Source: Roseburia hominis (GTDB lineage: Bacteria; Bacillota; Clostridia; Lachnospirales; Lachnospiraceae). From it: DNA of 33,868 nucleotides. The stretch lies in NCBI GenBank assembly GCA_021771815.1, contig JAETOE010000037.1, forward strand, positions 1 to 33,868. Reading direction: 5' to 3'. Under the pieces are notes generated by a model that made no database searches, was not told the origin of the DNA, and saw only the letters and a list, made by a program, of their open reading frames with translations. Positions 1-33,868 of the stretch are shown one piece after another. A program made the translations under genes and the position numbers. Numbering within the stretch: the stretch's first letter is position 1; each line of letters starts with the position of its first letter.

Positions 1-131
1 CAATCTACGGTCATCCCGATGAGAGTCTGCGGCAAGTGCCGATACCGCACGATCGGAGAGATGTTATTGCCGAAATCAAAGTGCGGTTTGCCCCTCCCAC
101 AATGTGCCGTCTGACAATAAGGCACATTTAG
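1..131 (+). CDS. 3' end of an unknown CDS (partial)
   Basis: An open frame enters from the left edge (full codons from base 3) and stops at TAG 129-131. The visible 42 residues are basic and end in CRLTIRHI. The stop lies against the AGGAGG site used by the gene that starts at 144, so the two genes look cotranscribed. I do not recognise the product. The neighbour suggests a surface-glycan or flagellin-modification operon, but that is inference. Confidence 0.5.
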   Translation, partial: IYGHPDESLRQVPIPHDRRDVIAEIKVRFAPPTMCRLTIRHI

Positions 132-143
132 GAGGACAAAATC

Positions 144-1784
144 ATGCAAACACCACAGAATGAAATGCAACAGCTTATCAACACCTGCATCGAAAACCGA
201 AACCTTAATGCTGCGCGTGAATGTCTTGGGATATATAAAAGCTCCTTTGGCTGCGATTCCTTCTATGAATCCTGTGCCGTCATGCTCCTCTCTTATGACG
301 GTCCGAAGGTAATGTTAATCGGTCTTGATGTGAGCGATCCCACTTTGAAAAATTATCTTGCTACAGAAACCTACCGAAATCTTGAATTCGTCCATTTTAC
401 AGGCAACGATTATATCAATGACCTTGTCTCTTATCTTCCATCATGCGACAGCCAATATTTGTGCTTTCTGGAAGAGAATCAGCGCTATGCGCCCTCCCGC
501 ATCGCCTCCATGGTTTACCATATAGAACAGACTCCTGGGTTGGACGCCGTTGTCTGTATCCGCAATCACATTGACGATAACGGAGATATTATTGCGCATC
601 CGGATTACGCCTATGAGGAAACGCTTGGGAACAAAATTCTTAACGGAAAGCTTCTTTTGGAATACTCTATTAACGCAAACGTGAACCTGTACGGAATCCC
701 GTCAACACTGATGTTATCCATCTCCTATGCCCAGACTCTTACATTGTCTGACACCCGGGTAACATCGGAGCTTTGTTCTATGGCGCTCTTATATCAGCTA
801 TTAATGCCAGCACGTATTGGTTATCTGTACACTCCTTACGTCTCGACTCTTCTCACGGAATACCGTGATACCACCATAGCGCAGGCACATTACGAATCCT
901 ATATCCGTTTTCTCTCCGAGACCAGACAGCTTGAATGTACTGTACCGAATCCTTCTCCGTTTCCTGTGCGAAAAAAGCCGCTTGCGCGCGACATCACCTT
1001 TATAAATAATTTATCAGGCGGCGGTTTCTACAACGTGCAACCCCTTATTGAAGAAGCCAAGCGCCGCGGTTTTCGCGTTCATGTCACAAACGATCGGTAT
1101 GCCAAGGCAGAAGTCGGTGTATATTCGCAACATATCTGTCATCCTGAGAACGCTAAATTCTCCGTCATATTGCTTCACGACATGACTCAGGGAAGCCTTT
1201 CCTGGCCAAATTTCTGGGAGGTAGAGCGTTGGAATAATTTTGATATCGGCATTCTGCCCGGAGAGTCATGGACAAAATGCTGGAAACAGTGCAGTTGTTT
1301 CTATTACGCTCATCCGCGCCACGGCGTTTACACTCTAGGCTATCCCAAGAGTGATCAGATACGTGGCAACGAATTACAGCAAAATGCCCAAAAGCTACGT
1401 TGTGAACTAGGCATAAAATACGACTATACCATCCTCTATGCCCCATCTTGGGAGAATGATAATAAAGAGGATGATTTCATACAAGCTTTGTCCTCCCTTA
1501 AGGTCAACTTGATTATCAAACAAAGCTGCTGGAAGAGTCATCCTGAAATCGCAGAAAATATCAATCAAATGCGTATGCTGCACGAACACAAATACGACAA
1601 TGTTTATTATATTGCGCAGGAGGAAAGCATTATGACAGCTCTCAATCTCTGCGATTTGGTTGTATCTGATGAGTCAAATGTCATGACAGACGCAATTTTA
1701 TTTAATAAACCTAGCATTGCAGTAATCGACTGGCTTATTCCAGATGAGACCCCAAGCCGTCCCTGTTGTGTTCCGGTTGATTAA
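144..1784 (+). CDS. GT2-like / CDP-glycerol glycerophosphotransferase-like protein, C-terminally truncated
   Basis: A 546-residue frame starts at ATG 144 behind AGGAGGA. The first ~250 residues resemble a degenerate family-2 glycosyltransferase, with a CFLEEN motif near residue 112 where a metal-binding Asp motif is expected. The second half resembles the CDP-glycerol:glycerophosphotransferase fold: YAPSWE near residue 432 and SDESNVMTDA near residue 510, the usual place of the donor-binding motif. Such proteins polymerise or transfer glycerol phosphate or sugars on cell-surface glycans and are common next to flagellin genes of Lachnospiraceae. The frame stops inside the second domain. The missing tail can be read in another frame just downstream (1785-2025), so the gene is probably inactivated or impaired. 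The family call is moderately sure; substrate unknown. Confidence 0.6.
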   Translation: MQTPQNEMQQLINTCIENRNLNAARECLGIYKSSFGCDSFYESCAVMLLSYDGPKVMLIGLDVSDPTLKNYLATETYRNLEFVHFTGNDYINDLVSYLPSCDSQYLCFLEENQRYAPSRIASMVYHIEQTPGLDAVVCIRNHIDDNGDIIAHPDYAYEETLGNKILNGKLLLEYSINANVNLYGIPSTLMLSISYAQTLTLSDTRVTSELCSMALLYQLLMPARIGYLYTPYVSTLLTEYRDTTIAQAHYESYIRFLSETRQLECTVPNPSPFPVRKKPLARDITFINNLSGGGFYNVQPLIEEAKRRGFRVHVTNDRYAKAEVGVYSQHICHPENAKFSVILLHDMTQGSLSWPNFWEVERWNNFDIGILPGESWTKCWKQCSCFYYAHPRHGVYTLGYPKSDQIRGNELQQNAQKLRCELGIKYDYTILYAPSWENDNKEDDFIQALSSLKVNLIIKQSCWKSHPEIAENINQMRMLHEHKYDNVYYIAQEESIMTALNLCDLVVSDESNVMTDAILFNKPSIAVIDWLIPDETPSRPCCVPVD

Positions 1785-1802
1785 TGTCATAAAATGTCAT
1801 AA
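1783..1802 (+). repeat. 10-bp tandem duplication causing a frameshift
   Basis: The unit aatgtcataa occurs twice head to tail. Ten bases are not a multiple of three, so one copy more or fewer shifts the reading frame of the transferase gene exactly where its two halves lose phase. Confidence 0.75.
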
Positions 1803-2025
1803 AACAGAATTACGCCAGACTGTAGAGGATGTCATGGCGCATATAATTCCATATGAGGACTATGTGCAAAAGGGCTGGAATACTTTTAACAATGCAGACA
1901 ATTCCTGCCGCGAAATCATAGATGCTATCGAATATTTTACCCAAGGAAGCCCCGACACTTCTACTCCTGATTTTCTCTCAAAGCAGGTTACTTCTTCTAA
2001 ATATTCGCCATGCACCATGTGGAAT
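1785..2025 (+). pseudogene. Out-of-frame C-terminal remnant of the glycerophosphotransferase-like gene
   Basis: Reading the frame shifted by one base after 1784 gives KTELRQTVEDVMAHIIPYED followed by YVQKGWNTFNN and FTQGSPD, the kind of helical tail expected after the VPVD end of the preceding frame. The break coincides with a 10-bp tandem duplication (aatgtcataa twice, 1783-1802). Removing one copy restores phase but leaves the TAA at 1782-1784, so at least two lesions are present. The tail then runs into the IS200/IS605 end near 2025, which supplies the last few codons before a stop at 2038-2040. Confidence 0.6.
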
Positions 2026-2030
2026 CATGA

Positions 2031-2049
2031 CCACCCGTAAAACGGGTGG
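2031..2049. repeat. IS200/IS605 right-end (RE) hairpin
   Basis: Perfect 7-bp stem ccacccg/cgggtgg with a 5-base loop, downstream of tnpA. Subterminal hairpins of this type are recognised and processed by Y1 transposases. Confidence 0.65.
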
Positions 2050-2171
2050 TTTGCTCCGGGCTATAAGCCCGTGTTACTGGCCAGCGCCTAAAGACGCTGG
2101 CTTTCACTTTACGTTCAAGCCACTACGCCCTTGACTCGTCGCCGCCCTTCAAAGGGCGTCCGTACTACTGG

Positions 2172-2627
2172 CTACCCCTTGAAGGGGTCCTCATACTCCT
2201 TCACACTGAGTTTATCCTGCATGATATCGTACTTCTCCTGGTCTTGTATATACTTTTTTATGGTTGCCTCGTTGAGTCCTACCGTGCTTACATAGTATCC
2301 TTCTGACCAGAAATGTCTGTTTCCAAATTTATACTTTAAATTTGCGTGCTTATCGAAAATCATAAGTGCACTTTTTCCCTTTAAGTATCCCATAAACTGT
2401 GACACACTGTATTTCGGCGGTATACTTACTAACATATGGATGTGGTCGGGCATAAGATGCCCTTCTATAATCTCTACTCCCTTGTAAGCACAGAGCTGTT
2501 TCAGAATATCTCTAATGCTTTCTTTGTATTGATTATAAATTATTTTTCGTCTATACTTTGGAGTGAAGACGATATGGTACTTACACATCCACTTTGTGTG
2601 TGCTAAATCGTTGGTCTTATTGGCCAT
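2172..2627 (-). CDS. tnpA: IS200/IS605 family Y1 (HUH) transposase TnpA
   Basis: This 151-residue protein has the full length of an IS200-type transposase. The N-terminal WMCKYHIVFTPKYRRK is the family signature. The HUH pair is H62 and H64 in MPDHIHMLVSIPP, and the nucleophile is Y126 in IKKYIQDQE. The enzyme cuts and rejoins single-stranded DNA at the hairpin ends. I start it at the ATG at 2627 because the GTG three codons upstream (2636) overlaps the AAAGGTG ribosome site. All catalytic residues are present, so the copy may be active. Confidence 0.93.
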   Translation of the reverse strand: MANKTNDLAHTKWMCKYHIVFTPKYRRKIIYNQYKESIRDILKQLCAYKGVEIIEGHLMPDHIHMLVSIPPKYSVSQFMGYLKGKSALMIFDKHANLKYKFGNRHFWSEGYYVSTVGLNEATIKKYIQDQEKYDIMQDKLSVKEYEDPFKG

Positions 2628-2712
2628 TTTAATCACCTTTCCTTTCTATAGTAGTGGCTTGGACACCTCTATTATACACAGGAAAGGTGATTGTGCTATA
2701 AGCACTTGCCCA

Positions 2713-2731
2713 CCACCCGCATAGCAGGTGG
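2713..2731. repeat. IS200/IS605 left-end (LE) hairpin
   Basis: Imperfect stem ccacccgc/gcaggtgg with a 3-base loop and one mismatch, upstream of tnpA. It shares the ggtggttt flank with the other end. Confidence 0.6.
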
Positions 2732-2805
2732 TTTATTGTTTCGCACATCTCCATTTCTCCGTTGGGAGAAACTCCGATGCACTCAACAGGCTAAAGCCCA
2801 TAATT

Positions 2806-2842
2806 AAAAGGAGCGTTCCGGTTCAACCGGAACACTCCTTTT
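2806..2842 (-). terminator. Intrinsic terminator overlapping the maf stop codon
   Basis: Two 18-base arms (2806-2823 and 2825-2842) form a near-perfect hairpin with one mismatch, followed on the minus strand by TTTTAATT. The TGA stop of the glycosyltransferase gene (2823-2825) sits in the hairpin tip, so the last codons also form the 5' arm. Confidence 0.8.
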
Positions 2843-4685
2843 CCAATGCAGGCTTTAAAATTCCCTGTAACTTCCCTATCGCAATATTAATTCCCTTTTC
2901 ATAGCCCGCTAACAGCTTGATGCCGCGCTCAGCAATCTCTTTTACTGTCAAATCCGATGCTGTGTATATGTCCTCTGCAACCTCATATTCCTCCTGTTTT
3001 GCATAACATTTAATGAAATTCATATAAGGCTCTCGCTCATCCAGTTCGTTAATTCTGCCAATCTCCTGTATCACTTTCTGATATTCTTTTGTGTTCTGTT
3101 CGCTCTTTTCCTCCAGGCAGATTAGTGTCTGATATGCCTCTATTCCTGCCGCAATCTGATCCTTCAGTTCTGCGAAATAGTGGTCTAATTCATAGAATTC
3201 CTTACTCATGTCGATTCTGTCTTCCTCAGCAAACAGCTTTGGTGCACCTTGAATAATTGCAGGAAAATCTAATTCTCTATCACATAGTTGCTCGATTGCT
3301 TCCTGCAGCGTCAGTTCCACTGCTCCATGAATTCTTGCTCCGCCCTCCGTGGCATTATACACCGTTCTCTTTCCCTGATTTCGCTTGATTGCAAGTTCAA
3401 ACCACTTCCGATAGGAATCCATCTGAATATCGGTACGAAGCGTCGTTCCATCCATTCCCTCAACCTCTACAAGAGAATCTTCATCCCGCTTGTTCTCTTC
3501 GTTCTCAGCAAACCCGCTCACATGCGTCTTTCCTCCCGTATATGCCAAGTCCTGCCCTATCAAAATAATCTTTTCAAACCCCAGATATTCTGCTAAAGAA
3601 AAAGCATCCGTTGCCACAGAACCGCCTGTCTTTAATTCTCCTAATCCTTCCCCCGTCTTCGCTTTCAGTGCCTCTTCAAACCCCTCAAAGCCTACCGGAG
3701 ATTCGAAAAAAAGTCGGCTCTGATTCCTTCTCGCAATAGCTGGAATCGAATTCGCAGACAGCACGAGAGGATATTCGGCAATCCGCCCATCCTCAAATAC
3801 AGCCGGATTCTTTCTCGGATCTACACTGATTCCGATATGAAAATCAATTCCTTCCCGTATCAATGCCTTTAATGCAGAATCCACACTGATAATAAAAGCT
3901 CTGTTTCCTACTGACTCTAATTGCTTAATATTTTTATCAAGGGACGGTCCCGCAGAAACTATAATAGCAGGAATCCCGGATATGTTGCATTTTCCTATGG
4001 CACTTTTTAAATTATTAAGAGAACTTCCCTCTATAATATGTGGCAGACTATAAAGCATATTGTCCGCTAACCGCTCGCCAAACGCCACCTCGGTGTTCAT
4101 GTTAAACACATGTTTTTTCACACAGTACAGCATCTTTTCGATATAATCCTGCCCCTGCGCCAGATACAGGACATCATAATTCGGCAGAATACATTCTGTT
4201 ACCAGATTTCGATTTTCATAACTGATCAGGTCATCTAACTTTCCGTGAAGATGCTCCTCATTCATTCCTTCCACAATCAGGTGCACCCATTCCTTTTCCA
4301 GAATGTCCTCCAACGGGAAATGCTCCATTGCCACGATAAAATTCTCATGATCCGGTTCATAAATGACAAGGCTCTGGGTTCCGTTGCAATTCTCGCACAA
4401 TTGTCTGATTACTCTTCCATCCGATATCCCGAACACACAAATAATGGCATAATCTTTAAATCGACTATGGTTCACTACATATTTCTTTGCCGCCAGTTCC
4501 GGCTCATATATACTATTGAAGCGCCAGTTATATCCATCTCTCTGATGGCACATTATTTTCTGATGATTCACGGTTTCGGTCACAAAGCAATACGTAACGC
4601 CGCACTCCTTTAATGACTGATACCTCAAAACAAACGCTTTCCCGAGTCGGTACAACGCTTGCTCATTTTGCTCTAGTATATTCAC
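2823..4685 (-). CDS. maf: Maf-type motility-associated glycosyltransferase (DUF115/6-HMPK-like), flagellin modification
   Basis: This 620-residue protein carries the DUF115 core at about residues 237-400, marked by IPAIIVSAGPSLDKN, VDSALKALI and ISVDPRKNP. A less conserved N-terminal domain and a helical C-terminus flank it. Maf proteins are found almost only in flagellar loci and are thought to transfer nonulosonic acids (pseudaminic or legionaminic type) to Ser/Thr of flagellin in the cytoplasm before export. No sugar-biosynthesis genes are visible in the window, so the donor is unknown. It starts at GTG 4685, which overlaps the TGA of the small gene upstream (GTGA), implying translational coupling. 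The pair lies just behind flagellin, whose terminator separates them, so expression probably comes from read-through or an unseen promoter. Confidence 0.85.
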   Translation of the reverse strand: MNILEQNEQALYRLGKAFVLRYQSLKECGVTYCFVTETVNHQKIMCHQRDGYNWRFNSIYEPELAAKKYVVNHSRFKDYAIICVFGISDGRVIRQLCENCNGTQSLVIYEPDHENFIVAMEHFPLEDILEKEWVHLIVEGMNEEHLHGKLDDLISYENRNLVTECILPNYDVLYLAQGQDYIEKMLYCVKKHVFNMNTEVAFGERLADNMLYSLPHIIEGSSLNNLKSAIGKCNISGIPAIIVSAGPSLDKNIKQLESVGNRAFIISVDSALKALIREGIDFHIGISVDPRKNPAVFEDGRIAEYPLVLSANSIPAIARRNQSRLFFESPVGFEGFEEALKAKTGEGLGELKTGGSVATDAFSLAEYLGFEKIILIGQDLAYTGGKTHVSGFAENEENKRDEDSLVEVEGMDGTTLRTDIQMDSYRKWFELAIKRNQGKRTVYNATEGGARIHGAVELTLQEAIEQLCDRELDFPAIIQGAPKLFAEEDRIDMSKEFYELDHYFAELKDQIAAGIEAYQTLICLEEKSEQNTKEYQKVIQEIGRINELDEREPYMNFIKCYAKQEEYEVAEDIYTASDLTVKEIAERGIKLLAGYEKGINIAIGKLQGILKPALEKECSG

Positions 4686-4999
4686 TTCCCAGCCCCCTGT
4701 TTTAATTCTTCTAATAAATTCAGTTCTTCCGAAATATCGTAGAACAGCAAATCTGCCAGTGCCAATCCATCCTTGTATTGATACGCGGTTACAAGTTCCC
4801 GCAAGTCAGCTAACACCTTCTGCTGCATTGTCTCACCTGCTCCGTCTGGAAATCTTCCAAGCACCCCTATAAATTCCTGTAACTGTCCATTTAATTCCGG
4901 AAGCAGTCTCCCTAGAGCCTCATATGCTGCCTGTTCACTGTTCTCATAAAACAAATCTGCACATTCTTTTACTGTTTCCGTCAATCTCCGTTCTGCCAT
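4682..4999 (-). CDS. Small helical protein between flagellin and Maf, unknown function
   Basis: A 105-residue, acidic, almost wholly helical protein (MAERRLTETVKECADLF at the start, LNLLEELKQGAGK at the end) with no signal peptide or membrane segment. ATG 4999 follows AAGGAG with good spacing. Its TGA overlaps the GTG of maf by four bases. I do not recognise the family. Size, charge and position suggest a partner or chaperone of the glycosyltransferase or flagellin, but that is inference from context only. Confidence 0.7.
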   Translation of the reverse strand: MAERRLTETVKECADLFYENSEQAAYEALGRLLPELNGQLQEFIGVLGRFPDGAGETMQQKVLADLRELVTAYQYKDGLALADLLFYDISEELNLLEELKQGAGK

Positions 5000-5025
5000 A
5001 TTACTTTCTCCTTATTTAGAAAAAA

Positions 5026-5053
5026 TAAAACCGGCAGCGAACTGCCGGTTTTA
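5026..5053 (-). terminator. Flagellin transcription terminator
   Basis: A perfect 12-bp stem (taaaaccggcag / ctgccggtttta) closes a 4-base loop. On the minus strand it is followed by TTTTTTC. It ends the flagellin transcript about 30 bases after the stop. Confidence 0.9.
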
Positions 5054-5080
5054 TTACGTTCGTACGATTGTCTCTTACAA

Positions 5081-5893
5081 TTACTGTAACAGAGAAAGTA
5101 CACCCTGAGTAGACTGGTTAGCCTGAGCAAGCATAGACTGTCCTGCCTGAGCAAGGATGTTGTTCTTGCTGTACTCAACCATCTCTTCTGCCATATCTGT
5201 ATCACGGATACGAGACTCAGCAGACTGAGTATTCTCAGCAATGTTGTCAAGGTTAGCGATGGTGTGCTCCAGACGGTTCTGGATAGCACCAAGCTTAGAT
5301 CTCATGTCAGATACCTGGCTGATAGCTGCCTGTACCGAACACATTGCACTACCTGCGCTAGTAAAAGAAGAAACAGACAGTGAATTTACGCCTAATGTTG
5401 AAGCAGACATAGAAGTAATGCTGATTGTAATCTTCTGTCCACAAAGAGCACCAACCTGAAGGTTCTTTGCTGTAAAACTACCATCGATCAGGTTCATGGT
5501 GTTGAACTGTGTTGTAGAGGAGATTCTTGTAATCTCAGATGCTAACTGATCGATCTCCTTCTGAACCGCATTTCTGTCAGCCGTGGTGTTGGTATCGTTA
5601 GCTGCCTGAGTTGCCAGCTCGTTCATACGCTGTAAGATAGAATGAGTCTCGTTCAACGCACCCTCAGCAACCTGGATGAGAGATACACCATCCTGTGCAT
5701 TTCCGGATGCCTTGTTAAGACCACGAATCTGGCTTCTCATCTTCTCAGAAATTGTTAAACCAGCAGCGTCATCACCTGCGCGGTTTACTCTGTAACCAGA
5801 AGATAACTTCTCAGAAGACTTTGCCTGCTGACCTGTTGTGATACCTAACTGTCTGTTAGCGTTCATAGCTGTAAGATTGTGCTGTACTACCAT
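5081..5893 (-). CDS. fliC/hag: Flagellin
   Basis: A 270-residue flagellin, the filament subunit exported through the flagellar type III apparatus. The N-terminal D0/D1 part (MVVQHNLTAMNANRQLG, then EKLSSGYRVNRAGDDAAGL) and the C-terminal part (RSKLGAIQNRLEHTI, QSMLAQANQSTQGVLSLLQ) are canonical. The variable middle is very short, as in Gram-positive flagellins that keep almost only D0/D1. I start at ATG 5893 behind AAGGAGGA, 8 bases away. An earlier in-frame ATG at 5935 would lie in the leader hairpin and give a non-flagellin N-terminus. Two cysteines occur in the short middle region (GALCGQ and AMCSVQ), which is unusual. Transcription comes from a sigma-28 promoter at 6030-6056. Confidence 0.97.
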   Translation of the reverse strand: MVVQHNLTAMNANRQLGITTGQQAKSSEKLSSGYRVNRAGDDAAGLTISEKMRSQIRGLNKASGNAQDGVSLIQVAEGALNETHSILQRMNELATQAANDTNTTADRNAVQKEIDQLASEITRISSTTQFNTMNLIDGSFTAKNLQVGALCGQKITISITSMSASTLGVNSLSVSSFTSAGSAMCSVQAAISQVSDMRSKLGAIQNRLEHTIANLDNIAENTQSAESRIRDTDMAEEMVEYSKNNILAQAGQSMLAQANQSTQGVLSLLQ

Positions 5894-5900
5894 AATATTT

Positions 5901-5960
5901 TCCTCCTTGAATGTGATGCAGCTTCCATGCTGCATATAATTTGATGTGTGGCTTCCGCCT
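5901..5960 (-). promoter_or_regulatory. Flagellin mRNA leader: putative CsrA-binding hairpin(s) plus Shine-Dalgarno site
   Basis: In the mRNA a hairpin ATGCAGC-ATGGAA-GCTGCAT (5935-5916) shows GGA in its loop, and about 21 bases later the Shine-Dalgarno AAGGAGGA (5908-5901) carries a second GGA. Upstream, GGC-GGAA-GCC (about 5959-5950) is another GGA loop. This is the two-site layout known for CsrA on the Bacillus subtilis hag leader, and csrA and fliW both lie in this locus. Binding itself is inference. Confidence 0.6.
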
Positions 5961-6029
5961 GTCCCGGCCGTACGCTCCGATTAAGCTTCCGCCTCAAGTA
6001 ACAATTGTTATCTTGTTTACTTGTAATAT

Positions 6030-6056
6030 ATATCGGACACTTATTCCGATACTTTA
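6030..6056 (-). promoter_or_regulatory. Sigma-28 (FliA/SigD) promoter of flagellin
   Basis: Minus strand: TAAA (6056-6053), a 15-base spacer, then TCCGATAT (6037-6030). This is an exact fit to the sigma-28 consensus apart from the first base of the -10. It predicts a leader of about 130 nt before ATG 5893. Confidence 0.9.
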
Positions 6057-6061
6057 TAGAT

Positions 6062-6085
6062 AAAAAAGAAAAATTTTTTCTTTTT
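6062..6085. other. A/T near-palindrome between the fliT-like gene and the flagellin promoter
   Basis: The stretch is six A, G, five A, then six T, C, five T, close to a palindrome. It sits between the end of the fliT-like gene and the sigma-28 promoter. It could act as a weak terminator for the upstream operon or as a bent UP-like element; the sequence does not decide. Confidence 0.3.
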
Positions 6086-6099
6086 CACTATTCATATTA

Positions 6100-6579
6100 T
6101 TACTTTTTCTTGTCCGTAAACTGCGGATCGATATAATTCGTCTTCATCATATTCTTATAATACTGATTGACAACCTTCTGGCTCTTGCGCACTTCCTTAA
6201 CCTGTTTGCGGACAGCAGTAAACTTCTGCTCCATCAGACTCTTGTTCCTCGCCTCATCGACCTGTATCGCCGCGCTCTTCTCTGTAATCCTGCGGATATA
6301 ATCCTGCATCTGGGCAATCTCCTCCCGGTATGCATCCTTGTTGTCCTTTAACTCGTCCCGCACCTTCTCATATACTTCCTGAAAACCGGCATCGAGTGTC
6401 TCAAGCGCCTCAATCTGCACAGCCTTCTCCTGTACTGTCTTATCAAAGTCGTCCGGGTCTAACGCTGGATCCTCCAGTTCCTCTCTCTGCTGCTTGTCCA
6501 ATGCCATCATCGTATCGAGGATCTGATTCTTCTTCTTTAAGCTCTGCAACATAATCGGAATATACTGATTTTTCTCCAT
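6100..6579 (-). CDS. FliT-like putative flagellar export chaperone
   Basis: A 159-residue, highly charged, fully helical protein with heptad-rich stretches (LQSLKKKNQILDTMMALDKQ near the start; KFTAVRKQVKEVRKSQKVV near the end). There is no membrane segment. It follows fliD and fliS, the slot in which fliT is usually found, and resembles FlgN/FliT-type chaperones in size and helix content, though sequence identity to known FliT is not obvious by eye. FliT proteins bind the FliD cap protein before export. ATG 6579 follows an AGGGA site. The role is inferred mainly from position and form. Confidence 0.6.
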   Translation of the reverse strand: MEKNQYIPIMLQSLKKKNQILDTMMALDKQQREELEDPALDPDDFDKTVQEKAVQIEALETLDAGFQEVYEKVRDELKDNKDAYREEIAQMQDYIRRITEKSAAIQVDEARNKSLMEQKFTAVRKQVKEVRKSQKVVNQYYKNMMKTNYIDPQFTDKKK

Positions 6580-6598
6580 AAAGATCCCTGCTCTTTCC

Positions 6599-6979
6599 CT
6601 ATTGCCGCGTATGCGCCAGTTTCATGACCTCTTTCCACGTATCGCGCATCGTACGAAGATGCTTTAATACCTCTTCCAGAATTTCTTTGTCCTTCTTCAT
6701 GTTTGCTTCACGCAGACGCATCATCAGGTAATTATACACTTCATCAAAATCTTTTGCCACCGGATATTTGTGATTGAGCGTACCTTGAAATTCCTCAATA
6801 ATATGTTCCACCTTCATGATATTATCATGCGCTTTCTGCACATCCTTCTCCTCGATCGCTGTAATTGCGAGATTTGTAAACTTTATTGCTCCCTCATAAA
6901 GCATCAGTGTAAGCTCCGCCGGCGACGCTGTCATGACCTTATTGTTGGCATACGCCGCGTATCCCTGATTTGCTAACAT
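6599..6979 (-). CDS. fliS: Flagellar export chaperone FliS
   Basis: 126 residues, the normal FliS length. Signature segments are GYAAYANNKVMTASPAELTL and MLYEGAIKF near the N-terminus and EVYNYLMMRLREANMKKD in the second half. FliS is a four-helix cytoplasmic chaperone that holds the C-terminal helices of flagellin until export. In some Firmicutes it also helps FliW release from flagellin. ATG 6979 follows GGGAGG. It is placed between fliD and the fliT-like gene with 19 bases to the latter, in one operon. Confidence 0.95.
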   Translation of the reverse strand: MLANQGYAAYANNKVMTASPAELTLMLYEGAIKFTNLAITAIEEKDVQKAHDNIMKVEHIIEEFQGTLNHKYPVAKDFDEVYNYLMMRLREANMKKDKEILEEVLKHLRTMRDTWKEVMKLAHTRQ

Positions 6980-7005
6980 GTAATAACCTCCCTGTTATCC
7001 AAGTA

Positions 7006-7036
7006 AGTCCAATGATTCCAAAAGAATCATTGGACT
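7006..7036. repeat. Perfect 13-bp hairpin between fliD and fliS
   Basis: Arms agtccaatgattc and gaatcattggact with a 5-base loop. No T-run follows on either strand, so it is not a standard intrinsic terminator. It may protect the fliD mRNA 3' end or mark an RNA processing site between fliD and fliS. Confidence 0.6.
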
Positions 7037-7067
7037 CCTTTCATCATGTAATATTAAACTGCCTTTA

Positions 7068-9833
7068 TCAGCCGCCGAGCAGACTTGACAGTGAAGATGT
7101 CTGACTGTTCAACTTCGCAAGCGCCGTCTCCATCGCCGAGAACTTCTGATAGTAATAATCCTCCTGTTGCTGTAGCTTCTCTTCCCACTTCTTGATTGTA
7201 TCTGTATAGTCGCTGTACTCAGAAGCCATTTCCTTGTCGTTGTAGACCGTGTATACACTGCTCAGCGTCGTGCTCTTCATCTTCTTACCAATCTCATCAT
7301 ACAGATTCGACGTAAGCTTCTGCATAAACGCTACAACCGTGTCCGGATCGGAATTAATCATTGCCATCAGCTTGTCATTATTGCCGGAAACAGACGCGTC
7401 ATCCTCATCACCGTCGATATGATATGCATACTGCTGATTCTCCGGCGCGTTAAAATAACCAAGCGTCTTTATACCGAAACTGGACAGATAATAATTCTTT
7501 CCATTGATTTCAAATCCTTTGCTCATGGCACTTGTCATAGCACTCATAACGCTCTCCAGGCTGTCGTCCCTACGAAGCAGGGAAGACTTTATCTTCTCCT
7601 CCCACTTCTCAATCTCAGATTCAGACATAGCACCCTTCTCTTCATCTGTAAGCGGCTCATAGCCCTTCGCCGTATCGGCATTATACAAAGATGTAATCTC
7701 ATTGATAAGCGAATTGTACTGTGTCAGGAAGTCTTTGATCTTGTCATAGATACCTTGCGTATCCGTTGATGTCGTAATGCTGACGGCATTTGTATCACCG
7801 TCTCCGGTTGCCTGCAGTGCCGTGATAGAGAGTCCGTTAATTGAGTATGTATTCAAACTACTCGTATACGTGATTCCATTGAGCTTAATCTCAGAATCTA
7901 TTCCATCAATCTTCTTGGCATCGGTATTGTACTGCGTCGCCCCCGACTGCGTAATCTGCTGCATCTCCTGCACCTGGCTGATAAAATCCGCCAGAGCTGT
8001 ATCATACGCATCCTGCCCATCCGCAGTAGAAGTATCTATCGCCGCAAGACCCTTCAACACGGAATGATCCTGCATCGTCTTCTCCGCGGCTGCCATATCC
8101 GCCTGACTCTGCGTAATCTCGGCCGCATAGGTATTGGTGAGCATCGTAACATCCGCCGTGCCACCGGCTGCATAGGCATTCTTTACCGCCTCTGCAATGC
8201 CTTTTCTCGAATATGGATCACTTGCATCAAGTGTATCTATTGCGCTCTCGTATGCATTTACCTTCTCGATGTTCTTTGTCAGCGCCGTAACCATATCGTC
8301 TGTCAGCGCATCCGGATTCGCCTCTCTGATATCAGAAAGCACATCCGCCGCGCGCTCAATACCTGTCGCCACTGCACCCTGAACATATTTTGTCTCTGTA
8401 ATCTCTTCTGTTTTGCTTGCATCGACAGTCGCCGTCCTGCCGCCCGTTACGTCATTGCCGTCCTTATCCACTTCCGTAAAGGTCGTTTTGTCGTCACTCA
8501 GCTTATAAGTCTTGCCGTCGGATCCTGCATATGTTCCAGTATCATTCGGTGTATAGGTAGTGCCGTCTGCATCCGTATATTTGTAAAAACCTGTTCCCTG
8601 CTCGTTCGCAGTCACATTGTAATATGTCGTCTCATCCTTGATACTGATAGTGCTCGTGATGCCGCCATCATCCGTATAGGAATACTTAGCGTTTCCGTCG
8701 TCATCCTTCTCGCCGGTCGCCGTCCAGACATGACCGTTCGTATCCGTATAGGTGCCGTCACTGTTCGCCGTATAAGTATTATTATCACTTCCCACATGAG
8801 TTACGACCTTCTTGATATAACTCGCGTTACCCGCGTCATCCTTGCGTGAGAAAATCGCATTGCCATCATCGTCAAATGCAGTCGCGGTATACACATTGCC
8901 TGAAGCATCCATGACAGAGTTCACACGCTGCTTTGCCGTCATGCCGAGCAGCGTCTCAAGCTTATCCTGATCTGCCGTGCTGAGTCCGCTGTTCTTCAGC
9001 GCATCCTTCATTGCAGAATACGCGCTCGCATAGCCGTAAGCCGCAGAGAGATTATCCTTCTGCGCCGTCTTCTTCGCGTACTCCTTCTGTGCATCCTTGT
9101 ATGCCTGAATTGCATTAACGACATTCTGCCTGAGCTGAGTTCCGTTTGCATCATAATACTTCGTGTAAGACTGATACGTTGCATCCGTTGCAGCCGAACC
9201 GACATTTAGGCCAAGCTTGTAGAGCGCATTCACACCGTCAACATTTGCACCTGTCAGAGTAAAATCGTTATCCTTACCGGTCTCCTTAGAACTTACGAAA
9301 ATACGATGATTTGTCTCGTCGTAGTTCGCGCTTACACCCGCATCCTTTAATGCTGCAATAAAACTGCCGACTGTCATTCCCTGTGTGACAGTAATTGACG
9401 TTGTCGTGCCGTCTCCCTTCGTGAGATTGATCTTGCCGTCACCGCCTGTATAGCCAAGCTCTGCCAGAGTAGTTCCTGTGCCGACATTGCTGCCGAGCTG
9501 ACCACCTGTCAGATAACCTGCCTGAGCCACGCTGATGATATTAAGCTGCTGCGTACCGCTCGGCGCGTTGTTTCCCGCCGTGACCGTAGCCTTCGTCGAA
9601 TCTGAAACAGTCGTGGTCTTCAGATTGTACGCTGTAGACAGCTTCATATTTCCAACGCTGGTGTATAAGCTGTAAATCTTAGTATTCAGCGTCTTCCATG
9701 CATCCTGCTTCCAGGAAAGCTTGGTCTGCGCTTTCTTATATTTGTTGGTCTTGTAATTGTAAGAGGATACGAGCGCGGAAATAATCGCCTCGGTATCCAA
9801 TCCTGAATTTAAACCTGTAATACGAATCGGCAT
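7068..9833 (-). CDS. fliD: Flagellar filament capping protein FliD (HAP2), unusually long
   Basis: 921 residues. FliD caps the growing filament and folds flagellin beneath it. The N-terminus (MPIRITGLNSGLDTEAIISA, then ALVSSYNYK) and the C-terminal coiled helix (QQQEDYYYQKFSAMETALAK, ending SSLSSLLGG) are classic. Most FliD proteins are 450-700 residues. The extra length lies in the middle (about residues 240-600): helical segments enclose a Tyr/Thr/Asp/Gly-rich region (~310-470) with repeated units such as DGTTYTPNDTGTYAGSDGKT. These look like short beta repeats exposed on the cap surface. ATG 9833 follows AAAGGAGAAA. It belongs to the flaG-fliD-fliS group. Confidence 0.95.
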   Translation of the reverse strand: MPIRITGLNSGLDTEAIISALVSSYNYKTNKYKKAQTKLSWKQDAWKTLNTKIYSLYTSVGNMKLSTAYNLKTTTVSDSTKATVTAGNNAPSGTQQLNIISVAQAGYLTGGQLGSNVGTGTTLAELGYTGGDGKINLTKGDGTTTSITVTQGMTVGSFIAALKDAGVSANYDETNHRIFVSSKETGKDNDFTLTGANVDGVNALYKLGLNVGSAATDATYQSYTKYYDANGTQLRQNVVNAIQAYKDAQKEYAKKTAQKDNLSAAYGYASAYSAMKDALKNSGLSTADQDKLETLLGMTAKQRVNSVMDASGNVYTATAFDDDGNAIFSRKDDAGNASYIKKVVTHVGSDNNTYTANSDGTYTDTNGHVWTATGEKDDDGNAKYSYTDDGGITSTISIKDETTYYNVTANEQGTGFYKYTDADGTTYTPNDTGTYAGSDGKTYKLSDDKTTFTEVDKDGNDVTGGRTATVDASKTEEITETKYVQGAVATGIERAADVLSDIREANPDALTDDMVTALTKNIEKVNAYESAIDTLDASDPYSRKGIAEAVKNAYAAGGTADVTMLTNTYAAEITQSQADMAAAEKTMQDHSVLKGLAAIDTSTADGQDAYDTALADFISQVQEMQQITQSGATQYNTDAKKIDGIDSEIKLNGITYTSSLNTYSINGLSITALQATGDGDTNAVSITTSTDTQGIYDKIKDFLTQYNSLINEITSLYNADTAKGYEPLTDEEKGAMSESEIEKWEEKIKSSLLRRDDSLESVMSAMTSAMSKGFEINGKNYYLSSFGIKTLGYFNAPENQQYAYHIDGDEDDASVSGNNDKLMAMINSDPDTVVAFMQKLTSNLYDEIGKKMKSTTLSSVYTVYNDKEMASEYSDYTDTIKKWEEKLQQQEDYYYQKFSAMETALAKLNSQTSSLSSLLGG

Positions 9834-9859
9834 ATGTTTCTCCTTTCCCCTTGAATTAT

Positions 9860-10273
9860 CTACAATTTCTCATCGACAAGAATTCCGGCAACCTCCCACA
9901 CCTTCGCAATCATATCAAGCGTCTCCTCCGGTGGGAACTCTTTGATGACTTCCTTAGTAGACTTGTCCACAATCTTAATCGTAACGCGGTTAGTCTCTTC
10001 GTGAATTCCGAATATCGCCTCTGAATTCGTCATCTGCTTATTCAGATCCGAAACCGCCTTCTTAAGCTGTCCGCTCTTGCCATCCTTCGGCTCCCCGGTT
10101 TCTTCCGTGCCAAACGGATATTCCGTAGATGCTCCCCGGTACGCCGAGGTCTGTTCCGTCTGACTCTGTGTCTGTTCCGTCTCCGGCGCAGGGCCTGCTC
10201 CTGTTACAGCAGGCATTGCCGCACTTCCCTGATACGACATCGCTGCGCTGCCCTTGATGTTCTCTAACTCCAC
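9860..10273 (-). CDS. flaG: FlaG family flagellar protein
   Basis: 137 residues: a low-complexity N-terminal half rich in Gln/Thr/Glu/Ala (to about residue 75), then the conserved FlaG domain with LNKQM, AIFGIHEETNRVTIKIVD and IKEFPPEETLDM. FlaG proteins lie next to fliD in many flagellar loci and influence filament length; the mechanism is not settled. It starts at GTG 10273, 10 bases after GGAGG. A possible sigma-28 promoter lies just upstream (10333-10359), so flaG, fliD, fliS and the fliT-like gene may have a second start of transcription. Confidence 0.88.
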   Translation of the reverse strand: MELENIKGSAAMSYQGSAAMPAVTGAGPAPETEQTQSQTEQTSAYRGASTEYPFGTEETGEPKDGKSGQLKKAVSDLNKQMTNSEAIFGIHEETNRVTIKIVDKSTKEVIKEFPPEETLDMIAKVWEVAGILVDEKL

Positions 10274-10332
10274 TTGTTACCACCTCCGTGTGATAGTATG
10301 AATCGATATGTCCACTCATTTATCTATGTCAT

Positions 10333-10359
10333 ATATCGGAGAAAACCCCGATTTTATTA
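10333..10359 (-). promoter_or_regulatory. Possible internal sigma-28 promoter before flaG
   Basis: Minus strand TAAT (10359-10356), 15-base spacer, TCCGATAT (10340-10333). The -10 equals that of the flagellin and flgM promoters; the -35 has one mismatch. It lies between csrA and flaG. Confidence 0.55.
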
Positions 10360-10366
10360 ACCAATG

Positions 10367-10582
10367 TCAGAAAAGATTCTTGATTGACTCCAATGTGTCG
10401 ACATTCAAAGCAGCCTTGTTTTCGTTCTGAATCTGCAGGAAAACTTCTTTGCGGTATACCGGAATCTCTTTCGGTGCAGTAATTCCAATCTTCACCTGAT
10501 CTCCCCGAATCTCGAGTACGGTAATCTCAATGTTATTATTGATTACCAGAGACTCTCCCTTTTTACGTGTCAATGCCAGCAT
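10367..10582 (-). CDS. csrA: Carbon storage regulator CsrA, translational regulator
   Basis: 71 residues with the whole CsrA fold: [20 protein letters not shown], then [22 protein letters not shown]. CsrA dimers bind GGA motifs in mRNA leaders. In Firmicutes the main target is the flagellin mRNA, whose leader here shows suitable GGA hairpins (5901-5960). FliW, encoded immediately upstream (4 bases between them), is its protein antagonist. ATG 10582 follows GGAGGAA. The C-terminal extension ([10 protein letters not shown]) is typical of Gram-positive CsrA and is where FliW binds in Bacillus. Confidence 0.97.
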
Positions 10583-10585
10583 ATT

Positions 10586-11047
10586 CTATTCCTCCGCTTT
10601 CTTTCTGCCTTTGAGTACCTCATAAATTTTATACTTTACCGGATAATCGTCCTCCACAATAATCTGGCATCCTTTTTTCGTGTCCGTGTTGATGACGATC
10701 GGAGCTTTAAGATTCACGGATAAGTCCTCCTGCTTCTCAGTCGCCGTAAGCGTTACAAGCACATAAGTGTTGTCCTCCGTCATCTCTCCGAGCGGCGTGA
10801 GCATCTCGTCATTTACCACCGGATTGTAGTCTGGATTTACCGTATTCGGCTGCATCACCGGAAATGCTGTGTGCGGATCGTCCATCGATTGAAACCACAT
10901 CACGGAAGATGCTTCTATGCCCTTTTCCTCATCATAAATCAATGCGAATCTGCGAAACTCCGGAAATCCGATCATACCGTTTTCCAGTGTGATGATCTTA
11001 TCCTCCGCAATGTCGATCTCCCCAAAAAGTCTTGTGTCTGCCTTCAT
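10586..11047 (-). CDS. fliW: Flagellar assembly factor FliW (CsrA antagonist)
   Basis: 153 residues, standard length. Marks of the family are ITLENGMIGFPEFRRFALI, WFQSMDDPHTAFPVMQP, and NLKAPIVINTDTKKGCQII. FliW binds either CsrA or flagellin: free cytoplasmic flagellin takes FliW away from CsrA, which then represses flagellin translation. The gene is 4 bases before csrA and follows flgL, the common fliW-csrA arrangement. ATG 11047 follows GGGAGGA. Confidence 0.97.
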   Translation of the reverse strand: MKADTRLFGEIDIAEDKIITLENGMIGFPEFRRFALIYDEEKGIEASSVMWFQSMDDPHTAFPVMQPNTVNPDYNPVVNDEMLTPLGEMTEDNTYVLVTLTATEKQEDLSVNLKAPIVINTDTKKGCQIIVEDDYPVKYKIYEVLKGRKKAEE

Positions 11048-11084
11048 CTGTTATCCTCCCGCTTCTTCCGTGGTTATCACTTTA

Positions 11085-12692
11085 TTATATGAAATTCAGA
11101 AGTGTATTCTGATTTACCTTCGCTGCCGCCTGCAGGGAAGCTTCATACGCCGTGTACGCGGATGTATAATCAATAATAATATCCGACAATTCACGGTCCT
11201 CATTGGTGGATTTGAGCGTCTCCACCGTCGTCTGCTGATTGGAAACCCTGTTCTTGGTGAGCTCAAGACTCTTTCCCTTGCTTCCCACGTCTGTGTTCGC
11301 AAGATTCACTTTCTGCAGGTAGTTATCAAAGTTGCCGATGTAGCTGTTATACAGCTTCTGTAGGTTATCGTCCGCGTAATCAGCCTCTTTCTTCACCGCG
11401 GTCAGCCAGTCCTCAAGCGCCGCCTGACAGTCATCCGATGCATACTCCTGCATCTTCTGCATCTTCTCAATTTCTTCTACCTTGGCATTTGCCTCCTGCG
11501 CAAAACGCACCGCCTCAATCATCGCGTCAACATCCCTGCCAATCGAGGAATCAAATACGGCGGAAGCCTGCGTATTGACCGTCAGTGTCTGGTTTCCGGA
11601 AACTATATATTCAATGTCCTGATAGATTTCTTTGCCGTTCTCATATTTCACATAGTCGATCGGGTGATTCGGATCCGTCACATTTGTACAGTTAAAATAG
11701 TACTCAGGACAAACCTCGCCCTTGTCAAAACCTGTCTTTGTATAATCAATGTCGAACGTCGCCTTTCCGCCACGGAGCGTCGTCGATGCGCCTGCGCTTA
11801 AGATCAAATCGCCTGTCTCCTTGATAAACACGGCCTCACCGTCCGGAATATTGTATTCGTTATCACCATTTGCCGAAGCCGCCGCCCAGTCCTCCAATGT
11901 ATCATAAACCGTAACATCCAACTTGCCGTCGTCGTGAACCGTGCCGCTCGCATCCGTATAGCTGTAGGCAATCGTTCCTTTATTCGACGCCGGTACCGGA
12001 GGCGTTGCCGTCGCGTCACCTGTGCCGCCGTCCAACACATTGCCGTCCTTGTCCACAATGGCGTCAATCTCTCCATAGCTTAACCGCACACAGTCGAAAA
12101 TTGCCTGCTTCGGGTCGGAAATCGTATTGCCCGTCACCTCCGCCGGTGTCTTTGGAACCGTCACCTCATCGCTGTAGTAACGGTGCTCTTCGATCTTCTC
12201 ATAGCTAAGGCTCTGCGTGATATTATAGGATGTCTCTTTGTCATCTTCCATAAAAGTCAGTTTCTGATTCGTCCGGTAACCCGTAAACACGGTACGTCCC
12301 GCATAGTCCGCATTCCCCTCGGAATACACCTGATCGCGCAGCTTCTCAAGATTGGAAAGAATCGTCTTGCGGTCGTCCGACGTTATCTGATCGGACGCTC
12401 CATATACGCACTGGGTGCGGATATCTCCCAGAATCGTCTTCATATTCTTGAGCGCCGTCTCCGTGACCCCCAGCCATGCCTCCGCATCAGGAATATTATT
12501 CTCATAATACTGATCGATCTCGCTTAAAGTGCTGCGAAACCTTAATGCCCGCACCGCGATGACCGGATCCTCGGAAGGTCTCTGAATCTTCTTCTGGGAA
12601 GTCATCTGGTTATTCAGATTATTTACATTAATCTTATTCCCATTGATATTGCTTGACGTATTGTGAAGTATCATGTTGTTAGTAATACGCAT
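11085..12692 (-). CDS. flgL: Flagellar hook-associated protein 3 FlgL
   Basis: 535 residues. The flagellin-like N-terminus (MRITNNMILHNTSSNINGNK, then SSEDPVIAVRALRFRS-like) and the C-terminal helix (DIIIDYTSAYTAYEASLQAA) identify FlgL, the junction protein between hook and filament. It is longer than the ~300-residue enteric protein. The extra part is a central insert (about residues 190-370) that includes a Gly/Ala/Thr/Pro-rich stretch near residue 220. ATG 12692 follows AGGAGGA. It lies 12 bases after the upstream flgK gene in the same operon. Confidence 0.93.
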   Translation of the reverse strand: MRITNNMILHNTSSNINGNKINVNNLNNQMTSQKKIQRPSEDPVIAVRALRFRSTLSEIDQYYENNIPDAEAWLGVTETALKNMKTILGDIRTQCVYGASDQITSDDRKTILSNLEKLRDQVYSEGNADYAGRTVFTGYRTNQKLTFMEDDKETSYNITQSLSYEKIEEHRYYSDEVTVPKTPAEVTGNTISDPKQAIFDCVRLSYGEIDAIVDKDGNVLDGGTGDATATPPVPASNKGTIAYSYTDASGTVHDDGKLDVTVYDTLEDWAAASANGDNEYNIPDGEAVFIKETGDLILSAGASTTLRGGKATFDIDYTKTGFDKGEVCPEYYFNCTNVTDPNHPIDYVKYENGKEIYQDIEYIVSGNQTLTVNTQASAVFDSSIGRDVDAMIEAVRFAQEANAKVEEIEKMQKMQEYASDDCQAALEDWLTAVKKEADYADDNLQKLYNSYIGNFDNYLQKVNLANTDVGSKGKSLELTKNRVSNQQTTVETLKSTNEDRELSDIIIDYTSAYTAYEASLQAAAKVNQNTLLNFI

Positions 12693-12704
12693 ATATCATT
12701 CCTC

Positions 12705-14546
12705 CTATACACCAGTCTCTAATATCAGCCTGTCATAAACCTCCGCCATAACCGAAATCATCTTGGATGAAAGATTATAGGCATTCTGGAATTTAATCAG
12801 ATCGAGTGCCTCTTCGTCCTCGTCTACACCCGATATGGACATACGCTGGCTCCCGATCGTACTCGCAATGTTTGCGTAATTCTGGCTGAAAATCTTCGAC
12901 TCCTGCGTGTCAATCGAAATGTCGGCGATCATACATTTTAAGAATCCGTCCGCCGTACCGCCGCGGTACAGCACAACATCACTCTTTAACTTTGCAAGAT
13001 CCTCGACCAGATCGTAGGCATCCACGCCGCCCTTGCCCGTAATATCCACAGTTGTAGCCAGCAGTTCCGGGTTCTTCACACAAATGTTGCTCACACGAAT
13101 ATTCGCTGCCGTCAACTTATAATAGCTGTCAGACATCGAACCCTTCACCGGATTACCGTTCTCATCCAGACCATCGAATACAAATTCTTCCCCGGTCACT
13201 GTATCCTCTCCGGTGAAAAATGCATAATAATCTGTCTTATTTCCTTTTAAGTCCATACCTTCTTTGAGAATATCGTTAAACCGGACTGCAAAACTCCGCA
13301 GGAACTGGTTCATCTGCGCCATATAATACGGAACACCCATAGAATCGACCGCACTTCCGATTGCCGCCGACTTGCCGTCTACCTTTGCACGCTCTTCCGT
13401 GCTGAGTGCATCCTCCAGCTCAAAGGTGTAAGAAGTAATATTGCCGTCGGCATCCTCCTCATAGGTGAAGCCAACATAGTTGTAATCCCTTCCGTTGATG
13501 TGGAGCGTACCCTCCTCCGGCATCGTGATTCCCACGATCGCATTAATCGACGGGCTGTCAATGCGGACATGCATGCTGTCCTCCACGCTTGCAGCTCCGC
13601 TGAAATTCTCACCATTGTTGCCGTCGCGGATATCAAAAAGGGCCTTCAGAGAACCGGACATATAACTTGCGCCCGCAGCAAAAGTATTCCCTGTCTTCTC
13701 CCATTTAATGTCATAGAGTCCGTCCGAATCGGTCTGGTTTACTTTATTTTCTCTGGAAACACACATAAGCGAATTATAGTCGTATGTATCTACCAAAAGC
13801 TGTCCGCCAATCTTAACCGTGTAATAGGTTGCTCCGGTCGGCTCGTCGGGATGATTGGTATCTGTTACCGGAACCTCAGAAACCTCAGTCGGCACAATCG
13901 TCGACAGTTCGTCGATCAGAAGTGCTCTCTGATCGCGAAGCTCATTGGCATACGCGCCCTGAATCTCAATGACATTGATCTGCTTGTTCAGTATCGCAAT
14001 CTTCTCGGCAATCGCGTTGATATTCATAACGGTCGACTTAATCTCGTCATTCACGCTCTCCTGAATATCCGTAAGTCCCAATGACACGCTGTTAAAATAT
14101 GTCGCAAAGTTCTGCGCACTTCCGATAAACTGCTGCCTGACATTGACATCCGACGCGTTGTTCTTTAACGTATCAAGCGCGTTGAACATCGTATTCAAAA
14201 TCGTTGAAAAGCCCTTCGAGGTATCGTCGTCAATAAAATAATTCTCAATCTGCTGCAAATAGTTGAGCCTTGTCTCATACAGACCTACCGAGGACTGATT
14301 ATACCAGTACTTCGCATCGTAGTACTCATTGCGTACCTGCTTGATAGAAGTGGTGGTAACGCCCGTTCCCACCGCACCATATTTCTGATAAACGCGCAGC
14401 GAATCAGAAGCGACCCTGTTCGCCACCTGCCTGGTATAGCCTTCCGTCTGTACGTTCGATATGTTGTTCGCCGTCGTATTTAACGCTACCTGATAAGCGT
14501 TCAAACCCGATGTTGCGATTGTTAAACCAAAAAATGTAGATGGCAT
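12705..14546 (-). CDS. flgK: Flagellar hook-associated protein FlgK (HAP1), second tandem copy
   Basis: 613 residues. The N-terminus STFFGLTIATSGLNAYQVAL followed by NTTANNISNVQTEGYTRQ is the FlgK rod/hook signature, and the end DLIKFQNAYNLSSKMISVM is the matching C-terminal helix. FlgK connects hook and filament. The start is ATG 14546 behind AAAGAGGTG; an upstream GTG (14567) would add seven residues lacking a ribosome site. A second, clearly divergent FlgK-type gene lies directly upstream, so the hook-filament junction may use two related proteins. Confidence 0.93.
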   Translation of the reverse strand: MPSTFFGLTIATSGLNAYQVALNTTANNISNVQTEGYTRQVANRVASDSLRVYQKYGAVGTGVTTTSIKQVRNEYYDAKYWYNQSSVGLYETRLNYLQQIENYFIDDDTSKGFSTILNTMFNALDTLKNNASDVNVRQQFIGSAQNFATYFNSVSLGLTDIQESVNDEIKSTVMNINAIAEKIAILNKQINVIEIQGAYANELRDQRALLIDELSTIVPTEVSEVPVTDTNHPDEPTGATYYTVKIGGQLLVDTYDYNSLMCVSRENKVNQTDSDGLYDIKWEKTGNTFAAGASYMSGSLKALFDIRDGNNGENFSGAASVEDSMHVRIDSPSINAIVGITMPEEGTLHINGRDYNYVGFTYEEDADGNITSYTFELEDALSTEERAKVDGKSAAIGSAVDSMGVPYYMAQMNQFLRSFAVRFNDILKEGMDLKGNKTDYYAFFTGEDTVTGEEFVFDGLDENGNPVKGSMSDSYYKLTAANIRVSNICVKNPELLATTVDITGKGGVDAYDLVEDLAKLKSDVVLYRGGTADGFLKCMIADISIDTQESKIFSQNYANIASTIGSQRMSISGVDEDEEALDLIKFQNAYNLSSKMISVMAEVYDRLILETGV

Positions 14547-14586
14547 TCCGACACCTCTTTCCGTCACAATGACGCTTTCTTATATA

Positions 14587-16401
14587 TTATCCGAGCTGTG
14601 TAATCAGATGTTCAATCATCTCATTAACTACGTTGATGAAACGGCTCGATGCATTGTATGCATTCTGGTATTTGATCATAAATGTCAATTCCTCGTCAGA
14701 GGATACACCGATGACCTGCTGTCTCTGGTTTTCGACAGAAGCGACCGTTCCGGCGAGACTGGTCGCGGTAGAATTATATACGTCCCCGTAGGTCGCCATT
14801 TCACCGATCATCGACTTATAGTAATCCTTAAAACTGCATTTCTTCGTATCGTTCGGGTTTAAAGCTACCCTCTCTTCGTCCCATACTCCTGCCAATTCTG
14901 CGGCAAGCGCATAGTCGACGTCTCCGTTCTGCATAAGGTGCGGCAGGAGAGATTCATCGAGGACAAGCGCTTCGTTTACGCTTAAGCTCTGCAGCGTGTA
15001 CTGCTTTGTATCGTCAAAGACATCCTCTTCATTATAGATATAGACTGTCTTTGTCTCCATGACCGGATTACCGTTTCCATCCACCACCGGATTGCCATTG
15101 GCATCCATCTTCTGTACGGTATAGCTTGCCGTCTTATAACGTTCCGTTCCGATTCTGGTAAAAAGCTCCTGCGGCGGCAGTTTCCCATCCGATCCGGTAG
15201 AACAATTCTCTGCATCGAGAATCTTCGTCTTCTCCGTCAGGGTATATGCGCTTCCGTCTTCAAGCGTGACAGTAAACGTCGTCGCTGCACCGCCCGTCAC
15301 CTCACTGATAAAGTCTCCCGCAGTCACGTTTGGACAAAGCGTATCGTTGATAGCAGTCACGATGTTGTGAATCATCTGATCCAACTGCGCCTCGGCTCTT
15401 AACATGACTGACATTCCTGTCGAATCATTGTAGTTCTTCGCGCTCATTCCCTCGACGTCCGTGTAATTGGCAACATGGTCGCCTCTTGCAAGCACAAGTG
15501 CTTTTAACTCTCCCATGTCGTTCTTGTTCTCTACGGAAATATCACGCTCAAAATTAAAGACATTGACATATTTTCCCTTATTGGGATCCGACAGATATCC
15601 CCAGTACGGCGTCACAAACCCGGTCGCTTTATCCGTCTTCTTCTCGATGTTGTAGCATCTTACCTCGTCGACGAACTCCGTTCCCTCAATGCTTACCCTG
15701 ACAATACCATTTGATGTCTCATGATAGGAAATATCGACCAGACTTGCCAGCTCGTCAAGCGCCTGATCTCTCGCATCGCGGAGCGTCATTGCAGTCTCAA
15801 TTTCACCCGCCTCGATCTTCATAATCTCAAGATTCAGTTCGTGGATCGTCTTTCCCAATGCGTTGACCTGATCGATATCATCGTTGATCTGTGTATTGAT
15901 CGTCTGCTGATAACTCTGCAGACCGGAATAGACCGCGCCCGCTCTTCCAATAAAAAGCTGCGCCTTCTGTACGACCATGTTCTGATATACTTCATCGTCC
16001 GGCGCCTTATATAACTCCTGAAAGGATGTCCAGAAATCTTCTAACGCATCCTGAAACGCCTCGCCTTCCATCTCCTGAAAATAAGTCTCTACCTCGTAGA
16101 TCGCCTCATAAGTCGCCGCGTAGAATGCCTGACGGCTCGACTCCGTGCGGTAAGACCTGTCCAGAAATACATCCCTGGTGTGAATGACGTCTCCAATATA
16201 AACGCCAAGTCCCGACTGCTGATAGCCGATTGCCGTCGTCGTATTAAGCGTAAGATAATTACGGTCTGCAAACAATACGTCCTGACGGACATAACCTACC
16301 GTATCAACGTTTGCAAGGTTATTCGATGTGGTGTTGAGCGCATTCTGGCTGCTCTGCAATCCGGCTACACCGATAAATAAAGTTCCAAAACCATTTGCCA
16401 T
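14587..16401 (-). CDS. flgK: FlgK-type flagellar hook-associated protein, first tandem copy
   Basis: 604 residues. ANGFGTLFIGVAGLQSSQNA and LNTTSNNLANVDTVGYVRQD form the FlgK N-terminus; LTFMIKYQNAYNASSRFINV forms the C-terminal helix. It differs strongly from its neighbour in the middle (a YTLTEKTKILDAENC region and an NPVVDGNGNPVMETK repeat near residue 440). I start at ATG 16401 behind AGGAGG, 7 bases away; the longer open frame from 16476 would read into the FlgN tail. It follows flgN by 19 bases. FlgN normally chaperones FlgK and FlgL, so both FlgK types may be its clients. Confidence 0.92.
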   Translation of the reverse strand: MANGFGTLFIGVAGLQSSQNALNTTSNNLANVDTVGYVRQDVLFADRNYLTLNTTTAIGYQQSGLGVYIGDVIHTRDVFLDRSYRTESSRQAFYAATYEAIYEVETYFQEMEGEAFQDALEDFWTSFQELYKAPDDEVYQNMVVQKAQLFIGRAGAVYSGLQSYQQTINTQINDDIDQVNALGKTIHELNLEIMKIEAGEIETAMTLRDARDQALDELASLVDISYHETSNGIVRVSIEGTEFVDEVRCYNIEKKTDKATGFVTPYWGYLSDPNKGKYVNVFNFERDISVENKNDMGELKALVLARGDHVANYTDVEGMSAKNYNDSTGMSVMLRAEAQLDQMIHNIVTAINDTLCPNVTAGDFISEVTGGAATTFTVTLEDGSAYTLTEKTKILDAENCSTGSDGKLPPQELFTRIGTERYKTASYTVQKMDANGNPVVDGNGNPVMETKTVYIYNEEDVFDDTKQYTLQSLSVNEALVLDESLLPHLMQNGDVDYALAAELAGVWDEERVALNPNDTKKCSFKDYYKSMIGEMATYGDVYNSTATSLAGTVASVENQRQQVIGVSSDEELTFMIKYQNAYNASSRFINVVNEMIEHLITQLG

Positions 16402-16420
16402 GGTAATCCTCCTAGTATTC

Positions 16421-16933
16421 CTACTGCTTGGCGTCGAATCCGCTGCTGCCAAGCAAATCCCCCGTATTATAGGCATTCTTGTTATAGTTGGCAGTCTCGG
16501 GCGCCTGCCGCATACTCCGAAGCAGCGTCAGGTCAAATTCCACCATCTCCAATGCCTGCTTTAAAAGAGTCTCATTCTGCTGGTTCAACCGCTGCATCTG
16601 CGTGCCCACTTCCAGAAGTCTGTCCCTGCGCTCCGAAAGCTTCTTCTGCTCCTCGGGCTGGTTCTCGAGATAGCCGATCATCTTATTGATCGTCATCTTC
16701 GCCGGATCCTTGCCGAGCACCGTCGCCATATCGTCAAGCACTCTGGCTCTCTTATTTGAAAGATTAAGCAGCGTACTCGCCGCATTCTGTTCCTGCGTCG
16801 TCACCTCGCTCAACTTGTCGATATCCGCCTTGATAATTGCCTGGCTCTTGACGTCCGCAAGCTCGATCAACTCCTGATATTGCTTTTCTTCCTCTCCTAA
16901 GACTTCCAAAAGCTCTTCCATTAAACTAGCCAC
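16421..16933 (-). CDS. flgN: Flagellar export chaperone FlgN
   Basis: 170 residues, helical throughout: MEELLEVLGEEEKQYQELIE at the start, LKQALEMVEFDLTLLRSMRQ in the last third, and the FDAKQ end common to Clostridia FlgN. FlgN binds the C-termini of FlgK and FlgL and delivers them for export. It begins at GTG 16933 behind GAGGG; an ATG four codons later is a possible alternative. It lies 28 bases after flgM and 19 before flgK. Confidence 0.9.
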   Translation of the reverse strand: MASLMEELLEVLGEEEKQYQELIELADVKSQAIIKADIDKLSEVTTQEQNAASTLLNLSNKRARVLDDMATVLGKDPAKMTINKMIGYLENQPEEQKKLSERRDRLLEVGTQMQRLNQQNETLLKQALEMVEFDLTLLRSMRQAPETANYNKNAYNTGDLLGSSGFDAKQ

Positions 16934-16961
16934 AATCCGCCCTCATTTCTCTTAGATTCTC

Positions 16962-17243
16962 TTACAGCATAAAGGAACGATAACGCTCTAACAGCTTATC
17001 TGCAAATGCATTCGTGCTGACGTCATAACTGCCGGACTTCACCTTCGTGGAAAGCTCTGCCACTTTATCTTCTCTGATATCAGAAGCCTCTGCTACCGCC
17101 TGCTTTGCGATCTGATAATCCCGTCCAAAGGAAGAAATCTGCACTTCATCACGATTTGTCTCTGTCTTTGCTGTCTTCGATGCCCCAACATTCTTGCTTG
17201 TTTTATAAATCTGTGCCACCTGATTATAAGCTTCTACTCGCAT
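16962..17243 (-). CDS. flgM: Anti-sigma-28 factor FlgM
   Basis: 93 residues, normal FlgM size. The disordered N-terminus (RVEAYNQVAQIYKTSKNV) carries the export part. The C-terminal segment (VSTNAFADKLLERYRSFML) is the sigma-binding helix pair. FlgM blocks sigma-28 until it is exported through the finished hook. ATG 17243 follows AAAGGAG; a longer frame from 17276 runs through the leader and is rejected. A sigma-28 promoter lies at 17288-17314, so flgM is under the factor it inhibits, as in Bacillus. Confidence 0.95.
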   Translation of the reverse strand: MRVEAYNQVAQIYKTSKNVGASKTAKTETNRDEVQISSFGRDYQIAKQAVAEASDIREDKVAELSTKVKSGSYDVSTNAFADKLLERYRSFML

Positions 17244-17287
17244 AATGGCATCTCCTTTCTTTGATGAAAATAACATTTCTAGTGTTT

Positions 17288-17314
17288 ATATCGGACGGTT
17301 TGCGCATTTCCTTA
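17288..17314 (-). promoter_or_regulatory. Sigma-28 promoter of the flgM-flgN-flgK-flgK-flgL-fliW-csrA operon
   Basis: Minus strand TAAG (17314-17311), a 15-base spacer, TCCGATAT (17295-17288), the same -10 as at flagellin. It lies 45 bases upstream of flgM. Gene spacing suggests transcription may continue through at least csrA. Confidence 0.85.
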
Positions 17315-17323
17315 GCGATAAAG

Positions 17324-17347
17324 CAAAAAAAGGCGCTAGTGCGCCTT
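17324..17347 (-). terminator. Terminator of the cupin gene
   Basis: Stem aaggcgc/gcgcctt (17330-17336, 17341-17347) with loop tagt, followed on the minus strand by TTTTTT. It separates the cupin gene from the flgM promoter. Confidence 0.85.
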
Positions 17348-17349
17348 CT

Positions 17350-17763
17350 TCACTTTGGTTCTATTTCATTGTAACACACCAACAGCCGCTTGCACATTTC
17401 CTCCGTTAAGCGCACAGTCGGCGAATTATCATCACCGGTATTGCGATTCTCTACAATCAGCACACTGCTGCCATCCGTGAGCGTATGTGTGTGCCACACT
17501 CCCTTTTTGACATTGTAGCACTTATAGGGCTTTAACACCGTGGCTTGTATTTCTCCGGGCCGTTCTCCGCCTCCCGCCGTAAACAAAAAACATTCCCCTT
17601 TCAGCAGCACAAAGACTTCGTCACTTAAGGTATGCTTCTGCATCGTTTTAAGATTGGGCACATATAGCTCCTCGCAGGCGTTTAACACGGCAACCCTCCA
17701 TGACTCATAATCAATCACCGGTGCATAGCCTGGTTCGTTGTACTCCTTGATTTCAATATCCAT
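17350..17763 (-). CDS. Cupin-fold protein, unknown substrate
   Basis: 137 residues. The two cupin motifs can be traced: MQKHTLSDEVFVLLKGECFL (motif 1, with H44 and E49) and KKGVWHTHTLTDGSSVLIVE (motif 2, with two His). The fold is a single beta-barrel that may bind a metal or a sugar. No signal peptide or membrane segment is present. It has its own terminator and a TATAAT -10 just upstream (about 17795), so it seems a single-gene unit between flagellar genes. Function cannot be read from the sequence. Confidence 0.75.
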   Translation of the reverse strand: MDIEIKEYNEPGYAPVIDYESWRVAVLNACEELYVPNLKTMQKHTLSDEVFVLLKGECFLFTAGGGERPGEIQATVLKPYKCYNVKKGVWHTHTLTDGSSVLIVENRNTGDDNSPTVRLTEEMCKRLLVCYNEIEPK

Positions 17764-17850
17764 CGCATTGGCCTCCCTATGTTTTTACACTATTATAAGG
17801 AATGCTCTCCACCTTTGCCATGCCTTATTTTTTAGATAGGTGCCGGATTT

Positions 17851-18555
17851 TTATTCATCTGTGTCCGTTTTCCCCGCCTGTACTTCCAACTCTTCCTCGC
17901 TGCTCCTCGCCTGTGCTTCCAGCCCATCCTTCTCGTCCTTCGGCTGCACTTTCTGCTCATCCTCTTCATTCTTCGCCTGCTCCGCCGCCTCTAACGCATC
18001 GCTGAGGCTTCCCATCTGCGCCGATGTCGCTTTCACAGCTTTCTGCTCTATATCTGCCAGTTCTTCCTTCTTCTTCTCCACGGAGCTGCCCCGCGCGGCG
18101 TCCATACTGATTTCCGATTTAAGAACGCCCGCTCTGCCCTCCATGGTCGCAGCAACGCCGCCCTGTACATCCGCTAACTTCATCGAAGAACCTGCCGCCA
18201 GCAGCGCTTTCATCCCTGCTTTTGAGATGCCGACCGTAGCCGCCGGCTCCTCTTTTGCCCGACTGCGATTCTCCGCATTCCGGTTCGCCTTCGCCGCCTG
18301 CTCCTGCTGCTCTTTCATCCGAACCTCCTGCTGATGCGCCCGAAGCTCGCCCTGTAATTCGCTGATTTTTGTATTCAGTTCCTGTCTCTTCTTGATTTTC
18401 TCCTCCACGGGAAGATCGCTGTTCTGCGAAAGCTTCTCCAGTTCCTTTTTCGTGTTCTCGATCTGATTCTGAATCTGCTTCGACTGTGCATCCATTCCCT
18501 GCGTTTGACCCATCGGGAATGCGCCGCTTCCAGTTCCTGTACCTTCAATTCTCAT
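17851..18555 (-). CDS. FlxA-like coiled-coil protein
   Basis: 234 residues. A Gly/Thr/Met/Gln-rich start (GTGTGSGAFPMGQTQGMD) is followed by a long coiled coil (residues ~25-100: QIQNQIENTKKELEKLSQNS, KKRQELNTKISELQGELRAH) like that of the FlxA family. An Ala/Gly-rich middle has a KAGMKALLAAGSSMKLADVQ segment, and the tail is very acidic (Glu/Gln/Lys/Asp repeats). FlxA of enterics is a sigma-28 controlled protein of unknown role. I start at ATG 18555 behind AGAAGGGAG; the longer frame from 18579 would use the ribosome site as codons. A clear sigma-28 promoter was not found: the nearest match (TTAA-15-ACCGAAAT) is poor. Confidence 0.65.
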   Translation of the reverse strand: MRIEGTGTGSGAFPMGQTQGMDAQSKQIQNQIENTKKELEKLSQNSDLPVEEKIKKRQELNTKISELQGELRAHQQEVRMKEQQEQAAKANRNAENRSRAKEEPAATVGISKAGMKALLAAGSSMKLADVQGGVAATMEGRAGVLKSEISMDAARGSSVEKKKEELADIEQKAVKATSAQMGSLSDALEAAEQAKNEEDEQKVQPKDEKDGLEAQARSSEEELEVQAGKTDTDE

Positions 18556-18661
18556 GCTCGTATTCTCCCTTCTATGCATACCTCTTATCTTTCATTTCGG
18601 TGCAGAAATCCGATTTTTAAGAAAAATGTTGTGAAACTGAAATTTTTCGTTATAAACGAAC

Positions 18662-20080
18662 TCACTCGCACATCAAAAGCGCCGTCACTACGACCTCTCC
18701 TTCCCTCTGTTCTATCTCAATATCGCCGAAATATTTCTGCGCGATCAGCTTCATATTCTGCGTACCGAACCCATGCCTCTCGCTGTCGCCGCCTGTGACC
18801 GGAAGTCCATTCTCCCCGATTAAAAGCTCTCCTTCGAACGAATTAGCGATTTCAATCAGATATGCATTTCCGCTGCGTTTTGCCCTGACGCGCACAAAAC
18901 CGCCCTCCCCTGCCGCCCGGAGCGCGTTATCTATCGCATTGTTCAGAAGAATGCTCACGTCAAATACGTTCAGCTTTGTGCCGGACGGATAATGAAACTC
19001 TGCGCCAAACCGAATCTTTCCTGCCGCCGCTTCCGCCGCCTTTTCATTTAAAATCACATCCGTGACCGGATTGCCCGTCTGTATGGAATAATCCAATGCA
19101 GCGACCGTCTCCTGCCACTGTTTCAAATACTGTCCCGCCTCTTTGTCGGCACCGCGATCCAACAAGCCTGCCAACACCCCGACGTGGCTTCGGACGTCGT
19201 GCTTTACGCCGCGAATCTCCGTATAAAGGCGCTCCACCTCCGCGATATGCGCCTGCATATCCTGTATTTGTCCGGCAAGCAGCAGAGCTTTCCTCTCCTG
19301 TACCTGCTTCTCCTTTAACTTCTGATACAGGACGATCATGCAAAAAATTGCGCCAAGCAAAATCATTTTCCCGATCGTCCACCAGACAGAAAGCGCCGGA
19401 TAGACATCCTGCACATACCGCCCTGTCTGCTCAGAAAAAATGTCGTCGTACATCCGGTAAATTTTGTAGCAGACTATGCCGAGTACGGAAGGAATCAGCA
19501 ACACGCAAAGTTCCGCCGTCTGCATATCCTTTTCATGAATTCCTTCATTACAGTTGTCGATTCTTTTCCCTTTTAAATCGCCGGAAAATGCCCGTCCGAC
19601 CGCACGGACGCTTCCCCAGAGAACCAGCCCGAATACCGCACATTCCAATACATCATGCCAACAGAAGGATACGAACAGCATCCGGTATTTCTCCCCGTCG
19701 GAAATGTCCGCTTCGCAAATCTGCCCGACAACAAAATCCGACAGTACCCGCACAATGTCGTTGACAATGGACACTGTGAACCAACGGATCGAAAAGAAGG
19801 TGGCCGCAAGAAAAATTTTCATCCTTAAGCCGTCTCTGCCGCAAACGAGCATCACAAGAAACGCTGCGAATATCGCTGCAGAATATACCGTGAAATTGTC
19901 CACAAGAAACGGCACATAGTACAACACTGCCGTCACTGCAAAATATGCGCCTCCGACAAGCCAGGTCTTTGGCGCTTTTCCAAAGAAGGTGCGGTACAGC
20001 GCGCTAAATCCTACGCCCGTAATCATCTGTAACGTCATACAGTAAATATCGCTGACGACCTGATAATAAGTTTCACTCAT
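18662..20080 (-). CDS. AgrC-like GHKL sensor histidine kinase
   Basis: 472 residues. Five or six membrane helices fill the N-terminal half, followed by a coiled linker (QKLKEKQVQERKALLLAGQI). The phospho-acceptor His is in RGVKHDVRSHVGVLAGLL (near residue 294). The ATPase has an N-box (NNAIDNALRAA) and a G-box (RHGFGTQNMKLI). This is the HPK10/GHKL class, typically peptide-sensing kinases paired with LytTR regulators. I start at ATG 20080, which overlaps the regulator's last codons by 8 bases and has GGGGAGG just before it; a TTG at 20116 is less likely. No agrB/agrD genes are near, so the signal is unknown. Confidence 0.9.
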   Translation of the reverse strand: MSETYYQVVSDIYCMTLQMITGVGFSALYRTFFGKAPKTWLVGGAYFAVTAVLYYVPFLVDNFTVYSAAIFAAFLVMLVCGRDGLRMKIFLAATFFSIRWFTVSIVNDIVRVLSDFVVGQICEADISDGEKYRMLFVSFCWHDVLECAVFGLVLWGSVRAVGRAFSGDLKGKRIDNCNEGIHEKDMQTAELCVLLIPSVLGIVCYKIYRMYDDIFSEQTGRYVQDVYPALSVWWTIGKMILLGAIFCMIVLYQKLKEKQVQERKALLLAGQIQDMQAHIAEVERLYTEIRGVKHDVRSHVGVLAGLLDRGADKEAGQYLKQWQETVAALDYSIQTGNPVTDVILNEKAAEAAAGKIRFGAEFHYPSGTKLNVFDVSILLNNAIDNALRAAGEGGFVRVRAKRSGNAYLIEIANSFEGELLIGENGLPVTGGDSERHGFGTQNMKLIAQKYFGDIEIEQREGEVVVTALLMCE

Positions 20081-20804
20081 CCGCGGTTTCCTCCCCGCCC
20101 GTCTCTCTTCTGACAAAGTGCATATACTGTTTCACGAACTGCGCGTATTTCTGCTTTGCAAGCAGGACCGTCTGCTCGTTCTCCAACGTAATTCCTGCCG
20201 CGTTATATTTCCGCACATATCTTAAATTTACAAGATATGCTCTGTGCGTGCGCATGAAGTCATTTCCGAGACTTTTTTCAAGTTCTTTCATTTTCCCGTA
20301 AAACTCGATCGTGTCGTCCTTCCTGTGAAGAACGATCTTGCGGTTGAATACTTCCAGATAGTATATTTCGGAAAAAAGGATACGCTCCGTGACAGCGCCG
20401 TGTTTTATCATAATACCCGCCTCTGCACTCATTGTCTCCGCCCCCGCATTTTGGCATTCTTCCACCGCCTTTTTAAGCACGTTAAAAAACTTGGCTCCGT
20501 CGAGCGGTTTGACAAGATAATGGAATGCACTGACATCAAACGCGTCATAGACATACTCTTCCAACGCGGTGACAAAGATAATGACTGCACGGCTGCCCGT
20601 CCCCCGCAGTGCACGCGCCGTCTCCATGCCGTCCCTCCCTTCCATACGGATGTCCAGAAACAGGATGTCGAACGCTATTTTTGCATCAAGAAGCGTCTGT
20701 CCGTCCTCGTATAAAAAGACCTCCATTTCGGGGTACAGACGATGGATCTTTCTCTCTATGTCGTTTAAAATCTCGGGTTCGTCGTCGCATACTGCTATTC
20801 TCAT
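20073..20804 (-). CDS. LytTR-family response regulator (AgrA/LytR type)
   Basis: 243 residues. The receiver domain (1-120) has the acidic pair D7/D8, phospho-acceptor D51 (ILFLDIRMEGRDG), T79 and K98 (YLVKPLDG). The LytTR DNA-binding domain (~135-235) shows ILFSEIYYLEVFNRKIVLH, FMRTHRAYLVNLRYV and an end QYMHFVRRE. It is the cognate regulator of the downstream kinase, with overlapping genes. ATG 20804 follows TAGGAG. Two 15-bp dyads spaced 21 bp apart upstream (20872-20907) are the right geometry for LytTR binding, suggesting autoregulation. Confidence 0.93.
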   Translation of the reverse strand: MRIAVCDDEPEILNDIERKIHRLYPEMEVFLYEDGQTLLDAKIAFDILFLDIRMEGRDGMETARALRGTGSRAVIIFVTALEEYVYDAFDVSAFHYLVKPLDGAKFFNVLKKAVEECQNAGAETMSAEAGIMIKHGAVTERILFSEIYYLEVFNRKIVLHRKDDTIEFYGKMKELEKSLGNDFMRTHRAYLVNLRYVRKYNAAGITLENEQTVLLAKQKYAQFVKQYMHFVRRETGGEETADE

Positions 20805-20871
20805 TCTGCAAAACTCCTATGGGATGTATTATTTATGATGTATCGGTTCTGCGGGGCGCGCGGGCAATTTT

Positions 20872-20907
20872 TCTGTTGTAAACAGATGCTTTATTGTTGT
20901 GAACAGA
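20872..20907. promoter_or_regulatory. Tandem 15-bp dyads upstream of the LytTR regulator (putative operators)
   Basis: tctgttgtaaacaga (20872-20886) is a perfect dyad around GTA. attgttgtgaacaga (20893-20907) is a close copy exactly 21 bp further. LytTR regulators usually bind two repeats two helical turns apart. The sites lie 70-100 bases upstream of the regulator start codon. Confidence 0.5.
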
Positions 20908-20972
20908 ACGGTATTGTCTCTCTGCGCTTCCGCAAATATTCCGAATACCCCAACCGCCGCCCCGGAAAAATA

Positions 20973-21004
20973 ATTGCTCCACAACGAACCCGTTATGGAG
21001 CAAT
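20973..21004 (-). terminator. Terminator of the sugar kinase gene
   Basis: A 14-bp stem with one mismatch (attgctccacaacg / cgttatggagcaat) and a 4-base loop, followed on the minus strand by TATTTTTCC. It starts a few bases after the kinase stop. Confidence 0.85.
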
Positions 21005-21008
21005 CGCT

Positions 21009-22097
21009 CTATCTCTTAATATCATAATTCATGTTCATCAGATTTCGGATGCTGCTCACATCGTCCGTGATGTTCGCATCGCCGCGAATCGTATGCTTGA
21101 TCACGCTGCTTGCCACCGCAAAATTCACAATATCCATCGGCTTATAGTCATGCATCATCGCGTAGATCAGACCGCTCGCAAACGCGTCGCCGCCGCCCAC
21201 GCGGTCAAGGATGTTAAACGTGAAAAGCTTACTCTCAAAAGTATGATCCTCATACCACAGATACGCTTTCAGACTGTTTTCACTTCCGCTGTGTGCATAG
21301 CGCACATGACGCGCAATGCATTGAAGGTTCGGGTATTTCTCCACGAACGCCTGAAATATTTCATCCTGCTGCTCATAACTCGGCTGCAGCGGAACGCCGT
21401 CCTTGACGTCTCCCTTGCTGTGGTCGTTCTCATCCTTCCAGAGATGGTACGGCTCAATGCCGAAGAGCACATTGACGTACGGCAGGCACTGCGTGCAGAA
21501 ATCGCGTGCTTCCTCCCACGTCCAGAGCGTGCTTCTGAAATTTCCGTCAAAGCTTATGGTAATTCCCTTCTGTTTCGCAACCTTGAGGCAGTCCAACACC
21601 AGTTTCTTGCAGTTCTTAGACAGCGCAGGCGTAATTCCGCTCAGATGCAGCCATGTATACCCGTCAAGCAGCTTGTTCAAATCGACATTCTTGTAATTGT
21701 ACTCTGCAAAAGCACTATTCTTCCTGTCGTAGATGACCTTGCTCGGGCGAATTCCATAACCCGACTCCAAATAATAGCTGCCGAGACGGTGCGTCGGCGT
21801 CTCCTCCGGCGTACTTAAAATCATCGGCGTACAGTGTACGTCGTTGCTCCTGAGCATACGGACAGCACTCTTTCCGAGACTGTTATTGGGAACGACACTG
21901 AAAAATGTGCTGTCAACACCGAGATTCGCAAGCGCAAGCGCGATATTCGCCTCGCTTCCGCCGTAACTCGCCTCAAAATTTGTCGCCATACGAATCTTCT
22001 CGTAGCTTGGCGGCGTCAGGCGAAGCATGATCTCACCGATCGTAATAAACTTGTGCGAGCTGCTCGATTCTGTCAGCAGCGGGTTAAAATGTTCCAT
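21009..22097 (-). CDS. kdgK: PfkB-family sugar kinase, probable 2-dehydro-3-deoxygluconokinase
   Basis: 362 residues. N-terminal FITIGEIMLRLTPP, the substrate-binding YGGSEANIALALANLG, and the C-terminal PfkB signature DRVGGGDAFASGLIYAMM with catalytic D304 define a ribokinase-family enzyme. The ESGYGIRPSKVIYDR and ISFDGNFRSTLWTWEEA segments resemble KDG kinases, which phosphorylate 2-keto-3-deoxygluconate in hexuronate catabolism. No aldolase (kdgA) or uronate genes are adjacent, so exact substrate is inference. ATG 22097 follows AAGGAGGT. It has its own promoter (22142-22169) and terminator, so it is monocistronic. Confidence 0.82.
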   Translation of the reverse strand: MEHFNPLLTESSSSHKFITIGEIMLRLTPPSYEKIRMATNFEASYGGSEANIALALANLGVDSTFFSVVPNNSLGKSAVRMLRSNDVHCTPMILSTPEETPTHRLGSYYLESGYGIRPSKVIYDRKNSAFAEYNYKNVDLNKLLDGYTWLHLSGITPALSKNCKKLVLDCLKVAKQKGITISFDGNFRSTLWTWEEARDFCTQCLPYVNVLFGIEPYHLWKDENDHSKGDVKDGVPLQPSYEQQDEIFQAFVEKYPNLQCIARHVRYAHSGSENSLKAYLWYEDHTFESKLFTFNILDRVGGGDAFASGLIYAMMHDYKPMDIVNFAVASSVIKHTIRGDANITDDVSSIRNLMNMNYDIKR

Positions 22098-22141
22098 AAA
22101 AAACCTCCTTCTTGGGATTCCTTCTTAATGTCTATATGTTC

Positions 22142-22169
22142 AGTATAGCGGATTCTGGAGGAAAATCAA
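22142..22169 (-). promoter_or_regulatory. Sigma-A type promoter of the sugar kinase
   Basis: Minus strand TTGATT (22169-22164), 16-base spacer, TATACT (22147-22142), about 45 bases before the start codon. Confidence 0.6.
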
Positions 22170-22194
22170 GATGGGGGTGCCTGCGTTTCGGCGA

Positions 22195-22911
22195 CTAATT
22201 ATCAAGAATTTTTCCGTCAATGGATAGGATTATGGTCTGCCACGGAATAAATTTCCCGCTTTCCTGCAAGGCCTTTTTCACAGCCGCCTCAAGCCCGCCG
22301 CAACAGGGAACCTCCATCCGCAGGATGGTAACGCTCTTGATATCGTTATTTCTTACTATTTCCATTATCTTTTCACTGTAATCAACGGAATCGAGTTTCG
22401 GGCAGCCGATCAGCGTGACTTTTCCCTTCATAAAATCCTCATGGATGTTCGCATAGGCGTACGCAGTACAGTCAGCCGCAATCAGTAATTTTGCTCCGTT
22501 AAAATAAGGGGCGTTGACAGGCGCCAGCTTAATCTGGCAGGGCCATTGAGCGAGCTGTGAACCGGCTGTCGGCGTATGGGACGGAGTGTTTTCCGCATTC
22601 TGATGCACAATTTGGCGTACCTGTGTACCCGGACACCCCGCATGAGACGCTTTTATGCCCTGCGCCTGCATCTTCTTTTGTTTGGCGGCAAGAACAGCCG
22701 CTTCGTTATAAGCGGGCGCTTCCCGCTCCTCGAAGCTGATGGCGTTGGTCGGGCACTCCGGCAGGCAGTCGCCCAGACCGTCACAGTAATCCTCACGGGT
22801 GAGCACTGCTTTCCCGTCAATGATTTCAATCGCACCTTCATGACAGGCCGCAGCACATGCACCACAGCCATTGCATCTGTCTCTATCAATTTTTATTATC
22901 TTCCTAACCAT
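22195..22911 (-). CDS. Ferredoxin-like 4Fe-4S protein with C-terminal cysteine-rich domain
   Basis: 238 residues. Residues 1-60 form a bacterial ferredoxin-like domain: C13, C16, C19 and C23 in RCNGCGACAAACHEGAI, then C43, C49, C53 in YCDGLGDCLPECP, where L46 replaces the usual second cysteine. The rest carries further conserved-looking cysteines (CPGTQ, ADCTAYAYA, IGCPKLDS, VPCCGGLEAA) and may bind another cluster. Similar proteins are often found beside Crp/Fnr regulators of the nitrosative or redox stress type and hcp in Clostridia. Here it is divergent from such a regulator. ATG 22911 follows AGGAGG. The electron partner is unknown. Confidence 0.8.
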   Translation of the reverse strand: MVRKIIKIDRDRCNGCGACAAACHEGAIEIIDGKAVLTREDYCDGLGDCLPECPTNAISFEEREAPAYNEAAVLAAKQKKMQAQGIKASHAGCPGTQVRQIVHQNAENTPSHTPTAGSQLAQWPCQIKLAPVNAPYFNGAKLLIAADCTAYAYANIHEDFMKGKVTLIGCPKLDSVDYSEKIMEIVRNNDIKSVTILRMEVPCCGGLEAAVKKALQESGKFIPWQTIILSIDGKILDN

Positions 22912-22923
22912 TCTGCTTTCCTC

Positions 22924-23016
22924 CTAAATCGATATCATGTTCAATCTTTCTATCGCATCCAAAAGCCCGGGCAGACCGACCTCGTCCACGTCATAGCTCA
23001 CATACGAAAACTTCAT
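22924..23016 (-). CDS. Possible 30-codon ORF before the ferredoxin gene
   Basis: An ATG frame encodes MKFSYVSYDVDEVGLPGLLD plus AIERLNMISI and stops at TAG 22924-22926. That stop abuts the AGGAGG of the ferredoxin gene, which would allow translational coupling. The frame stays open upstream (ESQGALC) until a stop near 23055, and the peptide looks protein-like rather than random. It may be a leader peptide or the C-terminal scrap of a lost gene. It has no clear ribosome site of its own. Confidence 0.35.
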   Translation of the reverse strand: MKFSYVSYDVDEVGLPGLLDAIERLNMISI

Positions 23017-23028
23017 GCAGAGCGCGCC

Positions 23029-23058
23029 TTGACTTTCTGTTTCTGATTATACTATAAT
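23029..23058 (+). promoter_or_regulatory. Sigma-A promoter of the Crp/Fnr regulator
   Basis: TTGACT (23029-23034), 18-base spacer, TATAAT (23053-23058). Transcription would start near 23065, inside or just before the palindromic operator. Confidence 0.8.
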
Positions 23059-23072
23059 CCTTTTAAAAGTAT

Positions 23073-23086
23073 GTGGTTATAACCAC
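23073..23086. promoter_or_regulatory. 14-bp palindromic operator (Crp/Fnr-type)
   Basis: gtggttataaccac is a perfect palindrome placed just downstream of the -10 at 23053. Bound protein would block the regulator's own promoter, so autorepression is likely. It is also within reach of the divergent ferredoxin gene. Confidence 0.65.
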
Positions 23087-23107
23087 GGAAATGAGGTTTT
23101 TATTATT

Positions 23108-23764
23108 TTGAATTTTATTTCCAAAACAACCCTTTTTCAGGGATGCTCAGAGGAAGATATCCGAAATATGTCAAAACATTTGAAGTTTCGGAGAGACAGA
23201 TATAAAAAGGGACATGTGATTTTCGGTATGGGAGGCGTCGTAACAGATATAGGCCTCATTCTTTCCGGGAGCGTTCGAGTTGAGCATACGGATCTCTGGG
23301 GGAATACAAACATCCTCGGTATTGCCGCGGCCGGCGAGGTATTTGCAGAATCCTATGCCTGTATACCGAACGAGCCCATGATGGTAGATGTGATAGCGAA
23401 CGAGGACTGTGATATTTTATTTATTAACGTTCCCAGACTGCTCACACCTTGTTCGGTTTGCAGCAGTCAAAACAAGGTTATTCATAACCTTGTCATGATC
23501 AGCGCGGGGAAAAACCTACAGCTTTCCAGGCGCAGCCTGCACACATCACCCAAAACAATACGCGGAAGACTGTCTTCTTATTTTTCGCAGCAGGTTTCTG
23601 CACAAGGGAGCAATAAAATTGTAATCCCGTTTGACCGCCAGCAGTTAGCGGACTATCTGAATCTGGATCGCAGTGCTTTATCAAAGGAACTGGGAAAAAT
23701 GCAAAATGACGGTCTGATTGAATATCACAAAAATACTTTTGTGATAAAAACCGATATCCAATAA
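23108..23764 (+). CDS. Crp/Fnr-family transcriptional regulator
   Basis: 218 residues. An N-terminal cyclic-nucleotide-binding-like barrel (about 5-125, with GHVIFGMGGVVTDIGLILSG and the GEVFAESYACIP segment) is followed by a winged helix (~165-215): IPFDRQQLADYLNLDRSALS, then KELGKMQNDGLIEYHKN. CSVCSSQ near residue 116 supplies two cysteines; they do not form the standard FNR cluster motif. It resembles regulators linked to hcp or redox genes, and it faces a ferredoxin-like gene. The TTG start at 23108 gives the normal family length and has GAGG 11 bases before it; the next ATG would remove part of the barrel. Confidence 0.88.
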   Translation: MNFISKTTLFQGCSEEDIRNMSKHLKFRRDRYKKGHVIFGMGGVVTDIGLILSGSVRVEHTDLWGNTNILGIAAAGEVFAESYACIPNEPMMVDVIANEDCDILFINVPRLLTPCSVCSSQNKVIHNLVMISAGKNLQLSRRSLHTSPKTIRGRLSSYFSQQVSAQGSNKIVIPFDRQQLADYLNLDRSALSKELGKMQNDGLIEYHKNTFVIKTDIQ

Positions 23765-23826
23765 CGGGATGTGGCGCCTGTACCATAGAGGTACTTGGTC
23801 TTGAGGTGCATCTTGCAATAGACTGT

Positions 23827-23864
23827 TTAAACCCTTATCTGTTCTAAAACAAAACTGATCTTTC
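23827..23864 (-). pseudogene. Remnant of a second DUF3990 gene (C-terminal scrap)
   Basis: 38 bases match the 3' part of the intact DUF3990 gene (24341-24378) at 35 positions. In one minus-strand frame the scrap reads KDQFCFRTDKGLNS, against KDQFCFRTDKGLKS in the intact gene. The rest of the gene is absent, so this is a decayed duplicate. Confidence 0.7.
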
Positions 23865-23918
23865 GATTTTACAGCATTTACAGTCTCATTTATTTGTCGA
23901 GTGATTTCATCGTCGGGA
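23865..23918 (+). repeat. 54-bp direct repeat, left copy
   Basis: About 82% identical to 25396-25449, same orientation, sharing the end ttcatcgtcggga. The two copies flank the DUF3791/DUF3990 module as the outer pair of nested repeats. Confidence 0.7.
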
Positions 23919-24035
23919 GCTTAATACCTTGCATTTTACTGCTTTTTACACCTTTTTATACCTTATCATTCCTGTAATCATTCAGCATCCCCTTTTTTAT
24001 ATCATGTCACAAATTTTTACTATATGCTGACCTTT

Positions 24036-24056
24036 GGGCGTAAATCGGGCGTATGG
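24036..24056 (+). repeat. 21-bp direct repeat, left copy (GGGCGTA array)
   Basis: Matches 25339-25359 at 19 of 21 bases, same orientation. It is part of a local array in which GGGCGTA occurs three times with 11-bp spacing (24036-24064). The two copies form the inner pair around the module. Confidence 0.65.
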
Positions 24057-24066
24057 TGGGCGTATG

Positions 24067-24309
24067 TCATTCTGAATCTGTTTGAGTTTTTTCCTTCTTA
24101 TACATGTCTGCAATATATGATGGACCATTCCACCATAGTTTTGATGATTCATCATATAACAAGGCTCCCGTTTTGGACGAAACAAAATCTTTTAACGCCA
24201 CGCTTGGTTCCAGTTTCAAATCTTTTACCAATTCTTCGACCACCAGCGTAACCGTTACATCCACCGCAAATTTCTTCTGTTCGTCTGTAACATCCTTTAA
24301 TTTTTCCAT
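24067..24309 (-). CDS. 80-aa protein, third gene of the DUF3791-DUF3990 module
   Basis: Small soluble protein: TDEQKKFAVDVTVTLVVEEL at the start, a conserved-looking SSKTGALLYDESSKLWW block, then NGPSYIADMY. No membrane segment or known DNA-binding motif is obvious. It overlaps the DUF3990 gene by 13 bases, so the two are translationally coupled. I have the impression that similar small proteins accompany DUF3990 proteins in other Lachnospiraceae, but I cannot confirm this here. It could be an antitoxin or accessory part; the role is inference. AT-rich compared with the flagellar region. Confidence 0.7.
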   Translation of the reverse strand: MEKLKDVTDEQKKFAVDVTVTLVVEELVKDLKLEPSVALKDFVSSKTGALLYDESSKLWWNGPSYIADMYKKEKTQTDSE

Positions 24310-24863
24310 ATCCGCTCACTCTCTTCAAATGACAGGGATTTTAAGCCCTTATCTGTTCTAAAGCAAAACTGGTCTTTCAAGCGTTCGGGAATTAATCTGC
24401 TGATGCACAAACGATCTGCTTCCTCACTACCGATTGTGCCGTAAGCCCCAACCAGATAGGTCAGAATCGTAACATTTGTTGCATCATCCGCAATCTTTCC
24501 GGCTATCACGTCATACCGCTTCATTTCTTCAACCACTGCCGGAAATGCGTCTGCCTTTCTATGCCCTACAACACAATGCAGCCAATCAGCATCCGCATCA
24601 CGGAAAATATAATCAGCTATTTCGGCACTTTGATGGTAACGGAATACTGAAACCACTCCATACCCTTGCTCCCCATCTATTGTTCCCTGCGCCTTTGCTT
24701 TTTTCAAGGAAGTGTCGATAAACTTCTCTGCCTGATCCTTGGATGATGTCACATAAAAACCTTTTCCAAAATCTTTGAAATCCGCGCATTTTGCTAAATC
24801 CGGTTGTCTTACTTCACAATAGCTTCCATGGTAAAGAAGCATGCCATCGGACAATTCAAGCAT
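24297..24863 (-). CDS. DUF3990-like protein, ADP-ribosyltransferase-fold, possible toxin
   Basis: 188 residues. The N-terminal LLYHGSYCEVRQPDL (H12) and DFGKGFYVTSSKDQAEKFI (residues ~31-49) match DUF3990, a family in the ADP-ribosyltransferase superfamily; in that fold these segments line the NAD pocket. The C-terminal RLKDQFCFRTDKGLKSL supplies the last core strand. I infer NAD-dependent modification of an unknown target. It overlaps the DUF3791 gene upstream by 8 bases and the 80-aa gene downstream by 13. ATG 24863 follows AAGGGGG. The tight three-gene layout is like a toxin-antitoxin or defence module. Confidence 0.78.
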   Translation of the reverse strand: MLELSDGMLLYHGSYCEVRQPDLAKCADFKDFGKGFYVTSSKDQAEKFIDTSLKKAKAQGTIDGEQGYGVVSVFRYHQSAEIADYIFRDADADWLHCVVGHRKADAFPAVVEEMKRYDVIAGKIADDATNVTILTYLVGAYGTIGSEEADRLCISRLIPERLKDQFCFRTDKGLKSLSFEESERIWKN

Positions 24864-25080
24864 TCAAATTCGCCCCCTTATTTTTCAGCAGAGTTTTGAT
24901 TTCATCGAACACCGCATAATCACCTTCCATATGAAAAACGCCATAGCACTCTTCAATAAATTTAAGGATGCTATACTTATCAAACAGCTCATTTACTTTT
25001 TGAATCGGCATATGCCATTCTTCTGAGGCGAGACGTAGTAACCGAACCTGCATAAAAACAATTTCAGATTTCTCGCTCAT
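24856..25080 (-). CDS. DUF3791-like small protein, possible antitoxin
   Basis: 74 residues, helical: EIVFMQVRLLRLASEEWHMP, then IQKVNELFDKYSILKFIEEC and YGVFHMEGDYAVFDEIKTLL. Size and pattern (helix, kinked Y/F-rich middle, FHMEGDYAVFDEI-like end) fit DUF3791, which commonly precedes DUF3990 genes. ATG 25080 follows AAAGGGGA. It is the first gene of the operon, served by a promoter at 25149-25177. Its first position and small size suit an antitoxin, which is inference. Confidence 0.75.
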   Translation of the reverse strand: MSEKSEIVFMQVRLLRLASEEWHMPIQKVNELFDKYSILKFIEECYGVFHMEGDYAVFDEIKTLLKNKGANLNA

Positions 25081-25148
25081 ATCAGCATCCCCTTTCCATA
25101 TTATTCTAATCAGATTTTTATCTGTTATGTCTGGCTTTTGTAAGAATT

Positions 25149-25177
25149 ATTCTAACATAAAATACTTACCCTTTCAA
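25149..25177 (-). promoter_or_regulatory. Promoter of the DUF3791-DUF3990 operon
   Basis: Minus strand TTGAAA (25177-25172), 17-base spacer, TAGAAT (25154-25149). This puts the transcript start about 60 bases before the first ATG. Confidence 0.6.
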
Positions 25178-25253
25178 TGAGCATGCTTTTCTTTTGGGAG
25201 GTGTTATTGTCTTCTTCAATTTTCCTCAGAAACGACCATTTTAGATAGCAAAA

Positions 25254-25298
25254 ACCCGACTGACACGTTTCATTTTTCAGAAACAATCAGTCGGTTTT
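25254..25298. terminator. Bidirectional hairpin terminator upstream of the module
   Basis: Outer stem ccgactga/tcagtcgg (25256-25263, 25287-25294) and inner stem gtttc/gaaac. It is followed by TTTT on the plus strand and by GGGTTTTTG on the minus strand, so it can shield the module promoter from transcription coming from the integrase side. Confidence 0.65.
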
Positions 25299-25338
25299 CA
25301 TCTTAATTTTTATAAGTTTTTATATCTTTTTTAAATTT

Positions 25339-25359
25339 GGTCGTAAATTGGGCGTATGG
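25339..25359 (+). repeat. 21-bp direct repeat, right copy
   Basis: 19/21 identical to 24036-24056, same orientation. Minus-strand reading gives TPNLRPNLKKI then a stop, similar to Pro/Asn-rich tails of some phage-type integrases; that resemblance is only a hint. Confidence 0.6.
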
Positions 25360-25395
25360 GCGAATTTTTCGCCTCATCTCAATTCCATCTCCGTT

Positions 25396-25449
25396 GATTT
25401 TACTGCGTTTGCAGACCCATTTACTTATCAAGTGACTTCATCGTCGGGA
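25396..25449 (+). repeat. 54-bp direct repeat, right copy
   Basis: Partner of 23865-23918 (about 82% identical). In the minus strand both copies end a short frame with PTMKSLDK and a stop; similarity continues past the stop, so it is a DNA repeat rather than just a protein motif. Confidence 0.7.
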
Positions 25450-25478
25450 AAGGCAATTGACTTACTTCGTTATTCTTC

Positions 25479-25506
25479 ATTATAGCTTATTTTCGCCTTT
25501 TTTCAA
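25479..25506 (-). promoter_or_regulatory. Promoter-like sequence pointing from the integrase end towards the module
   Basis: Minus strand TTGAAA (25506-25501), 16-base spacer, TATAAT (25484-25479). It would transcribe the 54-bp repeat region and then meet the hairpin at 25254-25298. A 19-codon frame (MKNNEVSQLPFPTMKSLDK) starts at its -10. Confidence 0.4.
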
Positions 25507-25619
25507 CAATTCGATTCTTCATTATGATGTGTTATTCACCCGGTAAAACTTCAAATTTGTTGTAAATTTGTTGTAAACCACACAATTTGCTGTACTCACT
25601 ATCCGTTTCGGACTCTTTC

Positions 25620-26855
25620 CTAAAATACATCAAGATTGCGTGATAAATTTTCTATTGCTTCCTGTTTCTTCATGTCAGTGACTTCGGCATATATGTCCAT
25701 CGTTGTTTCAATATTAGCGTGTCCCATGATTGCCTGTATCACTTTCACATTTGTTTCCTTCTCGCAGAACCTTGTACAAAAGGTATGCCTTAAATGGTGG
25801 CATGAGAAGTGAGGTATTATGACTGGCTGCCTCTTTTCCTTTTTAGCATTTAACACTTCCTCTGCATTGTACGATTCGTATATTCGCTTGATTGCCCTGT
25901 TCACAGCTTGAGGATTATGAAGGTTTCCAAACCGATTGCTAAAAATAAAGCCTGTCATTCCGTCAATCACCGTAGTATTGAAACCTTCTTCTTTCTGTTC
26001 GCTGTATTCCTCTTGGAACGCTTCATATACTGCGTCCATCATTGGAATGGTGCGAATACCCGCTTCTGTTTTCGGGAGGGATACTCCAAACTCACATTTT
26101 GTTGTGTCGGTTCGCCGGGGATAATATGTAACACTATGGTTTATACTGATTATCCTCTTTTCAAAATCTATGTCCTCCCACCTCAATCCGATTATTTCGC
26201 CAATCCTGCACCCCGTACCTAATAGCACTGTAAAAAATGGTGTCCAATGGCAATATACCGGACTTTTAGCTGTGTAGTCCATAAAAGCTCTCTGCTGCTC
26301 CAGCGTAAGGGCATGGCGCACACCATGATTTTTCCCCGGTTTTTTCTTAATTTGAGCCATCACTCCATCGCTCGGATTATTTCTGATGATGTCATCTCTC
26401 ACTGCAAGCTGGAATGTCGGGTGGAGAACGGTGTGGATTGTTTCAAGCGTGTTTATCTGCAATCCTTTTTCATTTATCAGATGATAATAGAAATACAGCA
26501 CATCTGAATACTTTATCTCTCCAATTTTTCTTTTTCCGAATTCGTCCCTCACAAAACGGTCATACATGTAAACGTAATTCGTATAGGTTGTCCGCCTTAA
26601 CTCTGTCTTGGTAGTAATATACCTGTCAAATACAAAATTCAGGTCAGCGTTACCTGCCGCATATACATCCAGACCGTCGAGCTGGTCTTTCATCAGTTGC
26701 TTTTCTTTTTCTCTAAGCCCTACTAAATCATTCGCATATATATACCGCCTTTTCCCATAAGGATCAGTATAAGTGTACATATATGACTTATCCTTGCGCT
26801 GGATTTCTCCCTTTCGTAAAGCCCTCCCTCTATGGTCTTTTCTTGCTTTTGCCAT
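25620..26855 (-). CDS. int: Tyrosine integrase of a Tn916/Tn1549-type conjugative element
   Basis: 411 residues. An N-terminal arm-binding domain (RRYIYANDLVGLREKEKQL, about 1-60) is followed by a SAM-like core-binding domain and the catalytic domain. Catalytic residues are visible: R217 (GTGCRIGEI), K262 (LPKTEAGIR), H353/R356 (HHLRHTF), H379 (MGHANIETT) and nucleophile Y389 (MDIYAEV). It excises and integrates the element by strand exchange. ATG 26855 follows AAAGGAG. The RHH gene lies 42 bases upstream under a shared promoter. The gene points outwards to the element's left end, the usual layout. It appears intact. Confidence 0.96.
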   Translation of the reverse strand: MAKARKDHRGRALRKGEIQRKDKSYMYTYTDPYGKRRYIYANDLVGLREKEKQLMKDQLDGLDVYAAGNADLNFVFDRYITTKTELRRTTYTNYVYMYDRFVRDEFGKRKIGEIKYSDVLYFYYHLINEKGLQINTLETIHTVLHPTFQLAVRDDIIRNNPSDGVMAQIKKKPGKNHGVRHALTLEQQRAFMDYTAKSPVYCHWTPFFTVLLGTGCRIGEIIGLRWEDIDFEKRIISINHSVTYYPRRTDTTKCEFGVSLPKTEAGIRTIPMMDAVYEAFQEEYSEQKEEGFNTTVIDGMTGFIFSNRFGNLHNPQAVNRAIKRIYESYNAEEVLNAKKEKRQPVIIPHFSCHHLRHTFCTRFCEKETNVKVIQAIMGHANIETTMDIYAEVTDMKKQEAIENLSRNLDVF

Positions 26856-26897
26856 CTCTGCTCCTTTCTTTCAAAAGGAAAGAGATATTTCGTACTG

Positions 26898-27074
26898 CTA
26901 CTTACTTTCTTCCATTGAGTATTGAATTTCAACACCCCTGTGTAGCACTTGCGTTATGGTCATGTCATGTTTGGCAGCATAGTCTTTCAGCTTCTCATAC
27001 TCTGCATCGTCAACCCGGAGGCTTAACGATCTCAGCTTAGGCGAGTCGGTCTTTGGACGTCCCGTTCTCGGCAT
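26898..27074 (-). CDS. Ribbon-helix-helix (CopG/Arc-type) regulator
   Basis: A 58-residue protein: basic N-terminus PRTGRPKTDSPK, beta strand LRSLSLRVDDAEYEKLKDYA, then KHDMTITQVLHRGVEI for the second helix. This is the RHH fold, which binds DNA as a dimer through the strand. ATG 27074 follows AGGAGGTG. It precedes int on one transcript, and a 12-bp inverted repeat covers its promoter's -35 (27117-27149), so autoregulation of the rhh-int unit is likely. It was found by reading the gap, as it is very short. Confidence 0.8.
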   Translation of the reverse strand: MPRTGRPKTDSPKLRSLSLRVDDAEYEKLKDYAAKHDMTITQVLHRGVEIQYSMEESK

Positions 27075-27104
27075 TTACTATGCACCTCCTTCATAACTAA
27101 TACC

Positions 27105-27133
27105 ATTATAGTTTGCGTTCTACAAAAAGTCAA
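27105..27133 (-). promoter_or_regulatory. Sigma-A promoter of the rhh-int operon
   Basis: Minus strand TTGACT (27133-27128), exactly 17 bases, TATAAT (27110-27105). Confidence 0.85.
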
Positions 27134-27149
27134 GTATTTTTTGTAGAAC
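27117..27149. promoter_or_regulatory. 12-bp perfect inverted repeat over the rhh-int promoter (operator)
   Basis: Arms gttctacaaaaa (27117-27128) and tttttgtagaac (27138-27149), 9-base centre. It overlaps the -35 and spacer, so a dimeric protein bound here would block RNA polymerase. The RHH protein encoded by the first gene is the natural candidate. Confidence 0.7.
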
Positions 27150-27181
27150 GGTAATTTATCACGAAACCCTCTTTTCCTTAA

Positions 27182-27370
27182 TCACTCACTAACTCTAAAA
27201 GACTCCAGATACTGCTCAAAAATGTCACAGTTTACCAATACTAATTTATCCACCTTATAGATAGCGTTTGCCTGCTTTGCAAGCTCCTGAAATTTTGTCA
27301 AACCCATGCTGTACATCTCTGCACCTTCCTTGTATCTGACAAATTTCTTTCTGTCTACCTTCTTTACCAT
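27182..27370 (-). CDS. DUF6462-like / excisionase-like small DNA-binding protein
   Basis: 62 residues: VKKVDRKKFVRYKEGAEMYS, then MGLTKFQELAKQANAIYKVD and LVLVNCDIFEQYLESF. The pattern is a MerR/Xis-like winged helix in which the YKEGAEMYSMGLTKF segment is the recognition part, as in small proteins beside Tn916-type integrases. Such proteins direct excision or regulate int. I start at ATG 27370, five bases after GGAGG; the earlier ATG at 27382 contains that ribosome site. It lies 108 bases upstream of the rhh-int promoter region. Confidence 0.75.
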   Translation of the reverse strand: MVKKVDRKKFVRYKEGAEMYSMGLTKFQELAKQANAIYKVDKLVLVNCDIFEQYLESFRVSE

Positions 27371-27382
27371 AATTTCCTCCAT

Positions 27383-27801
27383 TCATTGCACAGCCTTATC
27401 TGCTAATAAATAAACAGAATACACTTCTCCCCATTTATTAGCAGATAAAAACTGCAATACAGGTGGCAGCTCGTTACACTGCCCACATCGGTCTTGCACC
27501 GTCATTCAAATTGACCGGATTGCAGATTTCCTGCAACCCGGAAGTATCATTATCACAGATATGCTTCATCGCCCCTTGTAACCGCTACACACTTTGCCAG
27601 ATTTCACTCGCTCCTTACCTTTGCTTCAATGCAGTTTTTCAGCATTTCCTCACGTTCACCCTGCCATAAGGCAGGACAGATATGTCATGGCGCATCTGCC
27701 TAGTGGCTCCGCATATCCTCACGTCCTGTATGCAATACAGTATTCAATTTTCAATGTACAACGCTGATAATCAGCTATGGAAAAGGACAGCTAACCGCCC
27801 C
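27383..27801. other. 419-bp non-coding region between excisionase-like and Orf8-like genes
   Basis: No frame with a ribosome site is seen. The region holds the 16-bp inverted repeat, a small hairpin (ctgcc-ataa-ggcag, near 27661-27674) and several short repeats around gcaa/ttgc. It may be a structured leader RNA of the excisionase-like gene. Confidence 0.4.
27396..27448. repeat. 16-bp perfect inverted repeat upstream of the excisionase-like gene
   Basis: Arms ttatctgctaataaat (27396-27411) and atttattagcagataa (27433-27448), 21-base centre, directly before the gene start. It suits an operator or an Int/Xis binding pair. Confidence 0.65.
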
Positions 27802-28050
27802 TTATACCGCTTCAAATGCCAATATCTTCGTAATCAGCTTTGTTTCAAGCCTCCGGCGTAGCGTTTCATCAACACAAAAATGCAGCCGCCCACTCTCGTC
27901 ATACATTTTCCGGGTGGACAAAGTAATTATGTATCCCTCATAATGCTTCAAAACTGCGTTGATTGCCATTACATCACCTTCTGATGCTGCCTTTATGATA
28001 TGGAAAGGCAGCAAATTCTTTTCTTCCCTACTCTTACATCTCTTTTTCAT
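27802..28050 (-). CDS. Tn916 Orf8-like helix-turn-helix protein
   Basis: 82 residues. LPFHIIKAASEGDVMAINAV followed by LKHYEGYIITLSTRK is the typical start of the small HTH proteins that pair with the Orf7-type sigma factor in Tn916-family elements. The C-terminal half is basic (DETLRRRLETKLITKILAFE). It overlaps the sigma gene by 17 bases and is cotranscribed with it. In Tn916 the pair is needed to transcribe int/xis functions; the role here is by analogy. Confidence 0.8.
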   Translation of the reverse strand: MKKRCKSREEKNLLPFHIIKAASEGDVMAINAVLKHYEGYIITLSTRKMYDESGRLHFCVDETLRRRLETKLITKILAFEAV

Positions 28051-28474
28051 CTGCTTTTTCCTCCATAATCTTTCTCAAAATCTCAAGTGAGCGTGTCCGG
28101 TGTTCGTGGATCGTACTGCGTACAAGGTTCATTTCCCTTGCTATATCCGCATCGCTCATTTCCAGAAAATACGAAAGCAGTATTACATTCCGCTTCCGTT
28201 CCGAAAGTGCCTGCAACGCTTCCGCAATTAGGGCGTCCTTTACTTCAATGTCATAGCCATACACTGTAAAATGACTGTTCTCCACTCCATACTCATCCAT
28301 AACAAACAACTGGTTCAGCTCCTTTTCAGACAGTTCAGAAAACATGGCTTCATGCTCCCTGCGGTAATCCATGTGCCGGTAATAGTTAATCGCTTCACCT
28401 TTCAGCGACATCTGGCACAGGCGGTCAAAGCGATGCCTGATTGTCAGTTCATCATGGCAAGAAGGTTTCTTCAT
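28034..28474 (-). CDS. Tn916 Orf7-like RNA polymerase sigma factor (sigma-70 region 4)
   Basis: 146 residues. The last third is a sigma region 4 HTH: LSERKRNVILLSYFLEMSDA, then DIAREMNLVRSTIHEHRTRS. The N-terminal part (HRFDRLCQMSLKGEAINYYR) is a reduced region 2-like segment. It matches the small sigma proteins of Tn916-type elements that drive the recombination genes. ATG 28474 follows GGAGGTG. It lies on the left-arm transcript upstream of the Orf8-like gene. Confidence 0.88.
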   Translation of the reverse strand: MKKPSCHDELTIRHRFDRLCQMSLKGEAINYYRHMDYRREHEAMFSELSEKELNQLFVMDEYGVENSHFTVYGYDIEVKDALIAEALQALSERKRNVILLSYFLEMSDADIAREMNLVRSTIHEHRTRSLEILRKIMEEKADEKEM

Positions 28475-28828
28475 ACGAGTTCACCTCCTCCCCCGTTGTG
28501 ACGTGACAAAGGCATACGCCTTTTCCCTTTCCGTTGTATCTGCCAAATAGCAATAGGCTAATGTTCGGGTGGGAGTAAAAATTTTTGAAAAATTTATATA
28601 AAAAACGCCCGAACAGGCTCAATGCCCATTGGACGTTATTCATATCTGTTATTCTGTTTTCTCCACAAACTGCGAGCGTGTATAGTTCACTCTTTAAGGT
28701 ATATTCTGCTTCACTTCCAGTAAAACACCTTATAAAAGAACCTTCCCACGCCAATAGACGGACAGGTTCCCGAAGTCAAAAAAATATCCCTCAGACCGTT
28801 CAGAACACATAAATTCCCCTAAACGTAC

Positions 28829-28894
28829 CCAAAGGATAAAAACCACGCAAAAAAACCTTTGGATACTGCGTTTTTTTATATGCAATATCCAAAG
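28829..28894 (+). promoter_or_regulatory. Attenuator-like competing hairpins
   Basis: ccaaagg (28829-28835) can pair with cctttgg (28856-28862). The same middle segment, as ctttggata (28857-28865), can pair with tatccaaag (28886-28894). A seven-T run (28871-28877) lies inside the second hairpin. Mutually exclusive pairing around a T-tract is the form of an attenuator; function is not shown. Confidence 0.4.
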
Positions 28895-28946
28895 TCATTC
28901 TATTTTATTGTGTATTATGCCCCTCTGATAAAGTGAATTATTAGTG

Positions 28947-28964
28947 CATTTTAAAAGTAAAATG
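28947..28964. promoter_or_regulatory. Operator-like dyad upstream of the XRE gene
   Basis: cattttaaaagtaaaatg: 7-bp arms with a 4-base centre, 32 bases before the start codon. It is likely the site of the XRE repressor itself. Confidence 0.45.
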
Positions 28965-28995
28965 TGCAATATACACTATACATGGAGGTGCATAT

Positions 28996-29343
28996 ATGGC
29001 AAGAAAAAAGAAAATTGACAAGGAAATGGGACTTCGTCTGAAGCAGGCTAGGACTGAACAAAAACTGACCTATGAAGAACTGGCTGAAAAATCCGGCGTT
29101 TCCTCACGCTATATCAAGGAAATCGAAAATCATGGAAACGTGCCAAGCCTTGAAAAGCTGGGGCAGCTCATACGAGCCTTACATATTTCCGCCGATCCGT
29201 TTTTTTATCCAACTGTCCCGGCAGACAACCTCGACTACCAGCGGCTGTTGGTTTACCTGTCACAATGTACAGAAGAACAGATTACAACAATTCTCGCTAT
29301 TGTGGAAGCCTATCTTCGGACATATAAAAATTTTTCAAAGTAA
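28996..29343 (+). CDS. XRE-family transcriptional regulator (Tn916 Orf9-like)
   Basis: 115 residues with an XRE helix-turn-helix at about 12-66: LKQARTEQKLTYEELAEKSG, VSSRYIKEIENHGNVPSLEK. The C-terminal 45 residues are helical (YLSQCTEEQITTILAIVEAY). ATG 28996 follows GGAGGTG. It lies between the two divergent arms of the element, the place of the Orf9-type repressor of Tn916-like elements, and has a palindrome just upstream for autoregulation. Confidence 0.88.
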   Translation: MARKKKIDKEMGLRLKQARTEQKLTYEELAEKSGVSSRYIKEIENHGNVPSLEKLGQLIRALHISADPFFYPTVPADNLDYQRLLVYLSQCTEEQITTILAIVEAYLRTYKNFSK

Positions 29344-29377
29344 ATCCACTCCCTCTCCTATCTCTTTTCTAAAACAA

Positions 29378-29399
29378 AGGCGGCCACCCTTAGCCGCCT
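29378..29399 (+). terminator. Hairpin after the XRE gene
   Basis: Stem aggcggc/gccgcct with an 8-base loop, 35 bases after the XRE stop. The T-run after it is weak, so termination is uncertain. Confidence 0.4.
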
Positions 29400-29675
29400 A
29401 ATTACCTCCTTCCTCTGCAAAACTGTGGCTTGTTTTGCTGTACAGAACGCTTCTTTTTAAGGAAGCAGAATATGTCATCATTTGTCATTTCTTCTCAATG
29501 TAATAACTGCATGGCATATCAAGCCAAATACAAGAGAAAAACAGCCACCGCCAAATAGTGATGCTCCCCACGGTAGCAGTAACTTGCGGAAAGTAACAAA
29601 AGGCAAGTAAATACAAGAAGAAAGGCAACCGCTATCCCTTATTATATCAACAACTAAATAGAGCATAGAAAAATA

Positions 29676-29707
29676 AGACGTTCAAACATGAGCGTCTATT
29701 TTTTTAC
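29676..29707 (+). terminator. Intrinsic terminator upstream of the initiator gene
   Basis: Nine-bp stem agacgttca/tgagcgtct (one G-U pair) with loop aaca, followed by ATTTTTTT. It lies about 30 bases before the GTG start of the initiator gene, so it could also attenuate the transfer arm. Confidence 0.75.
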
Positions 29708-29736
29708 CCAAATTTCAGACGAAAGGGGCTGATAAC

Positions 29737-30657
29737 GTGGCAGTATTCCGAGTGGAAAAAAACAGGGACTACACCGTTATGTCAAACCACCACCTACGCA
29801 ATGCTGACCTGTCCCTAAAATCAAAGGGGCTGCTTTCACAAATGCTATCGTTGCCCGAAGAATGGGACTATACCCTAAAGGGACTTTCCCAAATCAACCG
29901 TGAGGGCATAGACGCTATCCGGGAAGCAATACGGGAACTGGAACGGGCGGGATATGTGACCCGTACAAGGGTACGGAACGAAAAAGGACAGTTGGGGGCG
30001 GCTGATTATGTGATACATGAATTTCCAGTACCGCCCAAGCCTACATTGGAAAATCCAACACAGGACAAGCCTATATCGGAAAATCCAACATTGGAAAACC
30101 CTATGCAGGAAAATCCAACGCAATTAAATAAAGAACTATTAAATACAAAATTATCAAATACGGATTTATTAAATACCCATTCCATTCCTATCCTTTCCAC
30201 TCCCTTAACAGAGGGAACGGCTACGCCGCAGGAACGGAAAGGAGACGGCTACACCAACATGGACGCAGTACGGGCTTATGAGGAAGTCATAAAGGACAAT
30301 ATCGAATACCGCTATCTGATACAGGACAGCAACATTGACAAGGGTATGCTTGACGAGATTGTTTCCCTCATGCTTGAAACCGTCTGCACCCGCCGCAAAG
30401 TGATACGCATTGCCGGGGACGACTACCCCGCAGAGCTTGTGAAGTCCAAGTTTATGAAACTGAACAGCAGCCATATCCAGTTTGTGATTGACTGTATGCA
30501 CCAAAACACCACCAAGATACGCAACATCAAGAAATATCTGCTTGCGGTTCTTTTTAACGCACCAAACACCATTGACAGCTATTATACCGCCCTTGTCGCT
30601 CACGATATGGCACAGGGCGTATTTTTATCGCAGGAACAGGAGGACGACAGCTTATGA
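29737..30657 (+). CDS. HTH/DUF6017-type replication-initiator-like protein of the element
   Basis: 306 residues. The N-terminus (VFRVEKNRDYTVMSNHHLRN, SLKSKGLLSQMLSLPEEWDY) is a winged-helix domain like those of phage and plasmid initiators. A repetitive linker (~105-135) has about six 5-residue units of the type P-T-x-E-N. The C-terminal domain (~170-300, VRAYEEVIKDNIEYRYL and FVIDCMHQNTTKIRNIKKYL) matches DUF6017-type proteins at this position in Tn1549-like elements. It may help autonomous replication of the excised circle; that is by analogy. GTG start behind AAAGGGG. It overlaps the DUF5348 gene by four bases (ATGA). Confidence 0.82.
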   Translation: MAVFRVEKNRDYTVMSNHHLRNADLSLKSKGLLSQMLSLPEEWDYTLKGLSQINREGIDAIREAIRELERAGYVTRTRVRNEKGQLGAADYVIHEFPVPPKPTLENPTQDKPISENPTLENPMQENPTQLNKELLNTKLSNTDLLNTHSIPILSTPLTEGTATPQERKGDGYTNMDAVRAYEEVIKDNIEYRYLIQDSNIDKGMLDEIVSLMLETVCTRRKVIRIAGDDYPAELVKSKFMKLNSSHIQFVIDCMHQNTTKIRNIKKYLLAVLFNAPNTIDSYYTALVAHDMAQGVFLSQEQEDDSL

Positions 30658-30881
30658 AACAGGGAGCTTTGATTTATGACAGGGAAAGCGGACGCTATGA
30701 CATTCGCTTTGGACTGGACGATTACAACGGCGGCTTGCATTGCGGCGAATGTTTTGACGTATTCGCAGGCGGCAAATGGAAGCCGACACGCATTGAAATG
30801 AGTACCGGGCGGGAATGGTATCTTGTCGGTATCAAGACGGACGTACTGGACGGCTTGCGTGTACGGGTACATAACAGATAA
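30654..30881 (+). CDS. DUF5348-type small protein
   Basis: 75 residues: MKQGALIYDRESGRYDIRFG, then NGGLHCGECFDVFAGGKWKP and GREWYLVGI. This beta-rich pattern with a GLHCGECFDV core fits DUF5348, a small protein regularly found between the initiator-like gene and pcfB in Tn1549-like elements. Function unknown. The ATG overlaps the preceding stop, so it is translationally coupled. Confidence 0.75.
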   Translation: MKQGALIYDRESGRYDIRFGLDDYNGGLHCGECFDVFAGGKWKPTRIEMSTGREWYLVGIKTDVLDGLRVRVHNR

Positions 30882-30928
30882 CCGGGCGGCTGCCCTGCAC
30901 CACCCCAAGAAAGGAGGAATGACAGCCC

Positions 30929-31405
30929 ATGCAGGAACAGATCAACGAAAAGACCGTTGCTATCTCAATCAAGACGGCGAAGCTGACCGCCGAAGTCTTA
31001 CAGAAAGCCATAAAAAAGCTGCTTGACGCAAAGAAGCACAAAGCACCGAAGATATACAAAGGCAAACAGACATTAAAGCACCTTATGAAGCAGAACACGG
31101 GCGTTTCCAGTATGGAAATCACGGACGCTAACATAAAGGCGTTTGAACCCATAGCCAAGAAATACGGGCTTGATTACAGCCTAAAGAAAGTAAAAGGCGA
31201 AGAACCGCCCCGCTACCTTGTCTTTTTCAAGGGGCGGGACGTGGACGTTATGACGGAAGCCTTTAAGGAGTTTGCCGCCAAGCAGCTAAACAAAGAGAAA
31301 AAGCCGTCCATACGCAAAATGTTAGCCGCTTTCCGGGAAAAGGCAAAGCAGATGAACCAAAGCAGGCAGAAAGAGAAAAACAAGGACAGGGGGCGGGAAA
31401 GATGA
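30929..31405 (+). CDS. pcfB: PcfB family conjugation accessory protein (DUF3801)
   Basis: 158 residues, basic and helical. EKTVAISIKTAKLTAEVLQK and the KHLMKQNTGVSSMEITDANI block are typical of PcfB, followed by the YGLDYSLKKVKGEEPPRYLV and FFKGRDVDVMTEAFKEF strands and a Lys/Arg/Gln-rich tail. In enterococcal pCF10, PcfB is needed for transfer and works with the coupling protein PcfC. It precedes the VirD4/PcfC gene, overlapping it by four bases. ATG 30929 follows AAAGGAGG. Confidence 0.88.
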   Translation: MQEQINEKTVAISIKTAKLTAEVLQKAIKKLLDAKKHKAPKIYKGKQTLKHLMKQNTGVSSMEITDANIKAFEPIAKKYGLDYSLKKVKGEEPPRYLVFFKGRDVDVMTEAFKEFAAKQLNKEKKPSIRKMLAAFREKAKQMNQSRQKEKNKDRGRER

Positions 31406-33168
31406 AGCCAAACATCAAAAAGCTGCTTATCCTCAATGCGCCGTACCTGCTCTTTGTATGGCTCTTTATGAAAGCAGGCGAAGCGTTCCGGCTCTCTCCG
31501 GGGGCTGACCTCTCCGGGAAGCTCCTACACATCATGGAGGGCGTGACCGCCGCCTTTGAAAGCCCCCTGCCAAGCCTTAACGGGCAGGATTTTGTGATAG
31601 GCGTTGCCGGGGCGGTTATCCTGCGGATCGCCGTCTACATGAAAGGCAAGAACGCCAAGAAATACCGCAAGGGCGTTGAGTACGGCTCTGCAAGGTGGGG
31701 GAACGCAAAGGACATTGAACCCTACGTTGACCCGGACTTTTACAACAACGTCCTGCTGACACAGACAGAACGCCTTACCATGAACAGCCGACCCAAAAGC
31801 CCCAAGTACGCAAGGAATAAAAACGTGTTAGTCATAGGCGGTTCGGGAAGCGGCAAGACCCGCTTTTTCGTCAAGCCAAACCTCATGCAAATGCACAGTT
31901 CGTATTGCGTGACCGACCCAAAAGGCACAATCCTCATAGAGTGCGGAAAGCTCTTAGACAGGGGCGGCTATAAGATAAAAGTGCTTAACACAATCAATTT
32001 CAAAAAGAGTATGCACTACAACCCCTTTGCGTACCTGCACAGCGAAAAAGACATATTAAAACTTGTCAACACAATCATGGTAAACACCAAAGGCGAGGGC
32101 GAAAAGTCGTCCGAAGATTTTTGGACGAAAGCCGAAAAGCTCTACTACACCGCACTGATCGGCTATATCTACTACGAAGCCCCGGAGGAAGAAAAAAATT
32201 TCACAACCTTACTTGACATGATAAACGCAAGCGAAGCGAGGGAGGACGACGAGGACTTTAAGAACCCGGTAGACCTCATGTTTGACCGACTGGAAGAAAA
32301 AGACCCGGAACACTTTGCCGTAAAGCAGTATAAAAAGTACAAACTTGCGGCGGGCAAGACGGCTAAATCTATCTTGATTTCATGCGGCGCACGTTTAGCA
32401 CCCTTTGACATTAAAGAGCTGCGGGAGCTTATGGAAACGGACGATTTGGAGCTTGACACGTTGGGGGACAGGAAAACCGCCCTCTTTGTCATTATCTCCG
32501 ACACGGACGACACTTTCAATTTCATTGTCGCCATGATGTACACGCAGCTTTTCAACCTCTTATGTGACAAGGCTGATGATGTGTATGGCGGCAGGCTTCC
32601 CGTACACGTCCGCTGCCTGCTTGACGAAGTGGCAAATATCGGACAGATACCCAAACTGGAAAAGCTGATCGCCACCATACGAAGCCGGGAAATATCCGCC
32701 TGCCTTATCTTGCAGGCACAGAGCCAGTTAAAAGCCATATACAAGGACAACGCCGACACGATTGTAGGGAATTGCGACACGACCCTTTTCTTAGGCGGCA
32801 AGGAGAAAACCACGCTCAAGGAAATGTCGGAGCTTTTGGGGAAAGAAACCATAGACTTATACAATACATCAGAGAACCGGGGGCGGGAAAAGACCTACGG
32901 CTTGAATTATCAGAAATTAGGCAAGGAGCTTATGAGCCAAGACGAAATTTCCGTCATGGACGGCGGCAAATGTATCTTGCAGGTAAGGGGCGCACGCCCC
33001 TTTTTCAGTGACAAGTTCGACATTACCAAGCACCCAAGATATAAATTCCTTTCCGATTTTGACAAGAAAAACGAATTTGATATTGAAAAATATCTGAAAC
33101 GCCGCCCGGCAGCTATCAAGCCGGAAGAACCCTTTGACCTCTACGAGATAGACGGGGGCGATTTATAA
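31402..33168 (+). CDS. VirD4/TraG/PcfC-type conjugative coupling ATPase
   Basis: 588 residues. Two N-terminal membrane helices (LLILNAPYLLFVWLFMKAG; VIGVAGAVILRIAVYM, residues ~8-80) anchor a cytosolic ATPase. Walker A is GGSGSGKTR (~146-154) and Walker B is CLLDEVANIG (~405-414). The TrwB-like MHYNPFAYLHSEKDI and CLILQAQSQLKAIY (arginine/sensor region) are present. The protein brings the relaxase-DNA complex to the mating channel. The ATG overlaps pcfB. Complete and apparently functional. Confidence 0.95.
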   Translation: MKPNIKKLLILNAPYLLFVWLFMKAGEAFRLSPGADLSGKLLHIMEGVTAAFESPLPSLNGQDFVIGVAGAVILRIAVYMKGKNAKKYRKGVEYGSARWGNAKDIEPYVDPDFYNNVLLTQTERLTMNSRPKSPKYARNKNVLVIGGSGSGKTRFFVKPNLMQMHSSYCVTDPKGTILIECGKLLDRGGYKIKVLNTINFKKSMHYNPFAYLHSEKDILKLVNTIMVNTKGEGEKSSEDFWTKAEKLYYTALIGYIYYEAPEEEKNFTTLLDMINASEAREDDEDFKNPVDLMFDRLEEKDPEHFAVKQYKKYKLAAGKTAKSILISCGARLAPFDIKELRELMETDDLELDTLGDRKTALFVIISDTDDTFNFIVAMMYTQLFNLLCDKADDVYGGRLPVHVRCLLDEVANIGQIPKLEKLIATIRSREISACLILQAQSQLKAIYKDNADTIVGNCDTTLFLGGKEKTTLKEMSELLGKETIDLYNTSENRGREKTYGLNYQKLGKELMSQDEISVMDGGKCILQVRGARPFFSDKFDITKHPRYKFLSDFDKKNEFDIEKYLKRRPAAIKPEEPFDLYEIDGGDL

Positions 33169-33403
33169 GGGCGCAGGAGGAAAGGACACAGGGAAAAGGG
33201 CTTTGCGTCATGGAAATGTGCATAACAGGCTATTGCGTCATGGATAACACCATTCACAGCACATGGAAAAGCTAAAATGCAGTTTTCCCACGTCCTGCAA
33301 ACAGTGTTACCCACAACGCAAAAGTGCAAGCCAGTTATACACAGTTCCACAACGCCGACTGAGACGGCGAAAAGCGCACCCCTCTTTCATTCATAAGGGC
33401 AAA

Positions 33404-33551
33404 AAGGAGGTAATCATCATCAAAACCGTAAACACCGGGTACATGGTTCGTGCGCCCACAGGGGGACGCACCACCCCTTTACAACTGAATACCGCCACGC
33501 CGCAGCACCTACGCAGCGTGGGGACAGCCGCCAGTACAGGGCGGCTTTTTT
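33404..33551 (+). promoter_or_regulatory. Possible leader ORF with embedded terminator upstream of Maff2 gene
   Basis: AAGGAGGT at 33404-33411 is followed in frame by ATC codons (33413-33421) and only later by ATG 33443 (MVRAPTGGRTTPLQLNTATP). The frame runs to 33574 and contains the terminator hairpin at 33526-33546. Either a non-ATG start is used or the site pairs with something else. Confidence 0.35.
33526..33551 (+). terminator. Intrinsic terminator/attenuator before the Maff2 gene
   Basis: Perfect 7-bp stem agccgcc/ggcggct, 7-base loop, then a T-run ending at 33551. It separates the coupling-protein gene from the Maff2-like gene. Confidence 0.75.
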
Positions 33552-33614
33552 CATACCCAAAAACCAAAAAATAAATTTTCCAAGCCGCAGGAAGCGGCAG
33601 AAAGTGAGGACTAT

Positions 33615-33773
33615 ATGGCATTTTTTAATTCCGCAATCACAGTATTACAGACACTTGTTATCGCATTGGGCGCAGGATTGGGCGTATGGGGCGTAATCAA
33701 TCTTTTAGAGGGCTACGGCAACGACAACCCCGGCGCAAAATCACAGGGCATGAAACAGGTCATGGCTAATTAG
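33615..33773 (+). CDS. Maff2-family small mobile-element membrane protein
   Basis: 52 residues, complete: FFNSAITVLQTLVIALGAGL, GVWGVINLLEGYGNDNPGAK, SQGMKQVMAN. One Gly-rich membrane helix (about 5-30) and a polar tail are characteristic of the Maff2 proteins that follow the coupling-protein gene in Tn1549-like elements; they resemble a pilin-like VirB2 subunit in size and topology. ATG 33615 follows a GTGAGGA site. Function unproven. Confidence 0.8.
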   Translation: MAFFNSAITVLQTLVIALGAGLGVWGVINLLEGYGNDNPGAKSQGMKQVMAN

Positions 33774-33838
33774 AGGTAATCAAAAGAGGAAAGGAAAAGC
33801 ACAATCCAGACGGAACCGGCGATACCGTCAAGAAATAT

Positions 33839-33867
33839 TTGTGAGTTAGCAAGAAACCTGATATAAT
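33839..33867 (+). promoter_or_regulatory. Promoter-like sequence at the right edge
   Basis: TTGTGA (33839-33844), 17 bases, TATAAT (33862-33867). It would read into the part of the element beyond the window. Confidence 0.4.
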
Positions 33868-33868
33868 G

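Follow-up and report, generated by a model that had tools for sequence, protein, structure and literature searches.

A three-gene module with an ADP-ribosyltransferase-fold protein and a proposed two-lobed antitoxin in Roseburia hominis

An overlapping operon of three small genes

The stretch of DNA analysed here, in the following termed the window, comprises 33,868 nucleotides of Roseburia hominis contig JAETOE010000037.1. Its minus strand harbors, in this order, a DUF3791 gene (positions 24856-25080; 74 aa), a DUF3990 gene (24297-24863; 188 aa) and a gene encoding an 80-aa protein termed ORF80 (24067-24309). In line with the initial annotation, the successive reading frames overlap by 8 and 13 nucleotides, a coupled order that would fit a toxin and its small partners in a type II toxin-antitoxin (TA) system, and in three-gene loci the corresponding overlaps are present in 95/95 and 73/95, respectively. 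The promoter assigned to the operon at 25149-25177 (minus strand) does exist as a site, TTGAAA-17-TAGAAT with an extended -10 (TG before the second hexamer) and a 10/12 match; however, the 7 promoter-like sites found in the region do not exceed the 6.3 expected by chance. The proposed bidirectional terminator corresponds to a terminator-like hairpin with A-rich and T-rich arms (25250-25299, minus strand), located between the module and the end of a neighboring integrase element. The minus-strand fold has a z of -5.85, with 0 of 200 shuffles as good, although a simple terminator scan did not list it.

The DUF3990 protein matches Pfam PF13151 with an E of 8.8e-32 and 110.3 bits, compared with a curated cut-off of 32.2. 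Its AF2 model (pLDDT 94.9, pTM 0.89) was compared with the solved structures in the PDB, as had been suggested as a check, and ADP-ribosyltransferase (ART) folds rank top, while the best match of a PDB sequence search (E 0.12) was taken as chance. Moreover, residues H12, Y37 and Q165, the latter placed third by strand order in the model, fit a triad of the H-Y-[E/D/Q] type. Among 212 DUF3990 relatives the triad is found in 201/204 (H), 208/209 (Y) and 205/206 (Q) non-gap rows, i.e. it is retained in more than 98% of the relatives covering each site. The protein thus models confidently as an ART fold with a catalytic-type triad, and its initial placement in the ART superfamily is borne out by the Pfam score, the fold match and the triad conservation alike.

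The gene preceding it was correctly recognised as DUF3791-like (Pfam PF12668, E 8.1e-14, over the cut-off), and in the window's genome the DUF3791 model identifies 2 places, each adjoining DUF3990. ORF80, initially described as unknown, indeed yielded zero Pfam families at E<=1, but it matches catalogued defence-candidate models and is probably a distant relative of DUF3791, as outlined below. Its AF2 model (pLDDT 91.4) is a compact arrangement of four helices. When folds were searched with ORF80, the 35 matches listed up to E 10 started at E 4.1, far from the 0.001 threshold; a SecB-like protein or a known antitoxin was not among them, an absence that carries no weight on its own. Helix-turn-helix (HTH) families are absent from both small proteins according to Pfam.

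All three proteins match models of PDC-M13 (PADLOC-DB 2.0), the individual models being scored on the three adjacent genes: DUF3990 matches PDC-M13A (E 1.8e-33), DUF3791 the PDC-M13A/C models (E 6.7e-7 to 5.9e-4) and ORF80 the PDC-M13B/C models (E 5.4e-11 to 6.6e-6). The three-gene form, initially thought not to be described in detail, is therefore already listed as a candidate; however, literature searches, with bioRxiv preprints outside their scope, retrieved no functional study of DUF3990, DUF3791 or PDC-M10/M13/M42. A survey covering 6530 rumen genomes and MAGs recorded 3324 instances of PDC-M13 (PMC13356809). According to PMC12988326, which cites Payne et al. 2024 as the source, the PDC list was built from genes embedded in defence systems (guilt-by-embedding).

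Genomic setting of the copy in the window

The module lies between two copies of a 54-nt repeat on the minus strand, D1a (25396-25449) and the att-like D1b (23865-23918), which is an 83% direct repeat of D1a. Adjacent to D1b we observed the 3′ fragment of a second DUF3990 gene (23820-23864, minus strand), which shows 92% identity over 39 nt (23826-23864) to the intact gene and 89% over 44 nt to the DUF3990 gene of locus L005. The frame spanning this remnant is matched by the DUF3990 profile at E<=1e-3. The span initially assigned to the module (23827-25449) hence also takes in the D1 repeats and the DUF3990 remnant.

A Tn916-type integrase gene ends with its stop codon at 25620. In two genomes whose integrases are 97% and 96% identical, the DNA matches the window at about 90% identity but breaks off at 25420 and 25438, before the module is reached. 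Because this homology stops there, we read the end of the element as lying inside D1a, and the module appears to be positioned just outside the integrase-bearing element. The possibility that it is cargo of that element was set aside for the same reason, and also because no other DUF3990 locus apart from L064 and L099 shows so much as a remote integrase match within the flank fetched. In addition, seven loci of the same genus with the neighboring CRP-type gene carry no DUF3990 within the fetched flanks, which is consistent with an insertion in the window.

Further direct repeats flank the module (24033-24067 and 25336-25359) and, together with the D1 pair, resemble integrase attachment and arm sites; the module may thus be a passenger bracketed by att-like sites. 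D1a and D1b each end a short frame with the same eight residues before the stop. Since D1 was not found in other DUF3990 loci, we rejected it as a conserved regulatory element of the module. On the far side, positions 28034-33168 contain Sigma-70 region 4 and HTH genes and a TraG-like ORF (named by eye), so that the mobile element seemingly continues to the end of the contig, with its other end beyond the window.

Partner genes, fusions and contexts among relatives

The initial annotation had called for a neighborhood survey, and this revealed frequent pairing with the small genes. We analysed 229 DUF3990 ORFs at 224 loci, 80 of which stem from a scan of genome contigs and the others from the window's genome and genome searches, and classified neighbors by iterated profiles run on the neighbor set. 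An upstream and a short downstream partner accompany 95/229 ORFs, a long downstream partner alone 72/229 (4 with NADAR) and a short downstream partner alone 30/229 (4 with NADAR in the locus), the last class including four DUF3791-DUF3990 fusions, where the toxin ORF itself encodes the upstream partner. An upstream partner alone (5/229) or together with a long one (1/229) is rare, and the 26/229 without a partner form a mixed group that includes a clade of 9 solitary genes besides fragments, contig ends and cases whose partner may have gone unrecognised. In the reverse direction, at least 58 of 78 DUF3791 places and at least 31 of 42 ORF80 places in 150 genomes of the window's family lie within 700 bp of a DUF3990 on the same strand. 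DUF3990 is present in 86 of these 150 genomes. Among the 150 DUF3990 places listed in this sample, 97 have neither of the short partners as judged by the two models, and many of them carry the long form.

ORF80 has 264 relatives at E<=0.001, and its relation to DUF3791 was addressed by profile comparison. The groups were formed from single-pass matches, which avoids bridging by iteration, and comprised 94 upstream DUF3791 proteins, 70 of the ORF80 type and 21 resembling the third gene of L001, a further copy in the window's genome that likewise matches PDC-M13. ORF80 versus the L001 type reached 97.7%, the L001 type versus DUF3791 96.5% and ORF80 versus DUF3791 directly 62.8%, whereas the best of 60 column-shuffled controls per pair reached 3.3, 6.8 and 1.9%, respectively. 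With smaller window-centred alignments the direct comparison gave 14%. Moreover, the Pfam DUF3791 model scores above its cut-off (25 bits) with 26.3-27.9 bits on the gene directly downstream of DUF3990 in four genomes (G029, G126, G101 and G106), and the DUF3791 profile built here matches 22 short downstream proteins at E<1e-3. These are mostly of the L001 type, and one of them (L047) belongs to the window's own toxin clade. For the window's two small proteins themselves, direct comparison yields a weak sequence link; yet the L001 type bridges ORF80 to DUF3791 and DUF3791 models match some third genes, and we therefore set aside the view of ORF80 as an unrelated protein. DUF3791 and ORF80 are probably distant relatives, homology being likely, not proven, for the window's own ORF80. 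As a consequence, the initial model of one neighbor acting as antidote is recast as a split antidote of two related neighbors.

In most long partners the two halves can be placed relative to each other: in 43 an ORF80-like half precedes a DUF3791-like half and in 26 the order is reversed (placement probabilities 20-81%). In one case that is unambiguous on its own, a 148-aa protein (L109) matches PDC-M13B over residues 1-77 (E 7.9e-24) and DUF3791 over residues 88-147 (E 1.6e-23), and two PDC-M10B-type proteins (L103 and L135) show weak matches to both lobe models. A fused 151-aa partner matches PDC-M10B. In addition, four loci, all from a single clade, carry a fusion of DUF3791 with DUF3990, and ORF80 is fused to DUF3990 in one protein, P0064, which alone among the 120 matches listed covers >71% of the query. 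A physical complex of the three proteins is the natural reading of these fusions of the lobes to each other and to the toxin, which make it likely. The long partner ends in an HTH in 21 loci, and HTH_3 scored over the cut-off in both proteins checked by Pfam.

A rapid tree built from 209 toxins, with SH-aLRT as the only support measure and 92/206 inner branches open, places the window's toxin in a supported set of 60 rows with records from Bacillota, Spirochaetota, Fibrobacterota, Chloroflexota and Actinomycetota, 54 of which keep the split arrangement. Over the tree, the arrangement labels require 27 changes, compared with a mean of 109 for shuffled labels. It seems that the module moves between phyla as a unit.

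NADAR genes lie just downstream of the partner gene in 7/224 loci, representing two distant clades, with three loci near-identical; in an eighth (L074) the NADAR gene is upstream. One NADAR-bearing locus, L002, is the PDC-M42 version in the window's genome (G000:C20; L227 2562-9487), composed of DUF3990, a 141-aa partner and the one NADAR that was scored with Pfam (E 2.1e-47). It is surrounded by HsdS-like pieces, a 1063-aa HsdR-like ORF and a tyrosine recombinase (the last two named by eye from the translation), which suggests that the ART module is embedded in a type I restriction locus subject to phase variation. The extended toxin ORF overlaps with a 52-aa HsdS-like piece. Of the 224 loci, 10 have Hsd-like ORFs within the 1.5-5 kb of flank fetched, and in L190, L187, L099 and L102 the toxin overlaps or nearly touches one. 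On the Moraxella osloensis plasmid NZ_CP069435.1 (L253, 3460-7209) the order is hsdM - DUF3990 - 83-aa ORF - DUF3791 - hsdS, with most ends overlapping. The defence association initially proposed therefore holds for some relatives, while the window's copy is without such a neighbor: here DUF3990 is flanked by DUF3791 and ORF80, followed by the integrase and CRP-type genes, and the window contains no NADAR.

No relative was confirmed when viral contigs were scanned with the 141-aa protein. In Geobacillus virus E3 (L254, 2971-3579) a DUF3990-like protein is encoded two genes after an integrase-like gene.

Proposed mechanism and alternative explanations

We consider it likely that the three genes constitute a type II-like TA module of an ART toxin and a two-lobed antitoxin, which probably serves anti-phage defence. 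The DUF3990 protein would act as an ADP-ribosyltransferase of the H-Y-[E/D/Q] class, dependent on NAD, and would stop growth or phage production when free. Made between DUF3791 (lobe 1) and ORF80 (lobe 2) in the overlapping operon, it would be bound by these two small, helical and probably homologous proteins, and loss or titration of one lobe, for example upon infection, would release the enzyme. In relatives the two lobes are joined in a single chain, whose order varies and which may or may not carry an HTH, a possible means of autoregulation. Some relatives add NADAR. As NADAR enzymes take ADP-ribose off guanine in DNA and RNA (PMC11543638, PMC11833690), guanine bases in DNA or RNA are the likely acceptor in those branches.

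Several known systems invite comparison. CmdTAC is likewise an anti-phage three-gene ART system with an H-Y-[E,D,Q] triad and two accessory proteins through which the enzyme is controlled; its CmdC subunit is a chaperone resembling SecB, and a long C-terminal part of CmdA is unstructured (PMC11618068). In contrast, both partners of DUF3990 are small and look like mutual relatives, and the AF2 model of ORF80 is compact with four helices; Pfam assigns no family to ORF80 and a family of its own to DUF3791. In DarTG1 (DarT1-NADAR) an ART toxin is encoded beside a NADAR that removes ADP-ribose from guanine (PMC11543638). This arrangement resembles the seven loci with NADAR just downstream, whereas in the window neither a macrodomain nor a NADAR antitoxin lies beside the ART gene, and neutralisation would occur by binding rather than erasing. 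When the DUF3990 model was compared with solved folds, the RES-Xre, ParST, MbcTA and NatRT systems were among those with the best scores. They represent an ART family other than DUF3990, usually with two genes. Xre-type antitoxins of RES systems bind DNA, with which a PDB entry title agrees, and HTH-bearing partners are also found among DUF3990 relatives. The relation of the antitoxins of these four systems to DUF3791 and ORF80 was compared through Pfam alone.

The same toxin might instead have unequal partners, with one of them acting as antitoxin and the other stabilising it in the role of a chaperone or phage sensor, in the manner of CmdA and CmdC for CmdT. In the three-part CmdTAC system, CmdT shows no toxicity on its own and CmdA depends on CmdC (PMC11618068), DUF3791 and ORF80 differ in their conserved residues, and for the 30 toxins of the third survey class only a short downstream partner was recognised. 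Nevertheless, the apparent homology of the small genes and their fusion to each other in either order among relatives fit a single two-lobed unit, and we hold unequal partners to be rather unlikely. Comparably unlikely is that the module is an addiction or stability device that keeps plasmids or integrated elements and has no part in defence. In its favor, relatives occur in 71 plasmid records, including a 7.7-kb mobilizable plasmid, and the window's copy adjoins an integrase element between two att-like repeats. Conversely, relatives touch or sit among type I restriction genes in several toxin clades, an observation not fully independent of the catalogue since the PDC models were partly chosen by embedding; moreover, addiction and defence are mutually compatible.

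Two further explanations concern the enzyme itself. One is a regulatory ART without toxicity whose substrate is a host protein or metabolite and whose adaptors are the small proteins; this would accommodate the well-supported clade of 9 solitary DUF3990 genes (L181, L183, L184, L191, L195, L197, L202, L203 and L206), which may have another role and adjoin ordinary-looking genes such as Maf- and HAD-like ORFs (named by eye). However, HTH partners, overlapping genes, patchy spread and decayed copies, as exemplified by the remnant at 23820-23864 and by stop codons in several relatives, are typical of TA modules and render a regulatory role improbable. Still less credible is a catalytically dead ART fold that merely serves as a binding partner. 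The almost uniform glutamine in place of glutamate at the third triad position could be taken to suggest it; yet the H-Y-[E,D,Q] pattern is also seen in homologues of CmdT, itself an active enzyme (PMC11618068), and both the near-invariance of all three residues and the NADAR neighbors in relatives speak for catalysis and a real ADP-ribose product.

Returning to the two-lobed antitoxin, the probable lobe homology, the fusions and the shared DUF3990 together unite three candidates: PDC-M10, PDC-M13 and PDC-M42, three systems without description in the PADLOC library, look like one ART TA family with a split or fused two-lobed antitoxin. While the three-gene candidate was already catalogued, the split two-lobed antitoxin and the joining of the three candidates are new. 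A broader reading, which we offer tentatively and with somewhat more doubt than trust, is that they form one immune family built on a DUF3990 ART with guanine of nucleic acids as its substrate, the lobes being ancient duplicates that were split, fused in both orders and to the toxin, and supplied with an HTH or a NADAR eraser in separate branches, thereby providing two infection-sensing points. A common, uncharacterised candidate system of gut bacteria would thus gain a concrete, testable mechanism, for which the NADAR branches suggest a substrate, and the several fused forms of an antitoxin with two related lobes constitute a natural experiment in antitoxin evolution.

Apart from these loci, we observed DUF3791/ORF80-type pairs with no DUF3990 within 700 bp among the matches listed, namely G134:C26:22408-22790, G134:C8:21100-21593 and G103:C25:103400-103944 as well as G080:C11:84453-84878, G074:C30:4718-5106 and G090:C225:3190-3578. 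Some may have an unlisted DUF3990; the pairs are possible orphan antitoxins.
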